The notes beneath the pieces are model-generated. The model ran no database searches and was not told where the DNA came from. It saw only the letters and a program-made list of their open reading frames with translations. From Chloroflexota bacterium (GTDB taxonomy: Bacteria > Chloroflexota > Dehalococcoidia > Lucifugimonadales > Lucifugimonadaceae), in NCBI GenBank assembly GCA_002717385.1, contig PBDR01000001.1, positions 1 to 64,000 of the forward strand: a DNA stretch of 64,000 bases. The letters are read 5' to 3'. Shown here one piece after another: positions 1 to 64,000 of the stretch; the stretch's first letter is position 1, and the number at the start of each line of letters is the position of its first letter. The translations under genes and the position numbers were made by a program.

Positions 1-420
1 TTATCTAAGGCGATTCCACTTGGGCGATTCAATTGCCCCTCTTGAATTCCATGAATACCCCATTGATTGATTACTTCACCTTCAATGGTAATTTTAGAAA
101 TTTTATGGGTACCTTCATCTACTATCAATAAATGCCCTGTAGAATTCTTGACCATAGCGGATGGCCATATAAATTCACCTTTTACTTTACTATCACCAGT
201 AGCTGTTGATCCACCCATCAAATTGAACGCACCTTTATCTTGATCTTGGAGCGTTAATCGGCGGATAAATACAACGCTGTCAAGCCTGCATATAATATGC
301 AATTCATTTGGATCATCACCAACCACTACGTTGATCGGGGCATTTGTTAAAACCCGCATACCAACCGTTTTCACGTATGGGTAACCTATCCTAAGCATTC
401 CATATGGTATTTTCAATTTA
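1..420 (-). CDS. NHL-repeat / beta-propeller protein, partial (runs off the left edge; start ambiguous near 400-420)
   Basis: Reverse translation gives ...RIGYPYVKTVGMRVLTNAPINVVVGDDPNELHIICRLDSVVFIRRLTLQDQD...HLLIVDEGTHKISKITIEGEVINQWGIHGIQEGQLNRPSGIALD, typical NHL-propeller phrases; not in ORF track because truncated. Confidence 0.7.
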
Positions 421-612
421 TCCTACCTAGTAAAAATTGATTTTGATGTTAAACCTAAAAGAGAATTCCTTTTTGAAAAATAATGAGAATATTATATGAT
501 AAGGATTAATTGACAGTACAACAAACTCTTTCAATATATCTGTTTGGGGTATTTATGGCATAGTAAAATGAAAATCAAGTGAAGTTAAAAAGGTAGTTTT
601 CAGTTCAAATCA

Positions 613-687
613 TGGAGCGGAAGAGGAGATTCGAACTCCCGACCCTCTCCTTGGCAAGGAGATGCTCTACCACTGAGCCACTTCCGC
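613..687 (-). tRNA. tRNA-Gly(GCC), CCA encoded
   Basis: RC GCGGAAGTGGCTCAGTGGTAGAGCATCTCCTTGCCAAGGAGAGGGTCGGGAGTTCGAATCTCCTCTTCCGCTCCA folds as cloverleaf; anticodon loop TTGCCAA. Confidence 0.95.
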
Positions 688-730
688 TCATTAAATATAG
701 ATTATATAAAAAACTTACAAATTCTGATAA

Positions 731-1756
731 TTAATCCGATACATGTACTAATAATTTACCGAAATTTTTTCCATTCATAAGATCTATAAATGTTTTTGGA
801 GCATTATCGAAACCTTCACGAATATCCTCTTTATATTTAAGCTTTCCGTCAGAAACCCAAGAAGAAAGCCTTGATAAAGCCTCTTCTTTTTCATCAGCCC
901 AATCGGATACCAACATACCCTGGATCTTAGATCTGGTTCTAATTAAAGTCCATAGATTTCTCGGACCTACTGATTGATCAACATCATTGTATTGAGAAAT
1001 TTGACCACACACTATTACTCTCCCATTTAATGCAATATTATTTATTGCTGCATCAGTTATAGGTCCACCAACATTGTCAAAATAAATATTTAATCCATTT
1101 GAACAATACTTTGAAAGTTTTTTTTCTATATCGTCAGTTTTGTAATTAATCCCAATATCGAATCCGAGATCATTAGTAATATAGTTAATTTTTTCATCTG
1201 ATCCTGCTATACCTATGACTTTGCAACCAGACATTTTTCCTATCTGCCCAACCACAGCTCCAACTGCTCCAGATGCTGCTGATATTACCAATGTATCACC
1301 AGGTACCGGTTTTCCGATTTTCAGTAAACCAAAATAAGCTGTAAGTCCAGGCATTCCCAAAATTCCCAATGAAGTTGAAATAGGAGCTGATTTAGAAGTA
1401 ATTTTTCTCACACTATATCCTTTTGCAACACCCCATTCTTGCCAACCAATATGAGAAGTTACTATGTCCCCTGTACTAATAGACTTATAATTACTTCTAA
1501 TAACTCTTCCTACTACTTCTCCGGTAATTATTTCTCCTATTTGAACTGGTGTGGAGTACGATTTAGCATCTCTTAACCTGCCTCTCATGTATGGATCAAG
1601 TGACATATATAAGGTTTTAATCAATATTTCGTCATGTTTAATTTCTGGAATTTCATTTACATTAATTTCAAAATCTGAATCTTTTGGATATCCAACAGGT
1701 CTATTTTTTAGTATCCACTGTCTATTTGTTGTTTCTAATGACAAAGTAATCTCCAA
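731..1756 (-). CDS. NADP-dependent MDR-superfamily oxidoreductase (CurA / prostaglandin reductase-like)
   Basis: SLDPYMRGRL, ISAASGAVGAVVGQIGK, YFDNVGG motifs. Confidence 0.9.
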   Translation of the reverse strand: MEITLSLETTNRQWILKNRPVGYPKDSDFEINVNEIPEIKHDEILIKTLYMSLDPYMRGRLRDAKSYSTPVQIGEIITGEVVGRVIRSNYKSISTGDIVTSHIGWQEWGVAKGYSVRKITSKSAPISTSLGILGMPGLTAYFGLLKIGKPVPGDTLVISAASGAVGAVVGQIGKMSGCKVIGIAGSDEKINYITNDLGFDIGINYKTDDIEKKLSKYCSNGLNIYFDNVGGPITDAAINNIALNGRVIVCGQISQYNDVDQSVGPRNLWTLIRTRSKIQGMLVSDWADEKEEALSRLSSWVSDGKLKYKEDIREGFDNAPKTFIDLMNGKNFGKLLVHVSD

Positions 1757-1958
1757 TTTATTTTTCGAATAATAATTTCTTTTGCATGATTATTTTATAT
1801 AAAGAAAATTCTTTTTTATATTAAATTATTCTATTTGGAAAAAATTAATGAAAAATAGTTTATATTTTTCATTTGTTAGTGCTTAAAGGATGAGTTTTTT
1901 TTTATAATCTTCGTTTATATATATCATTTCTAGTTGAATAATTTATTGGAAGTATCAA

Positions 1959-3179
1959 ATGAAAATTACAGATTTAAAATGCGCAATTATAGGACAAAAC
2001 CCTGTAGTTAGGATCGTTACTGATGAGGGTATTGATGGGATAGGTGCTGCTGAAGGTTCAAAACCTTATTTGAAGCCTATGGTAATGTTTTATAAAGATA
2101 GCATCATCGGAAAAGATCCAACAGATGTTGAAAGAGTTATGCTCGGAATTCGTAAGATGGGTGCCTTTAAGCCTTGGGGGGCAGCTGTAAGTGCTATTGA
2201 AATGGCTTTATGGGATATAGCCGGAAAATCTGCCGGTGTGCCAGTATATAAATTATTAGGTGGAAAAGTTAGAGATAAAGTAAGGGTTTATAACGGTAGT
2301 AAAAGAGTTAAAATGACTGGAAATAAACCAGAAGATTATGCCCATAATATGAAAAAGATGCTTGAATTTCCAGAGAAATTTTCAATTATAAAACAAGGAA
2401 TTGCATTTCATGGAGATATGGCCAAAGATTTTCCTGATTACTATTATGGAAATCCGACAACTGCTACCCAAGTTTCAGACGATGGTTTTAGTATTAGAGA
2501 TGGTTCTTATAGAGGTTTAATCACCGAAAGAGGTTTTAATCATACTATTGAATGTATAGAAGCTATGAAAGATGCTCTAGGAGACAAAGTCGGGCTTGCT
2601 CTTGATGTTGGACCAGGAGTAACTGTACCTGATGCTTTGAAGTTAGCTAAAGCAGTTGAACATATGAATATTTTGTGGCTTGAAGATATGATAACAGGAG
2701 ATTATACCCCATATGTGCTAGCAGATCTTTATTCACAAGTTACTCCATATACAACAACTCCAATACATACTGGCGAACAAATTTATCTTAGACAAAATTT
2801 TAAGGATTTATTTGAAAAAAAAGCGGTTAATGTTGTTGGTCCTGATCCGGCAGATGTGGGAGGTATAGCAGAAATGAAATGGATTGCAGAATATGCTGAC
2901 TTGCATGGTATATTAATGGCACCTCATGGTACATTGGATGGTTTGATTGGTTTGGCTGCACATGTTCATCTTGGGGCAACTCTTCCACAAAATTATATAG
3001 CATTTGAATACCCAACCGGTAATCCTGATTGGTGGTATGAAATCGTGGATGGTCTACCTAATCCAATAGTTAAGGACAGTTATATTGAAGTTTGGGATTC
3101 TCCTGGATTAGGAATAACATTTAAGCGAGATTTAGCAGAAAAATATCTGAGAGAAGAAGATAAAGGCTTTTTTGATTAA
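1959..3179 (+). CDS. Mandelate racemase/muconate lactonizing enzyme family protein (enolase superfamily)
   Basis: AVSAIEMALWDIAGKSAGVPVYKLLGGKVRDKV; metal-ligand motifs LALDVG, WLEDM, HTGEQ; C-terminal APHGTLDG. Confidence 0.9.
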   Translation: MKITDLKCAIIGQNPVVRIVTDEGIDGIGAAEGSKPYLKPMVMFYKDSIIGKDPTDVERVMLGIRKMGAFKPWGAAVSAIEMALWDIAGKSAGVPVYKLLGGKVRDKVRVYNGSKRVKMTGNKPEDYAHNMKKMLEFPEKFSIIKQGIAFHGDMAKDFPDYYYGNPTTATQVSDDGFSIRDGSYRGLITERGFNHTIECIEAMKDALGDKVGLALDVGPGVTVPDALKLAKAVEHMNILWLEDMITGDYTPYVLADLYSQVTPYTTTPIHTGEQIYLRQNFKDLFEKKAVNVVGPDPADVGGIAEMKWIAEYADLHGILMAPHGTLDGLIGLAAHVHLGATLPQNYIAFEYPTGNPDWWYEIVDGLPNPIVKDSYIEVWDSPGLGITFKRDLAEKYLREEDKGFFD

Positions 3180-3202
3180 TTAGGAATGTTATTTTTATTT
3201 GG

Positions 3203-3278
3203 TGGTGCCGAGAGGCAGAATCGAACTGCCGACACATGGATTTTCAGTCCATTGCTCTACCGACTGAGCTATCTCGGC
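3203..3278 (-). tRNA. tRNA-Phe(GAA), CCA encoded
   Basis: RC GCCGAGATAGCTCAGTCGGTAGAGCAATGGACTGAAAATCCATGTGTCGGCAGTTCGATTCTGCCTCTCGGCACCA; anticodon GAA. Confidence 0.95.
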
Positions 3279-3434
3279 CCTGATCGTATAAGGATATCGT
3301 AATTTGCGATAGTAAATCAATCAAGTTATATAAGGCTTTTTAGTGATAAAAACAAAAATATACATTGTTATAATTTATGTCTGATATCTATGAAAATATA
3401 ATTGTTTTTTTAAATTTCAACTCTAGGAGTATAC

Positions 3435-4403
3435 ATGCCACCTCTTATAATCGCATCTACTAAACCGCGAATGGGTAAAACTTCTTTAGTTGCGTCAATA
3501 GCACATATTTTAGGGTCAGAATCTTCTGATATCAAAATTGGTGTACTACCCAGTAATGAAAATGCACAAAAGGATATAGAAAATATAAAAAAATTATTAT
3601 CAAGAAAAAAAAGATGTCAAATTACCCAAGATTTTTTTATAGGTTCGAAGAATAAGAAAAAATCATTCTCTGATATTTTGAAATCTAAAGGTATTATAGA
3701 AGGTTCAGATGATGTTAGATCTAATATGTCTTTGGCTGAAGATCTTGATGGTAGAATTTTGTTGATAGTAAATTTTGGTGACGATATTATAAATATTGCA
3801 AAAAAATATAGAGATAGATTATTAGGGGTGATTGTTAATAATGTATCTAAACATCGAATCTGGAATATTGAGAATCAATTAATTCCAGAATTGAATAATA
3901 AAAAAATTAAATTTTTAGGTTGGATACCGGATGAACGTAAATTTTTAGCTCCATCTATTAGTGATGTTGTCAATCATTTAGATGGAGAATATGTAACCGA
4001 AAAATATAACGATAAAAATCTTCTTGATAATTTTTTAATAGGAGGTCTAGTATTAGACTGGGGTCCGACATACTTTTCTATACATGAAAAAACTGGTGTT
4101 ATTGTACGTGGAGATAGGCCTGATGTTCAGCTTGCCGCATTACATACGGAAAAAACGAAAGCGATTTTTTTAACTAAAGGTTTAAAACCTGTTGAATATG
4201 TTTTTTATGAAGCTCAACAATCGAAAATACCTCTGGTGGTGGTATCTGGAGATACTCACGATGTAGCAGAAAAACTAGAAGACTTGCAGCCAAAAATTGA
4301 TTTTAATCATAAAGAAAAATTGGATTATATGGTAAAGCTGGTTAAAGGTAACGTTGATATTAGTTTAATCATTAATGCTCTTGAGAAAACTCCTACAGGC
4401 TAA
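3435..4403 (+). CDS. P-loop/DRTGG-domain protein (resembles phosphotransacetylase N-terminal BioD-like + DRTGG region, without Pta catalytic domain)
   Basis: STKPRMGKTSLVASIAHILG P-loop; C-terminal GVIVRGDRPDVQLAALHTEKTKAIFLTKGL..PLVVVSGDTHDVAEKLEDL typical of DRTGG. Confidence 0.75.
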   Translation: MPPLIIASTKPRMGKTSLVASIAHILGSESSDIKIGVLPSNENAQKDIENIKKLLSRKKRCQITQDFFIGSKNKKKSFSDILKSKGIIEGSDDVRSNMSLAEDLDGRILLIVNFGDDIINIAKKYRDRLLGVIVNNVSKHRIWNIENQLIPELNNKKIKFLGWIPDERKFLAPSISDVVNHLDGEYVTEKYNDKNLLDNFLIGGLVLDWGPTYFSIHEKTGVIVRGDRPDVQLAALHTEKTKAIFLTKGLKPVEYVFYEAQQSKIPLVVVSGDTHDVAEKLEDLQPKIDFNHKEKLDYMVKLVKGNVDISLIINALEKTPTG

Positions 4404-4476
4404 TACAATTTTTTCTATCCAAAATTTTACGTCTAAAATAATTTCAGTATGAATTTATTTTTAGTAAAGTAGATAT

Positions 4477-6741
4477 ATGCCCAATATGTCAATAAAAAAA
4501 ACTATTCTTTCAGGCTTATCAGATAGACAAAAAGAGGCTGTTACGCATACTGAAGGACCATTATTGTTAATAGCTGGACCTGGTTCAGGAAAAACTAGAG
4601 TAATGGCTCATAGAGTAGCCTACTTAGTTGCTGTAAAAAAAATTCCTACGAATAATATTCTTGCTGTAACTTTTACCAATAAAGCTGCAAGAGAACTGAA
4701 AGAAAGATGCGAAAGATTAGTTAGTTATCAAAAAGAATTTTTACAAGTTCGAACATTTCATGGGTTTTGTTCTAGAATTTTGCGTTTTGAAGGTGAAAAT
4801 ATAGGTTTAAGTAGGGATTTTTCAATTTTTGATGAAGATGATCAGAAAAAAGTAATAAAAAGATCATTTGAAGATGAAAACATTGATATTAAACAACATT
4901 CTCCAGGGAAAATTATATCTGTGATATCAAAATTAAAAAATTCGATCATATCTCCTGAAAAATTTTCAAATGAGGTTACAAATTTTAGTGAAGAAATAAT
5001 ATCTAGAATTTTTTCTAGATATCAAGATATATTACTAAAATCTAACGCTGTTGATTTTGATGATTTATTATTAAAGACTTTTCATATTTTTGATGATAAT
5101 AAATATATTTTAGATAAATATTCTGATCTATATAGATATATTCAAATTGATGAATTTCAAGACACGAACCCGTTACAATTTAGAGTTACTAAATTGTTAT
5201 CTGATCAAAACCGTAATTTGTGTGTAGTTGGTGATCCTGATCAATCAATTTATTCTTGGAGATATGCAGATCCTACTAATTTAACTGAATTTAAAAAATC
5301 TTTTCCAGAGTCAACTACAATTACTCTCGATCAAAGTTATCGTTCTACCCAGAACATTCTTAATGCTGCTAATTCATTAATAAATAACAACTCTGCAAGA
5401 TCAGATAAAAATTTATGGACCAACAATGGTTCTGGAGGCAAATTAATCCTATATGAAACTAATTCGGAAGAGGATGAAGCTCGAATAGTATTAAATGAAA
5501 TTAAACGTTTAAATCAATCAGAAAATATACCTCTCGATGAAATTGCGATAATGTACCGAGTAAATGCTCAGTCAAGAAGTTTTGAAGTTATATGTAATCG
5601 ATTAGCTATTCGTTATAGATTAATAGGGGGAGTTAAATTTTATGATCGTCAAGAAGTAAAAGATATATTGGCATATTTAAGGTTAGTTAGCAATAAATCT
5701 GATGATACTGCTTTACTCAGAATTATTAATACTCCTCGTAGAGGAATATCCGATAGAACGGTTTCTGAGATTACAAGATTAGCTAGGGAAGAAGGTAGCA
5801 CTATATTTGAAATTATTTCTCTTATTAAAGAAGAAAAAATCAAAACTAATTTAATCCCCAGAGCAATTAAGAGTATCAGTGAATTTATTGAGTTAGTAAA
5901 TAATATATTTGAAGTTTCAAATCAAATGGATATTACTGATTTAATTAATTACATTATTGATAAAACTGAGTATCGTTCTTATTTAAGAAGAGACGAAGAA
6001 AAATCTATTACTAGGTTAGAGAATATTAATGAATTAATAGCCTCATCTGACCAATATATAGGTTTAGATTCTGATGTTCAATTGAGTAGCTTTTTAGAAA
6101 ATTTGGCTCTTGTATCTAGTGTAGATTTTCTAGAAACGGGAGATCAAATAGATTCTAATTCTGAAGAACTTACATTAATTACTTTACATCAAGCCAAAGG
6201 TTTGGAATATAAAGTTGTTTTTTTGGTAGGTTGTGAAGATGGTTTGCTGCCCCATATGATGAGTATTGGTGATATTGAAGCTTTAGAGGAAGAAAGAAGG
6301 ATTTGTTATGTTGGGATTACACGTGCTAAAAGTCACCTTTATTTTTCTTATTCAACTACTCGAATGTTTCGAGGTTCTTTTGGAGGACAAATTTTATCAC
6401 GATTTATAACTGAGATTCCCGAACATTTGATTGTCAGAAAACGTAATATGGGATATTCAAATTTTCATATGCCAGAAAATTCTGTTTCTTATAATAAAGA
6501 TAAATTGGATCTTAAAACTCAGAAAAATAGTAGATCTGAGAAATTAATATTTCTCACTGGTTCAAAAGTCAAACATGATATATTTGGAGAAGGAATAGTA
6601 ATGAAAAATTTTGGTGAGGATGGTGAAGTTTTATTTTCTAACTTTGGAATTAAAAAGTTAATGTGGAATTATGCTCCAATTATTTTATTGGAAGATCAAA
6701 ATGAAATTAACTTTATTGATCCAGAAATTGATTCAGCGTAA
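4477..6741 (+). CDS. pcrA: UvrD/PcrA-type ATP-dependent DNA helicase
   Basis: LLIAGPGSGKTRVMAHRVAYL, AVTFTNKAARELKER, QIDEFQDTN, VGDPDQSIYSWRYA, LITLHQAKGLEYKVVFLVG. Confidence 0.95.
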   Translation: MPNMSIKKTILSGLSDRQKEAVTHTEGPLLLIAGPGSGKTRVMAHRVAYLVAVKKIPTNNILAVTFTNKAARELKERCERLVSYQKEFLQVRTFHGFCSRILRFEGENIGLSRDFSIFDEDDQKKVIKRSFEDENIDIKQHSPGKIISVISKLKNSIISPEKFSNEVTNFSEEIISRIFSRYQDILLKSNAVDFDDLLLKTFHIFDDNKYILDKYSDLYRYIQIDEFQDTNPLQFRVTKLLSDQNRNLCVVGDPDQSIYSWRYADPTNLTEFKKSFPESTTITLDQSYRSTQNILNAANSLINNNSARSDKNLWTNNGSGGKLILYETNSEEDEARIVLNEIKRLNQSENIPLDEIAIMYRVNAQSRSFEVICNRLAIRYRLIGGVKFYDRQEVKDILAYLRLVSNKSDDTALLRIINTPRRGISDRTVSEITRLAREEGSTIFEIISLIKEEKIKTNLIPRAIKSISEFIELVNNIFEVSNQMDITDLINYIIDKTEYRSYLRRDEEKSITRLENINELIASSDQYIGLDSDVQLSSFLENLALVSSVDFLETGDQIDSNSEELTLITLHQAKGLEYKVVFLVGCEDGLLPHMMSIGDIEALEEERRICYVGITRAKSHLYFSYSTTRMFRGSFGGQILSRFITEIPEHLIVRKRNMGYSNFHMPENSVSYNKDKLDLKTQKNSRSEKLIFLTGSKVKHDIFGEGIVMKNFGEDGEVLFSNFGIKKLMWNYAPIILLEDQNEINFIDPEIDSA

Positions 6742-6746
6742 AAGAA

Positions 6747-7142
6747 GTGAAATTTTTTCTAGTTAAAAAATTTGACAGAGTTTATTCTTTATGTATCATT
6801 TCCTTTTTTTTATCATTAGTATCTTTCGTAGGATTATTTTTTTTCCCTTTATTCTACATTCAAAATACTATCGAATCTGATTCATATATATCGTTACTCA
6901 AACATGGTTCTTACTTATTGATTTTCATTGCAATTATTCCTGTAATATTTACCGGGATTTTATTATTGATAGTAGAAAAATATACTCCTCCTCATAAAAA
7001 CTCCAAAATAAACCTTTGGGTGACAAATTTATTTTTTTATTCGTATGTTTTTGTTGTTATTCCTTCATTTGGGATTCTATATTTGCCGTCGATTATTTTG
7101 CTAACGGGGGCTTCTGTAGCAGCAATAATTCCTAGAAAGTGA
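6747..7142 (+). CDS. Small integral membrane protein of unknown function (GTG start)
   Basis: Several hydrophobic segments; immediately follows pcrA. Confidence 0.55.
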   Translation: MKFFLVKKFDRVYSLCIISFFLSLVSFVGLFFFPLFYIQNTIESDSYISLLKHGSYLLIFIAIIPVIFTGILLLIVEKYTPPHKNSKINLWVTNLFFYSYVFVVIPSFGILYLPSIILLTGASVAAIIPRK

Positions 7143-7244
7143 CAATTTGTATTTAACGACGTTTGAGATTTTCTAATATTCGATCTTCTTATTTGATAGA
7201 GTAGAATCGTAATTTTCAAAAAATAATATCCATAGTAACCAAAA

Positions 7245-7745
7245 ATGAGTAAAAATTTACATAGTACCGTTATCACTGATGATATTAAGTCCTTTTTAAA
7301 CGCTGAATCAGAACCAGTATATTATCAAATTGAAAGACAGGCTATATATAATTTTTCTAATGCAACAGGAGATGAAAATTCTCTTTATAATGATGAGATT
7401 TTTGCCAGATCTAGTATCTATGGAACGTTGATTGTTCCGCCATTATTTATAAGATCACTTCGACCTATGAAATATGATCCATTATTTCCTGAACCCTTTT
7501 CTCATATTTTGGATGCAGGGAGTAAATTTTTTTTTATTCATCCTATTAGATTGGGAGATACAATTTGTGTGGTAAAAAAACTTGTAGATATTTTTGAAAA
7601 AGATGGAAAAATGGGAAAAATGTTATTTAGAAAAACAGAAATTACTTTCAAAAACCAGTTCGGTCAAGTTGCTGCGAAAGAATTTAATACAATAATTACA
7701 TATGGATATGGTGAGAAAGACCCAGGGATTGATGATCATGGATAA
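7245..7745 (+). CDS. MaoC-like N-terminal (FAS1-like) dehydratase domain protein
   Basis: Hotdog-type pattern: NATGDENSLYNDEIFARSSIYGTLIVPPLFI. Confidence 0.75.
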   Translation: MSKNLHSTVITDDIKSFLNAESEPVYYQIERQAIYNFSNATGDENSLYNDEIFARSSIYGTLIVPPLFIRSLRPMKYDPLFPEPFSHILDAGSKFFFIHPIRLGDTICVVKKLVDIFEKDGKMGKMLFRKTEITFKNQFGQVAAKEFNTIITYGYGEKDPGIDDHG

Positions 7746-8205
7746 TAATCTGTTAGGTAGCTTTAAACCCAAAAGGTGGTTTGAAGAAATTAAGATTAAC
7801 CAAACATTGGATCCAGTGTATAAAATTGCTACAAAACAGCAACTTGTCATGTATGCGGGTGCTTCGAGAGATTTTGTTCCTATACATTATGATTATCAAG
7901 TTGCTCAAAATGCTGGTCACGATCAGGTGATTATTCATGGCGCATTAAAAACAGCTTGGCTATCTCAATTTGTTTCCCAATGGGCTGGTGTAAATTCATT
8001 TATTTTAGAACTTGAAGTTCAATACAGAGCAATAGATTTTCCAGGTGAAAAATTGATTTGTAATGGTAAAGTAGTAAAAAAAACACTCGGGGAATTTTAT
8101 GGGATTGTTGATATTGAAATTAATCTAGAAAAAGAAAATGGGCAAATTTCTGTTCCTGGGAAAGCTAAATTAGCTATTCCATCTAAAGAAAAAATTTTGG
8201 AGTAA
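7732..8205 (+). CDS. MaoC-like dehydratase / hotdog protein
   Basis: MYAGASRDFVPIHYDYQVAQNAGHDQVIIHGALKTAWLSQF: MaoC D-x(4)-H-like signature; track ORF starts 7702 but ATG at 7732/7738 fits better. Confidence 0.85.
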   Translation: MIMDNNLLGSFKPKRWFEEIKINQTLDPVYKIATKQQLVMYAGASRDFVPIHYDYQVAQNAGHDQVIIHGALKTAWLSQFVSQWAGVNSFILELEVQYRAIDFPGEKLICNGKVVKKTLGEFYGIVDIEINLEKENGQISVPGKAKLAIPSKEKILE

Positions 8206-8208
8206 AAA

Positions 8209-9969
8209 ATGTCAAATCTTTTAAGTAATCAAGTAATTCTTATCACAGGCGGCTTAAGTGTTTTAGCAGATAAATTATCTGAAGAAATTGTCAATTTAGG
8301 TGGGAAGGTTTGTATTAGCGATGTCGATTCAAAATTTTCTATTAAAAATAATATTCTTTACATAGAAGAATCTACCGAAACATGGCAGGGGAGTGCGAGG
8401 ATATTAGAGAAAGTTCTCGAAAAATTTGGAAAATTGGATGGTGTTGTTACGGCATCAAATATAAATCGATTAGAGAGAATTGAAAATTTAACATTTGAAG
8501 ATTGGTCATCAGTAATAAACTTCAACCTTAAAGGTACTTTCAATATAGTGCGTCAAATAGCACCATTGTTTAGAAAGCAAAGAAGTGGCCGTATAATTAC
8601 CATTCCATCAGAAACCGCATTGTTTGGTAAATCTAATCATGCTGTTAACTCAGCTGCCGCATCAGGGATTTTAGGTTTTACCAAAGTTGTAGCTAAGGAT
8701 TTGGGCAAATATGGAGTGACAAGTAACTCCGTGATTCAATTTTTTGACAATAGGGATATGGATTCTAAAAAAGAAATTTCTGAAGTTATTTCACGATTTG
8801 GATTACCTTCTATTTCTAATGAAACTTTACTAGATGTTGAAGATATCATCCCTTTTTTATGTTATTTATTATCTGATTTTTCAGCTCCTGTTAATGGGCA
8901 ACTTTTTTTGTCTTACGGCAATAATGTTGTACATATGTCTTTACCTAGAAGAATTGAAACTATTTATAATGAGAATCCTCCTGGTCGCTGGACATTGAAT
9001 CAACTAGATATATTGATTCCGAAAATTTTATTGAAACAATCTGATGTTATTAAAAATAATTCCACTAAAAGACTCAGCGGTAAAGTAGCTATTGTAACTG
9101 GGTCTGGTAGGGGTATAGGACGTGGGATTGCACTTCAACTTGCTCAGGAAGGTGCATCAATATTAGTCAATGATATAGGGGCAAATTTGGATGGTTCTGG
9201 GAAGGATACTTCTCCAGCTCAAAAAGTTGTAGAAGAGATTATGGAATTAGGGAGTCGAGCCATAGTGTCAGATGATTCAGTTGGAACAGTTGAGGGTGGT
9301 CAAAATATCGTAAACAAAGCATTAGATTCCTTTGGTAGAGTGGATATAGTTGTAACTGTTGCGGGTATTCTTCGGGATCGGATGATTTTTAATATGTCCG
9401 AAGAAGAATGGGACCAGGTCATTTCTGTTCACCTTAATGGCACTTATAATGTTGTTAGGCCTGTTTCAGAGGTATTTATAAAACAACGTTTTGGTAGGAT
9501 TATAACCTTTAGTTCAGTTTCTGGACTTTATGGGTATGGTGGACAGTCAAATTATGGAGCTGCAAAGGAAGCTATTGCAGGATTTACCCGTTCAGTTTCT
9601 GAAGATTTATATAAATATGGGGTTACCGCTAATATTATTTCTCCTGGAGCAAGAACTAGGATGACCGAATCGATTCCTTCTTCAACAACAAACTTGAGAA
9701 AAGGAGCTTTTTTACCACCTCCTAATGGAACTTTAACTGATGATCCTGAGGATGTTGCTCCTATTGTCGCATGGTTAGCTTCAAATGAAGCACAAAGTGT
9801 TAATGGAATGATTTTTCATTCTGTGGGGAATTCAATTTCTTTGATTAATACACCAAAAGCCACTAGGTATATAAGTAAGCAAGAACGTTGGACAACAAAT
9901 GAAATAGCGGGGATATTCGAATCTACTATTGGTTTAGATTTAATAAATCCTGCTCCACCTCAAGAATAA
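8209..9969 (+). CDS. Tandem double-SDR-domain protein (FabG/multifunctional-enzyme-like)
   Basis: Second domain canonical: TGSGRGIGRGIA, YGAAK; first domain degenerate. Confidence 0.9.
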   Translation: MSNLLSNQVILITGGLSVLADKLSEEIVNLGGKVCISDVDSKFSIKNNILYIEESTETWQGSARILEKVLEKFGKLDGVVTASNINRLERIENLTFEDWSSVINFNLKGTFNIVRQIAPLFRKQRSGRIITIPSETALFGKSNHAVNSAAASGILGFTKVVAKDLGKYGVTSNSVIQFFDNRDMDSKKEISEVISRFGLPSISNETLLDVEDIIPFLCYLLSDFSAPVNGQLFLSYGNNVVHMSLPRRIETIYNENPPGRWTLNQLDILIPKILLKQSDVIKNNSTKRLSGKVAIVTGSGRGIGRGIALQLAQEGASILVNDIGANLDGSGKDTSPAQKVVEEIMELGSRAIVSDDSVGTVEGGQNIVNKALDSFGRVDIVVTVAGILRDRMIFNMSEEEWDQVISVHLNGTYNVVRPVSEVFIKQRFGRIITFSSVSGLYGYGGQSNYGAAKEAIAGFTRSVSEDLYKYGVTANIISPGARTRMTESIPSSTTNLRKGAFLPPPNGTLTDDPEDVAPIVAWLASNEAQSVNGMIFHSVGNSISLINTPKATRYISKQERWTTNEIAGIFESTIGLDLINPAPPQE

Positions 9970-9974
9970 ATATA

Positions 9975-10604
9975 CTATGGTGAAACATGTTCAATTGAAT
10001 TAGTGATTAATTTTTGGAACATTGGATGAGATTGACTTGAACTTGAATGCCCTAATGCTATATTAGATACTTTCCCTTTACCATATTCTAATGTCCAGCC
10101 TAAAGGTTTAATTTCGTTATCTACTTTTCCATGCATGAATATATCAATGTTTTCTTTAATTTCTAGGCCACAGTAACATTCATCATAAGTCCAAAAATCA
10201 TCTAAACCATTTGTGATTGGATGTTTTTTTTGATCTATAAATACTTTGAACCAACCAAATGGTGGATGCCAACTTTCACCTAAAACCCAGCCTCCACCCG
10301 TTATGTCTTTGATGTTTTTCCAATCTGGGCATGATGCTGCAGATATGTGAATTGAAACTAATCCTATTCCACTTTTAATTTGGTTTTCGAATGATTCTTT
10401 TTGTTTTTTTGTAAAGTCATTATTAGTCTTTTTTTGTCTTAATGAATTCATAACAATTACATCAAATTCAAAATTTTTATTTGTTAATTCTTCGGCTGTT
10501 TCAGAAATCAAAGTATTATGTCCTTGAGAAATTATAAGTTCATTTAAAATGGGTGTGGTTTCTTTATATGGATGGTCACCACCCGTAATTATTAAAATAT
10601 TCAT
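9975..10604 (-). CDS. ThuA-like (trehalose utilization) domain protein
   Basis: ITGGDHPYKETTPIL; GIGLVSIHISAASCPDWKNIKDITGGGW; HPITNGLDDFWTYDECY. Confidence 0.8.
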   Translation of the reverse strand: MNILIITGGDHPYKETTPILNELIISQGHNTLISETAEELTNKNFEFDVIVMNSLRQKKTNNDFTKKQKESFENQIKSGIGLVSIHISAASCPDWKNIKDITGGGWVLGESWHPPFGWFKVFIDQKKHPITNGLDDFWTYDECYCGLEIKENIDIFMHGKVDNEIKPLGWTLEYGKGKVSNIALGHSSSSQSHPMFQKLITNSIEHVSP

Positions 10605-10615
10605 TTTTTTTTAAC

Positions 10616-11239
10616 TCACTTTTTATAATTAGAGCTTGTTTCATTTTGTGGTTTTTTGACATTTTCCCATGAACTTTTTGTAATTTCCATTCTTACAAAA
10701 TCATATCCATTTTTTCTGATGAAATTTTTGAAGATAAATCCTGATTTAATGAATGATTTTTGAGCTCTGAAATTACTTTTTAATGTGTGAAGGTAAACGA
10801 GATTAATTTCTGTGGATGAAAAAATATGAATTAATGTTAATTTTACCGCTTCACTACCGTATCCCTTACCCCAATATTTTTTATTACCTATCATGATCCC
10901 TAATTCGGCGGATTTTTTTTTGAAATCAATATCATAATACATACAGTTTCCTATGTGGATTTTTTCATTTGTTTCTATACCAAATCTTACCGACCAATTT
11001 GAAGGATATTTTAATTCTGACTCATGATATTTTAAATATTCTTTCAATGTTAATGTTATTGGAGTTGTAGCATCCAAATTTGAAAGTTCTGGGTCCGACC
11101 TCCAATAATAATCTGATTCTCCGTCAGATAAAATTTTTGGTCTAATATTTACATTTTCCCCATTAATAATTGATGGAGTAATGTTATATGATTCTATTTT
11201 TGAAAATGGAAAAAGCTTCTTCCAAGATTTTTGATTCAT
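10616..11239 (-). CDS. GNAT family N-acetyltransferase
   Basis: ELGIMIGNKKYWGKGYGSEAVKLTLIHIF...LHTLKSNFRAQKSFIKSGFI. Confidence 0.85.
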   Translation of the reverse strand: MNQKSWKKLFPFSKIESYNITPSIINGENVNIRPKILSDGESDYYWRSDPELSNLDATTPITLTLKEYLKYHESELKYPSNWSVRFGIETNEKIHIGNCMYYDIDFKKKSAELGIMIGNKKYWGKGYGSEAVKLTLIHIFSSTEINLVYLHTLKSNFRAQKSFIKSGFIFKNFIRKNGYDFVRMEITKSSWENVKKPQNETSSNYKK

Positions 11240-11618
11240 TTTTGTATGTTAACATCATTTTGGCTTTTTTATATGAAATCCATTCAACTAAATCAAATTC
11301 ATTATCATGGAATTGAAAATTTCCTCCAGTAAAATGCATCAAATACCAATGAACAATTTTTTTATAATTAGTTTTATCTGAATTAGTTTTTCTAGAAAAA
11401 GCGTATTCGATTTTTCCTATTTTTGATACTATTTCTACTTTAAGACCAGTTTCTTCATTAACTTCACGTAATGCGGTTTGTTCAATAGTTTCATTTTTTT
11501 TTGGCTTCCCTTTTGGTAATGTCCATAAAGATTCTTTTTGTCTGTGGCAGAGTACTACCTCATTACCCAATTTATTAATTATTACACCTCCTGCAGCCCA
11601 AAGTTTTAATTCTTTCAA
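11184..11618 (-). CDS. NUDIX hydrolase
   Basis: Nudix box GKPKKNETIEQTALREVNEETGLKVE. Confidence 0.92.
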   Translation of the reverse strand: MKELKLWAAGGVIINKLGNEVVLCHRQKESLWTLPKGKPKKNETIEQTALREVNEETGLKVEIVSKIGKIEYAFSRKTNSDKTNYKKIVHWYLMHFTGGNFQFHDNEFDLVEWISYKKAKMMLTYKNESKILEEAFSIFKNRII

Positions 11619-11809
11619 TTTAAGTCTTACTTTTTTGTAAAATTCTAACAGTACTTTAAATTCATTAAAAGTATTTATTAATATTTTAATAAGACCTTGG
11701 GGTATTATTGTTATAAGAAAAATATTTTTTTGATTTATAATTTAGAATTATTGAAGTTTATTTAAATTATATTAACCTTAAGTGACAATAGTGATAACTG
11801 GATATTCTT

Positions 11810-13525
11810 GTGCAAAAAAAAGATTTTGTAATTAGATTTGCTGGAGAAGGTGGGCAAGGATTGGTCACCTCCGCTGACGCTCTCGCTAGAGCTGCTACAT
11901 CTGCTGGATATTTTACTCAGACATTTTCTACTTTTCCTTCACAGATTATGGGTGGCCCTGCTTCATCTCAAGTAAGAATTTCTACTTCTCCTGTTTTATC
12001 ATCAGGAGATGGTGTTGATGTTTTAGTTGCTCTTAATCAATATGCATATGATCATCATGAACAAGATTTGGTAGAAAATGGGGTTACTATATATAATGCC
12101 GAAGAATACACTCTTCCGGATGGGGGAAATTATTTTGGTATTAAGGCAGATGAGATTGCAAAATCTACCGGTAATGCCCGAGCAGCTAATATGGTTACAA
12201 TTGGAGCTGTAGCCAATTTAATTGATTTTTCTTTAACTGAAGTAGATAACTTCATAAAAAAAAGATTTAATAGGGGTCGAGATAATGATTCAGAAATTAT
12301 TCGAGCCAATATTCAGTCTGTGCGATTAGGAGCAGAAGTGGCTAGTCAAAGTGGTTTTTCTGTTGGAAAATTGGATAATCCTGTCAAACCCGATTATGAG
12401 CAAATTATGGTTACTGGAAATTCTGCTATTTCTTTGGGAGCACTTTCTGCTGGATTAGATTATTACGTGGGGTATCCAATATCTCCGGCAACAACTATTT
12501 TGGTTTGGATGGAAAATAATTTGATAGGTAGTAATAAATTTGCTTATCAGGTTTCATCCGAAATAGAGTCGATTAATGCAATAATTGGTGCAGGTTATGC
12601 TGGGAAAAAAGCTATGACAGCTACTGCAGGTCCAGGCATAGCCTTAATGAGTGAAGGTTTGGGTTTAGCATGGATGGCTGAAATTCCACTGGTTGTTGTA
12701 GATGTTCAACGTGGAGGTCCTGCTACTGGGTTGCCAACTAAATCTGAGCAATCAGATTTATTTGCTTGTATGCATCCTGCCCATGGAGATGTTAAGATTC
12801 CAATTCTAGCTCCAGGGAGTGTAGAGGAGTGTTTTTATGCAGCGGCTCTTGCAGTTAATTGGGCTGAAAGATATCAAGGCCCAGTAATTTTGATGAGTGA
12901 AATGGCTCAAGCTGATAGAGGTGAGAACATACCTAAACCGAATTTGGATAAAATCAAAGTTGAGTCAAGAAATGTTTACAGTGGAGATAACGGTTTTAAG
13001 AGATATCAATCTTGGGATGGTACAAATGAATTGACTCCTATGCCGATTCCTGGTGGGTCTGGTGCTTACGTTGCAAATGGTTCTGAACATGATGAAATTG
13101 GTGATACCACTCATTTACCGATTCATCATATTAGATTGACTGAGAGGCGTTTCAATAAACTGAAATTACTTGATGGAGCTCATTATGAAATTGAGAATGA
13201 AAATTCTCAATTGATTATTTCCCCATGGGGTTCTTCTAAAGGACCGTCAAGGGAAGCATATGAAAGACTTTTAGATGATAATTATGATATTGGCTGGATA
13301 TATTCGGTAGCTTTAAATCCAATTCCTGAAGAGGTTTTTGAGGCGTTAAAAAAATCAAAATGTGTTTTAGTTCCTGAGCTTAACTATCAAGGGCAATGGT
13401 CTTCATTATTACGTCAAGATGGCATTAAAGCGCAATCTATAATTAAATACGATGGCACACCCTTTAAACCAGGGGAATTGGTAAAAGAAATAACTAATAT
13501 ATTTGATACAGTGAGGAAAAAATGA
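11810..13525 (+). CDS. korA: 2-oxoacid:acceptor oxidoreductase, fused gamma/alpha subunit
   Basis: FAGEGGQGLVTSADALARAA (gamma) and YPISPATTILVWME...TATAGPGIALMSEGLGLAWMAEIPLVVVDVQRGGPATGLPTKSEQSDL (alpha). Confidence 0.92.
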   Translation: MQKKDFVIRFAGEGGQGLVTSADALARAATSAGYFTQTFSTFPSQIMGGPASSQVRISTSPVLSSGDGVDVLVALNQYAYDHHEQDLVENGVTIYNAEEYTLPDGGNYFGIKADEIAKSTGNARAANMVTIGAVANLIDFSLTEVDNFIKKRFNRGRDNDSEIIRANIQSVRLGAEVASQSGFSVGKLDNPVKPDYEQIMVTGNSAISLGALSAGLDYYVGYPISPATTILVWMENNLIGSNKFAYQVSSEIESINAIIGAGYAGKKAMTATAGPGIALMSEGLGLAWMAEIPLVVVDVQRGGPATGLPTKSEQSDLFACMHPAHGDVKIPILAPGSVEECFYAAALAVNWAERYQGPVILMSEMAQADRGENIPKPNLDKIKVESRNVYSGDNGFKRYQSWDGTNELTPMPIPGGSGAYVANGSEHDEIGDTTHLPIHHIRLTERRFNKLKLLDGAHYEIENENSQLIISPWGSSKGPSREAYERLLDDNYDIGWIYSVALNPIPEEVFEALKKSKCVLVPELNYQGQWSSLLRQDGIKAQSIIKYDGTPFKPGELVKEITNIFDTVRKK

Positions 13526-14385
13526 GTAAAAGAAATCCTGAATATGATTTTGTTTGGTGTCCAGGATGTGGAGATTTTGGTGTTAGAAGGGCTTTAGAAT
13601 TTGCTCTGCAAGATTATATTACCGAACATGAAAAACCGCATAGTCATAATGTTATTGTTGCAGGGATTGGTTGTTCTGGAAATATGGTTCATTTAATCGA
13701 AGGTGACCAGCCATTTGGTATCCATGGGATACATGGCAGGACTTTACCGATTGCACTTGGAATAAAATCTTCTAGACCTGATCTTAATACTGTTATAGTT
13801 GCTGGTGATGGAGACTTTTTATCTATCGGTGCAGAGCATATTGGCCCTGCAGCTCAAAGAAATTTAGATGTCACTTGTGTAATAATGGATAATGGTGTTT
13901 ATGGTCTAACAAAAGGACAATCTTCACCTACTTCAGATATAGGGATGATAACTACTTCAACTCCTCATGGAAAAATAGAAGTGCCAGTTTCACCACTTAA
14001 CCATTATTTGACTGTAGGTGTTTCTTACATTGCATCTTATTATTCAAGTAAACCAAAAATACTTGCTAAATTTATCAAAGAAGCAATGGATCACAGAGGA
14101 TTTAGTATAGTTCATGTGCAATCACCTTGTACAACATATAATGATACTTATGATCTATTGAAAGGTAAGCCAAGGGAAGGGATTCCTGGCTTGGCTTGGG
14201 ATATACCTGATGATCATGATCCTAATGACTTATCATGTGCATTAAATTTAATTCAAAAACCTGGAATTCCTTTAGGTCTTATTTATAAAATGGAAGGGAA
14301 GACTCTTGAAGATAGACAGCAAGAAATTAGAAATAAGGTTAGTGAGAAAACTGTTGAATCGACCTTGTCAGAATACCTAATTTAA
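13522..14385 (+). CDS. korB: 2-oxoacid:acceptor oxidoreductase beta subunit
   Basis: WCPGCGDFGVRRALE, GIGCSGN, HGIHGRTLPIALGIK, AGDGDFLSIG; overlaps korA stop by 4 nt. Confidence 0.93.
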   Translation: MSKRNPEYDFVWCPGCGDFGVRRALEFALQDYITEHEKPHSHNVIVAGIGCSGNMVHLIEGDQPFGIHGIHGRTLPIALGIKSSRPDLNTVIVAGDGDFLSIGAEHIGPAAQRNLDVTCVIMDNGVYGLTKGQSSPTSDIGMITTSTPHGKIEVPVSPLNHYLTVGVSYIASYYSSKPKILAKFIKEAMDHRGFSIVHVQSPCTTYNDTYDLLKGKPREGIPGLAWDIPDDHDPNDLSCALNLIQKPGIPLGLIYKMEGKTLEDRQQEIRNKVSEKTVESTLSEYLI

Positions 14386-14400
14386 ATTAATTAGGAAATT

Positions 14401-15027
14401 TTATATTTTTTCCTTATTAATTATATCTAGATCGAAATAGTCTTTATGTCTTTTATGGAAAAGAATACTGTGTATTAATACACATATAAACAACATTGAG
14501 ATCCCAATTACCAATTGAAGACTGACTTGAGTTTTATCAAAGAATGAAAGAGCTATAAACACAGAGTATCCTATCAAACCAGCCCAAAGTGAAGGATGTG
14601 AGGATATTCTGGAGATCAAAATAATGATTATTCCCGACAAAAAAAATGGAGGTAATATGGCTTGAGGGGCTAAAGCTATTGATACACCTGCCAATGTTGA
14701 TACTCCGTCACCTCCTCGAAATTTTGTAAAAGGTGAATTCCAATGTCCCATTATCGCTAGTGATCCAGGTATTAATAACATCGTACCTTCTAATCCAAAT
14801 ATTTTTGCAAGAATTATTGTGGTGGATCCTTTGGTGATATCAATGATAAAAACATTTATTCCTCCTATTTTAGATACCTTCTTCCAAACATTTGTTGCGC
14901 CAGCTTGGTGAGATCCTACATTGAACACATCTATACCCTTATATTTTCCAAATAGATAAGCTGTAGGAAATGATCCTAAGATGTAACCAAAGGTACAAGA
15001 TAAAAACAGTATCAATAACTCATTCAT
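14401..15027 (-). CDS. plsY: Glycerol-3-phosphate acyltransferase PlsY
   Basis: GYILGSFPTAYLFGK..DVFNVGSHQAGATNVWKK..KGSTTIILAK..GHWNSPFTKFRGGDGVST. Confidence 0.92.
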   Translation of the reverse strand: MNELLILFLSCTFGYILGSFPTAYLFGKYKGIDVFNVGSHQAGATNVWKKVSKIGGINVFIIDITKGSTTIILAKIFGLEGTMLLIPGSLAIMGHWNSPFTKFRGGDGVSTLAGVSIALAPQAILPPFFLSGIIIILISRISSHPSLWAGLIGYSVFIALSFFDKTQVSLQLVIGISMLFICVLIHSILFHKRHKDYFDLDIINKEKI

Positions 15028-15078
15028 AAATAGAAATATACTTTTGATGAAAAACGGAAATCATTAAATATAATTATA

Positions 15079-15558
15079 TTATATTTTGTTTTTAAGATAA
15101 TCTTTTTGATAAGGTGGTGTGATTTGATCTTTTCCAGCTTTTTCTTGTTCAGTAATATATTTTGAAGGACATTTTACTGTAATGTTACTTGCTATGAAAA
15201 TTCCATCTTCTTTTTTGTGACCTTGTAAAATTATTTCTGAATGTTTATTAAAGAAAACTTGCCCAATTTCACCTTTATATTTAACTCGTAATTCTCTAGT
15301 ATTTCCTTCATCAACAATTGAAAAATAAGCGGTTAATCCATCAGGGTCCTTATGGTAAGAATTTTCAACTAGTTTTCCTGATACTCCCAAAACTTCATTA
15401 TTGATAGATTCAATGTTTAAAGTTTCTTCCACACTGAGATACTTAACAGTGTAATTTGAAAGAAGTACGAACCCGAAATAAAATATTACTATTCCAACCA
15501 CAACAAATGATAATATAATTTTAAATTTTCTGTTCAGTAAAATACTTGTTTGAGTCAT
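15079..15558 (-). CDS. ccmE: Cytochrome c maturation protein CcmE (CxxxY type)
   Basis: Single N-terminal TM, OB-fold CcmE region (VSGKLVENSYHKDPDGLTAYFSIVDEGNTRELRVKYKGEIGQVFFNKHSEIILQGHK), KCPSKY near C-terminus; ccm operon position. Confidence 0.88.
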   Translation of the reverse strand: MTQTSILLNRKFKIILSFVVVGIVIFYFGFVLLSNYTVKYLSVEETLNIESINNEVLGVSGKLVENSYHKDPDGLTAYFSIVDEGNTRELRVKYKGEIGQVFFNKHSEIILQGHKKEDGIFIASNITVKCPSKYITEQEKAGKDQITPPYQKDYLKNKI

Positions 15559-15586
15559 AACTGTATTTGGATTTCGAGTATCTTTT

Positions 15587-16114
15587 TCATTTTGATTTTA
15601 GTAGTTTTATTTCTTCTTTTATATTTAATAAACGTCTTGACAGATAAATGAGATATCCAAAGAAAGATAACCATGCAAGTGCAAAAACTATAAAAAGATA
15701 GTTTAAATTTGTCTTGAGATTTTCAGAATTTTTTGTCGTTATAGAATGAGCATATTTCGAATGGTGTAAGATCGTAATTGGGGATAACATATTTTGCTGA
15801 TCATTTAATCTTTTGATAGATTCATTAATGTCATTACTGAATCTATCAATCCATCTTTCACCAACTGCATTATCCAAGCCTAGTACTGTATCTGAAGTGA
15901 TTATTATATCGTATATTACTCCATTATTATCAGTTATAGATAAAATTGTATTTTCATTCGTAGATTCAATAGCAGAAATAAAACCATTTATAATTTCATC
16001 TTCACCATCATCATCTGAATATATTTTTTGAGGAATCAGCAAGAATGAAATTAAAAACAATAAAGCTAGTAAGATATATGAAATATTTTTTGTTTTGAAA
16101 TATTTATTTTCCAA
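15587..16114 (-). CDS. Signal/TM-anchored protein with CcmD-like C-terminal TM segment
   Basis: C-terminal NYLFIVFALAWLSFFGYLIYLSRRLLNIKEEIKLLKSK resembles CcmD; located between ccmC and ccmE. Confidence 0.65.
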   Translation of the reverse strand: MENKYFKTKNISYILLALLFLISFLLIPQKIYSDDDGEDEIINGFISAIESTNENTILSITDNNGVIYDIIITSDTVLGLDNAVGERWIDRFSNDINESIKRLNDQQNMLSPITILHHSKYAHSITTKNSENLKTNLNYLFIVFALAWLSFFGYLIYLSRRLLNIKEEIKLLKSK

Positions 16115-16125
16115 TTTAAATCCTT

Positions 16126-16842
16126 TTAAGTTTTATTTATTATGATTAAGTCTATTTCATCTTCATTTTTTCGTAGAGTGTATCTAAGAAAAATTAAAGA
16201 TGATAAAACTAATGTGAAAGTTACTACTGAAAACAATAGAGTAAGAATTATATTTTGAGAAATAAAAGAATCACTGGTTGCTGCTGGACCAGCTATTAAA
16301 GGAGGGTGAGCTCGTTCCCAAAGATTAGCTGCAAAATATATAATTGGTGTATCTATTGCACCAATTATACCTATAACAGCAGAAATTCTTTTTTGCTGGA
16401 TCCCCTTAGGAAAATATGCTCTGAACATCAAATAGGCTATAAAAAGTATAAATAAAATAAGAGAGAAAGTTAATTTTGCTTCACCTGTCCAAAAAACACC
16501 CCATACAGGTCTAGCCCATAACATTCCTGATAGTAGCATCATTGCACCAAATATTGCTCCAGATTCTGCAGCGGATAGAGCAATTCTGTCCCATTTTTCA
16601 GCTTTTTTATATAGATACATTATAGATGAAAATGCAACTATACAAATTGCTGCCATACTGCCCCATGCAACAGGGACATGTAAATATAAAATTCTTTGTA
16701 TAGCTCCCTGATTAATTTCAGTTGGGACCCAAACGAAAATCATCCACATGTCAATAACAACAATTATGCCGGTAAATATGATAAATATATTAATAAAATT
16801 TAATTTGGTTATTTTCATGGGATCAAAACTTTTTAAAACCAA
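16126..16842 (-). CDS. ccmC: Heme exporter/handling protein CcmC
   Basis: YLHVPVAWGSMA, SGMLWARPVWGVFWTGEAKLT (WWD-type region), DTPIIYFAANLWERAHPP. Confidence 0.92.
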   Translation of the reverse strand: MVLKSFDPMKITKLNFINIFIIFTGIIVVIDMWMIFVWVPTEINQGAIQRILYLHVPVAWGSMAAICIVAFSSIMYLYKKAEKWDRIALSAAESGAIFGAMMLLSGMLWARPVWGVFWTGEAKLTFSLILFILFIAYLMFRAYFPKGIQQKRISAVIGIIGAIDTPIIYFAANLWERAHPPLIAGPAATSDSFISQNIILTLLFSVVTFTLVLSSLIFLRYTLRKNEDEIDLIIINKT

Positions 16843-16855
16843 TTTTAATTGTAAT

Positions 16856-17527
16856 TTATTCTTGTAGAATGTGATCGAATAAAAGTAGTGAAATCAAGAA
16901 AAAGATCGCATCATAAAATAACACAAAGAATATCCATGATTGTATATCAGAAAAATTATTATTTTGAATAATTTTGTCCATACAATCGACACCAGCAAAT
17001 AAAAGTGGCGTGACAGCGGGGAAAAAAACAAGTGATAACATTACTTCTCTTGCCCTAACTTTGATGCTCATTATTGCAAAAAAAGTCCCTAATGTAGACA
17101 ATCCAAAAGATATTATTATTGCTAATAATAAGTATTCTATTTTGAGGATATTAATATTGAACAGAATTGATGTGATAGGCAATGCAAAAACAGATGAAAT
17201 TAGGACTAGGATAAAATTACTAGTAAATTTACCAAAAAAAATTATATCTTTAGATATAGGTGATAAGATTAATGCTTCAAACGCACCATTTTCAATCTCT
17301 ATAGAAAATCTTCTGCCTAATGCTATTGTGAAAGAAAAAATTATAGCTGACCAATATATTGCTGGTACAATTTTCTGAGTTTCCTTAGTATTTACATCTA
17401 TAGAAAAAACAAAAATTGATAAAACTAATGTTGAAAATCCTAATATTGTAAATAAAACTTCTTTTCTTCTTAATTCTAAAATGAGATCTCTTTTAGCGAT
17501 ATTCCATATAGTTTTAAAAGGGTTCAA
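16856..17527 (-). CDS. ccmB: Heme exporter membrane subunit CcmB
   Basis: CcmB-like membrane protein (RDLILELRRKEVL..; ENGAFEALILSPISKDIIFFGKF), overlaps ccmA. Confidence 0.88.
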   Translation of the reverse strand: MNPFKTIWNIAKRDLILELRRKEVLFTILGFSTLVLSIFVFSIDVNTKETQKIVPAIYWSAIIFSFTIALGRRFSIEIENGAFEALILSPISKDIIFFGKFTSNFILVLISSVFALPITSILFNINILKIEYLLLAIIISFGLSTLGTFFAIMSIKVRAREVMLSLVFFPAVTPLLFAGVDCMDKIIQNNNFSDIQSWIFFVLFYDAIFFLISLLLFDHILQE

Positions 17528-18210
17528 AATATTAGATTCTTTCTATCCTTTGTAACGTTTATCAAAGATGAATTTTTCATAAACAATACTTGATCGGCTA
17601 TATCAATCCATTTTTCCAATCTGTGTGATGCTAGTAAAATACTAGTTCCTAATTTTTTCTCCTCTATAATTTCTCTAAATAAAATTTCTTGGCTTTGTTT
17701 GTCTAAACCCGAGTCAGGCTCATCCAAGATAATTAACTTTGGGTTATTTAAGAAAGCTTTAGCATTTGCTATTCTTTTTATTTGTCCTTGAGATAAATAT
17801 TTTATTTTTTTATCTAAAATTTCTGTTAATTCAAATCTATCTACTATATTTTTAAGGTTTCCTTTTTTATTCGTTATTCCGTATAAATCTGATGAGTATT
17901 CAAGATTTTCTTTTCCAGTAAAATCATCGTACATCATGCTATTATGCATTCCGAATCCAATTTTACTTTTTACTATTTCAAATTCTTTTTTAAGTGAAGT
18001 TTGAAAAATTTTTATTTCACCTTCATCATGTGAGCATAATGAAGAAATAATTCTTATTAAGGTAGTTTTACCCGATCCATTAGATCCTGTAATAAGTACA
18101 AATTCACCCTTACCCATTTCAAAGCTTATATTTTCTAATATTTTCTTATTACCAAAACTTTTATATAGTTGTGATACTTCAAGTAGGTTTATATTTTTTT
18201 GATTTTTCAT
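17524..18210 (-). CDS. ccmA: ABC transporter ATP-binding protein CcmA
   Basis: ITGSNGSGKTTLIRII Walker A, YLSQGQIKRIANAKAF signature, LIILDEPDSGLD Walker B. Confidence 0.9.
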   Translation of the reverse strand: MKNQKNINLLEVSQLYKSFGNKKILENISFEMGKGEFVLITGSNGSGKTTLIRIISSLCSHDEGEIKIFQTSLKKEFEIVKSKIGFGMHNSMMYDDFTGKENLEYSSDLYGITNKKGNLKNIVDRFELTEILDKKIKYLSQGQIKRIANAKAFLNNPKLIILDEPDSGLDKQSQEILFREIIEEKKLGTSILLASHRLEKWIDIADQVLFMKNSSLINVTKDRKNLIF

Positions 18211-18265
18211 TCGTATAAAATAATAAATAGTTATATATTTAAGAATACTATTCTGATCTATTATT

Positions 18266-18958
18266 ATGAAGCAAAGACTGCAAAAAATAATAGCTTCTTC
18301 TGGAATTTCTTCCAGACGTAAGGCTGAAGATTTAATAAAAAATAAACGTGTGAAGATTAATGGTAGTTTGGCTTCATTGGGTTCTTTAGCTGATCCTGAA
18401 AGTGATGATATAAAGTTAGATGGTAAATTGATTGTTCCGGAAGAAAAAAAATATATTCTTCTTAATAAACCTGAGGGTTATGTTTGTACAATGAAAGATA
18501 CACATAATCGTCCAATTATTAATTCTCTTATCAATATTTCTGAAAGGATTTTTCCAATTGGAAGATTGGATATTAATACTTCAGGATTGATTTTGCTTAC
18601 AAATGACGGAAATTTTTCTAATATTGTTAATCATCCAAAAAATAGAATAGTAAAAAGATATATTGCGATAACCAAAAAACCGGTAACTTTTCAAATTTGC
18701 GAAGCTTTACAAAAAGGTTTTTACCTAAATGATGGTTTCGTAAAAGTTGATAATGCTATTCCAGTAAATAATAATATAGGTATTCAGATAGATATTCACA
18801 TTGGTAGGAATCGCATTATTAGAAGGATGTTAGAACATTTAAAAAATCCACTTCTGAATCTCAAGAGAACAAAAATTGGTAATTTAAATTTATATGGATT
18901 AGAATTGGGCAGATGGAGGACGATTTCAAAAGATGAACGTGATAAACTTCTTTCTTAG
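18266..18958 (+). CDS. rluB: RsuA/RluB-family 23S/16S rRNA pseudouridine synthase
   Basis: S4 domain RLQKIIASSGISSRRKAEDLI; FPIGRLDINTSGLILLTNDG. Confidence 0.92.
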   Translation: MKQRLQKIIASSGISSRRKAEDLIKNKRVKINGSLASLGSLADPESDDIKLDGKLIVPEEKKYILLNKPEGYVCTMKDTHNRPIINSLINISERIFPIGRLDINTSGLILLTNDGNFSNIVNHPKNRIVKRYIAITKKPVTFQICEALQKGFYLNDGFVKVDNAIPVNNNIGIQIDIHIGRNRIIRRMLEHLKNPLLNLKRTKIGNLNLYGLELGRWRTISKDERDKLLS

Positions 18959-19027
18959 GGATTTGACAGTAAGTAAACAATGAAAATCCAATATATATAT
19001 TAGTAATGTTTTTGAGGTTTTTTTTAA

Positions 19028-19798
19028 ATGAAATTTGTAAGATTTTCTGATGGTTATTCCGAAAAATTTGGTATTGTTGATGGAGAAAAAATAAATGAAA
19101 TATCTAATTCTCCTATAGGTAAAGATTATAATGAAACTGGTGAAGTATTTGATTTAGATTCTATAAAGATACTTGCACCTAATCCTAACCCAGGTAAAAT
19201 GCTTTGCCTAGCACTAAATTATGAAAGTCATTTATTAGGTGCTGATAGACCAACTAGACCTGAACCTTTTTATAAGAATTCTAATGCAATTATAGGTCCT
19301 GGAGATACAATTATTTTACCTAAAGATTCAGGTTTGGTTGTCTGTGAATCTGAATTAGTAGCTATTATTGGAAAAACAACATCAAATGTTTCTGAAGAAG
19401 ATGCTTTAGACCATGTTTTTGGTTATACATGTGGTAATGATGTTAGTGCAAGAGAATGGCAATCTGGTACAAGATCTGATAAACAATGGTGGAGAGCAAA
19501 ATCTTCAGATACTTTTGGTCCAACTGGACCATATATCGTTACAGATCTAGACCCACAGAACCTTTCAATTAGAGGTTTCGTTAATGGAGTCCAAGGGCAA
19601 AAATGTCATACTTCGGAAATGATTTTTACAACAGCCCAGGCTATATCCTTTATAAGTAGATATGTAACATTAGATTGTGGAGATATGATTTGGACAGGTA
19701 CATCAGGGACTACACCTCCAATTAATCCTGGGGGAGATGTCACTGTTGAAATTCAAAGTATTGGAAAATTACATAATTTAGTAAATCTATCAAGCTAG
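19028..19798 (+). CDS. Fumarylacetoacetate hydrolase family protein
   Basis: KMLCLALNYESHLLGA, VVCESELVAIIGK, GYTCGNDVSAREWQ, FGPTGPYIVT. Confidence 0.92.
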   Translation: MKFVRFSDGYSEKFGIVDGEKINEISNSPIGKDYNETGEVFDLDSIKILAPNPNPGKMLCLALNYESHLLGADRPTRPEPFYKNSNAIIGPGDTIILPKDSGLVVCESELVAIIGKTTSNVSEEDALDHVFGYTCGNDVSAREWQSGTRSDKQWWRAKSSDTFGPTGPYIVTDLDPQNLSIRGFVNGVQGQKCHTSEMIFTTAQAISFISRYVTLDCGDMIWTGTSGTTPPINPGGDVTVEIQSIGKLHNLVNLSS

Positions 19799-19835
19799 TG
19801 AATTATTGTAATATTACAATACTAAACTTTTGATA

Positions 19836-20645
19836 TTATCCAATAAGATCATAATTTAACCAGTATATTATTAAATATATTCCTACAAGAGAAATTAATA
19901 TTCCAGATAGGTATTTGTACCATTTTGTTACAGATGTTTTTTGTAGATTGGAAATGTTTTTTAAAAAACTAGCCAATAAAGTGATAATTAATATCACTGA
20001 AGTCATTCCAAAAGAGTAACTAATGAATTGTTTTATTCCGTTAAGAAATCCGCCAGTGCTAATTGAATTGGATATAAGAGCTATAAATAATGGTAAGGTA
20101 CAACTAATTGATGCTATTCCATAGGATAAACCATATAAGAAAAAATTTTTGAATTGAGAATTAGTATTGATATTAATCATTGATGACAAATTTTGAGGAA
20201 ATGAAAGATATAAACTTTTTCCAGAAAAGGTATAGATCCCTAAAATTACTAATGAAAATCCTATTATTATAGTTAACCAAGATAAAAGTGGTTGTATAAA
20301 AAGTATTCCCCATGAAATAGCTAATCCAACAGATCCAAAAATACTAACAAACCCCAAACCTAAAGCAAAAGATATTTGGAATGATTTTAAAATTTGATTC
20401 GTAATATTTATTTTCTGTTTTTTTTCATTATTTATTGATAAGAACATAGAGATATATACAGGTAACATTACGAATCCACATGGATTTACAGTTGCAATCA
20501 TACCGGACATAAAAGAGAAACTTAACGGTATAAGAGAATCTATTTTTTTAATGTTAACCGTACTGAAACTTGATAGTTCTAGGATATTCAAAAAAATGTT
20601 TTCTAATATTTCATCAAAAAATAAACCTATTAATAATGAAAACAT
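19836..20645 (-). CDS. ccdA: CcdA-family cytochrome c biogenesis membrane protein
   Basis: GMIATVNPCGFVMLPVYISMFL and second Cys GIASISCTLPLF; multi-TM. Confidence 0.88.
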   Translation of the reverse strand: MFSLLIGLFFDEILENIFLNILELSSFSTVNIKKIDSLIPLSFSFMSGMIATVNPCGFVMLPVYISMFLSINNEKKQKINITNQILKSFQISFALGLGFVSIFGSVGLAISWGILFIQPLLSWLTIIIGFSLVILGIYTFSGKSLYLSFPQNLSSMININTNSQFKNFFLYGLSYGIASISCTLPLFIALISNSISTGGFLNGIKQFISYSFGMTSVILIITLLASFLKNISNLQKTSVTKWYKYLSGILISLVGIYLIIYWLNYDLIG

Positions 20646-20853
20646 TAAAATAAAAATAAATATTATTGATAACTTTTTATTAATAGTGGAAATTCCTGTG
20701 AAAAATAATTCATTTTATAAACACGAAAAATCAAAATATCAGTTTTGTTTTATTCGTGCAATGACATTTTAATTTGAAGATAATTACAAGTCTAACCCAA
20801 AATAATAAAATAAATTAATTTATCTTGAAAATTACCTTACTATAAATAATATT

Positions 20854-21558
20854 TTGACAATATCTAATAAACAATCTCAACCATTTCTAATTCCCCCAAA
20901 TACTATTGAGAGTAATTTTGATTCAATAAAAAAAGTATATGTGAATGTAAAAAATAGTTATTCACGTAATGAGTTTCTGATAAATATGAGAGCATTATCT
21001 GATTATTTTATTTTGGATGGTAAACAAAAGCTCGACTCTAAATTTTCTGTAGAAATAATAGATTTTGATAAACTTCAAGATGAAAATTTTCAGATAGATA
21101 ATTCTTTCAATGTGATCTTTTTGGGTGATGACTGGTCTGATAAAGAAATGATCAAGGCTTTTATTTTAGGATGTAAGGGATTTATCACAAAATCCTCATC
21201 TCATGTTTTATTAAGAGAAATTATTGGATCAACAATTCATTATAAGGGCAATTATCTTTTACATCAGATTTCTGAAAGATTTAAAGCAAGTGAATTATTA
21301 AATCTAACTATTAAAGATTTTAATCAAGTTATACAAAAAAAAGAATTTGACGATTGTCCATTAAATTCTAGAGAGATTTCTATTCTTGAACAAATTGCTA
21401 AAGGTACTTCGAGTAAATCTATTGCTGAGATTTTAAACTTAGGAGAGCAAACAATTAAAAACTATGTTTCAGGAATATTAATTAAAATTGGAGCCCAAAA
21501 CAGAACTCATGCTGTATATATCTCTATCAAAAACAATTGGATAACCACTCTGAATTAG
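20854..21558 (+). CDS. LuxR-family DNA-binding regulator with degenerate receiver-like domain (TTG start)
   Basis: C-terminal HTH LNSREISILEQIAKGTSSKSIAEILNLGEQTIKNYVSGILIKIGAQNRTHAV. Confidence 0.85.
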   Translation: MTISNKQSQPFLIPPNTIESNFDSIKKVYVNVKNSYSRNEFLINMRALSDYFILDGKQKLDSKFSVEIIDFDKLQDENFQIDNSFNVIFLGDDWSDKEMIKAFILGCKGFITKSSSHVLLREIIGSTIHYKGNYLLHQISERFKASELLNLTIKDFNQVIQKKEFDDCPLNSREISILEQIAKGTSSKSIAEILNLGEQTIKNYVSGILIKIGAQNRTHAVYISIKNNWITTLN

Positions 21559-21614
21559 TATTTTAATATCCCCCTGGTATTCCTCCAACTTAAATTTTTT
21601 GTTAGAATATTTCT

Positions 21615-21681
21615 AGTCAATATTTATCAAATATTGGACTGTAGATTATTATTAGACCAATTCAAAAGATGCTGAATTGGA
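21615..21681 (+). promoter_or_regulatory. rpsB 5' leader with two inverted repeats (candidate autoregulatory element)
   Basis: agtcaatattt-atc-aaatattggact (21615-21640, one-nt bulge) and ccaattca-aaagatgc-tgaattgg (perfect 8 bp stem) just upstream of rpsB. Confidence 0.4.
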
Positions 21682-21694
21682 AATGAGGCGAAAA

Positions 21695-22789
21695 ATGACA
21701 GCCGAGGAATTGACCTCTACTGAGGCTAATGAGCAACAGATTGAGGCGACGGCTCCTTTAGATCTTCGTACCTTATTCACTGCTGGGGTTCACTTTGGTC
21801 ACCCTACTAAGCGGTGGAATCCAAAAATGGAAGAATATATTTTTTCTAAGCGTGCGGGTGCACACATTATTGACCTTTCTAAAACAATTTCTTGTCTAAA
21901 CACAGCGAAGGAATATATTGAGGAACTGGTTGGAAAAGGTGGAGAATGTCTTATAGTAGGTACTAAGGGGCAGGCGCAAAAATCAATAGAAAAACATTGT
22001 AAACAATCCAATATACTTTATGTTAATCAAAGATGGTTAGGTGGAATGTTAACAAATTTTCAGACTGTGCAAAAACGTATTGAACGTTTAATATTTCTTG
22101 AAGATTCTTTTACAAAAGGAACAGTAGAAACTCAAACAAAAAGAGAGACTTTGAAAGTCAACAATGAAATAGAAAGATTGAATAAATTTTTTGGTGGGAT
22201 TAAGGAAATGGAAAAAATACCTGATGTTATTTATGTCGTTGATACAGAATCGGAACATATTGCAGTTTCAGAAGCAAACAGATTGAAAATACCTGTAATA
22301 GGTATAGTGGACACTAATAGTGATCCTTCAGGTATTGATTATCCTATTCCTGGGAACGATGATTCTATAAGATCGATAGAAATTATTACATCTCATATCG
22401 TTGATGCGATAAACCGTGGTAAATCAACAGCCAAAATTAAATCGGAAGAAAAATTGGCAAATGAAGCTGATTTGGAAGCACAAGAGGAAGCGGCAAGGCA
22501 GGCTATACAACTTGCTGCAGCAGATAGGTCACAAAAAAAACCTGAAAAAATTAAATCTAGTGATTCGTCTTCGTCAAAAGTTATTAAAAAATCTAAAATA
22601 TCAAATAATAATACAAATCCTGATAAAACAAATTCTTCAAAATCGAAAGTTTCTCAAGAAATATCGAATTCTAAAATAGATGATTCATCTAATACATCCG
22701 AACAAATCAACGATTCAAAGAAAAAAACTACTTCAAAGATTAAAAAGAAACAAGAACGAACATCTTCCAATGATGGGGAAAAAGTTTAA
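21695..22789 (+). CDS. rpsB: 30S ribosomal protein S2 with long Lys/Ser-rich C-terminal extension
   Basis: LFTAGVHFGHPTKRWNPKMEEYIFSKR, YVNQRWLGGMLTNF, GIVDTNSDPSGIDYPIPGNDDS; start moved to ATG 21695 (GAGG SD) instead of TTG 21677. Confidence 0.96.
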   Translation: MTAEELTSTEANEQQIEATAPLDLRTLFTAGVHFGHPTKRWNPKMEEYIFSKRAGAHIIDLSKTISCLNTAKEYIEELVGKGGECLIVGTKGQAQKSIEKHCKQSNILYVNQRWLGGMLTNFQTVQKRIERLIFLEDSFTKGTVETQTKRETLKVNNEIERLNKFFGGIKEMEKIPDVIYVVDTESEHIAVSEANRLKIPVIGIVDTNSDPSGIDYPIPGNDDSIRSIEIITSHIVDAINRGKSTAKIKSEEKLANEADLEAQEEAARQAIQLAAADRSQKKPEKIKSSDSSSSKVIKKSKISNNNTNPDKTNSSKSKVSQEISNSKIDDSSNTSEQINDSKKKTTSKIKKKQERTSSNDGEKV

Positions 22790-22827
22790 TAAAGGAAAAA
22801 ATTAAGATTTCATAGGATCTAAAAGTT

Positions 22828-23328
22828 ATGGTAAATATAGCTCAGGTTAAAGAATTAAGAGATAAAACAGGTGTAGGAATTATGGATGCAAAAAATGCAC
22901 TAGAAGAAGCCGATGGTAATTTAGATACGGCATTAAAGATTTTATCTGAAAAAGGTCTTGCTACAGCAAGTAAAAGATCTGGAAGATCTACATCAGAAGG
23001 TAGGGTGATTAGTTATATCCATACAGGAGGTAGAATTGGAGCAATGTTGGAGATAAAATGTGAAACAGACTTTGTAGGTAAAACTGAAGAATTTACTGAT
23101 CTTGGGAAAAACATTGCTATGCAAATTGCTGCGATGAATCCATTTTATGTTGATAGAGATTCTATCGCAGATGATATTACGGATTTTGAAGACCATGAAA
23201 TTTTGATGGAACAAGAATATATTCGTGACAGTAGTATGACTATTCGAGATTTGGTAAATGCAACCATTAGTAAAACTGGTGAAAATATACGTGTTACGCG
23301 TTTTGTGAGATATGAATTGGGCGATTAG
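22828..23328 (+). CDS. tsf: Elongation factor Ts (short form)
   Basis: VKELRDKTGVGIMDAKNALEEADGNLDTALKILSEKGLA; EIKCETDFVGKTEEF. Confidence 0.96.
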   Translation: MVNIAQVKELRDKTGVGIMDAKNALEEADGNLDTALKILSEKGLATASKRSGRSTSEGRVISYIHTGGRIGAMLEIKCETDFVGKTEEFTDLGKNIAMQIAAMNPFYVDRDSIADDITDFEDHEILMEQEYIRDSSMTIRDLVNATISKTGENIRVTRFVRYELGD

Positions 23329-23356
23329 TTGTAATTTACAAGTCAAGTGAAAATTT

Positions 23357-24079
23357 ATGCCTGAAAAAAAATACTCTAGAATTTTATTGAAATTGTCAGG
23401 AGAGTCATTAAAGGGGAAAAAAGAATATGGTCTTGATATTAGTATATTAAAATTTATTTCTAAACAGATTTTATCTTTACAAACAATGGGTTTAGAAATT
23501 GGTATCGTAATTGGAGGAGGAAATATATGGAGAGGAGTTGACTATGAATTGATTGGAATGGATAGGTCAACTGCTGATTCAGCAGGTATGTTGGCTACAA
23601 TTATGAATGCTTTATCATTGCAAGATTCTCTTGAATCAATGAATGTCGATGTTAGAACTCAATCTTCAATAAATGTACCTAGTGTTGCTGAACCTTACAT
23701 ACGGAGAAGAGCAATAAGACATATGGAAAAAGGTAGAGTAGTAATTTTTGCTGGTGGAACAGGCAACCCTTATATGTCTACAGATACAGCTGCAGCTTTG
23801 AAAGCCCTAGAGATAGGTGCAGAAGTTTTAATAATGGCAAAAAATAATGTTGATGGAGTTTATAATTCTGATCCTTTGGTAAATAATGATGCAGTAAAAT
23901 TTAGCTCAATTACTCATTATGACGCTCTATCAAAAAAGCTTAACGTATTAGATAGTACTGCTTTATCTTTGTGTATGGATAATAATTTACCTATTATAGT
24001 TTTTAATATTTTTGAAGATATGAATATTATTAGAATATGTGAAGGGGAGAAAATAGGAACTTTAATTAGTACGGATTGA
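23357..24079 (+). CDS. pyrH: UMP kinase
   Basis: RILLKLSGESLKG, VIGGGNIWRG, RTADSAGMLATIMNAL-like DRSTADSAGMLATIMNALSL, FAGGTGNPYMSTDTAAALKALE. Confidence 0.97.
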   Translation: MPEKKYSRILLKLSGESLKGKKEYGLDISILKFISKQILSLQTMGLEIGIVIGGGNIWRGVDYELIGMDRSTADSAGMLATIMNALSLQDSLESMNVDVRTQSSINVPSVAEPYIRRRAIRHMEKGRVVIFAGGTGNPYMSTDTAAALKALEIGAEVLIMAKNNVDGVYNSDPLVNNDAVKFSSITHYDALSKKLNVLDSTALSLCMDNNLPIIVFNIFEDMNIIRICEGEKIGTLISTD

Positions 24080-24136
24080 TATTCTTTGATAACTTTTGAA
24101 TATATTTGAATTTTTATTAATGATTTGAGATAAAAA

Positions 24137-24694
24137 ATGTTAGAAGAAATTTTGAATGATGCAAGAATAAAGATGAAAGCTTCACTTACATCTTACAAAA
24201 GTAATTTGAAAGGTGTTAGGACTGGAAGAGCATCTACTGGATTGGTTGAATCAATGAAAGTAGATTATTATGGTTCCGAAATGCCATTAAATCAACTTGC
24301 GCAAATCAATCTAGGGGATTCTCGAATGATAATTATTCAACCCTGGGATAAAAATTCTATCGAAAGTATTGCCAAGTCTATTCAATCTTCTGATTTAAAT
24401 ATTTCACCTAACATTGATGGAGAGATAATCCGATTGAATATTCCTCCTTTAACTGAAGAAACGCGAAAAGAAATTGTGCGTATGGTGAAATCAAGATCTG
24501 AAGAATCAAAAATAACTATAAGAAATATTAGAAGAACTGCTCAAGAGTCTATCAGAAATGATGAAAAATCAGGAACATCTTCTCAGGATGAATGTAGAAG
24601 AGCTCAGTCATCTTTAGAACAACTTACTACTGAGTTTATAGATAATATCGAAAAAGAATTGAATAATAAGGAAAAAGAGATAATGCAAGTATGA
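24137..24694 (+). CDS. frr: Ribosome recycling factor
   Basis: VRTGRASTGLVESMKVDYYGSEMPLNQLAQI, IRLNIPPLTEETRKEIVRMVK. Confidence 0.97.
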   Translation: MLEEILNDARIKMKASLTSYKSNLKGVRTGRASTGLVESMKVDYYGSEMPLNQLAQINLGDSRMIIIQPWDKNSIESIAKSIQSSDLNISPNIDGEIIRLNIPPLTEETRKEIVRMVKSRSEESKITIRNIRRTAQESIRNDEKSGTSSQDECRRAQSSLEQLTTEFIDNIEKELNNKEKEIMQV

Positions 24695-24730
24695 ATTGGT
24701 TCAAAAAATATTAACAGGAGTAAAATCTCA

Positions 24731-25420
24731 TTGGAAGATATTCCGAAACATATTTCAATCATAATGGATGGTAATGGGCGATGGGCTACCAAGAATCATT
24801 TTGACGTATCTGAAGGGCATATTGCAGGATACAAGAATATAAGACCAGTAATATCTGAATTATCTTCTATAGGTGTTAAATTTGTTACAGTATATGCTTT
24901 TTCTACAGAAAATTGGGGAAGACCAAAATCTGAAGTTCAAGCTTTAATGGAATTAGCTGCATCTGTTATTAAGGATGAAGTAAAAGCTATTTCTGAAGAA
25001 AACATTAAACTCACACATGCTGGAGAGCTTAATAATTTATCAAATACTTTACGGTCCGATATATTAGATGCAGTAGAAGATACAAAGAATAACTCTGGTT
25101 TAACTTTATGTGTTGCTTTCAATTATGGTGGAAGGCAAGAAATTATTAATGCAGTAAAAAAAATTATTTTAGATGAAATTAATGTAGAAAAAATCAATCT
25201 GGAATTATTTTCAAAATATTTATATGTACCAGAACTACCTTATCCAGATTTAGTGATAAGGACTGGCGGAGAATTTAGAATTAGTAATTTTCTAATATGG
25301 CAATCAGCATATTCAGAATTTTTTTCAACGCCTGTTCTCTGGCCTGATTTTGGATCTAAAGAGATAAATGAAGCTATAGTAGATTATGGACAAAGACAAC
25401 GTAGATTCGGTAGAAGATAA
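24731..25420 (+). CDS. uppS: Isoprenyl (undecaprenyl) diphosphate synthase, TTG start
   Basis: HISIIMDGNGRWAT, TVYAFSTENWGRPKSEV, DLVIRTGGEFRISNFLIWQSAYSEFFSTPVLWPDF. Confidence 0.96.
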   Translation: MEDIPKHISIIMDGNGRWATKNHFDVSEGHIAGYKNIRPVISELSSIGVKFVTVYAFSTENWGRPKSEVQALMELAASVIKDEVKAISEENIKLTHAGELNNLSNTLRSDILDAVEDTKNNSGLTLCVAFNYGGRQEIINAVKKIILDEINVEKINLELFSKYLYVPELPYPDLVIRTGGEFRISNFLIWQSAYSEFFSTPVLWPDFGSKEINEAIVDYGQRQRRFGRR

Positions 25421-25427
25421 TCTGAAA

Positions 25428-26237
25428 ATGAATTTCGACAATTTTTTAACAAGAATACTGATTTCGATAATTTTAATACCTTTGGTAATTGCAGCAATAT
25501 TTCTCAGTCAAATGATCTTTTATATATTGTTAATTTTATTTATGATTATTGCAAGTTGGGAATTTTACAATATGTCCAATTTGAAAAACAATAAAATTGT
25601 TTTATTAGTTGTTTTTATTGCAATTAATTTTCCAATTATTTTTTCAATTTCTATAATTTATTTGGATTATGCTAATTCATTATATTTTAATGTTATTTTA
25701 GGATTCTTCGTAGCAATATTTTTACTATTAAAGATTTTTCAACTTACAAAATTGTTTTTTCATATCGATTGGTTCTTTTGGATTTATATTGTCTTTTTTG
25801 GGTTTTGTTTAGGATTGATTCCATATATTTTGTCTAATGACCAAGGTCATTGGCATTTATTATTTTTATTGACTATTATTTGGATTACCGATACAGGTTC
25901 ATATTTCGTAGGTAATTTTTTGGGTCGACATAAATTACCTGCTTTTTTGAGTAAGAAAAAAAGTGTAGAAGGCGTTATTGGAGGAGTTGTTTCTGGTGTT
26001 GTTTATTCTATATTTTTTCTTAAATATTTTCATTTATCATTAAGTACATTGCAATTTTTTTTGGTAGTAATATTAATTCCTATTACTGCTGTAGCTGGAG
26101 ATTTGTTTGAATCGTTTATTAAAAGAAGATCTAATATTAAAAATTCTAGTAAGATTCTTTTAGGTCATGGTGGAGTTTTAGATAGATTAGACAGTATGGT
26201 ACCTAATGTGCTAATGTTTTATTTAATTTCAGGATAA
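25428..26237 (+). CDS. cdsA: Phosphatidate cytidylyltransferase
   Basis: IWITDTGSYFVGNFLGRHKLPAFLSKKKSVEGVIGGV; GDLFESFIKRRSNIKNSSKILLGHGGVLDRLDS; start chosen at ATG 25428 after the uppS stop. Confidence 0.94.
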   Translation: MNFDNFLTRILISIILIPLVIAAIFLSQMIFYILLILFMIIASWEFYNMSNLKNNKIVLLVVFIAINFPIIFSISIIYLDYANSLYFNVILGFFVAIFLLLKIFQLTKLFFHIDWFFWIYIVFFGFCLGLIPYILSNDQGHWHLLFLLTIIWITDTGSYFVGNFLGRHKLPAFLSKKKSVEGVIGGVVSGVVYSIFFLKYFHLSLSTLQFFLVVILIPITAVAGDLFESFIKRRSNIKNSSKILLGHGGVLDRLDSMVPNVLMFYLISG

Positions 26238-26245
26238 TTTAGTAT

Positions 26246-27361
26246 ATGAAAAATATAATTTTATTAGGCTCTACTGGTTCTGTTGGCCGTCAAGTGTTAG
26301 ATGTTGTAAGAAACTATCGAAATAATTTTAAAATTTTAGGCTTGTCGAATTATTCTAATTTAAAACTTTTTGAAGAGCAAATTCAAGAATTTTCTCCAAA
26401 ATACCTTTCTTCCCATTCGGTAGATAAAATTAAGAAAATTGCAGATGGTGAAGTTGTGAATTTAGATGAAATAGTGGTTGTTGATGATGTAGATTTAGTA
26501 GTTAATTGTATTTCAGGAAGCCCTGGATTAATTCCCACTATGAAAGCACTTAAAAATGGTATCAATGTTGCATTAGCTAATAAAGAACCCTTAATAATGG
26601 CAGGTAAATTGATTGTAGATTTATCTAAAAAATTTGGAGGAAAAATTTTACCGATTGATAGTGAACCTTCAGCTATTTGGCAATGTATTGAAGGTGAAAA
26701 CACTATACCTCGTAGGATTTTTATTACTGCTTCCGGAGGAGCTTTTAGAGGTCTAAAATGGGATGGTCTTTTGTCTGTGAAACCTGAAGAAGCTTTACGT
26801 CATCCTACTTGGAAAATGGGAGAAAAAATTACTATAGATTCTGCTACATTAATGAATAAGGCATTTGAAGTTATTGAAACTAAATGGTTATTTGATTCTA
26901 TGTATGAATCAATAGAGGTATTAATACATCCTCAAAGTGTAATTCACTCGATGGTTGAATTTATTGATGGATCTATAAAAGCGCAAATAGGTAATCCAGA
27001 TATGCACCATCCAATTCATTATGCTATGGCATATCCAAGAAGATTAGACAATAATTTTTTGGAATGGTTTAACCCTCTAAAATATAAAGAGTTGACATTC
27101 GACGAATATCATCAAGGTGATTATCCTTGTTTTGACTTGGCAATGGAGTATGCTAAAAAAGGAGGAACATATAATTCAGTACTTGTAGGAGCTGATGAAG
27201 TAGCAGTTTCAGCATTTATTGAAGGCAAAATTAAATTTACTGAGATTTATGACCTGATAAAATATTCTTTATCAAATCATTCACAGATTATGAATCCTAA
27301 TTTAGATGAAATTCTACAATCCCTTGAATATGGGAAGCAATCTGTTTTAAATCAGATATAA
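26246..27361 (+). CDS. dxr: 1-deoxy-D-xylulose-5-phosphate reductoisomerase
   Basis: ILLGSTGSVGRQVLDVV, ALANKEPLIMAG, ITASGGAFRG, HPTWKMGEKITIDSATLMNKAFEVIE. Confidence 0.97.
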   Translation: MKNIILLGSTGSVGRQVLDVVRNYRNNFKILGLSNYSNLKLFEEQIQEFSPKYLSSHSVDKIKKIADGEVVNLDEIVVVDDVDLVVNCISGSPGLIPTMKALKNGINVALANKEPLIMAGKLIVDLSKKFGGKILPIDSEPSAIWQCIEGENTIPRRIFITASGGAFRGLKWDGLLSVKPEEALRHPTWKMGEKITIDSATLMNKAFEVIETKWLFDSMYESIEVLIHPQSVIHSMVEFIDGSIKAQIGNPDMHHPIHYAMAYPRRLDNNFLEWFNPLKYKELTFDEYHQGDYPCFDLAMEYAKKGGTYNSVLVGADEVAVSAFIEGKIKFTEIYDLIKYSLSNHSQIMNPNLDEILQSLEYGKQSVLNQI

Positions 27362-27372
27362 GGTACTTTTAA

Positions 27373-29019
27373 ATGTTTAGTAACGTATTTATTTTAAGTA
27401 TTATAACTTTTTTATTAATTCTAATTCCTTTAGTTCTTTTTCATGAGTTGGGACATTTTTTAACTGCTAAGTTATTCAGAGTTAAAATTCTTGAGTTTGG
27501 AATAGGATTCCCACCTAAACTTGTAAGTTTTTGGACAGGAAAAACCCATATAAAAATTTCAAACCAGATTAAAACGGATATAAAACATGAAAATTATTTT
27601 GGAAAAATTATTGCATTGAATGTTAGTTATGAATCTGGTCAAATTGTGGCTACTTCTGTGAAAAATGCTCAGACACAAGATTTTGCTTTGGCATCACAAG
27701 GATCAATAATAGTTGGAAAACTTAGAGATATTTCAAAAAATGAAGTGACAGTATCAGAAATGTTATGGTCTGTTAACTTATTGCCTCTTGGTGGATTTGT
27801 CAAGATGGTTGGTGAAGAATCCTCAAATGTTATTGGATCACTAGGTAGTAAACCTCATTGGCAAAGATTAATAGTTATGGCTTCTGGTGCTTTAATCAAC
27901 TTAATCATTCCATTAATTATATTTCCTTTCATAGGGTTGATTCCTCAGAAAACAATTACTGGGCAAGTAATTGTAAATAATGTTTTTCCGAATAGTCCGG
28001 CATTTGATGCAGGAATAAAAAAAGGGGATATTATTACTTCAATTGAAGGGAAAAAAATCGACGAAATACAAGAACTCCAACTTATGATAAGTTCTAATTT
28101 AGGAGAAAGTATAGATATGGGATTAAATAGATCTATTCCAAATCCTTTTCCTAGACCTGATCAAAAATTGTTTGAATATTCTGGTTCAGAAGACGAGATA
28201 AAAATAATTCCTAGATGGAAACCTCCTAGACGTAAAGTAGTACTGAATCCAAGTGATATATACACAGAAATTTCTTTATCCGATGCAAGAATAATTGACC
28301 CTAATATAGGAATTAATAATAAATTATTAGTGGTTAATAATGTTGGGGACTCGATCGAAGAAATTTCAATTTCAAAATTAAAACAAATTGGGAAAATTTC
28401 TTCTATTGGTGACGAAATATACATTTCTGAAAATGGTGAAGAACCTGAATCAATTTCTATGGTCGAAGCTCGTAAACATAATTCTAATTTAGGAACAAAT
28501 AATTTTATTCAAGAAGGTGCTATTGGTGTTCAAATAGGAATGATTAATCAAATTGAAACAATTAGTTCTAAAAATGTTTTGAGATCAATACTTGATGGAT
28601 GGCGAGAGATTTTAGATATGTTTTTCATAACTAAAAATTCTATAAAATCATCAATAATTGGAAGCACTAACCCTCAATTTCAAGGACCAGCAACTGTTGG
28701 TCCAATTGGAATAAGCCAAATAACTGGTAATATAGCAGTATCAAATATTGAGATTAATACAAAAATAGTTTCATTGCTTTATATTACGGCGGCAATTAGT
28801 TTGTCTCTTGGAATTATCAATTTGTTGCCAATTCCAGCTTTAGATGGGGGGAGAATATTTTTTGTTATAATTGAAATTTTACGTAACGGTAAACGTATTT
28901 CACACACCAAGGAAGCATTAATTCATTCCATTGGTTTTACATTATTAATAGGGTTAATAATTTTGATCTCTATTCAGGATATAATTAGAATATTATCTGG
29001 AGATCTTTTTCCTAAATAA
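27373..29019 (+). CDS. rseP: RseP-like site-2 zinc metalloprotease with PDZ domain and insertions
   Basis: FHELGHFLTAKLFRVKILEFGIGFPP, LPLGGFVKMVGE, NLLPIPALDGGRIFF. Confidence 0.93.
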   Translation: MFSNVFILSIITFLLILIPLVLFHELGHFLTAKLFRVKILEFGIGFPPKLVSFWTGKTHIKISNQIKTDIKHENYFGKIIALNVSYESGQIVATSVKNAQTQDFALASQGSIIVGKLRDISKNEVTVSEMLWSVNLLPLGGFVKMVGEESSNVIGSLGSKPHWQRLIVMASGALINLIIPLIIFPFIGLIPQKTITGQVIVNNVFPNSPAFDAGIKKGDIITSIEGKKIDEIQELQLMISSNLGESIDMGLNRSIPNPFPRPDQKLFEYSGSEDEIKIIPRWKPPRRKVVLNPSDIYTEISLSDARIIDPNIGINNKLLVVNNVGDSIEEISISKLKQIGKISSIGDEIYISENGEEPESISMVEARKHNSNLGTNNFIQEGAIGVQIGMINQIETISSKNVLRSILDGWREILDMFFITKNSIKSSIIGSTNPQFQGPATVGPIGISQITGNIAVSNIEINTKIVSLLYITAAISLSLGIINLLPIPALDGGRIFFVIIEILRNGKRISHTKEALIHSIGFTLLIGLIILISIQDIIRILSGDLFPK

Positions 29020-29040
29020 GCTGAATTAGTTAAAAAAAGT

Positions 29041-30267
29041 ATGACTGATTTTAATTTCACAAAAAGAAAATATACTAAACAAGTTTTAGTTGGCGATGTG
29101 AAAATTGGTGGGAATGCTCCCATTGTAGTCCAATCTATGACTGATACAGATACGGTAAACATCCTAAAAACTACTGAACAAATTATTTTATTAGCAAAAG
29201 CCGGTAGTGAGATTGTTAGACTTACAGTAAATAATGATAGGGCCGCAAAATCTGTTTATGAGATCAAATCTAGGATAAATGATCTTGGTTACAATATTCC
29301 TCTAGTTGGGGATTTCCATTTTATTGGACATAGGTTGTTAAATGATAATCCATCTTTAATTAAATCTTTAGATAAGTTACGTATTAATCCAGGGAATGTA
29401 GGGCGTGGAGTAAAACATGATGAAAATTTTTCAAGTTTTGTTAATTTAGCAAAAGAATATAATAAAACTATTAGGATAGGTGTTAATGCTGGTAGTTTAG
29501 ATCAAGATGTACTTTCCAAAAAAATGGATAAAAATTCACTTTTGAAAACACCTAAATCTTCTGAAGAGGTAGAAAATCTTGCGTTGATTGATAGTGCATT
29601 ATTAAGTTTAGATGCTGCTATAAATATAGGTTTGCCTGAAGATAAAATCATTATTTCTTGTAAAGTTTCTAGATTAAATCAAATGGTTAATGTTTACAGG
29701 GAATTATCTAAGAAATGTGACGTTCCTTTACATCTCGGATTAACTGAAGCAGGTATGGGACAAAAAGGTATCGTAGCAACTACATCTGCTTTATCTATAC
29801 TTTTATACGAAGGTATTGGAGATACTATAAGAGCTAGCCTTACACCAAAGGTTGGTGACGATAGGACACTAGAAGTAAAATTATGTCAAGATATTTTACA
29901 GTCAATTGGTTTGAGGAAATTTCGCCCTTCAGTTACTGCTTGTCCTGGTTGTGGTCGAACAACCTCTACATATTTTAGAGAATTAGCTTCAGATATAGAA
30001 GGATTCTTGGAAATTAGTCGTCCTAGATGGGAAAAGGAATTTCCCGGATCAGAAGAATTAAATGTTGCTGTGATGGGATGTGTGGTTAATGGACCAGGAG
30101 AATCTAAGGCCGCAAATGTAGGTATTTCTCTCCCTGGATCTGGGGAAATGCCAAGGGCTCCTGTATATATTGATGGTAAAAGAGAGAAATTTTTGAATGG
30201 GAATGATATTGCCAAACAATTTATAACTATTGTTGAGGAATATGTTTCGAATAAATGGGGAATTTAA
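29041..30267 (+). CDS. ispG: (E)-4-hydroxy-3-methylbut-2-enyl-diphosphate synthase (GcpE)
   Basis: PIVVQSMTDTDTVN, LRINPGNVGRG, SVTACPGCGRTT, VMGCVVNGPGESKAANVGISLPG. Confidence 0.97.
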   Translation: MTDFNFTKRKYTKQVLVGDVKIGGNAPIVVQSMTDTDTVNILKTTEQIILLAKAGSEIVRLTVNNDRAAKSVYEIKSRINDLGYNIPLVGDFHFIGHRLLNDNPSLIKSLDKLRINPGNVGRGVKHDENFSSFVNLAKEYNKTIRIGVNAGSLDQDVLSKKMDKNSLLKTPKSSEEVENLALIDSALLSLDAAINIGLPEDKIIISCKVSRLNQMVNVYRELSKKCDVPLHLGLTEAGMGQKGIVATTSALSILLYEGIGDTIRASLTPKVGDDRTLEVKLCQDILQSIGLRKFRPSVTACPGCGRTTSTYFRELASDIEGFLEISRPRWEKEFPGSEELNVAVMGCVVNGPGESKAANVGISLPGSGEMPRAPVYIDGKREKFLNGNDIAKQFITIVEEYVSNKWGI

Positions 30268-30341
30268 TTTAGTTAATAAAATTTAACAATTGGCAAATAA
30301 AAATTTATACTTTATAGATATTACTTGGATAGGATTTATAT

Positions 30342-31070
30342 TTGAATAATTATGATGAACCTGATAATAGGAAACGACTTCTTGTTGTTGAGGATGATAA
30401 TAGTTTGGGAGAAGTTATTAAATATAACTTTTTATCTGAAGGATATGAAGTCAAGTTGGAAAAAAATGGTAAAGAAGGCTTGGATTCAGCACTAAGATGG
30501 CAATCAGATGTGATCATATTGGACCTAATGTTACCTTTAATTAATGGGATTGAAATTTGTAGAACTATTCGTAAAGAAGGAATTTTTACTCCTGTCATAA
30601 TCCTTACGGCTAAGGACACTGAAGTTGATAGGGTGGTAGGTTTGGAAGTTGGGGCAGATGATTATGTTACAAAACCTTTTAGTACTAGAGAATTAATTGC
30701 TCGTGTTGGTGCCAATATTAGAAGGACGGAAATGATTAAAATTGCAAGAGAAAATTATTCTGATGAAATAATAAATACCGGTAACTTAATTATTGATAAG
30801 CTATCAAGAAAAATTACACTAAATAATCAAGATATTTCTTTAAGACCCCGTGAATATGATTTACTTTTACATATGGCGTCAAATCCGAGCAGAGTTTTTA
30901 CTAGAGATCAATTACTTCAACAAGTTTGGGGATATGAGTATGCTGGTGATACACGTACTATTGATGTTCATGTGAGATGGTTGCGACGAAAAATAGAAAA
31001 AGATCCTTCTAATCCTATTCTTCTTCAAACAATTAGGGGAGTAGGATATAGATTTCATTCGGAAGTGTAG
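30342..31070 (+). CDS. phoB: OmpR/PhoB-family response regulator, TTG start
   Basis: Receiver VVEDDNSLGEVI, VIILDLMLP, VILTAKDTEVDRVVGLEVGADDYVTKPF; winged helix C-terminus; next to phoR-pst. Confidence 0.92.
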   Translation: MNNYDEPDNRKRLLVVEDDNSLGEVIKYNFLSEGYEVKLEKNGKEGLDSALRWQSDVIILDLMLPLINGIEICRTIRKEGIFTPVIILTAKDTEVDRVVGLEVGADDYVTKPFSTRELIARVGANIRRTEMIKIARENYSDEIINTGNLIIDKLSRKITLNNQDISLRPREYDLLLHMASNPSRVFTRDQLLQQVWGYEYAGDTRTIDVHVRWLRRKIEKDPSNPILLQTIRGVGYRFHSEV

Positions 31071-31072
31071 TT

Positions 31073-32467
31073 TTGTTTTTAGAGAAATTAAATTTGAAAT
31101 GGAGAATACTTTTATCTTCATTTTCTGTTTTGTTTTTAATTACTTTTTCATTTTTATTTATAAATAATTTTGTTGGGATATTTTTTGTTCTATTAACTTT
31201 TCTTTCTACTTTATTTATTGCGTATAAGGCTGTAGATGATTTTAAAAAAATTGGTGAAGATATATTAATTACTGAAAAAAAGCCTGACTATAGGATAGTT
31301 GATAGAGGTCCGAAAGAGATTTATAACGTTACTAGAGCAGTGAATAATTTGTCTGATCAACTTTCCAAGCAATTCATAATTGAAAAACAACAATCTAAAA
31401 AATTAAATGCAATTTTAGATGGAATACAAGAGGGTATTATTGTAATTAATCAAGATAACTTCTTAGATTATATCAATCCTGTAGCAATAAAAATTTTAGG
31501 TATAGATCAAGAAAGATTTGATATTTTTTCTAACCCAATTTCAACATTAAATAACAATCCAGAACTAAATGAAATTATTGAGAAAACTTTTTTAACGGGA
31601 AAGCCAATGACTTCAGAATTTGATCTTGTGGATTCTGGGACATCTATTTTAGTTTCTACTTCAGTATTATTTAATTGCATTAATGATGTAGATAACGAAG
31701 GGATTTTTTCAAAAAGAGAAATCATTGTTTTGTTGTCTGATCTTACCGCATTAAAAAGATTAAATATTACACGGAGAGAATTTATATCAAATGCTTCACA
31801 TGAATTAAGAACCCCGATAGCTGCAATTAAATCTTCTGCTGAGACCTTACAAATGGGAGCGATATCGGATCAAAATTTTTCAAGAAAATTTTTAAAATTA
31901 ATTTTCAATGATGCTCAAAGATTAGAAGATTTAGTTACAGAATTGATGGAATTAACCCGTTTAGAATCTGGAGATATTGAATTAAACCTGATTAAGATTA
32001 GCCCTTTTCATATAATTAATAATTCGTTCGATAGATTTTTTCAAATTTGTTCAAATAATAAAATTGAACTATATTTGGATCCAAATAGTAAAAATGTTAA
32101 TTCTTTGGTTAATGTAGATACTGATAAATTTGATCAAGTTTTGGCTAATATGATTAATAATGCTATTAATTGGACCGATGAAGGTGGAGAAATAGTTTTA
32201 TCATGTATTGAAAAAGAAAAAACTATTGAATTTAAAATTCTGGATAATGGCTCTGGAATTTCTCAAGAAAGTCTACCTCATATTTTTGAACGTTTTTTTA
32301 AGATTGATTCTTCCAGATCAGAACCCGGTACGGGTCTCGGATTATCGATTTCAAATCATATTGTCGGCTTGCACGGTGGGGAAATAACTGTTAAAAGTCA
32401 AGAGAATATTGGAACGGAATTTACTATAACTTTAACAAAATTTTCAGATAAATTAACATTTAGTTAA
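31073..32467 (+). CDS. phoR: PhoR-like sensor histidine kinase, TTG start
   Basis: PAS-like region, SNASHELRTPIAAIKSSAETL, MINNAINWTDEGGEI, GTGLGLSI. Confidence 0.92.
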   Translation: MFLEKLNLKWRILLSSFSVLFLITFSFLFINNFVGIFFVLLTFLSTLFIAYKAVDDFKKIGEDILITEKKPDYRIVDRGPKEIYNVTRAVNNLSDQLSKQFIIEKQQSKKLNAILDGIQEGIIVINQDNFLDYINPVAIKILGIDQERFDIFSNPISTLNNNPELNEIIEKTFLTGKPMTSEFDLVDSGTSILVSTSVLFNCINDVDNEGIFSKREIIVLLSDLTALKRLNITRREFISNASHELRTPIAAIKSSAETLQMGAISDQNFSRKFLKLIFNDAQRLEDLVTELMELTRLESGDIELNLIKISPFHIINNSFDRFFQICSNNKIELYLDPNSKNVNSLVNVDTDKFDQVLANMINNAINWTDEGGEIVLSCIEKEKTIEFKILDNGSGISQESLPHIFERFFKIDSSRSEPGTGLGLSISNHIVGLHGGEITVKSQENIGTEFTITLTKFSDKLTFS

Positions 32468-32555
32468 TATCAAAGTTAGAAGATCATAAATAACCTAAAA
32501 TTTTATTTAGAAATACTTAACGTTTCTCCCTGAAACTCATAAGGAGGCACAGATC

Positions 32556-33515
32556 TTGAGGATTAATATTTATGATAGGGATATTAGGACCTTTTTCCTT
32601 TTTGTTATTTTAATGATAGTTTCTTTGGCTTGTACTGAAACTAAAACCGTTGAGGTTGAAAAGATTGATAAAGCAGTACTGAGTTTAAAAGGTACTTTAG
32701 AGATAGATGGATCATCTACGGTTTACCCAATAACTGTCGCGGTTGCTGAAGAATTCCGAAAAATTCATCCTAATATTCAGGTTCCAGTAGGGGTATCTGG
32801 TACAGGTGGGGGTATGAAACGTTTCACTGTTGGAGAAACTTCAATTTCTAACGCCTCTAGGCCTATCAAGGATAAAGAAGTTACAGAGGCTGCGGATAAT
32901 GGAATTGAATTTATTGAACTTGCTATTGCATATGATGGTTTGTCAGTAATTGTAAATCCTGCGAATGATTGGGTAGATTGTTTAACAACGGAAGAGTTAA
33001 ATAAAATTTGGGATCCTCATAGTAAGCTCAGTAACTGGTCTGAAATACGAAGTGGTTTTCCTGATCAACCTTTGAGATTATATGGTCCAGGAACTGACTC
33101 AGGAACATTTGATTATTTCACAGATGTGATCAATGGAGAAGAAGGTGCATCTAGAGCAGATTACACACCATCAGAAGATGATAATGTACTTGTTCAAGGT
33201 GTGTCAGGCGATAAAGGCTCTTTAGGATACTTTGGATACGCGTACTACCTTCCAAATGCTGATAATTTGAAGCTTGTTGCTATTGATGGTGGGACAGGTT
33301 GTATTACTCCTGATTCAACTACAATTAATGATGGTAGTTATTCTCCTCTTTCACGACCGTTATTTATATATTTGAACAAAGCACACTTAAACAGACCTCA
33401 TGTAAAAGAATTTGTTAATTACTATTTAACTAACGGAGCTAAGTATGCTGAAGAAGTTGGTTACGTCGCTCTTACAGAAGGTATGTATAACGAAGGCAAA
33501 GAAAAAATTAAATAG
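32556..33515 (+). CDS. pstS: Phosphate ABC transporter substrate-binding protein PstS, TTG start
   Basis: [48 protein letters not shown] aaggagg before TTG. Confidence 0.94.
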
Positions 33516-33577
33516 CACTTTTATCTTAAAAAAATATCTTTAACTTTACGTTAAGAGATTTGGTATAAAGTCATAAA

Positions 33578-34597
33578 GTGTTTTTTATTTTAATGTTTAG
33601 TAGAAATTATCAAATGAATAAAAGATCAGAAAAAACGACGAGAGGGATAAACAAGATAGAAGAAGTGGTAATTGTATGGTTGTTGCGAATAATAACTCTT
33701 ATTTCAATTTTGACAACAATAGGTATAGTTTATGTTCTACTAAAAGAAAGTTTAGCTTTCTTTGTCGAAACACCTGAAAATCGTGAAACCCCTGTTTCTG
33801 TAATGGAATTTCTTACAGGTATTAATTGGACACCATTATTCAATTGTGCAACCTGTGACCCACCAATGCCAAGTTTTGGTGTTTTACCACTTGTAGTTGG
33901 GACATTGTTGGTAGCTTTTATAGCTGGGATAATAGCTTTAGCATTAGGATTATGTACAGCTATTTTTTTATCTGAATATGCTCCAGAAAAATTAAGGAAA
34001 ATATTGAAACCAGTTTTAGAAATTTTAGCTGGGATCCCTACTGTAGTTTATGGATATTTCGCTTTAACTTTGATAACTCCTTTTTTACGTACAGTATACA
34101 ATTATTTTGAATTAGAAACTGTCTTTGGTTTTTTTGGTGTTTTTAATGCATTGAGTGCTGGGCTTGTAATGGGATTAATGATTATGCCTATGGTTTCTAC
34201 ATTAAGTGAAGATGCCATGATGTCTGTTCCAAAATCTTTGAGAGACGCTGCATATTCTATGGGTGCTACAAGATTTGAAGTTTCCACGAAAGTAGTGGTT
34301 CCTGCAGCACTTTCAGGTATAGTTGCATCTTTTATTTTGGCATTGTCAAGAGCGATTGGCGAGACTATGATTGTTACTTTAGCAGCTGGTGCAACACCAA
34401 ATTTAACTTTCAATCCTATCGAAAGTATACAAGCAATGACAGGATACATCGTAAATATAGCTCTTGGTGAAGCTCCACATGGTTCTATAGAGTATCAAAC
34501 GTTATTCGCAGTGGGATTGTTATTGTTTTTGATAACACTTTTGATGAATATACTTGGAAGATGGGTTATAAGTAGATATAGACAAGTATACGATTGA
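33578..34597 (+). CDS. pstC: Phosphate ABC transporter permease PstC (likely start at ATG 33614)
   Basis: [62 protein letters not shown]. Confidence 0.93.
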
Positions 34598-34605
34598 AAA
34601 ATTAA

Positions 34606-35487
34606 ATGAATCATAAAATAAACAGAAATAGAAACACGAATTATAGGACCATTAGAGACAATTTTTTTTACAGCTTGTTTGTTTTCTGTACAATGATTGG
34701 AGTTATAGGATTAGCAATACTACTAATTGATGTTTTTTTAGATGGATATAGTTGGGTAAACCTTGATTTTCTTACAAATTATGCTTCTAGATTTCCTGGT
34801 CAGTCAGGTATATTAGCTCCATTGATGGGTACCTTGTGGGTTGTTGGGTTAACTGCAATTATGGTTATCCCAGTTGGGTTAGGTACTGCTATATATTTAG
34901 AAGAATTTGCAGCAGATAATATTTTTAATAGATTGTTAAATTTGAACATTTCAAATTTAGCAGGTGTGCCTTCCGTGATTTATGGTTTATTAGGATTAGC
35001 CATTTTTGTGCAGTTAATGTTGGATGGACAAAGAGCTATAATAGCGGGTTCCTTGACAATGACACTACTAGTTTTACCCATAGTTATAATTGCTTCACAA
35101 GAAGCTATAAGAGCTGTCCCGTCTGGCTATAGAGATGCAGCTTTTGCTATGGGGGCCACACGTTGGCAAGTAGTAAAAACGGTTGTGATTCCACAGGCAA
35201 TGCCGAGTGTGATGAGTGGAATTATATTAGCACTTTCGCGGGCAGTTGGTGAATCTGCTCCTATCTTGGTTATTAGTGCGTTGATTTTCCTTACGTATAT
35301 TCCTACTAGTCCATTGGATAGATTTACGGTATTACCTTTACAAATTTTTAGTTGGGCTTCTCAACCCCAGCATGAATTTAGAAGTATAGCTTCTGCTGGT
35401 ATTATAGTTTTATTAATTGTTCTGTTATCTATGAATTCTATTGCTATATATATTAGAAGTAAAACTCAATCAAGATCTGAGCAATAG
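34606..35487 (+). CDS. pstA: Phosphate ABC transporter permease PstA
   Basis: NLAGVPSVIYGLLGLAIFV; RDAAFAMGATRWQVVKTVVIPQAMPSVMSGIILALSRAVGESAPI. Confidence 0.94.
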   Translation: MNHKINRNRNTNYRTIRDNFFYSLFVFCTMIGVIGLAILLIDVFLDGYSWVNLDFLTNYASRFPGQSGILAPLMGTLWVVGLTAIMVIPVGLGTAIYLEEFAADNIFNRLLNLNISNLAGVPSVIYGLLGLAIFVQLMLDGQRAIIAGSLTMTLLVLPIVIIASQEAIRAVPSGYRDAAFAMGATRWQVVKTVVIPQAMPSVMSGIILALSRAVGESAPILVISALIFLTYIPTSPLDRFTVLPLQIFSWASQPQHEFRSIASAGIIVLLIVLLSMNSIAIYIRSKTQSRSEQ

Positions 35488-35535
35488 ATAAATGTAATAA
35501 TTTTGCTAATATATTTTTGGTATAAAGGAAACTAA

Positions 35536-35979
35536 ATGGCAAATAACAATACTTATTGGATGATTGTTACTGAATCAGATAATTTCAAGATAACAAAAGA
35601 AAAAAACTTTGATATACAGGGTATAGATTTTCCTAATCGAAAGAAAGCTCAAAGAATGATTAAGAATGATCGAGTACTTTATTATGTAAAAGAGTCGAGA
35701 TCATTTTTTGCTACTGCCACTGTATTATCTGATTCTTTTGAAGATGATTCTAAAATTTGGGTTCACCATAATCCTGATGAAAAATTTATATATAGAGTTA
35801 ATTTAGAATCCAATATTGTAGTTGATGAAGGTATTGATGCTAAATATTTAGCTCCATCAATGGAATATGTAAAAAGATGGCCCCCCGAAATGTGGGAGAT
35901 GGCATTTTTTGGGATGTTACATATAATATCTCAGAAAGATTTTCGTCATATAGAATCTGAATTAATCCGCTCAAAATAG
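35536..35979 (+). CDS. EVE-domain protein
   Basis: YWMIVTESDNFKITKEKNF...KAQRMIKNDRVLYYVKESRSFFATATV..YVKRWPPEMWEMAFFGMLHIISQKDF. Confidence 0.8.
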   Translation: MANNNTYWMIVTESDNFKITKEKNFDIQGIDFPNRKKAQRMIKNDRVLYYVKESRSFFATATVLSDSFEDDSKIWVHHNPDEKFIYRVNLESNIVVDEGIDAKYLAPSMEYVKRWPPEMWEMAFFGMLHIISQKDFRHIESELIRSK

Positions 35980-35988
35980 GAGTTTTTT

Positions 35989-36804
35989 TTATTTATAAAG
36001 AATTTTTTCTAGTTGGTTTTTATGATTATTGAAAATTTCCATTGAATTTCTTCTACTAGATTCGGAAATTTTTTCTATGTTTGTTTTTCTTAGTTGACTG
36101 ATTCTTTTGATTATTTGTTGTAAGTGATAGGGTTCGGTCCATTTATTTCTATTTTTTTTGAAAGTTTGGGGATATGAGTCTGTTTCTACTACAAACATGT
36201 CATTAGGGATTTTTTTGACAATTTCTTCAAGTTCTTTAATTCTGATAATAGGTTTTGCGAAAGAAATATATATACCTAGATCTATTAATTTTTTAGCATA
36301 TTTCCAATCTCCCTGAAAATAATGTGCTACCCCTTTTACCATTAAATTTTCTTTAAGTATTTCAATTCCAATTTTTCTCGCATCCCATCCATCAAATGAA
36401 TCATTTTTTTCTCTAATATGAAAAATTACTGGTAAATTATTTTTATTTGCGATATCTATTTGACTGATAAAAGCTTTTATTTGCAGATTTTTATCAGTTT
36501 TATCATTTTGAAAATCTAGGCCAATTTCACTTATGCATATCACTTTATTATGATTAGAAAATTTTGTTAAATTATTTAATTCGTCTTTTTCAAACTTTTT
36601 TAATTCAGTTGGATGAATTCCTATACCAGCAAAAACATTTTCATTTCTTTCTGAAACTAATAAAGCTTTTTTAGAATCATTAATATTTGTTCCTGCTGAA
36701 ACTATGATTTTTACTTTTGCAGACAAGGCACGTTTAATGATTTCTTTATGTTCATTTTCATTGTATTGATGTATGTGTGTATGACAATCAATTAGTGCAT
36801 TCAT
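35989..36804 (-). CDS. TatD-family metal-dependent hydrolase
   Basis: LIDCHTHIHQY, GIGIHPTE, ISEIGLDF, VIFHIRE, VVETDSYP. Confidence 0.9.
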   Translation of the reverse strand: MNALIDCHTHIHQYNENEHKEIIKRALSAKVKIIVSAGTNINDSKKALLVSERNENVFAGIGIHPTELKKFEKDELNNLTKFSNHNKVICISEIGLDFQNDKTDKNLQIKAFISQIDIANKNNLPVIFHIREKNDSFDGWDARKIGIEILKENLMVKGVAHYFQGDWKYAKKLIDLGIYISFAKPIIRIKELEEIVKKIPNDMFVVETDSYPQTFKKNRNKWTEPYHLQQIIKRISQLRKTNIEKISESSRRNSMEIFNNHKNQLEKILYK

Positions 36805-36889
36805 AAGATTATTTCTTGTAACTTAAGTATTTTACTGATATATATTCTATGATACTTTTATTATTTATTCAGTTTATAAGGTAGGAAAA

Positions 36890-37879
36890 ATGAGAGCAGG
36901 TTTTGGACAATTTAGTGAAGCTATACCTGAATATTTACGCTTTGCTCTTCAGTATGGTGTTACTGATATTCTATTGAATACACCAAAACTTCCTGCAGTT
37001 GGAGGAAAATGGGAACTCTATGATTTGGTAAAACTTAGAGAAGCAGTAGAGTTACGTTTAGGAGGAACTAATATGAAACTTTCAGCTTTGGAGAATGTTC
37101 CAACAAATTTTTATGATCATATTATGCTTAACGGTCCACGTCGCGATGAACAGATAGATAATATGATCTATACCGTTAGAAATATTGCACGAGCTGGGAT
37201 TCCTATTTTTGGATACAATTGGATGCCCTCTCATGTTTGGAGAACTACCCCTGCAATCATAAGAGGAGGTGCTATAGCAACCGCATTTAATTATTCTGAA
37301 GCAAAGAAACTTCCTCTTACTCATGAAAGGGAATATAGCGATGAAGAAATGTGGAATAATCTTGAATATTGGATAAAAATCATTACTCCCATTGCTGAGG
37401 AAGAAGGTATAAGGCTAGGTATACATCCATGTGACCCTCCAGTAAAAAAATTAGGAGGAATTCCTCAGTTATTCAGATCATACGATTCTTATAGGCGATT
37501 ATTATCAATTGTGGATTCACCTAGTAATGCTATAGAATTTTGTCAAGGGACTATATCTGAAATGAAAGATTCTGCGAATGATGGAATTTATGATTTTATT
37601 GATGAAATGTGTAGAAGAGATAAAATATTATATGTACATTTTAGGAATGTTTCTAAACCTGATCCTGAAGATTTTCACGAGGAATTTATTAATACAGGTC
37701 ATGTAGATATGTATAAGGCAATGAAAACCTATTTTGAGGCCGGATATGATAGTTTTTTTATAGATGATCACGTTCCTCAAACTTTTCAGGATACTCATTG
37801 GGGACATAGAGGTAGAGCATTTGCTAATGGTTACATTCAAGCAATGATAGAGGCTATCACAAAGGAGAAATCTGAATAG
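36890..37879 (+). CDS. Mannonate dehydratase (UxuA)-like TIM-barrel protein
   Basis: VRNIARAGIPIFGYNWMPSHVWRTTPAIIRGGAIATAFNY; GIRLGIHPCDPPV; FCQGTISEM. Confidence 0.85.
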   Translation: MRAGFGQFSEAIPEYLRFALQYGVTDILLNTPKLPAVGGKWELYDLVKLREAVELRLGGTNMKLSALENVPTNFYDHIMLNGPRRDEQIDNMIYTVRNIARAGIPIFGYNWMPSHVWRTTPAIIRGGAIATAFNYSEAKKLPLTHEREYSDEEMWNNLEYWIKIITPIAEEEGIRLGIHPCDPPVKKLGGIPQLFRSYDSYRRLLSIVDSPSNAIEFCQGTISEMKDSANDGIYDFIDEMCRRDKILYVHFRNVSKPDPEDFHEEFINTGHVDMYKAMKTYFEAGYDSFFIDDHVPQTFQDTHWGHRGRAFANGYIQAMIEAITKEKSE

Positions 37880-37968
37880 ATTGTATTTGAATGACTTTTT
37901 AGGAGATGGGTTAACGAATCGTTTAGATTATAGATTAAGTCAATTATAATGATTAGTAAGGATAAAAA

Positions 37969-39105
37969 ATGAAGATAGAGAAAATTGAATCTTGGGTTGT
38001 TTCAAAATGGTTAGTAGTTAGAGTAACTTGTGAGGATGGAACATACGGAGTAGGAGAAGGAAATTTTTGGAGTTTTGCTGATGCTACTCAAGTAATAGCT
38101 AAAAGATTAGATGATGATTTAAAAGGATTTGACTCGAGAGATACTGAGCGTATTTGGAATACTATTTACAGAAAGTTTAGTTTCCGGAGTCCAGCTTTGA
38201 CCGCTGTAATTAGCGCTATAGATATTGCATTATGGGATATTAAAGGGAAAAGACTTGGGGTTCCTGTTTGGGATTTACTTGGTGGTAAATATAGGGAGAA
38301 AGTTAGAGCGATAGTTCTTTTGGGAGGTAAATATGGACCTACAGGAAATGCGGAAGAATTTGCTCTGGCAGCTAAAAAAGCAAAAGCGGATGGTTATACT
38401 GCTCTTAAAATGACTCCTTTTCCTCAAAATTGGGCAAATTTGTCTTATGGAGATCTTATTAGGGAAAATACTAAAATTGTTGAAGCAGTTAGGGAGGCAG
38501 TAGGTTGGGATTTTGATATTGGTATAGAAATTCATCGTAATATGGTTCCAGGAGAAGCTATAACATTTTCAAAGAATATAGAAAAATTTTTACCTTACTT
38601 TATTGAAGATCCTATTGCGCCAGATTCTGTAGATTCTATGGCAAGTATTGCTGAGAGAATTTCTATACCATTGGCGGTCGGTGAACGAAACAACACAATG
38701 TGGGAATTTAAAGAATATTCTGCGATTCCAGGTGTAAGGTATATTAAGCCTGATATAGGTTTAGCAGGTGGTTTTAGTCATGTGAAAAAATTTGCGGCTA
38801 TTGCTGAAAGTTATCATCAAGGCATTTTACCTCATCATTTTCTTGGCCCTATAGTTAATTTAGCTTGTGTTCATTTAGCCACGGCAGTTCCTAATTGGGA
38901 TATGAATGAGTTTGCTCCAGAGCATGGTACTTTTAAAGAGAAATTAGTTACTAATATAGCTAAAATTCAAGATGGATATTTTATACCTTCAGAAGAACCA
39001 GGTTTAGGAACAGATATAGTTGAAGAAGAATTCAAAAAATATCCTTATGAAGTTGGAGATGGAGAAACTTCAAGACGAAATGATGGATCAATAGCATTAA
39101 GATAA
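37969..39105 (+). CDS. Mandelate racemase/enolase superfamily dehydratase-like protein
   Basis: AVISAIDIALWDIKGKRLGVPVWDLLGGKYREKVRA; FIEDPIAPDSV; LAVGERNNTMWEF; GLAGGFSHVKKFAAIAE. Confidence 0.92.
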   Translation: MKIEKIESWVVSKWLVVRVTCEDGTYGVGEGNFWSFADATQVIAKRLDDDLKGFDSRDTERIWNTIYRKFSFRSPALTAVISAIDIALWDIKGKRLGVPVWDLLGGKYREKVRAIVLLGGKYGPTGNAEEFALAAKKAKADGYTALKMTPFPQNWANLSYGDLIRENTKIVEAVREAVGWDFDIGIEIHRNMVPGEAITFSKNIEKFLPYFIEDPIAPDSVDSMASIAERISIPLAVGERNNTMWEFKEYSAIPGVRYIKPDIGLAGGFSHVKKFAAIAESYHQGILPHHFLGPIVNLACVHLATAVPNWDMNEFAPEHGTFKEKLVTNIAKIQDGYFIPSEEPGLGTDIVEEEFKKYPYEVGDGETSRRNDGSIALR

Positions 39106-39116
39106 AGGAGATAATA

Positions 39117-39902
39117 ATGTCTGGTTTACTGTCAGGAAAAATTGCTGTTATAACTGGAGGTGGAGGAGCAATGGGAGGTGCTCAAAGTTCCTTGTTTGCT
39201 TCAGAAGATGCTTCGGTTTGTGTAGCGGATGTTAATTTAGAAAAAGCTGAAGATCGCTCTAATTTGATAATCAAAAACGGTGGTAAAGCTTTGCCTTATC
39301 AATTAGATGTTCGAGATGAATCTGAATGGGCTCAATTGGTAAAAAAAGTCGAAAATGAATTTGGACCAATAAATATTCTATGTAATAATGCTGGTGCCAA
39401 TTTCAGGGTTTCATTCGAAGAACAAACTCTGGAAATGTGGAATCAAATCATTGAAGTTGGTCTAACTGGTTCTTTTTTGGGAATTAAAGCTGTAGTACCT
39501 TCAATGAAAAAAGCAGGAAATGGAGTCATTCTTAATATGGGTTCACTTGCTTCAATTAGGCCAGGTGGAGGTAGTCCAGGTTATGCGGCACAAAAAATGG
39601 GGATGTTAGGAATTAATCGTTCTGCAGCAGCATCCTTCGCTAAGTATAATATTCGTTCAGTTATTATCTCTCCGGGTCATGTAGATACACCATTTCTTAG
39701 GGAAAACAATCCACACAGTCCAAATGGTTGGGATACCAGTATAGATAACCCTGAAAATTTCAATAAAAGAAAAGATGGCACACCATTAGGAAGGCTGATG
39801 GTTCCTGATGATTTAGCTCAAGCATTTTTATTTGCTGCTTCTGGGAATGCTTCCATGATTACAGGTTCAATGATTACTGTTGATGGAGGCGCTGCACTTT
39901 AA
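39117..39902 (+). CDS. SDR-family NAD(P)-dependent oxidoreductase
   Basis: ITGGGGAMGGAQSSLFA, NNAGANF, SLASIRPGGGSPGYAAQKMG, ITVDGGAAL. Confidence 0.92.
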   Translation: MSGLLSGKIAVITGGGGAMGGAQSSLFASEDASVCVADVNLEKAEDRSNLIIKNGGKALPYQLDVRDESEWAQLVKKVENEFGPINILCNNAGANFRVSFEEQTLEMWNQIIEVGLTGSFLGIKAVVPSMKKAGNGVILNMGSLASIRPGGGSPGYAAQKMGMLGINRSAAASFAKYNIRSVIISPGHVDTPFLRENNPHSPNGWDTSIDNPENFNKRKDGTPLGRLMVPDDLAQAFLFAASGNASMITGSMITVDGGAAL

Positions 39903-39909
39903 ATGTATA

Positions 39910-40812
39910 TCATGCTTTACTAAGATAATTGTAACAATCAGTAGCAGTTTTCAATTCGTCGTAATTTGCTGTTCTTGATAATTGCATACTAACTTCAGCG
40001 AAAACTGGTAAATGTGTTAAATTGGCTTCAGTAAGTGAATCCAGATATTCGGTTAGATTTAGATTACCTTCACCAGGTAATTGAAAAACTACATTGTTAT
40101 TATTTACAGGTTCTATAGTAGGGTCATCAAGCATGTAACCGTCTTTAACATGTATGAGAGCAGTGTGTGGTCCGCATAAATCCACAGAATGTTGTAAGTC
40201 TATTCCTTGGCAAACAAAATGGCTTATATCAAAATCCACTTTTATATTGTCATGATTTGCTTCTGTAATTGCCCAAACTACTTTTTCAGGTGTGTCAATT
40301 AATTGATTGATATGAGCTTCTATACCAATAACGACATTAAATTGAGACGCTATATCTCCCACTTCATTGAGACCATCAACAACACGTGCTTTTTGTTTTA
40401 TTAATAGGGTCGAAAGGCCCCAACTCAGTTCCGGTTCAGGTGTACCTAACTGAGTAACTATTAATCCGTGTTCTCTATTATAATTTAAGTTTCCAGCAAG
40501 TTCGCAGGTTCGTTTAACTCTATCCATTGCTTCTTTTCTATTTGATGGTTCAGCACAAACACTAAATAGATCAAATAACACGGGTGCGATTAAACCTTCA
40601 GATTGAGTTAAATTTCTCACGTCTTTCCATGAATTACTTAATGCATTTAAATTTGTTTTCCAAGTGTCTCCAGTAGGAGTAATTGGTCGATCCATTACAC
40701 AAAACTCTATGGCATCGTAACCGATTGAACTGACCATAGAAATTGCTTTAAAAGCATCAATCTTAGGCATTGCAAAAGTACTATATCCTAATTTTATATC
40801 TCTTTTTGACAT
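39910..40812 (-). CDS. Sugar phosphate isomerase/epimerase-like TIM-barrel protein
   Basis: LGYSTFAMPKIDAFKAISMVSSIGYDAIEFCV; VVIGIEAHINQLIDTPEK; VDFDISHF; ALIHVKDGY. Confidence 0.85.
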   Translation of the reverse strand: MSKRDIKLGYSTFAMPKIDAFKAISMVSSIGYDAIEFCVMDRPITPTGDTWKTNLNALSNSWKDVRNLTQSEGLIAPVLFDLFSVCAEPSNRKEAMDRVKRTCELAGNLNYNREHGLIVTQLGTPEPELSWGLSTLLIKQKARVVDGLNEVGDIASQFNVVIGIEAHINQLIDTPEKVVWAITEANHDNIKVDFDISHFVCQGIDLQHSVDLCGPHTALIHVKDGYMLDDPTIEPVNNNNVVFQLPGEGNLNLTEYLDSLTEANLTHLPVFAEVSMQLSRTANYDELKTATDCYNYLSKA

Positions 40813-40831
40813 GTATATTTCCCCTTTTTAT

Positions 40832-41746
40832 TTATCCTTGTTGAGGCCAAGAATTTCCTACGGAATCCCAGCGATCATATAATTTATTTATAATTTCATT
40901 AGAGATTGGCAACTCATTTTTTATAATCGAAACATTTGATGTGACATGATCTGGTCTTTGAGATCCTACAATTGCTACATTGACTTCATTATGATATAAC
41001 GTAAAACCTAAACACAATTTTATTGGATTAGAAATATCATCTGTTAGTCCTTCTGCATTTAAAATGTTCCATCTTCTAAAATATTCCTTGGTATAACCAG
41101 GTAAATGTTGCATTGGATCTGGATCAATTTTCTTCCCCCACACCCCATTTCCAATTGGCCGTTTAGCTATTAATCCCATATTCTTATTTTTTATTAATGG
41201 GAACAAACTTTTTCTTGCCGATTGGTCAACTATAGAAAAACTTGTTTGAAGAGTATTAAATTCCCCGCTTTTAATAGCCCAAATCGCATTTTCATTATCT
41301 CCACTGTAGCCGATATATCGTACTTTTCCTGATTGTTTTGAATCTTTAAGAGCTTTAATAATTTCGCCTCTTTCGAGTATTTCAATCGTAGGAGAGTGTA
41401 ATTGTAAAAGATCAATATAATCTGTTTTCATTCTAACTAATGATCTTTCAATACTTGAAATAATAGTGTTATAACTCCAGTCATCACCATCAGATTTGAG
41501 AGGACTTGCTTTTGTAGCTAATATATATTCATTTCTACGATTAGATATAGCCTCTCCAATGGTTTCCTCGCTGATCCCATATCTTGCAGCAGTATCAAGG
41601 AAGTTAATTCCATTGTCCAGAGCAGAATTTAAAACCTTACTGGCTTGATTGAAATCATCTTTTGAAAGATTATTGCCTATTTCAGATAGACCTATACCTA
41701 ATGGACTTATAAATAGTTCTGTTTTACCTAATCTTCTTCTGTCCAT
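40832..41746 (-). CDS. Aldo/keto reductase
   Basis: GIGLSEIGNNLSKDD, GINFLDTAARYGISEETIGEAI, YIDLLQLHSP, SGKVRYIGYSG. Confidence 0.92.
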   Translation of the reverse strand: MDRRRLGKTELFISPLGIGLSEIGNNLSKDDFNQASKVLNSALDNGINFLDTAARYGISEETIGEAISNRRNEYILATKASPLKSDGDDWSYNTIISSIERSLVRMKTDYIDLLQLHSPTIEILERGEIIKALKDSKQSGKVRYIGYSGDNENAIWAIKSGEFNTLQTSFSIVDQSARKSLFPLIKNKNMGLIAKRPIGNGVWGKKIDPDPMQHLPGYTKEYFRRWNILNAEGLTDDISNPIKLCLGFTLYHNEVNVAIVGSQRPDHVTSNVSIIKNELPISNEIINKLYDRWDSVGNSWPQQG

Positions 41747-41747
41747 T

Positions 41748-42089
41748 TTATTTTTTTGCGAATTGTATTAATTCAACCCTTACATCGTCTGGACATCCAA
41801 TCCAACATGCCTTTACTCCATCCGATCCACTAACCGGCCCTTCGAGTAGAGTGGCACCCAACTTTTTTAATCTTTCAAGTTCATCATCTAAATCTTCAAC
41901 ATCAACTCCAAAATGTTCAATGCCTTGTTTAACTCCTGAATCACCTTTTGGTAAAAATTGATCTTTTCTAGGACCTGAAATATATATAGGAATACCATTT
42001 TCAGATTCACACCAGTAAAAAAGATCACCATTTTCTCGAACTTTATGATCTGTAATCTTGAAATTAAATGCCCTTACCCACCATTTCAC
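41748..42089 (-). CDS. VOC/glyoxalase-family protein (track ORF is N-terminally truncated; reading frame extends to 42143)
   Basis: LKKLGATLLEGPVSG..ACWIGCPDDVRVELIQ; upstream in-frame codons read IPYNVNHLHIKSLDPEKSVKWWVRAF, matching a VOC N-terminus. Confidence 0.8.
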   Translation of the reverse strand: MKWWVRAFNFKITDHKVRENGDLFYWCESENGIPIYISGPRKDQFLPKGDSGVKQGIEHFGVDVEDLDDELERLKKLGATLLEGPVSGSDGVKACWIGCPDDVRVELIQFAKK

Positions 42090-42171
42090 AGATTTCTCAG
42101 GATCAAGTGATTTAATATGTAAATGGTTAACGTTATAAGGTATTTAGCTTATCCTTTTACATGCTTGATTA

Positions 42172-43623
42172 TTAGAAACCAGGTCTAGGTTTTGGTTGGT
42201 CTCCTGATACTATATATCTTCTTGATTCTGCAATTGTGAGGAATTGATAATCTCCTCTAACGGCATAAAGTCTTCCATTAGAAATACGTAAACCTATTTT
42301 TATGACTTTACCAGCAAGTTGGGACATATTTTTATTCCCTGACCATTTAGGTTCCCAATTTACTGAATCTCCCCTAAAAGGTATAGAATCTTCATAACTA
42401 TAACCTGGGATAATTTCACCTCTGTCGTCCATTATTTCCACTAAAACATCCCCATAAGGAAGAGAAGCATTAATAGATAGTTCTCCAGAATTCCAAAGAA
42501 TCCACTTAGTGTTTATTTCTCCAGTTCCTCCAGGTGGTTCGAGGTAAATAAATCCATCTTTTCTTAATTCATGCATAAATATTGAACCTTGCCTGGTATC
42601 AGGATCTGAACGTAATTGAGCATGTTCTCCAACAGAAGCACTCGAATAAATTCTTATTTTATCTTTATAGTTAACAATTGATGTTGGATAAACACAACCA
42701 GAAGTAGGATCACCAGGTTCTCCATTTGCAATTAACGGTTCCCTCAATGTTCGTTGGAAATGCCATCCGTTTAGGCTATATGCTAGTTGGCAATCGATTT
42801 TTCCCATTATCCGAGCTATATCATCTCCTTCATTCATTTCCAATAACCCTTTGAATTTATCATCCCATCTGAGAATTGGGTCAGTATGATATACCCATAA
42901 CAAAGCTATAAACATTTGATCATATTGTATTACAGGCATTCCATAAAATAGAGCAGATGGTGTATCAAGTGCATCAGGCTGTAAAATCAAAGAAGGTTCA
43001 GTAAAAGTTTTCCAGTCTTTTGTTTCTGAAATAGCCTGCCTTCTATCAGCTAAACCAGGCCTTACCGATAAGACATATGATTTTCTATAAGGGTTCCAAA
43101 ATATAAACATTCCAGGGTCAGCACCAGTAGGATGCCACTGTATATCATCGTGGATTTTCCATTGCATTCCATCTGGACTTGTTCCTAATCTCCCTTCTAA
43201 TCGCAGTTTTTCCTCAGGTCTAAAGTTAACAAAAGCTTTTAGCCATTCATCTGTGTTTTCTGCATTAGGGTCGGCATATACGCCACACCATTCACTAAAA
43301 CCATCTGCTTCAAAAAGTTGATTTGGGGCAAATCTTTTTTTTAACGATACCCTGTCCGTAAGATCTGGGATAGTCCATTCAACACCATCTTCACTTTCAG
43401 CTAAAAGAGGGACATGCTTTTCACTTTCTTTTGTTTCACCTTGATAGTAACATTTCCAAATATCAGTATTTGGATCTTGAATGACACTAGGATAACCCCA
43501 TGCGGAGTCAGCTATAGGATCTCTAAAAATTGATTCGGGAATAAATTTTGGGGTTCCTATTTTTCTATCTAAATTAATTCTATTGTGTAGATGCCAATCA
43601 TCAAAAAAAAACAATGTGTACAT
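42172..43623 (-). CDS. Glycosidase-like beta-propeller protein (GH32/43-superfamily-like)
   Basis: DPIADSAWGYPSVIQDPNTDIWKCYYQGE; TSPDGMQWKIHDDIQWHPTGADPGMFIFWNPYRKSYVLSVRPG; family-level assignment tentative. Confidence 0.6.
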   Translation of the reverse strand: MYTLFFFDDWHLHNRINLDRKIGTPKFIPESIFRDPIADSAWGYPSVIQDPNTDIWKCYYQGETKESEKHVPLLAESEDGVEWTIPDLTDRVSLKKRFAPNQLFEADGFSEWCGVYADPNAENTDEWLKAFVNFRPEEKLRLEGRLGTSPDGMQWKIHDDIQWHPTGADPGMFIFWNPYRKSYVLSVRPGLADRRQAISETKDWKTFTEPSLILQPDALDTPSALFYGMPVIQYDQMFIALLWVYHTDPILRWDDKFKGLLEMNEGDDIARIMGKIDCQLAYSLNGWHFQRTLREPLIANGEPGDPTSGCVYPTSIVNYKDKIRIYSSASVGEHAQLRSDPDTRQGSIFMHELRKDGFIYLEPPGGTGEINTKWILWNSGELSINASLPYGDVLVEIMDDRGEIIPGYSYEDSIPFRGDSVNWEPKWSGNKNMSQLAGKVIKIGLRISNGRLYAVRGDYQFLTIAESRRYIVSGDQPKPRPGF

Positions 43624-43732
43624 ATTAAATCCTATTTTAAGAGCAATTTTTATCAATATTGTATAAGATATGTGAGATAAATGAGATGCTAAAACTCAAA
43701 TCTCTAGTAGTTATCAAGAAAATTGGTGAAAT

Positions 43733-44857
43733 ATGAAAATTGAAAACCTGGAAACTTTTATTGTGGATTCATGGTTAATTACAAAAATAACCACAGATAA
43801 CGGGTTGATAGGAGTAGGGGAGTCTACATTTTTTGGTTGGCCAAGAGCTGCAAAAGAAGTAGTGCTTTCATTTAGAAAATATTTAATCGGAAAAGATCCA
43901 TTAAATGTAGAACATCATTGGAATTTTATGTATAGATCTAAATCTATGAGAGGTGGATCAATTGTTGGGGGGATAAGTTCAATTGATCAGGCTTTATGGG
44001 ATATTAAAGGTAAACATTTTGATACCCCAGTTTGGCAACTTCTTGGAGGGAAAGTGAGAAATAAAGTTCGAGCAATGTTGTGTTTACGAACAGGTACAAG
44101 TGATGAAGTCGCAAAACATGCATTAGATGCTAAGAATTCAGGATTTACTGCTCTAAAAGTTTTCCTTTATCAACATGGACACTCCACAATGCGTCACTCA
44201 GAGAGAATAAAAGATTTAGTTGAAAGACTTCAAGCTATCAGAGATTCAGTTGGGTGGGATTGTGATATAGGAGTAGAAATTCACAGGAATATGACTCCAG
44301 GTGATTCTATTGTATTAGCTAAAGAAATTGAACATATTAGGCCATATTTTTTTGAAGATCCTATTGCTCCAGATTCTGTATTATCCTTTGGAGAAGTATC
44401 TGAAAAATCTAATATACCAATGGCAGCTGGAGAAAGGAATTTAAATATCTGGGAATTTAGAGAATACGTAGAAAAGGCTGGGGTTCATTACATACGCCCA
44501 GATGTAGGTTTAGCAGGAGGCTTTACACATTTAAAGAAAATTTGTGCGTTAGCTGAAGCCCATCATCAAGGTATTATACCTCATGCGGTTCCATCTGGAC
44601 CGATAGCAACTGCGGCACATGTTCAGTTAGGGGCATGTGTTCCTAATTGGGAAGTACAAGAACACATTATTGAAGATCAGCCTGTTCATTCCAAAATAGT
44701 TAATAAAATTTCCACATTGAAGAATGGTTTCTTTGAAATTCCTGATAGTCCTGGGATAGGTATTGAATTTAACGAAACTGGCGCAAAACAATACCAACTT
44801 TCCAGTCCTGATATGAAAACAGACTTACGTGATGATGGATCAGTATCTTTAAGATAA
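43733..44857 (+). CDS. Mandelate racemase/enolase superfamily dehydratase-like protein (paralogue of 37969-39105)
   Basis: GGISSIDQALWDIKGKHFDTPVWQLLGGKVRNKVRAM; FFEDPIAPDSV; AAGERNLNIWEFREY; GLAGGFTHLKKICALAEAHHQG. Confidence 0.92.
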   Translation: MKIENLETFIVDSWLITKITTDNGLIGVGESTFFGWPRAAKEVVLSFRKYLIGKDPLNVEHHWNFMYRSKSMRGGSIVGGISSIDQALWDIKGKHFDTPVWQLLGGKVRNKVRAMLCLRTGTSDEVAKHALDAKNSGFTALKVFLYQHGHSTMRHSERIKDLVERLQAIRDSVGWDCDIGVEIHRNMTPGDSIVLAKEIEHIRPYFFEDPIAPDSVLSFGEVSEKSNIPMAAGERNLNIWEFREYVEKAGVHYIRPDVGLAGGFTHLKKICALAEAHHQGIIPHAVPSGPIATAAHVQLGACVPNWEVQEHIIEDQPVHSKIVNKISTLKNGFFEIPDSPGIGIEFNETGAKQYQLSSPDMKTDLRDDGSVSLR

Positions 44858-44866
44858 TACTATTTT

Positions 44867-46441
44867 CTAGTAGTTTACAAACAATTCTACACTTTCGATA
44901 GTTAGTGAATTGTTGACCATTTTATTTCTTTTGATTGTGTTTATATCTATCGAATTAAAACCTTTTACTAAAACTCTTCTATCCAATTCAAAATCAATCC
45001 AATAATGATTGTAATTTATATGTTTTTTATTATACTCAATTTTTGTTTCATTGATTTTATATTCCAACACATCTAATGAAGTAAGATTGTTAATTAGTAT
45101 TCTGAATACAACAGACTTAATGGAATCATCAGTGGGGTCATCAGCTATATCCATTTTAAGATTTATGCTATCACCAGCCTTATCAAGTTTTGCTGGTAAT
45201 GGTGCTTTTGGAACAGTTCGCCCCAATTCACCCATCCTTGGTATTATGACTATAGGGTCATAATCTAATAAATAATGTTTATTTAGTTTAGATATTTTAT
45301 TTGGATCAGCCACTTCTTTCCATGGACCGCGATTGTAATTAGCATTTGCAGCCCATTCGATTAGGTGATTGTTCCATAGATAAATTCCATCGATTCCCGC
45401 TTGCCAGTATGTTGCAGCTGAAGCTCGACACATTTCGTCTGTAAAGACGTTGGGTTCATTGAAAAGTATTTCGGAAGAATACGGTCTAGTAAAAAAAAAC
45501 AAACCAGGATTTTGAACTAGAACTTCTGTTTGAGTGTTTTTTGTATATTCGATTAAATCTTCTACAGGAACTCTATGCATATTTCCATGAGTAACACCTG
45601 CAACTACAATATCAACTAAACCTTCGTCTATCCAAGTTTTTACATCTAACCCATAATTTTTGGATGTATCTATGATAGGAGGGACTCTTACAGAGAGCGC
45701 GAGTTTTCTATTTATTCTTTTTCCTTTTTCGTCTAATTTTGATCTAACCATCCGCATCATTTCAGTAATAAGATCAATATTTTTTTCTTCGGTTCCTTCG
45801 GGGAAAAACCTAGGGAATCTACAAAAATCCCAATCCCAGCCATCGAGGTCATATTTTTCTATGGATTCATAAACGAGCTCCATTTTGTATTCTCGTACTT
45901 CTGGGAGAGCAAAATTATAAGCAAATCTTGTAAAGGATTTCAATCTTTCAATTTTGGAAGGATTACTGGTTGGTCCTAGCAACCAGTCAGGGTTATCACG
46001 TTTTTTTGAAGAATAAGGTACTTTAGTATCAGTGATACCGTCATGGACATCATTAAACCTGGTTGAAATGAATACTTCAAGCCCCATGTCTTTTCCGGCT
46101 TCGATAAGAACTTTAGGTGGATCGTTTCCCTGTTCAATTAATGATCTGGTATTTTCGTATATCCTCCAGTCTGTAGAAGAGTTGAATATTTCCATGTCTT
46201 CACCCCACATTGGTGCGGCTGAAGTATCATGACTGTAAACATCTGAGTACCTGAGAGTTGGTGAGCCATGGAATACATCAGTCCCCAATTGCCAATAAAA
46301 TGTATCGATTTGAGTGTTTTTTAGAGGTCCCAAAGTAACTTCGATAAATTTTTCCTTTGTCATAGGGGCGTCATCTGCGGGTCCACTTAATGATTCTCCA
46401 TCGTTACATAAAACAAATCTTCTCTCTCTATTATTTTTCAA
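44867..46441 (-). CDS. Glycosyl-hydrolase-like TIM-barrel protein (GHL10/FenI-like), function unknown
   Basis: KYDLDGWDWDFCRFPRFFPEG; MVRSKLDEKGKRINRKLALSVRVPPI; WIDEGLVDIVVAGVTHG; C-terminal beta-rich region. Confidence 0.55.
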   Translation of the reverse strand: MKNNRERRFVLCNDGESLSGPADDAPMTKEKFIEVTLGPLKNTQIDTFYWQLGTDVFHGSPTLRYSDVYSHDTSAAPMWGEDMEIFNSSTDWRIYENTRSLIEQGNDPPKVLIEAGKDMGLEVFISTRFNDVHDGITDTKVPYSSKKRDNPDWLLGPTSNPSKIERLKSFTRFAYNFALPEVREYKMELVYESIEKYDLDGWDWDFCRFPRFFPEGTEEKNIDLITEMMRMVRSKLDEKGKRINRKLALSVRVPPIIDTSKNYGLDVKTWIDEGLVDIVVAGVTHGNMHRVPVEDLIEYTKNTQTEVLVQNPGLFFFTRPYSSEILFNEPNVFTDEMCRASAATYWQAGIDGIYLWNNHLIEWAANANYNRGPWKEVADPNKISKLNKHYLLDYDPIVIIPRMGELGRTVPKAPLPAKLDKAGDSINLKMDIADDPTDDSIKSVVFRILINNLTSLDVLEYKINETKIEYNKKHINYNHYWIDFELDRRVLVKGFNSIDINTIKRNKMVNNSLTIESVELFVNY

Positions 46442-46488
46442 AATTTATCATTACTCCTTAATAATCTACAAATTACAAATAATTTCTA

Positions 46489-47529
46489 TTACCATTCAAA
46501 AACAACTTTACCGGTTCCTCCAGAAGCAAATTTTGTGAATGCATCTTCTGCTTCAGAAAGTTTATATTTATCGGTGATAATACTATTTAATGGAATTTTC
46601 CTATCAACTACCCACTGTGATAATTCGCTTAAAACATGAGTACTAAATGTCCATGATCCCATAAGGTTTAAATGTCTGTGAATTATATCCGGAGATGGTT
46701 CAAATGTAACTGTTCCACCTTCACCAACTAAACATGCTCTTCCCCAAATTTTTGTTGATTGAACCATCTGTCTTCTGACAGGTCCAATAGCGGTGGCTTC
46801 AAATCCTGCATCAGCACCTTCACCATGAGTTAGATCTTTTATAGCTTCAACAGGATCAATTTTATTTGGATTGATCGTGTGTGTAGCTCCGTGTTTTTTT
46901 GCAAGTTCTAATCTTTTTTCATCTACGTCAATTCCTATCACAGTTGCGCCCATTTCTGCTCCAAGTAAAGTAGCTGACAATCCAACAGGACCTTGTCCAA
47001 AAACAGCTAAAACATCCAAGCCATTTACATTAAGTCTTTTTAATGCTTGAAATGCTGTTCCTGTTCCACAGGCAATCGCAGCACCTTCAGCGAATGTGAT
47101 TTCTTCAGGCATAGGTATGCACATTTCAGGGAGCACAATCATATAATCAGAGTTTCCTCCATCTGTAGAGAATCCGTAAGTTTTATTCTCTCCGTTTAAA
47201 CATAGTTGAGGCCATCCAGCGACACAATGTTTACATTTTCTACATCCACTATAGTGGTGAACAATTATACGTTCTCCAACTTTTATCCCTTCAATATTTT
47301 TACCAACTTCTGCTACAACTCCGCAGGGTTCATGTCCACTAATATTAAGTCTGCCTTTACTATCAGCAAATTCTCCTCTTTCCTTTTTGTCCATTGCATA
47401 TGGCTTCAAATCGCTTCCGCATAATCCTGAAGATTTCACTTCAATTAAAATTTGATCATCAGTTGGTTGTGGGGTTTCCTCTTCTTCAAATAATATTTCT
47501 TTTTCTCCAGGCAATTTAACTGTTAACAT
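46489..47529 (-). CDS. Zinc-dependent medium-chain alcohol/polyol dehydrogenase
   Basis: SSGLCGSDLKPY, GHEPCGVVAEVGKNIEGIKVGERIIVHHYSGCRKCKHCVAGWPQLC, AVFGQGPVGLSA. Confidence 0.93.
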   Translation of the reverse strand: MLTVKLPGEKEILFEEEETPQPTDDQILIEVKSSGLCGSDLKPYAMDKKERGEFADSKGRLNISGHEPCGVVAEVGKNIEGIKVGERIIVHHYSGCRKCKHCVAGWPQLCLNGENKTYGFSTDGGNSDYMIVLPEMCIPMPEEITFAEGAAIACGTGTAFQALKRLNVNGLDVLAVFGQGPVGLSATLLGAEMGATVIGIDVDEKRLELAKKHGATHTINPNKIDPVEAIKDLTHGEGADAGFEATAIGPVRRQMVQSTKIWGRACLVGEGGTVTFEPSPDIIHRHLNLMGSWTFSTHVLSELSQWVVDRKIPLNSIITDKYKLSEAEDAFTKFASGGTGKVVFEW

Positions 47530-47580
47530 ATTTTTATCCTTAAATTTTTTATGTCAAGATGAGTTCGATTCATTATACAC

Positions 47581-48327
47581 TTAATATGTTCTTGCAATCC
47601 AATCTGCCCAATACTTTCTTCCATTTAATCCAATTTCGTTAAATGTTGGTGTACCGAAAGGATAATAATCTCTTTTTTCTAAATTTATTAAAGGAATCGA
47701 AGTGAATTTATAGTTCCAATTTTCGTTAGTTTTACTTAAACCACATTCGGTGAAAGAAAAATTACTTAGATCAATGGATGAAATCTCATTCATCATGATG
47801 CTGTTTTTTACCCATTGATTATCATCGTTATTTTTTATAGGGATGCTAAATTTGATAGTCTTATTTGGTTTTATTAGAATACCTTTATCTTCACATCTGT
47901 TACCTGTAAATCTAGCTCGCGTGTTCAAAAATTCTCCGCTAATATTTTCTAACTTTATTCCATCAATACCATTGTCATCATAAAAAAAATAAGTTATCGT
48001 TTTTGAGGTTTTGTTTTCAATATAACCATCTATAAGAATGTATGGTTCTGATTTTTTTTCTGAGTAAGCACTTAATCGTATATGGAATTTAGGTTGGAAA
48101 GTTATCCTTTTTATGTGTAAGGTCACATTATTTTTAGTAATAGATTCATCTAATGAAAAAGTATCTACAGTCACATATTTTTTATTAGAAGTATATTTTG
48201 TAGAAAATTCCCAAACCACTAATATTGACGCAACAACAAAAAAAATTGCACCTAATCCCATTAATGGATTTTCTATCGCCCATCCTATTCTTTTTGTGTG
48301 CTTAAACTTATTAATGAAATCTAACAC
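47581..48327 (-). CDS. Membrane-anchored hypothetical protein (one TM, beta-rich ectodomain)
   Basis: Long ORF with N-terminal TM GLGAIFFVVASILVVWEF; no family recognised. Confidence 0.6.
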   Translation of the reverse strand: MLDFINKFKHTKRIGWAIENPLMGLGAIFFVVASILVVWEFSTKYTSNKKYVTVDTFSLDESITKNNVTLHIKRITFQPKFHIRLSAYSEKKSEPYILIDGYIENKTSKTITYFFYDDNGIDGIKLENISGEFLNTRARFTGNRCEDKGILIKPNKTIKFSIPIKNNDDNQWVKNSIMMNEISSIDLSNFSFTECGLSKTNENWNYKFTSIPLINLEKRDYYPFGTPTFNEIGLNGRKYWADWIARTY

Positions 48328-48361
48328 TGAAGGTAGGGTTTCAAAAAAATATTATAGAAGA

Positions 48362-49222
48362 TTATTCTCTTAATTGTCTTAACCTAGGATCAAGATAATC
48401 TCTTAGCCAATCTCCAAGAAAATTAAACGCCATAACGGTGAGGAAAATAGCTAGACCAGGAAAAAATGTAACCCACCATGCTGTAGCTATATAATCTCTA
48501 CCATCTGAAACCATAGCACCCCATGCGGGGGTAGGGGGTGGTACACCTACACCTAAGTAACTTAATACAGATTCAGTAAGAATTAGTGATCCGACTCTAA
48601 GACTGCCGATCACAAATAAAGTGTTGACTACACCGGGGAAAATATGTTTCCAAAGAATATACGGTGTGCTTGCGCCCGATATTCTGGCTATAGAAACGTA
48701 ATCTCTTCCTTTTAAAGCTAAAGATTCACCTCTGATTTGTCTTGCAAATGCACCCCAACTGAAAATTATCAGTAAAAGAACAATGACTGACATACTTTGA
48801 CCGAGGACAATTACTACAACAAGTGCTACAAGGATAAATGGAATTGCAAAGGTCAAATCTACAAATCTCATAAGTAATTCGTCGATTTGCCCACCTTTAT
48901 ATCCAGCTATAAGCCCTATTAATGTACCTATTAATCCTCCCAAGCTAAGAACTATCGTTGCAACCATTAAGGATATTCTTGCACCAAATATTACTCTAGC
49001 AAATACGTCTCTTCCTAAAGGATCAGCACCCAGAATGTAATAAGTGGATCCATTTTCATACCAAGAAGGAGGAAAATTTCTATAAAAAAGATCACCACCT
49101 TCACCATTGTTTGTAGTAATGAGTTCTGCAAATACAGCAGCAAAAACCAATAAACCTATTAGTATTAGAGGAACTACAGGATATACTCTTACAAATTTCC
49201 AAGAGGATTGTAATTGTTTCAT
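48362..49222 (-). CDS. Peptide/nickel-type ABC transporter permease (DppC-like)
   Basis: YILGADPLGRDVFARVIFGARISL; ARISGASTPYILWKHIFPGVVNTLFVIGSLRVGSLILTESVLSYLGVGVPPPTPAWG. Confidence 0.94.
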   Translation of the reverse strand: MKQLQSSWKFVRVYPVVPLILIGLLVFAAVFAELITTNNGEGGDLFYRNFPPSWYENGSTYYILGADPLGRDVFARVIFGARISLMVATIVLSLGGLIGTLIGLIAGYKGGQIDELLMRFVDLTFAIPFILVALVVVIVLGQSMSVIVLLLIIFSWGAFARQIRGESLALKGRDYVSIARISGASTPYILWKHIFPGVVNTLFVIGSLRVGSLILTESVLSYLGVGVPPPTPAWGAMVSDGRDYIATAWWVTFFPGLAIFLTVMAFNFLGDWLRDYLDPRLRQLRE

Positions 49223-50136
49223 TCTAATCTTATCCTCGGATCAGCCCATGAATAAAGAAGATCTACTATGAAATTTGCTATCACAAAAAAACCAGCGAAA
49301 ATCATTACTACACCTGTCATAATAGGAAAGTCATTATTAAATACAGATTGTACCGCTAGACGTCCAAGTCCTGGCCATGCAAAAACAGTTTCTGTAACTA
49401 CTGTCCCGGTAAGATATGCAGCTAAAAGTACACCAGCAAAAGTCATTGGAGCTATTAGAGCATTTCTAAATGCATGTTTCCAAACAATCCATCGGGTCGC
49501 AACTCCTTTAGCCCTTGCAAGTACTACAAACTCAGAATCTAGAACTTCTAACATTGATGATCGTACTAATCTTACGAAAGCAGCAGATGCTCCCCATCCT
49601 AGAGTTATCCCGGGTAAGATAAAATGCGTCCAATCTCCCCTTTGTGAGGTTGGAAGCCACTTCAGTTGTACTGAGAAAATTAGTATTAACATTACTCCTA
49701 ACCAAAATGCTGGTAGTGCTTGACCATATAAGGCAAACGTTCTACCTATATAATCCCACACAGAACCTCTCCTAACAGCTGATAAGACTCCTAGAGGGAA
49801 TCCAGTTATTACAGCAAAAAAAAGACCACCTAAAGTTAATTCCAATGTAGGTCTTATTCTTTCACCAATAACTGCTCTAGCAGATGTCCTATGGTACATA
49901 GATCTTCCAAAATCTCCTGTAAGTGCATTTCCAAACCACAACGTATATTGGACAATTAATGGTTTGTCCAGTCCCATTTCTCTTCCCATAGCTTCCCAGG
50001 ATTCTGTTGTTGTATATTCATCTATGTATAAATCCCTAGGATCTCCGGCAGCTCTGGACAATCCAAAGACGATGAAACTTACCAACCAAACTACGGCTAG
50101 ACCGTAAATAACTCTTCTAATAATAAACGTTCGCAT
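49219..50136 (-). CDS. Peptide/nickel-type ABC transporter permease (DppB-like)
   Basis: LVRSSMLEVLDSEFVVLARAKGVATRWIVWKHAFRNALIAPMTFAGVLLAAYLTGTVVTETVFAWPGLGRL. Confidence 0.94.
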   Translation of the reverse strand: MRTFIIRRVIYGLAVVWLVSFIVFGLSRAAGDPRDLYIDEYTTTESWEAMGREMGLDKPLIVQYTLWFGNALTGDFGRSMYHRTSARAVIGERIRPTLELTLGGLFFAVITGFPLGVLSAVRRGSVWDYIGRTFALYGQALPAFWLGVMLILIFSVQLKWLPTSQRGDWTHFILPGITLGWGASAAFVRLVRSSMLEVLDSEFVVLARAKGVATRWIVWKHAFRNALIAPMTFAGVLLAAYLTGTVVTETVFAWPGLGRLAVQSVFNNDFPIMTGVVMIFAGFFVIANFIVDLLYSWADPRIRLE

Positions 50137-50191
50137 AGATATTAAAAAAAACTACTATTTTTTCTTTCTTTTATTAATGAATGTTCGATAC

Positions 50192-50243
50192 ATATGAGAA
50201 AGGGACCGATCCGCATTCCGCATCTCCTGTCCCTTTCTCATAT
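50192..50243 (-). terminator. Strong stem-loop between SBP and permease genes
   Basis: Perfect 15-bp inverted repeat atatgagaaagggac (50192-50206) / gtccctttctcatat (50229-50243), 22-nt loop, intergenic. Confidence 0.7.
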
Positions 50244-50277
50244 TTAATTTTTACACTATTTTATAAATGCAGGAATA

Positions 50278-52122
50278 TCATTCCTTCATTTTAATAGTTT
50301 GTGGGTTACCGAAGTAAGGTATGTTACCTTGGTAAGGATTCCACTCTGCAACGGTTGGGTGCAAAGCCCAGTAAGGAGTTGATTCTACCTTGCTTATAAA
50401 GATATGCCAATCAGCAACAAATCCTGTGACTTGTTCGTTGTACGCACGTCTCTTATCTGAATCTGGTTCAGCATCGATTACAGGGTGAAGTTTTCCGAGT
50501 TCATCTGGGAATTCGAATCCACCATTCCAGCTTCCAGCTCTTGGAACCCAAGGGCCAACACCGTTTGTATCTTTCGGTGAAGCTGCTCCAGCAGTGTTCC
50601 AAGCGAAGAATACGTTAAGATCTCTTGATACTAGAGTTGGGCGTCTAGCAGAATATGCTGTCTTTTCAATTTCGACCTTACATCCGCCATCAGACCAGAA
50701 CTGAGCTACAGCTTCAGCAAACTCAGGATCAATTACAACTGTTACGTCAGGTGGTATCCAATAAGGAACTGTGAAACAGTCGGAGTATCCAGCTTCATCC
50801 AATAAAGCTTGGGCTTTATCAGGATCGTAGTCTATGAACCATTCGTCTTTCCATTCAGGCATATCAGGAGTCCATCCGAAATAAGCTAAAGGAGCGGCAG
50901 AACCTAGTCCACCGAATATAGCATTATTTAGTTTTTCTCCATCAACCATGTGTCCCATAGCTTTTCGAATTTTGTGAGCTCTTTCCATAGACTCATCGTT
51001 TCCCCATTCACCTATCCATGGGTGATCATCATCATGCATATATCCTGGCCTAGCAGCTGGGTCGTTACCTTCACCAGCAGCACCTAGATAGTCAGTTTGT
51101 GCCCAGAATTGACCGGAAGCAAACCAACCTTGACCTTTACCACCACCAATTTGTTGAGCTGAACCACCAGATTTCTCTACTGCTTCTGCAACAAATTTTG
51201 GAGGAAGATCTGACAAGTGAATTTCACCATTGACTAGAGCCGCTGTCCTTACAGATGTTTCTGGAATTTCAACGAAAGTCATACTGTCAAGATGAGGAGG
51301 GTGACGCCAGTGATCCTTTACACCAACTGATTCAATAGTGCTTCCTGCAACCCATTTTGTTGCACGGAATGGACCTGTCATATTATCAAGATCAGCCAAA
51401 GAAGCCTCTTCTCCTAATTGATCAAAAGCATCTTTACTTGTGATTGATGCAGTTTGACCATTATAGTTTGACTGCTGTCTGATCCAGTCCTTCTGACAAC
51501 CGGTGTCCTTACATTGAATAAAGACTTTACCGTCTTTTGCTTCAATTGATACAATCCAAGCTCTAAGTTGACCTGCTCTGTTGAAAGTTGATCCTTCAGC
51601 CATTGCTTCATTAAAACTGAAAGCAATGTCTTCAGCATCGACTGTGCCAAAGTCAGGGTTATGGAACTTAATACCTTCCCTGATTGTCCAAGTTAGGGTA
51701 TTTGCAGTATCATCATGTTCCCATGACTCTACCATACTTTTCTCTGGGACATCTTCGTCAACCTGAACAGGTATAGGAGCGTGTTTCATCCAAGTTAATC
51801 CCTCAGTGAAACCCCACATTTGTACACGTTCAAAACAGGAACCTGTTAGGAATCTGTTGTTAAATATCGGTGGACAAATCGCTGGGACACCTATGACTAC
51901 GTCTTGAGTAACCGTTTTTGCAGGTGCTTCCTCTTTAGCGGGAGCCTCCTTTTTTGGAGCTGATGTTGCTGTTGGCTTTGGGGCTTCCTTAGCAGGAGCT
52001 TCCTTAGCAGCAGGTGCAGGTGCTTCAGTTGTAGTTGTTTCCTCATCAGAACTACAAGCTGAAAAAGCAAAAACTGCAAACAAACCAAAGGCTATCAACC
52101 CAAGTTTAATATAGTGTTTCAT
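50278..52122 (-). CDS. ABC transporter substrate-binding protein (family 5, peptide/nickel type), lipoprotein
   Basis: Lipobox FAVFAFSACSS; Ala/Pro/Lys/Glu-rich linker; SMVESWEHDDTANTLTWTIREGIKFHNPDFGTVDAEDIAFSFNEAM; IRKAMGHMVDGEKLNNAIF. Confidence 0.93.
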   Translation of the reverse strand: MKHYIKLGLIAFGLFAVFAFSACSSDEETTTTEAPAPAAKEAPAKEAPKPTATSAPKKEAPAKEEAPAKTVTQDVVIGVPAICPPIFNNRFLTGSCFERVQMWGFTEGLTWMKHAPIPVQVDEDVPEKSMVESWEHDDTANTLTWTIREGIKFHNPDFGTVDAEDIAFSFNEAMAEGSTFNRAGQLRAWIVSIEAKDGKVFIQCKDTGCQKDWIRQQSNYNGQTASITSKDAFDQLGEEASLADLDNMTGPFRATKWVAGSTIESVGVKDHWRHPPHLDSMTFVEIPETSVRTAALVNGEIHLSDLPPKFVAEAVEKSGGSAQQIGGGKGQGWFASGQFWAQTDYLGAAGEGNDPAARPGYMHDDDHPWIGEWGNDESMERAHKIRKAMGHMVDGEKLNNAIFGGLGSAAPLAYFGWTPDMPEWKDEWFIDYDPDKAQALLDEAGYSDCFTVPYWIPPDVTVVIDPEFAEAVAQFWSDGGCKVEIEKTAYSARRPTLVSRDLNVFFAWNTAGAASPKDTNGVGPWVPRAGSWNGGFEFPDELGKLHPVIDAEPDSDKRRAYNEQVTGFVADWHIFISKVESTPYWALHPTVAEWNPYQGNIPYFGNPQTIKMKE

Positions 52123-52132
52123 ACGTTTTTCC

Positions 52133-52339
52133 TAAACCAGATTCACTGGTTTTAAATTATTCAACCCAAACGAAGTTGTTTAGGTTCTTGAGAAATTATA
52201 CTATACAGTAATTTTCTTTTATAACTTCAAAAAAAGGTCTTTTAAAAAAGTTTTTATAAATTTTTTTTGAAAAGCGAGCTTTCGATTACGTAAATCAGCA
52301 TATAATGTATAGTATTTACGCATTTCGTAAATGCTATAC
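52133..52339 (-). promoter_or_regulatory. SBP upstream region with several inverted repeats
   Basis: gtatagtatttacg/cgtaaatgctatac (52307-52320 / 52326-52339, 13/14), aaagc-ga-gcttt (about 52270-52281), aaaccag-attca-ctggttt (52134-52152). Confidence 0.45.
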
Positions 52340-52406
52340 CTGTTCATAACAAATATGAATTTTAAATAAAATTTAGTTTTTTTGGAAGGAATTTTTATCT
52401 GATATA

Positions 52407-52797
52407 TTATAATGTCCATCGCTTCATATATTTGTTATTGGATACGATAGAAGTAATATGTACTTCATCCAAATCTCTACCTATGTATCTTTCCTTTAAT
52501 TTCTTCTAGTCTAGTGGGATCATTATTTTGGGAGTTGATATTCCTAAAACACCGATTATTTCTTTGTTTTTAGAAAGTAAATTTACATTGACTGTAAATC
52601 TATTACACTTATTTTGAGAATTATTTTTTGCCTGGTAAATTAGTTCTCCGCCTTCTGGAAATTTTTGGTTAGTAATTAAGCTTTTTATTGTTATATCAGT
52701 TTCATGCTCAGCCTAAGCTGAATATTTATTTTTTTTGTTTGTACAAGAAAAAAGAAATAAAGCGAATAATAGTAATAGTATTAATTTATATATATTA
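52407..52797 (-). pseudogene. Degraded fifth copy of the tandem lipoprotein family
   Basis: One continuous minus frame reads KLILLLLFALFLFSCTNKKNKYSA*AEHETDITIKSLITNQKFPEGGELIYQAKNNSQNKCNRFTVNVNLLSKNKEIIGVLGISTPKIMIPLD*KKLKERYIGRDLDEVHITSIVSNN with two stops, collinear with the intact paralogues. Confidence 0.8.
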
Positions 52798-52808
52798 ATT
52801 TATATATA
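52781..52808. repeat. Two tandem copies of 14-bp ttaatttatatata
   Basis: Direct reading: ttaatttatatata ttaatttatatata, at the 5' end of the pseudogene. Confidence 0.85.
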
Positions 52809-52819
52809 TTGAACTTTTT

Positions 52820-53299
52820 TCAGGCTCTACTTTGCCAAGGGTCATAATCACATGTAAGTTCTGTTACAACAGCTGTACTTGCTTCTTTACCAATATATCC
52901 TTCTTTTAAAGTTTCTTTTCCTGATGGTGGGATTGATTTAGGTGCTTTCAATCCTAGACTAACTATTACTTTTTTTGTTTCCGAGAGAAGGTCAACATTA
53001 ATTATTAGACCACCACATTCTTTATCAGAAGTGTTTTTAATATTAATGATTACTTGACCACCTAGGGAACCCTTGGGTTTAATTATTATCTCTGTTACCT
53101 CAACTCCAGTGTCATTTTCAAATTCATTTGTAGTTTCTTGAGATATCGTTTCTTTTTTATTAGTTGAATTTTCTATTTGTTGCCCAGGAAGTGGAGGAGG
53201 TTCGCTATTCAAACATCCTGACAAAGCAACTAAACCTAAACCGAACAAAAAAAATAATATTTTTCTATCAAAAATCATTTTAAAAAAAAATTGATTCAA
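52820..53299 (-). CDS. Small lipoprotein paralogue D
   Basis: LSGCLNSEPPPLPGQQIENSTNKKETISQETTNEFENDTG..; lipobox and shared ectodomain. Confidence 0.85.
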   Translation of the reverse strand: MNQFFFKMIFDRKILFFLFGLGLVALSGCLNSEPPPLPGQQIENSTNKKETISQETTNEFENDTGVEVTEIIIKPKGSLGGQVIINIKNTSDKECGGLIINVDLLSETKKVIVSLGLKAPKSIPPSGKETLKEGYIGKEASTAVVTELTCDYDPWQSRA

Positions 53300-53314
53300 A
53301 ATTAGAAATTCAAT

Positions 53315-53752
53315 TTACGACCAAAGTGATGACATGTTATCACAATTAATACTCTTGATTTCCGCTTTAACAGCACCTTTACCTATAAATAAACCTTTAA
53401 TCTCCATTTCTTCTCCAGGCCCAACTAGTGTTGGAGAATTAACTCCCACACTGACTATTAATTCATCTGTATCGGATAACATATCAACTTGAATAACTAA
53501 ACCACATTCTTCGTCAGATTCATTTTGGACTAGGAAAACAATATCACCACCTAAAGTTCCTTTGGGTTTAATTGTTATATCTTTTACGACAATTCCAGTA
53601 TCGTTTTCGAATTCAATTTTAGCTTCCTGCGAAATATCCTCTTTTTTATCAGTTGAATTTTCTATTTGTTGCCCAGGAGGTGGAGGAGGTTCACTATTCA
53701 AACAACCCGAAACAAAAAAAATTAATGTAAAGACTAGAACTGTAAACTTCAT
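53315..53752 (-). CDS. Small lipoprotein paralogue C
   Basis: VSGCLNSEPPPPPGQQIENSTDKKEDISQEAKIEFENDTG.. Confidence 0.85.
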   Translation of the reverse strand: MKFTVLVFTLIFFVSGCLNSEPPPPPGQQIENSTDKKEDISQEAKIEFENDTGIVVKDITIKPKGTLGGDIVFLVQNESDEECGLVIQVDMLSDTDELIVSVGVNSPTLVGPGEEMEIKGLFIGKGAVKAEIKSINCDNMSSLWS

Positions 53753-53789
53753 ATAAACTTTCTAAATCTCATTTTTTTAATCTATTTCA

Positions 53790-54266
53790 TTATGGACAAT
53801 AGGCTTGTGCCATGGTACATGCCGCATCACATGTAATTTCAGTTACAACCACTTCCTTTGCACCTTTACCAATAAACATTTCTTTTAAAGTTTGTTTTCC
53901 AGATGGGGGGATACCTCCTCTAGAATTATATTTCAATCCCATACTAGCTACAACACTGTTCGATTCTGTAAGAACGTCAACATTAATGGCAAGACCTGCA
54001 CAGGCTTCTGATGCAGAATTTGTAACATTTATAATTACATCACCCCCAAGAGTACCTTTAGGTGCAATAGTTATATCATCTATAACAATTCCAGTGTCGT
54101 TCACAAATTCATTTGTAGTTTCTTGACTAATAGATTCTTTGGTTTCAGAAGATGTATCTATTTGTTGCCCAGGAGGTGGAGGAGGTTCACTATTCAAACA
54201 TCCAGAAAAAACAATTAAACCAAACAAAAAAAATGTTATTTTCATATTAAAACTCTCCTTAGACAA
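53790..54266 (-). CDS. Small lipoprotein paralogue B
   Basis: FSGCLNSEPPPPPGQQIDTSSETKESISQETTNEFVNDTG.. Confidence 0.85.
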   Translation of the reverse strand: MSKESFNMKITFFLFGLIVFSGCLNSEPPPPPGQQIDTSSETKESISQETTNEFVNDTGIVIDDITIAPKGTLGGDVIINVTNSASEACAGLAINVDVLTESNSVVASMGLKYNSRGGIPPSGKQTLKEMFIGKGAKEVVVTEITCDAACTMAQAYCP

Positions 54267-54779
54267 TTATCTACCGCCTTTATCTTTTTTCCCACCAGCA
54301 TCTCCAGAAGTGTCTCCTAAAATTGATGCATCACATGTAAGTTCTGTTACAACTACTTCAGTTGCTCCTTTACCAATATAACCTTCCTTCAAAGTTTCAC
54401 TTCCAGATGCAGGTACAGTTTTCGGAGATTTCAATCCCAAATTAACTATTACATTCCCTGTATCAGAAACTAGATCAACATTAATAATTAGACCAGTACA
54501 ATCTTCTGAAGAAGTATTTTTAACATTTATAATCACATCACCACCTAAAGATCCTTTTGGTTTAATTGTTAAATCTTCTAATACAATTCCAGTGTTATTC
54601 ACAAATTCATTTGTGCTTTCTTGGATAATGGCTTCTTTTTGTTGATCAGTGGTGGTATCGATTTGTTGAGGAGGTGGAGGTGGTTCACTATTTAGACATC
54701 CGAAAAAAAAGGTAAGAATAATTACAATACTCAAAGTAAGTTTTAGGCGATTAAATATTTTATTGATAATAATGAACAT
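54267..54779 (-). CDS. Small lipoprotein paralogue A
   Basis: FFGCLNSEPPPPPQQIDTTTDQQKEAIIQESTNEFVNNTG.. Confidence 0.85.
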   Translation of the reverse strand: MFIIINKIFNRLKLTLSIVIILTFFFGCLNSEPPPPPQQIDTTTDQQKEAIIQESTNEFVNNTGIVLEDLTIKPKGSLGGDVIINVKNTSSEDCTGLIINVDLVSDTGNVIVNLGLKSPKTVPASGSETLKEGYIGKGATEVVVTELTCDASILGDTSGDAGGKKDKGGR

Positions 54780-54944
54780 TATTAAGCTTTTTATCAGAAA
54801 TAAACAATTTGATCAAATAAAATTATAAATTTAACTGGGATTTATATATGATTTATATATTAAATGATTTAAATAATTTTGGAAATCAAAATACGGTATT
54901 GTTATATTTTGTTTATTTTAGGAGAATTTTGCGAGGATTATAAT

Positions 54945-56207
54945 ATGTCAATGAATTTAGCTATAGTAGGTTGTGGTGGTATGGGATTAAGACATGCTTT
55001 AGGTTATATAGAATTATTAGATAAATCAGAATCTTTTAAACTGGTTTCTGTTTGTGATCCTTATTATGATTCTGCTAAACATGTCGCCGATATAGTTTAT
55101 AAATCTACAAGTGATAGACCAAGAATTTACACTGATTTTTCAGAAATGCATGATCAAGAAAATTTAGATGCGATTGATATAACTACTAATACTTTAAGCC
55201 ATCATTCTATAGCTATTTCTGCTATGAAAAGAGGTATTCATGTCATGACAGAAAAACCTATGGCAGTGACTTTAAAAGCATGTAGGAAAATGAAAGAAGT
55301 TAGTGAAAAGAATAATGTAGTACTTTCAATAGCAGAACAATATAGAAGGGATCCAATGTGTAGATTTACAAAAGCTTTACTGGATTCGGGCATAATTGGA
55401 GATCCGTCTTTCGCAGTAAAATTATCTGTAGGCGGAGGAATTGAATTGCCGCATAACACTGTTTGGAGATCTAAAAAAAACAGTGCTGGTAGTATGATAA
55501 TTGATCAAGGAGTACATGAATCGGACATGATTCAGTACCTATTGGGAGATATACAAACTATCTATTCTGAAACAAAAATGGTCCACACTAATCTATATTT
55601 GGGTAAAATCAATCCAATTTTAGCAAAATTTTATGAACATAGATCAGATGAATATCCTGAGGATAAAAATTTTATTCAAGCAGATCAGGAAGATACAGCT
55701 TTTGCAGTTCTTAAAATGAAGTCTGGTGTGATTGTCAATTTCGTTACATCTTATGCTTCTATAGGTATTTCTAATGGTGTAAACACTATCCAAGGAACAA
55801 AAGGTTCAATGGCTTTTGTATATGGAAGGACTGGTAATCCACCAAAAATATATATCATAGGAAAAGATGAACCACTTTCAGAAGAAGAAATGCTTTCTGC
55901 AGTTCCTGATTGGAAACTTGACGAATTAACTGCTAAGTTCTGGGGATCGAATAGGATGGGTCATTATAATATGCCATTTGAAGTAGCTGACAAAAAGTTA
56001 ATTGCTATAGAACTAGAAGAGTTGGCAAGATCTATTACCGGTATAGAAAAGCATGAAGTAGGACCTGATATTGGTATGAAAGCTCTGGCTTTACCTTACG
56101 CTATCTTTGAATCAGGACTAACATCAAATGCAATTGAAATGTCAGAAGTAATCAATGGAAACATAAGTAAATATCAGGATGAAATTGATAGTAATCTTGG
56201 GATATAA
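54945..56207 (+). CDS. Gfo/Idh/MocA-family oxidoreductase
   Basis: LAIVGCGGMGLRHALGY; GIHVMTEKPMAVTLKACRKM; start placed at ATG 54945. Confidence 0.92.
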   Translation: MSMNLAIVGCGGMGLRHALGYIELLDKSESFKLVSVCDPYYDSAKHVADIVYKSTSDRPRIYTDFSEMHDQENLDAIDITTNTLSHHSIAISAMKRGIHVMTEKPMAVTLKACRKMKEVSEKNNVVLSIAEQYRRDPMCRFTKALLDSGIIGDPSFAVKLSVGGGIELPHNTVWRSKKNSAGSMIIDQGVHESDMIQYLLGDIQTIYSETKMVHTNLYLGKINPILAKFYEHRSDEYPEDKNFIQADQEDTAFAVLKMKSGVIVNFVTSYASIGISNGVNTIQGTKGSMAFVYGRTGNPPKIYIIGKDEPLSEEEMLSAVPDWKLDELTAKFWGSNRMGHYNMPFEVADKKLIAIELEELARSITGIEKHEVGPDIGMKALALPYAIFESGLTSNAIEMSEVINGNISKYQDEIDSNLGI

Positions 56208-56208
56208 A

Positions 56209-57489
56209 TCACCCAATATTTTTCTCTACAGGGATTTTTTTAAGAAATATCATTGATAAAGCTCCAATTATTCCAACCACAGTGAATATTGGGAAGGTGA
56301 TTTCATAAGAATTTGTAGTGTCGTATATAATTCCAGCAGAAATAGCCCCAACAGATTGACCAAAACTAATAAAAGGTTCAGTTATACCTCTAATAGCACC
56401 AAGAGATTTTCTACCGAAGTAGTTAGCTATTGCAACTGGAGGTACAACCAATAAACCTCCTAAACCAATTCCAAAAATTAAAGCAACAGGATACGCAATT
56501 AAAATGCTATCAACATACAGGAATAATAAAGATGATAATCCTAACCAGATATTCAACAAAATATATACAGATTTAACTGAAATTTTATCTAGTAGATTAC
56601 CCCAAATAATACTACCTATTGCTGAACCTAATGCCATTATTGAAAGAGAAGCAGCGGCAGCAGTTGCGTTAATTCCCTGATCACGCAAAAATGCTGCCTG
56701 ATGAATATTTACACCTGTGTGTATAAAAAATACTAAAAAACTTCCTATGCATAAAATCCACAATGAAGATGTTTTTATAGCTTCTTTTGCAGACCAAGAA
56801 ATTTCGTCTTTAAATTTTGATTTATCTTCTGTATCTATTTTTTTGTCATCATTAGATTTTGTTCCAATTTCTTCTGGAGTTTCGACTAAAAAAATATATG
56901 AAGCTGGAAGAGCTATAACCCATACAGATATTCCTATCCAAAACCAAGCCATTCTCCAATTATTATTATCAGAACCAATTAATAATTGTGCAAAAAGAGG
57001 AAACAAACCCATACCAATGGAGTGAGATAATCCTAGAATTGATGTGGCTTTTCCTCTACCTTTTACAAACCATTTTGCTACAACAGTACTTGCCCCTATC
57101 TGTATAGGGGATTGAAAGATTACTCTACCAATACCAAAAAGTATGTAAAATTGTATAGGATTTGAAATCCATCTAATTGAAATTAAAGTTGCTCCTAATA
57201 ATAATATTGATCCTGTAAGTAGATTTCTTGAACCGAACTTTTGGATTATGAACCCTACAATAGGTGACACGAATACAGCTACGATTCCTGCAACAGCTGC
57301 AGCTCCGACGATTAGAGTTCTACTCCAACCAAGTGATTCACTCATTGGGAAAACAAAAATAGCCATTGTTAATGTTGCTGCAGCATTTCTTGAAAACATT
57401 GAAGTACTACTAGCGAAAACTATTAACCAACCATAATAAAAAGGGGTAAATTTAGAGATTTTATTACCAGGTTTTAGTAAAAGAGACAT
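56209..57489 (-). CDS. MFS transporter
   Basis: 12-TM-like; GWLIVFASSTSMFSRNAAATLTMAIFVFPMSESLGWSRT, FGIGLGGLLVVPPVAIANYFGRKSLGAIRG. Confidence 0.9.
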   Translation of the reverse strand: MSLLLKPGNKISKFTPFYYGWLIVFASSTSMFSRNAAATLTMAIFVFPMSESLGWSRTLIVGAAAVAGIVAVFVSPIVGFIIQKFGSRNLLTGSILLLGATLISIRWISNPIQFYILFGIGRVIFQSPIQIGASTVVAKWFVKGRGKATSILGLSHSIGMGLFPLFAQLLIGSDNNNWRMAWFWIGISVWVIALPASYIFLVETPEEIGTKSNDDKKIDTEDKSKFKDEISWSAKEAIKTSSLWILCIGSFLVFFIHTGVNIHQAAFLRDQGINATAAAASLSIMALGSAIGSIIWGNLLDKISVKSVYILLNIWLGLSSLLFLYVDSILIAYPVALIFGIGLGGLLVVPPVAIANYFGRKSLGAIRGITEPFISFGQSVGAISAGIIYDTTNSYEITFPIFTVVGIIGALSMIFLKKIPVEKNIG

Positions 57490-57645
57490 AAAAAAATATG
57501 TGAAGGTCTTAAAATTATAATTATTAATTATTTAATCTAATCTAAATATATACTTATTGGTATAGTTAGTTTAATTTAAATGGATAAAGAAATTTCTATT
57601 ATGAATTAATTATTTACATCTCTATAAGAAGTAAAAAGGTGATTT

Positions 57646-60309
57646 ATGTTAAAAAAACAATTACAAACTAATTTTGGGCAGTTTGATTATTTTGATATTT
57701 CTTACTTTGAGAAATTAGGATCAATAAAAATTAAAAATACACCTTACACAATAAGGGTTCTTCTTGAAAATTGCTTAAGAAATTCTGAAAAAAAAATTGT
57801 CAATCAAGATCATTTAAATTTACTTTCTTCGTGGAATCCTGAAAAAAATACTAATGGCGAGTTTCCTTTTATGCCTGGTAGGGTAATTCTTCAAGATTTT
57901 ACTGGTGTACCTGTTGCAGTTGACCTAGCTGCAATGAGAGACGCTGTATCTGATATTAATAAAGATCCTTCAATAATCAATCCTATTGTTAGAACAGATA
58001 TGGTGATTGATCATTCAGTTCAAGTCGATTATTTTAATTCTAATGGAGCTCTTTCTAACAACATTGAAAGAGAATATGAAAGAAATTCGGAGAGATATAA
58101 ATTACTTAAATGGGCTCAGAAATCATTTGCTAATTTTCGAATTGTTCCACCTGGTACAGGAATAGTTCATCAAGTGAATCTTGAATATTTGGGTGATGTT
58201 GTATTACAAGAAGACACAGGTACTAATATAGTAGTTTATCCTGATACCTGTATTGGTACAGATTCGCATACAACAATGATTAATGGTTTAGGGGTTTTGG
58301 CTTGGGGAGTAGGAGGAATTGAAGCAGAGGCTGTTATGTTAGGTCAACCTAGTTACATCGTTTTACCTGATGTTGTAGGAGTTAAAATTACCGGTGAATT
58401 AAATGAAGGAGTTACTGCTACTGATTTAGTTTTATCTATTACAGAAAAATTGCGTAATTTAGGAGTTGTTGAAAAATTTGTAGAATTTTTTGGGAATGGA
58501 TTATCTAATTTATCTTTAGCAGATAGAGCTACAATAGCTAATATGTCACCAGAATATGGCGCCACATGTGGTTTTTTCCCTGTTGATAACCAGACCATTA
58601 AATATTTAAGGGATACTGGGAGAAGTGAAAAGCAGATAGATTTAATAGAATCTTATTGTAAGTCAAATAATTTGTTTCATGATGAAGAAAACGACCCCGA
58701 ATATTCACAGGTTATGGAATTTAATTTGAATGAAGTAGTTTCTAGTCTTAGCGGACCTAAACGTCCTCAAGATAGGATATCTTTACAAGATGTTAAAGAC
58801 AATTTTGAGAAATCATTTCCTCAAACTATGCTCAATAAACATGAAATAACGATAGATGATATAAATTGTTCGATTTCTGATGGATCAGTAGTGATTGCTG
58901 CAATTACGAGTTGTACAAATACTTCTAATCCTTCGGTTATGATGGGTGCTGGACTTTTGGCAAAAAATGCAGTTTTAAATGGATTATCTCGTAAACCATG
59001 GGTTAAAACTAGTTTGGCTCCTGGATCCAAAGTAGTTACAAGTTACCTGAAATCTTCAGGTTTGGATAAATTTCTTGAAGAATTAGGTTTTAATACTGTT
59101 GGTTATGGATGTACTACTTGCATAGGTAATTCTGGTCCGTTACCCCAATCTGTATCAGACACAGTTAATGATAATAATTTAGTAGTTGCTGCGGTACTTA
59201 GTGGGAATAGAAATTTCGAAGGTCGTGTTCATCCTCAAGTAAAAGCAAATTATTTAGGTTCACCTATGTTAGTAGTTGTGTATGCACTATTTGGTCGAAT
59301 TGATATTGATATTGTAAATGAGCCTATAGGAGTTAATGTTGAAGGAAGAAAAATTTATCTACAAGATATATGGCCCACTTCTGAAGAAATTTCTGAAACT
59401 TTAAACAATTTCCTTACTCCAGAAATATTTAAAGAACAATATTCTAACGTTTACTTTGGTACAAAAAAATGGAGGGATTTACCAAATTCTGAAGGAGATT
59501 TATTTTCATGGGATTTTGATTCTTCTTATATTCAAAAACCTCCTTTTTTTGATAATTTTCAATTATCTCCTTCTAAAAGACAAGAAATAAAAAAAGCTAG
59601 AGTTTTAGTATATCTTGGTGATTCAGTGACGACTGACCATATTTCTCCGGCAGGCTCAATTCCTATAAATGCACCTTCTGGTAAATTTTTAATTTTAAAT
59701 GAAGTACCACGTAGAGAATTTAATTCCTATGGATCACGCAGAGGTAATCATGATGTTATGGTTAGAGGAACATTTGGGAATATACGCTTGCGTAACATGT
59801 TAACACCAGATGATGAAGGAGATTGGACTATACATGTGCCTAGTAAAAAGCGTATGAGAATTTATGATGCTTCTAAAGAATATATAAAAACTAAAACACC
59901 AACCATAATATTGGCAGGTAAAGAATATGGTACTGGTAGTTCCAGAGATTGGGCAGCTAAAGGACCTTCATTACTTGGTGTTAGAGCTGTGATAGCGGAA
60001 AGTTTTGAACGAATTCACAGATCTAATCTTATAGGTATGGGGATCATACCATGTGAATTTATGGAAGGTCAGAATTCTACTTCTCTTGGATTAAATGGGT
60101 TTGAGGAATATGAAATATGTGATTTAGAAGAAGAAATTAAACCCGGATCAATAAAAAAAGTAAGAGTTACTAAAGAAAATTCTCTCGAATTCTTTTTTGA
60201 TGTTTTGATTAGAATTGATACAGAAATAGAATCTGATTATTATAAACACGGTGGTCTTTTACCATATGTTCTTAGACAGATGATTTCAGATATTGATCCA
60301 GATAATTAA
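57646..60309 (+). CDS. acnA: Aconitate hydratase (AcnA/IRP type)
   Basis: RVILQDFTGVPVAVDLAAMRDA, GTDSHTTMINGLGVLAWGVGGIEAEAVMLGQP, AAITSCTNTSNPSVM, GCTTCIGNSGPL, AGKEYGTGSSRDWAAKG. Confidence 0.97.
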   Translation: MLKKQLQTNFGQFDYFDISYFEKLGSIKIKNTPYTIRVLLENCLRNSEKKIVNQDHLNLLSSWNPEKNTNGEFPFMPGRVILQDFTGVPVAVDLAAMRDAVSDINKDPSIINPIVRTDMVIDHSVQVDYFNSNGALSNNIEREYERNSERYKLLKWAQKSFANFRIVPPGTGIVHQVNLEYLGDVVLQEDTGTNIVVYPDTCIGTDSHTTMINGLGVLAWGVGGIEAEAVMLGQPSYIVLPDVVGVKITGELNEGVTATDLVLSITEKLRNLGVVEKFVEFFGNGLSNLSLADRATIANMSPEYGATCGFFPVDNQTIKYLRDTGRSEKQIDLIESYCKSNNLFHDEENDPEYSQVMEFNLNEVVSSLSGPKRPQDRISLQDVKDNFEKSFPQTMLNKHEITIDDINCSISDGSVVIAAITSCTNTSNPSVMMGAGLLAKNAVLNGLSRKPWVKTSLAPGSKVVTSYLKSSGLDKFLEELGFNTVGYGCTTCIGNSGPLPQSVSDTVNDNNLVVAAVLSGNRNFEGRVHPQVKANYLGSPMLVVVYALFGRIDIDIVNEPIGVNVEGRKIYLQDIWPTSEEISETLNNFLTPEIFKEQYSNVYFGTKKWRDLPNSEGDLFSWDFDSSYIQKPPFFDNFQLSPSKRQEIKKARVLVYLGDSVTTDHISPAGSIPINAPSGKFLILNEVPRREFNSYGSRRGNHDVMVRGTFGNIRLRNMLTPDDEGDWTIHVPSKKRMRIYDASKEYIKTKTPTIILAGKEYGTGSSRDWAAKGPSLLGVRAVIAESFERIHRSNLIGMGIIPCEFMEGQNSTSLGLNGFEEYEICDLEEEIKPGSIKKVRVTKENSLEFFFDVLIRIDTEIESDYYKHGGLLPYVLRQMISDIDPDN

Positions 60310-61216
60310 ATTCAAATTTATAACCTGCTTCTACTAATTTTTTTGGTGCAACCTTAGAATTTGTTAGTATCATTTCTTTTCCCATTTCACCTAAGATGGA
60401 TCTTATAAAGAAATTAGGAATTTTAAAGATAATTTTTTTATTGTAATAATTTGATAATATTTCACAAAATTCATGAATATATATTGGTTTTTCATTAACA
60501 ATATTCACTGGTCCAGAAAGGTCGTTTTTTAGGATAAAATCAAAAATTTTAATCACATCTATTAAACTAACCCATGAAATCCATTTGTCACCTTTGGTAA
60601 GTAAAGCTCCAAAGCCATATTTAAAAGGAACAGAAATTAACGGTAACGTTCCTCCAGAATGATCTATAACCATTCCAAAACGAGTATTTGTGACAGAAAT
60701 GTTTTTGAGGTTAAATTCAGATGTTGTATCTTCCCATTTTCTTGCTGTATTAGCAAGAAATCCGTCTCCATATTTTGCTGTTTCATCAACCAATATATTT
60801 TTAGTGTTTCCATAAAAACCAGTTGCAGATGCAATAATAAATTTTTTTGGAGGATTTTTCATTTGAGATAGATGTTTAGCAATTAATCTAGTTGTCTCAA
60901 CTCTACTTGAAATTATTTTTTCCTTATGTTTTTTTGTCCATCTAAAAGAAAATATTCTACACCCACCTAAATGTATCACTACGTCACTTCCCAAAAAAGG
61001 TTCATAAGGTATTTGAGAATTTTCCGGATCCCATATATGAGTTTCGTGTTCGGATGACTTTTTGGAAGAATTGTTTCTTGTTAGTCTTACAATCTGATTA
61101 CCTGAATTTGACAGATATTCACACAAATTTTTTCCTATGAATCCAGAAGAACCTGAAATAACTATCTTCAATTTTTCAATCTTTTTAATTCTTTTGGAGG
61201 AAGAGGAAAAATCCAA
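60272..61216 (-). CDS. TIGR01777/SulA-type NAD-dependent epimerase (true start probably near 61171)
   Basis: IVISGSSGFIGKNLCEYLSNSG; VVIHLGGCRIFSFRWTKKHKEKIISSRVETTRL; ASATGFYG. Confidence 0.9.
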   Translation of the reverse strand: MDFSSSSKRIKKIEKLKIVISGSSGFIGKNLCEYLSNSGNQIVRLTRNNSSKKSSEHETHIWDPENSQIPYEPFLGSDVVIHLGGCRIFSFRWTKKHKEKIISSRVETTRLIAKHLSQMKNPPKKFIIASATGFYGNTKNILVDETAKYGDGFLANTARKWEDTTSEFNLKNISVTNTRFGMVIDHSGGTLPLISVPFKYGFGALLTKGDKWISWVSLIDVIKIFDFILKNDLSGPVNIVNEKPIYIHEFCEILSNYYNKKIIFKIPNFFIRSILGEMGKEMILTNSKVAPKKLVEAGYKFEFNYLDQYLKSSV

Positions 61217-61815
61217 CCACGGTTTTTAATAATGGTTATTGATAATTCTGGTGGAATGGCAATTATTATCTCTGGTTCGAGAGAAAATCTTCCTGTAAAA
61301 CCTCCAATGGCTGACCTTGCATGTACACCAGAATAGTTTTGGTCTTCTCCATTGTTTGAAAATTCTCCTAATCCACCTCCAAAAATTGATTGCCATCTCA
61401 CAGAAAAACCATTTACCACTGAAGGTGCTGAGTTAAAATCAACATCTGTTGATACAACCATTCCCAGTGCTTTGACAGTATAAAGTACATCGTTTAAATC
61501 TCCTCCTTCACCTCCACAGGTTAAAGCCCAATGTAATCTAACAATCATTGAATCAGCTATTTTTTGTCCAAAGTTTTGTCCTATTTTAATTCTTTTTGGA
61601 TCATCATACATTTGACCAGGTCCCAAACCTAATCCTGAAAGATAAGTCGTTCCCGATTCGTGGAAAACTACACTAGCAATAGGGGCATTTCTTAAATCAG
61701 TTACCCAATCTTTTTCATTTCCTAAATCTATATTTAATTTTTTGATTCGATCATAAACATTAAAATTTCTACGTAAATGATTAGGGATTATAGAATTTTT
61801 ATAATATTTTCCCAT
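61168..61815 (-). CDS. RidA/YjgF-family-like protein
   Basis: GEGGDLNDVLYTVKALGMVVSTDVDFNSAPSVVNGFS...HARSAIGGFTGRFSLEPEIIIAI. Confidence 0.65.
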   Translation of the reverse strand: MGKYYKNSIIPNHLRRNFNVYDRIKKLNIDLGNEKDWVTDLRNAPIASVVFHESGTTYLSGLGLGPGQMYDDPKRIKIGQNFGQKIADSMIVRLHWALTCGGEGGDLNDVLYTVKALGMVVSTDVDFNSAPSVVNGFSVRWQSIFGGGLGEFSNNGEDQNYSGVHARSAIGGFTGRFSLEPEIIIAIPPELSITIIKNRGWIFPLPPKELKRLKN

Positions 61816-61857
61816 AATAAATTTCTTTCTTAATCTTTCTTAAAGGTATTATTTACA

Positions 61858-62907
61858 TTGGTAGATAGTATATTTCTGCCAATTAGTTTATTGGAGATAA
61901 CAGTGGAAGACAACAGAAATTTATCAAATTGTGCACCAACTACTGCAAAAAAAATAAGAATATCTACTTTGGATTTCCTTGATTCATTAAATAGTAATCA
62001 AAAGAAAAAAGTAACTTTCAAATTTGATTCAACCAATGAAAGATATGAATGGAACTATACGCCTGTTGATAGAAATGGTTTGTTAATGTCTGAAATGAAC
62101 CAAAAACAAGTTAATTTATTGTTGAATATTATGGAAAAATGTTACAGTCCTTCAGGTTACAAAACTGCCTTAGAAATAATTGATTTGGAAAAAATTTTGT
62201 GTGAATGGGAGTCTATTTTAAATCATAAATCAAGGTTTGCTAGAGATACTAGACGTTATTGGGTTAGTGTATTTGGGGATCCTAATAAAAGTTCAAATCC
62301 TTTTAGTGTGAGGGTAGGTGGTCATCATATAGGTCTGATAGCTACAGTTGTTGATCAAAAAGTATCAACATTACCACTATTTTTTGGCGCTAATCCAAGT
62401 GAAATTAAACATGGAGAAAATAAAGGAGTAAAAACTTTATTAGAAGAAGAAGAATGGGCAAGAAATTTAGTTGTAAATATAGATAATGAATATAAAGAAA
62501 AAATTATTTTTTCACCAATAGCACCTGATGATATTTTAACTGCAAATTTCAGTAATATTCGAGATATTTCTATACCGACAGGCATTTCATTCAAAGAATT
62601 ACCTGATGGATCCCGTCAAGAATTAGTTAATTTGATAAAACACTATATTTTTCGTTCGAACAATGAAACTGCTGAAAATTATTGGAATCAAATAAAGGCT
62701 CAAAGTTTTGATAGTGTTAATTTTTCATGGTCAGGTTCATTGAATCCTGGAGAAGGTCACTATTACAGTATTAAGCATCAAAGTTTTTTAATTGAATATG
62801 ATAATACTCAAAATAATGCAAATCATATACATTCTGTTTTACGTGATTTCAATGGAGATTATGGATTAGATATTCTTGCAGATCACTATAAAGTTAATCA
62901 TAATTAA
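61858..62907 (+). CDS. DUF3500-like protein
   Basis: LDSLNSNQKKKVTFKFDSTNERYEWNYTPVDRNGLLMSEMNQKQ; FGDPNKSSNPFSVRVGGHHIGL; SWSGSLNPGEGHYYSIKHQSFLIEYDNTQNNANHIHSVLRDFNGDYG. Confidence 0.8.
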   Translation: MVDSIFLPISLLEITVEDNRNLSNCAPTTAKKIRISTLDFLDSLNSNQKKKVTFKFDSTNERYEWNYTPVDRNGLLMSEMNQKQVNLLLNIMEKCYSPSGYKTALEIIDLEKILCEWESILNHKSRFARDTRRYWVSVFGDPNKSSNPFSVRVGGHHIGLIATVVDQKVSTLPLFFGANPSEIKHGENKGVKTLLEEEEWARNLVVNIDNEYKEKIIFSPIAPDDILTANFSNIRDISIPTGISFKELPDGSRQELVNLIKHYIFRSNNETAENYWNQIKAQSFDSVNFSWSGSLNPGEGHYYSIKHQSFLIEYDNTQNNANHIHSVLRDFNGDYGLDILADHYKVNHN

Positions 62908-62968
62908 TTTTTATGGTTTTATTGATAATTTGTCTTTACAAAATTTTTCCAAATAGTTGGAGAATAAT

Positions 62969-64000
62969 TTGAAAAAAACAAAGCAATTAAATAGATCATG
63001 TGATGTGCTAGTTATTGGTGCTGGACCAGGCGGGCTTGGTGTGGCTGCTACTCTTGAGGGTTGGCACCCTTTTACTAAAGATTCGTTAAGTTTTCTTCCC
63101 GAACATGTATCAAGAGAAGTAAAAAATTTTTCTTCCGATTTATTGTCTTTTGATACTCGTTTTCTTATGAGAAATGGTGTTAGGCCTATAGAATTTTATA
63201 GGAATCTTCATCATCCTACCAATCACCCACTTAATCCATCTGAATATAGATTAAAATTTTTTAAGACGGATCCTGTTGATTGGATCATGATTTCTATTGA
63301 TGAACCTGGTGGTTTATGGAACAATGTTCCAACTAATCAGTTAACTTTAGGACCTGCTTACTGGATGGAATTGGCTCATTATCCGATAGAACAATTTTTT
63401 CAAGATAATGGGATAAATAAAGATCCAAATGATTTGGCCCATAAAAACGATCTAGTAAATTATTATCAGAAATTTGTGGAATATTTGGGGATGAGTAAAA
63501 AAATAATTACAAAATCTACAGTTAGGAGTATTTCTAAGGGTAAAAATCATAGAAGATTCAGATTGGTGGTTGATTCTTCAAATTCTTCAAATATTTATGA
63601 ATGTGATTATATTGTTTTTTCTGTAGGCCCAAAATCAAAAGAACGGAAATTTAATTGGCAAAAAAATGAACTGGATTATATTTCAAGTCAGTTTACTTGT
63701 GCTTCTGACTATTCGGGTGAAAACGTTTTAGTTGTTGGAGGAGGCAGATCATCGGATTGGGCAGTAACTGAGTTATTTAAAGCAGGTAAAAAAGTCGAAT
63801 ATGTAATGCGACAGGATTCTGATAATCATTTGAGACTTGTTAAAGACTCTTTAAATCTACCTTATTACGATTTTCTATACGGTATTATTCAAGAAGATAA
63901 CCAAAGATTGACTATCCATTATAATTCAGAAATATCAAATGCATTTCCGGGAGGAAAAGTTTTCGTAATTAATAATAAAGCCCAATTAGAAACAAAATTT
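62969..64000 (+). CDS. FAD-dependent oxidoreductase, OSGIN-like (partial, runs off right edge; TTG start)
   Basis: LKKTKQLNRSCDVLVIGAGPGGLGVAATLEGWHPFTKD...EPGGLWNNVPTNQLTLGPAYWMEL; second dinucleotide motif VLVVGGGRSSDWAVTELFKAGKKVEYV. Confidence 0.75.
   Translation, partial: MKKTKQLNRSCDVLVIGAGPGGLGVAATLEGWHPFTKDSLSFLPEHVSREVKNFSSDLLSFDTRFLMRNGVRPIEFYRNLHHPTNHPLNPSEYRLKFFKTDPVDWIMISIDEPGGLWNNVPTNQLTLGPAYWMELAHYPIEQFFQDNGINKDPNDLAHKNDLVNYYQKFVEYLGMSKKIITKSTVRSISKGKNHRRFRLVVDSSNSSNIYECDYIVFSVGPKSKERKFNWQKNELDYISSQFTCASDYSGENVLVVGGGRSSDWAVTELFKAGKKVEYVMRQDSDNHLRLVKDSLNLPYYDFLYGIIQEDNQRLTIHYNSEISNAFPGGKVFVINNKAQLETKF

Follow-up and report, generated by a model that had tools for sequence, protein, structure and literature searches.

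Peptides and, in some cases, sugars are bound by the family-5 solute-binding proteins of ABC importers of the Dpp/Opp/Nik type, and some binding proteins of this type reportedly take sugars rather than peptides (Nanavati et al. 2006, as cited in PMC3850815). We know of no family-5 importer that has been described with tandem Ig-like lipoproteins. FxLYD lipoproteins (NF038353) are another point of comparison; the term "FxLYD" was not found in the literature searched. Cj0090 from Campylobacter jejuni is encoded in the Cj0089-0091 lipoprotein operon, where the role in adherence has been shown for Cj0091, not for Cj0090 (PMC3100323).

In the window, that is, the whole stretch of 64,000 nt analyzed here, four consecutive genes on the minus strand at 52820–54779 encode paralogous lipoproteins. 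Both the coordinates and the paralogy, as proposed in the first-pass annotation, are confirmed; in the genome search, the first protein as a query retrieves the other three with E-values of 7e-39 to 8e-53, far beyond chance. The genes encode paralogue 1 (W4, 170 aa, 54267–54779; from genome search and alignment), paralogue 2 (W3, 151 aa, 53790–54245), with an ATG start, AAGGAG ahead of it, and an extra C-terminal cysteine pair common to this protein and the copies on contigs C17 and C28, paralogue 3 (W2, 145 aa, 53315–53752), and paralogue 4 (W1, 152 aa, 52820–53278), also starting with ATG. The gaps between them are 21, 37, and 36 bp. Promoter-like sites are no more frequent than in shuffled sequences (20 vs. 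18.7), so that operon structure is suggested by the spacing only.

Each array gene encodes a hydrophobic signal segment, a Gly-Cys lipobox, a Pro-rich tether, and an ectodomain of approximately 100 residues. The tether is CLNSEPPPPPGQQI, with small variations between copies; the linker noted previously is indeed present, its letters being corrected to CLNSEPPPPPQQI in W4 and CLNSEPPPLPGQQI in W1. Judging by the sequence, all eight intact copies found in the genome (see below) have the signal peptide and lipobox with cysteine at +1 expected of bacterial lipoproteins. The Gly-Cys lipobox is invariant (8/8, the C17 copy in this survey being cut by the contig end), and Phe at position –3, present in two copies, is atypical. 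Identity to W4 across these eight copies is 43–60%, with 34 alignment columns invariant. Two ectodomain cysteines already described as conserved, C94 and C149 in W4 numbering, are found in 8/8 copies and in both homologues from another genus.

The array of four is real but incomplete as originally described, since a decayed fifth copy and four intact dispersed copies had been missed. The fifth copy (52407–52799, minus strand), directly downstream of the array, retains a lipobox FLFSC and an ectodomain in one frame, with two in-frame TAG codons and no evident ATG. TAG ends 9 of 49 long ORFs and is an ordinary stop, hence recoding was dismissed and the copy reads as a pseudogene. The dispersed copies are located in contigs C17 (one, at the contig end), C20 (two), and C28 (one), which makes at least eight intact copies in the genome searched (1.38 Mb, 33 contigs, 86% complete). 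They adjoin varied genes, with no transporter in common. At the C20 locus (L009, 5159–8802), genes of an MFS transporter and a zinc dehydrogenase in opposite orientations are flanked by two lipoprotein copies. In C17 (L010, 3033–5771), a formate-dehydrogenase-like gene runs through one in-frame TGA, NCSRT-U-HAPTVAG, which we take to be the usual selenocysteine position in formate-dehydrogenase-type enzymes, and its product is a candidate selenoprotein.

No window copy has a match above the cut-off in Pfam or NCBIfam, and the HMM search suggested in the first-pass annotation matched no characterized family, in agreement with its view that the family and its function are unrecognized. YmgD (E 0.08–0.18), RNase Z, and hexonate epimerase were far under the cut-off and were dismissed; designed Armadillo proteins (E 0.6), the sole PDB matches in the profile sequence search, were regarded as chance matches. 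No convincing relative came from PHROGs, phages, plasmids, or viral contigs, which leaves a phage or plasmid origin without support; nor did scanning named genomes with the alignment of the lipoproteins yield a relative.

The two AlphaFold2 models, one for a window copy (pLDDT 86) and one for a homologue in the other genus (pLDDT 93), have six strands in the same order, the two sharing most alignment rows and being not fully independent; the ectodomain is confidently predicted to be a six-strand Ig/FN3-like sandwich. Together with the signal peptide and lipobox, these models point to a compact extracytoplasmic beta sandwich, as in FxLYD. Foldseek finds Ig/FN3-like sandwiches at E of about 1e-3, none of which stands out as a convincing relative; the matches are IrmA, Cj0090, DUF1425, SadB, YajI, and domains of carbohydrate-active enzymes. 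With the strands designated A–F, the two cysteines lie at the start of C and the end of F, that is, at the same pole of the predicted fold. This topology fits a disulfide, and the C94–C149 bond suggested earlier is likely.

The homologues from the second carrier genome, G003, score 23.8 and 17.2 bits with the FxLYD model NF038353 (cut-off 23), and no window copy matches it. As only a G003 homologue exceeds the cut-off while the window copies fall below, we describe the latter as relatives and not members of FxLYD, the distant kinship being supported indirectly. The FxLYD/Ig-like module proposed in the first-pass annotation therefore holds as to the predicted fold and the G003 homologue, but not as to FxLYD assignment of the window copies. 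These proteins constitute a lipoprotein family that is restricted to one lineage, has apparently not been described before, and is distantly related to FxLYD-like Ig modules.

The family is rare. With the domain profile it is identified in 2 of 250 genomes of the order, and the same two are the only carriers among 393 genomes sampled from the class; hence the survey of copy number does not show clade-wide housekeeping. No copy is found in either of two congeneric genomes (74 and 71% complete). The second carrier, G003, is from a different genus within the same taxonomic family; its two copies are arranged in tandem and share 28–35% identity with the window lipoproteins.

In both carriers, the lipoproteins are found near the same importer. 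The window encodes, on the minus strand, a family-5 solute-binding protein (SBP_bac_5, 50278–52122) with its own lipobox, two ABC importer permeases identified by domain matches (BPD_transp_1, 49219–50136 and 48362–49222), and a glycosyl hydrolase-like GHL10 protein (44867–46441), single-copy both here and in G003; 697 bp, including the pseudogene, separate the array from the gene of the solute-binding protein. In G003, the tandem lies in a conserved neighborhood between an adjoining GHL10 homologue (51% identity to that in the window) and an orthologous solute-binding protein (63%) approximately 1.6 kb away, after which come the permeases (72 and 68%). The solute-binding protein, at the threshold used, is present in the same 2 of 250 genomes of the order as the lipoproteins. 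A DUF3179 gene on the opposite strand separates it from the lipoproteins in G003, so there the lipoproteins and the importer do not form one operon. Association with one particular importer, as expected for an importer accessory, is thus conserved in 2/2 carrier genomes, and this linkage could reflect one shared inheritance or transfer.

Several further features of this region were observed. The solute-binding protein and permease genes (48362–52122) have no ATPase gene alongside, and the same is seen for three successive solute-binding protein/permease sets in G003 (L138, 4261–19207). The G+C content of the solute-binding protein gene (50278–52122) is 43%, compared to 32% in the window and 33% in the array. 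Directly downstream of the permeases, 47581–48327 (minus strand) encodes a protein of 248 aa that has a single hydrophobic segment and an ectodomain that looks beta-rich; Pfam and NCBIfam yield no match for it.

We observe a difference between the loops of the predicted domain. In the eight own copies, mean entropy is 0.19 and 0.18 bits in the AB (GxLGG) and EF (GKG) loops, and 1.37 and 1.51 bits in the BC and DE loops; this difference is reached in 0 of 20000 shuffles of those loop positions, the loop pairs having been picked after the alignment was seen. The CD loop is variable (1.57 bits), though it is at the conserved pole. Conservation of Gly24, Leu26, Gly27, Gly28, Gly84, and Lys85 of the domain, complete or almost complete, extends to the other genus. 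These data are suggestive of a near-invariant pole and an opposite variable one, and the conserved glycines may be purely structural.

As for the host, the nearest full-length relatives of a neighboring Gfo/Idh protein are found in metagenome genomes of Chloroflexota and Dehalococcoidia, and five genes of mandelate-racemase-type enolases are present across the window and the C20 locus. An expansion of such enolases has been described in SAR202 group I (PMC10444878), and we infer a SAR202-type bacterium. Cultured members of SAR202 appear monoderm, carry no genes for peptidoglycan synthesis, and have an S-layer-like coat (PMC10444878); by analogy, the lipoproteins would be situated between the membrane and the coat.

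Given the conserved linkage to the importer, our preferred, though tentative, reading is that these proteins are Ig-like modules, tethered to the membrane, that act as accessories in extracytoplasmic nutrient capture. Of the roles considered in the first-pass annotation, ligand capture is also the best fit to this linkage; since two genomes provide the basis for the role, the interest of the family is modest. The lipid anchor would hold the proteins at the outer face of the cytoplasmic membrane, with the Pro-rich tether carrying one FxLYD-like Ig/FN3 sandwich, probably stapled by the disulfide. The near-invariant pole with the GxLGG and GKG loops may dock on a common membrane partner, plausibly the neighboring solute-binding protein, which has a lipobox as well, or the permeases, and the variable pole (BC and DE loops, tail) would match the individual copies to ligands or partners of their own. 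The set may have been shaped by duplication, dispersal to other loci, and loss, as in the fifth copy. With GHL10 and sugar-type enzymes close by, saccharides are at most a plausible substrate of the importer. A more specific version, in which several Ig-like lipoproteins with a shared docking pole and varied loops widen the capture of a family-5 ABC importer in a peptidoglycan-free cell, further copies being recruited to other uptake or catabolic loci, seems quite improbable.

The main rival to nutrient capture is a structural role in the envelope, with tethered Ig-like modules anchoring, spacing, or bracing the S-layer or surface proteins of a cell that lacks peptidoglycan; several copies would then provide dosage and partner variety, and the linkage to the importer would be incidental. 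The envelope of cultured SAR202 (PMC10444878), the long Pro-rich tether kept across copies, the absence of a common neighbor of the dispersed copies, and the presence of envelope lipoproteins (SadB, Cj0090, DUF1425, YajI) among weak fold matches are all consistent with it. However, an envelope component would be expected to be widespread in the clade, whereas the family is present in 2 of 250 genomes from the order and absent from two same-genus genomes, and the conservation of linkage to one particular importer is not accounted for. We consider the structural role rather unlikely.

The history of the copies bears on two other explanations. The four array genes do not form a single clade (AU test, p 1.3e-6), so that local tandem expansion of the four is rejected: W2 has its nearest relative in a C20 copy and not in its array neighbors (support 96/99 in the protein tree and 100/100 in the DNA tree), and W3 groups with the C17 and C28 copies (96.5/96, DNA). 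Pairwise dN/dS of the ectodomain, the check suggested in the first-pass annotation, is 0.17–0.66 with no pair above 1, these values being averages within one genome in which a few selected sites could stay hidden. The values point to constraint. Diversification of the surface, in which variation among copies would serve evasion of phages, grazers, or other binders, or adhesion to different surfaces, would agree with multiple paralogues, variable BC, CD, and DE loops and tails, and the patchy distribution, but these dN/dS values argue against it, as do sister copies located outside the array, with no recent local expansion seen, and no phase-variation feature stood out on inspection; such diversification is very unlikely. 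In particular, the antigenic diversification initially offered as one possible meaning of the array is not supported, given dN/dS below 1, array members that are not closest relatives, and one near-invariant pole. Least probable of the explanations considered is a selfish or near-neutral residue, i.e., a duplicated family on its way out and partly kept by chance. One copy has already decayed, the distribution is narrow, and several dN/dS values are as high as 0.5–0.66; yet the tether, the cysteines, and two loops are kept despite high synonymous divergence, the importer linkage is retained in another genus, and eight intact copies are present in a genome of 1.38 Mb.

SAR202-type Chloroflexota occur ocean-wide and have expanded paralogues of catabolic enzymes (PMC10444878). 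If the lipoprotein family has expanded beside uptake genes, this pattern of paralogue expansion would reach the cell surface, and nutrient capture, if true, would provide a testable handle on the way in which slow-growing SAR202-type cells take up dissolved organic matter. With a purely structural role, the family would be a new one of modest importance.

Compared with known systems, the family is similar to FxLYD lipoproteins in being a small extracytoplasmic beta sandwich with the pattern "V.N.S ... V.L....G ... L.PG....", although hhalign aligns the FxLYD domains of relatives with it over 65 columns at a probability of only 39%. Unlike FxLYD, the window copies have no match to the model, possess two conserved cysteines, and belong to a multicopy family; moreover, FxLYD matches in relatives are mostly within proteins of 500–950 aa. 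IrmA, DUF1425, SadB, and YajI are the best overall fold matches (TM 0.63–0.71 for IrmA), but with Foldseek E of about 1e-3 or worse and 8–17% identity, kinship in sequence is not established. Cj0090, too, is a lipoprotein of small size that folds as an Ig-like sandwich (4gio; Foldseek E-values of 7e-3 and 3e-2); the similarity is in fold only (12–15% identity), and the phylum and the envelope are different. Family-5 ABC importers are represented at the locus itself, as the genes neighboring the array form such an importer.
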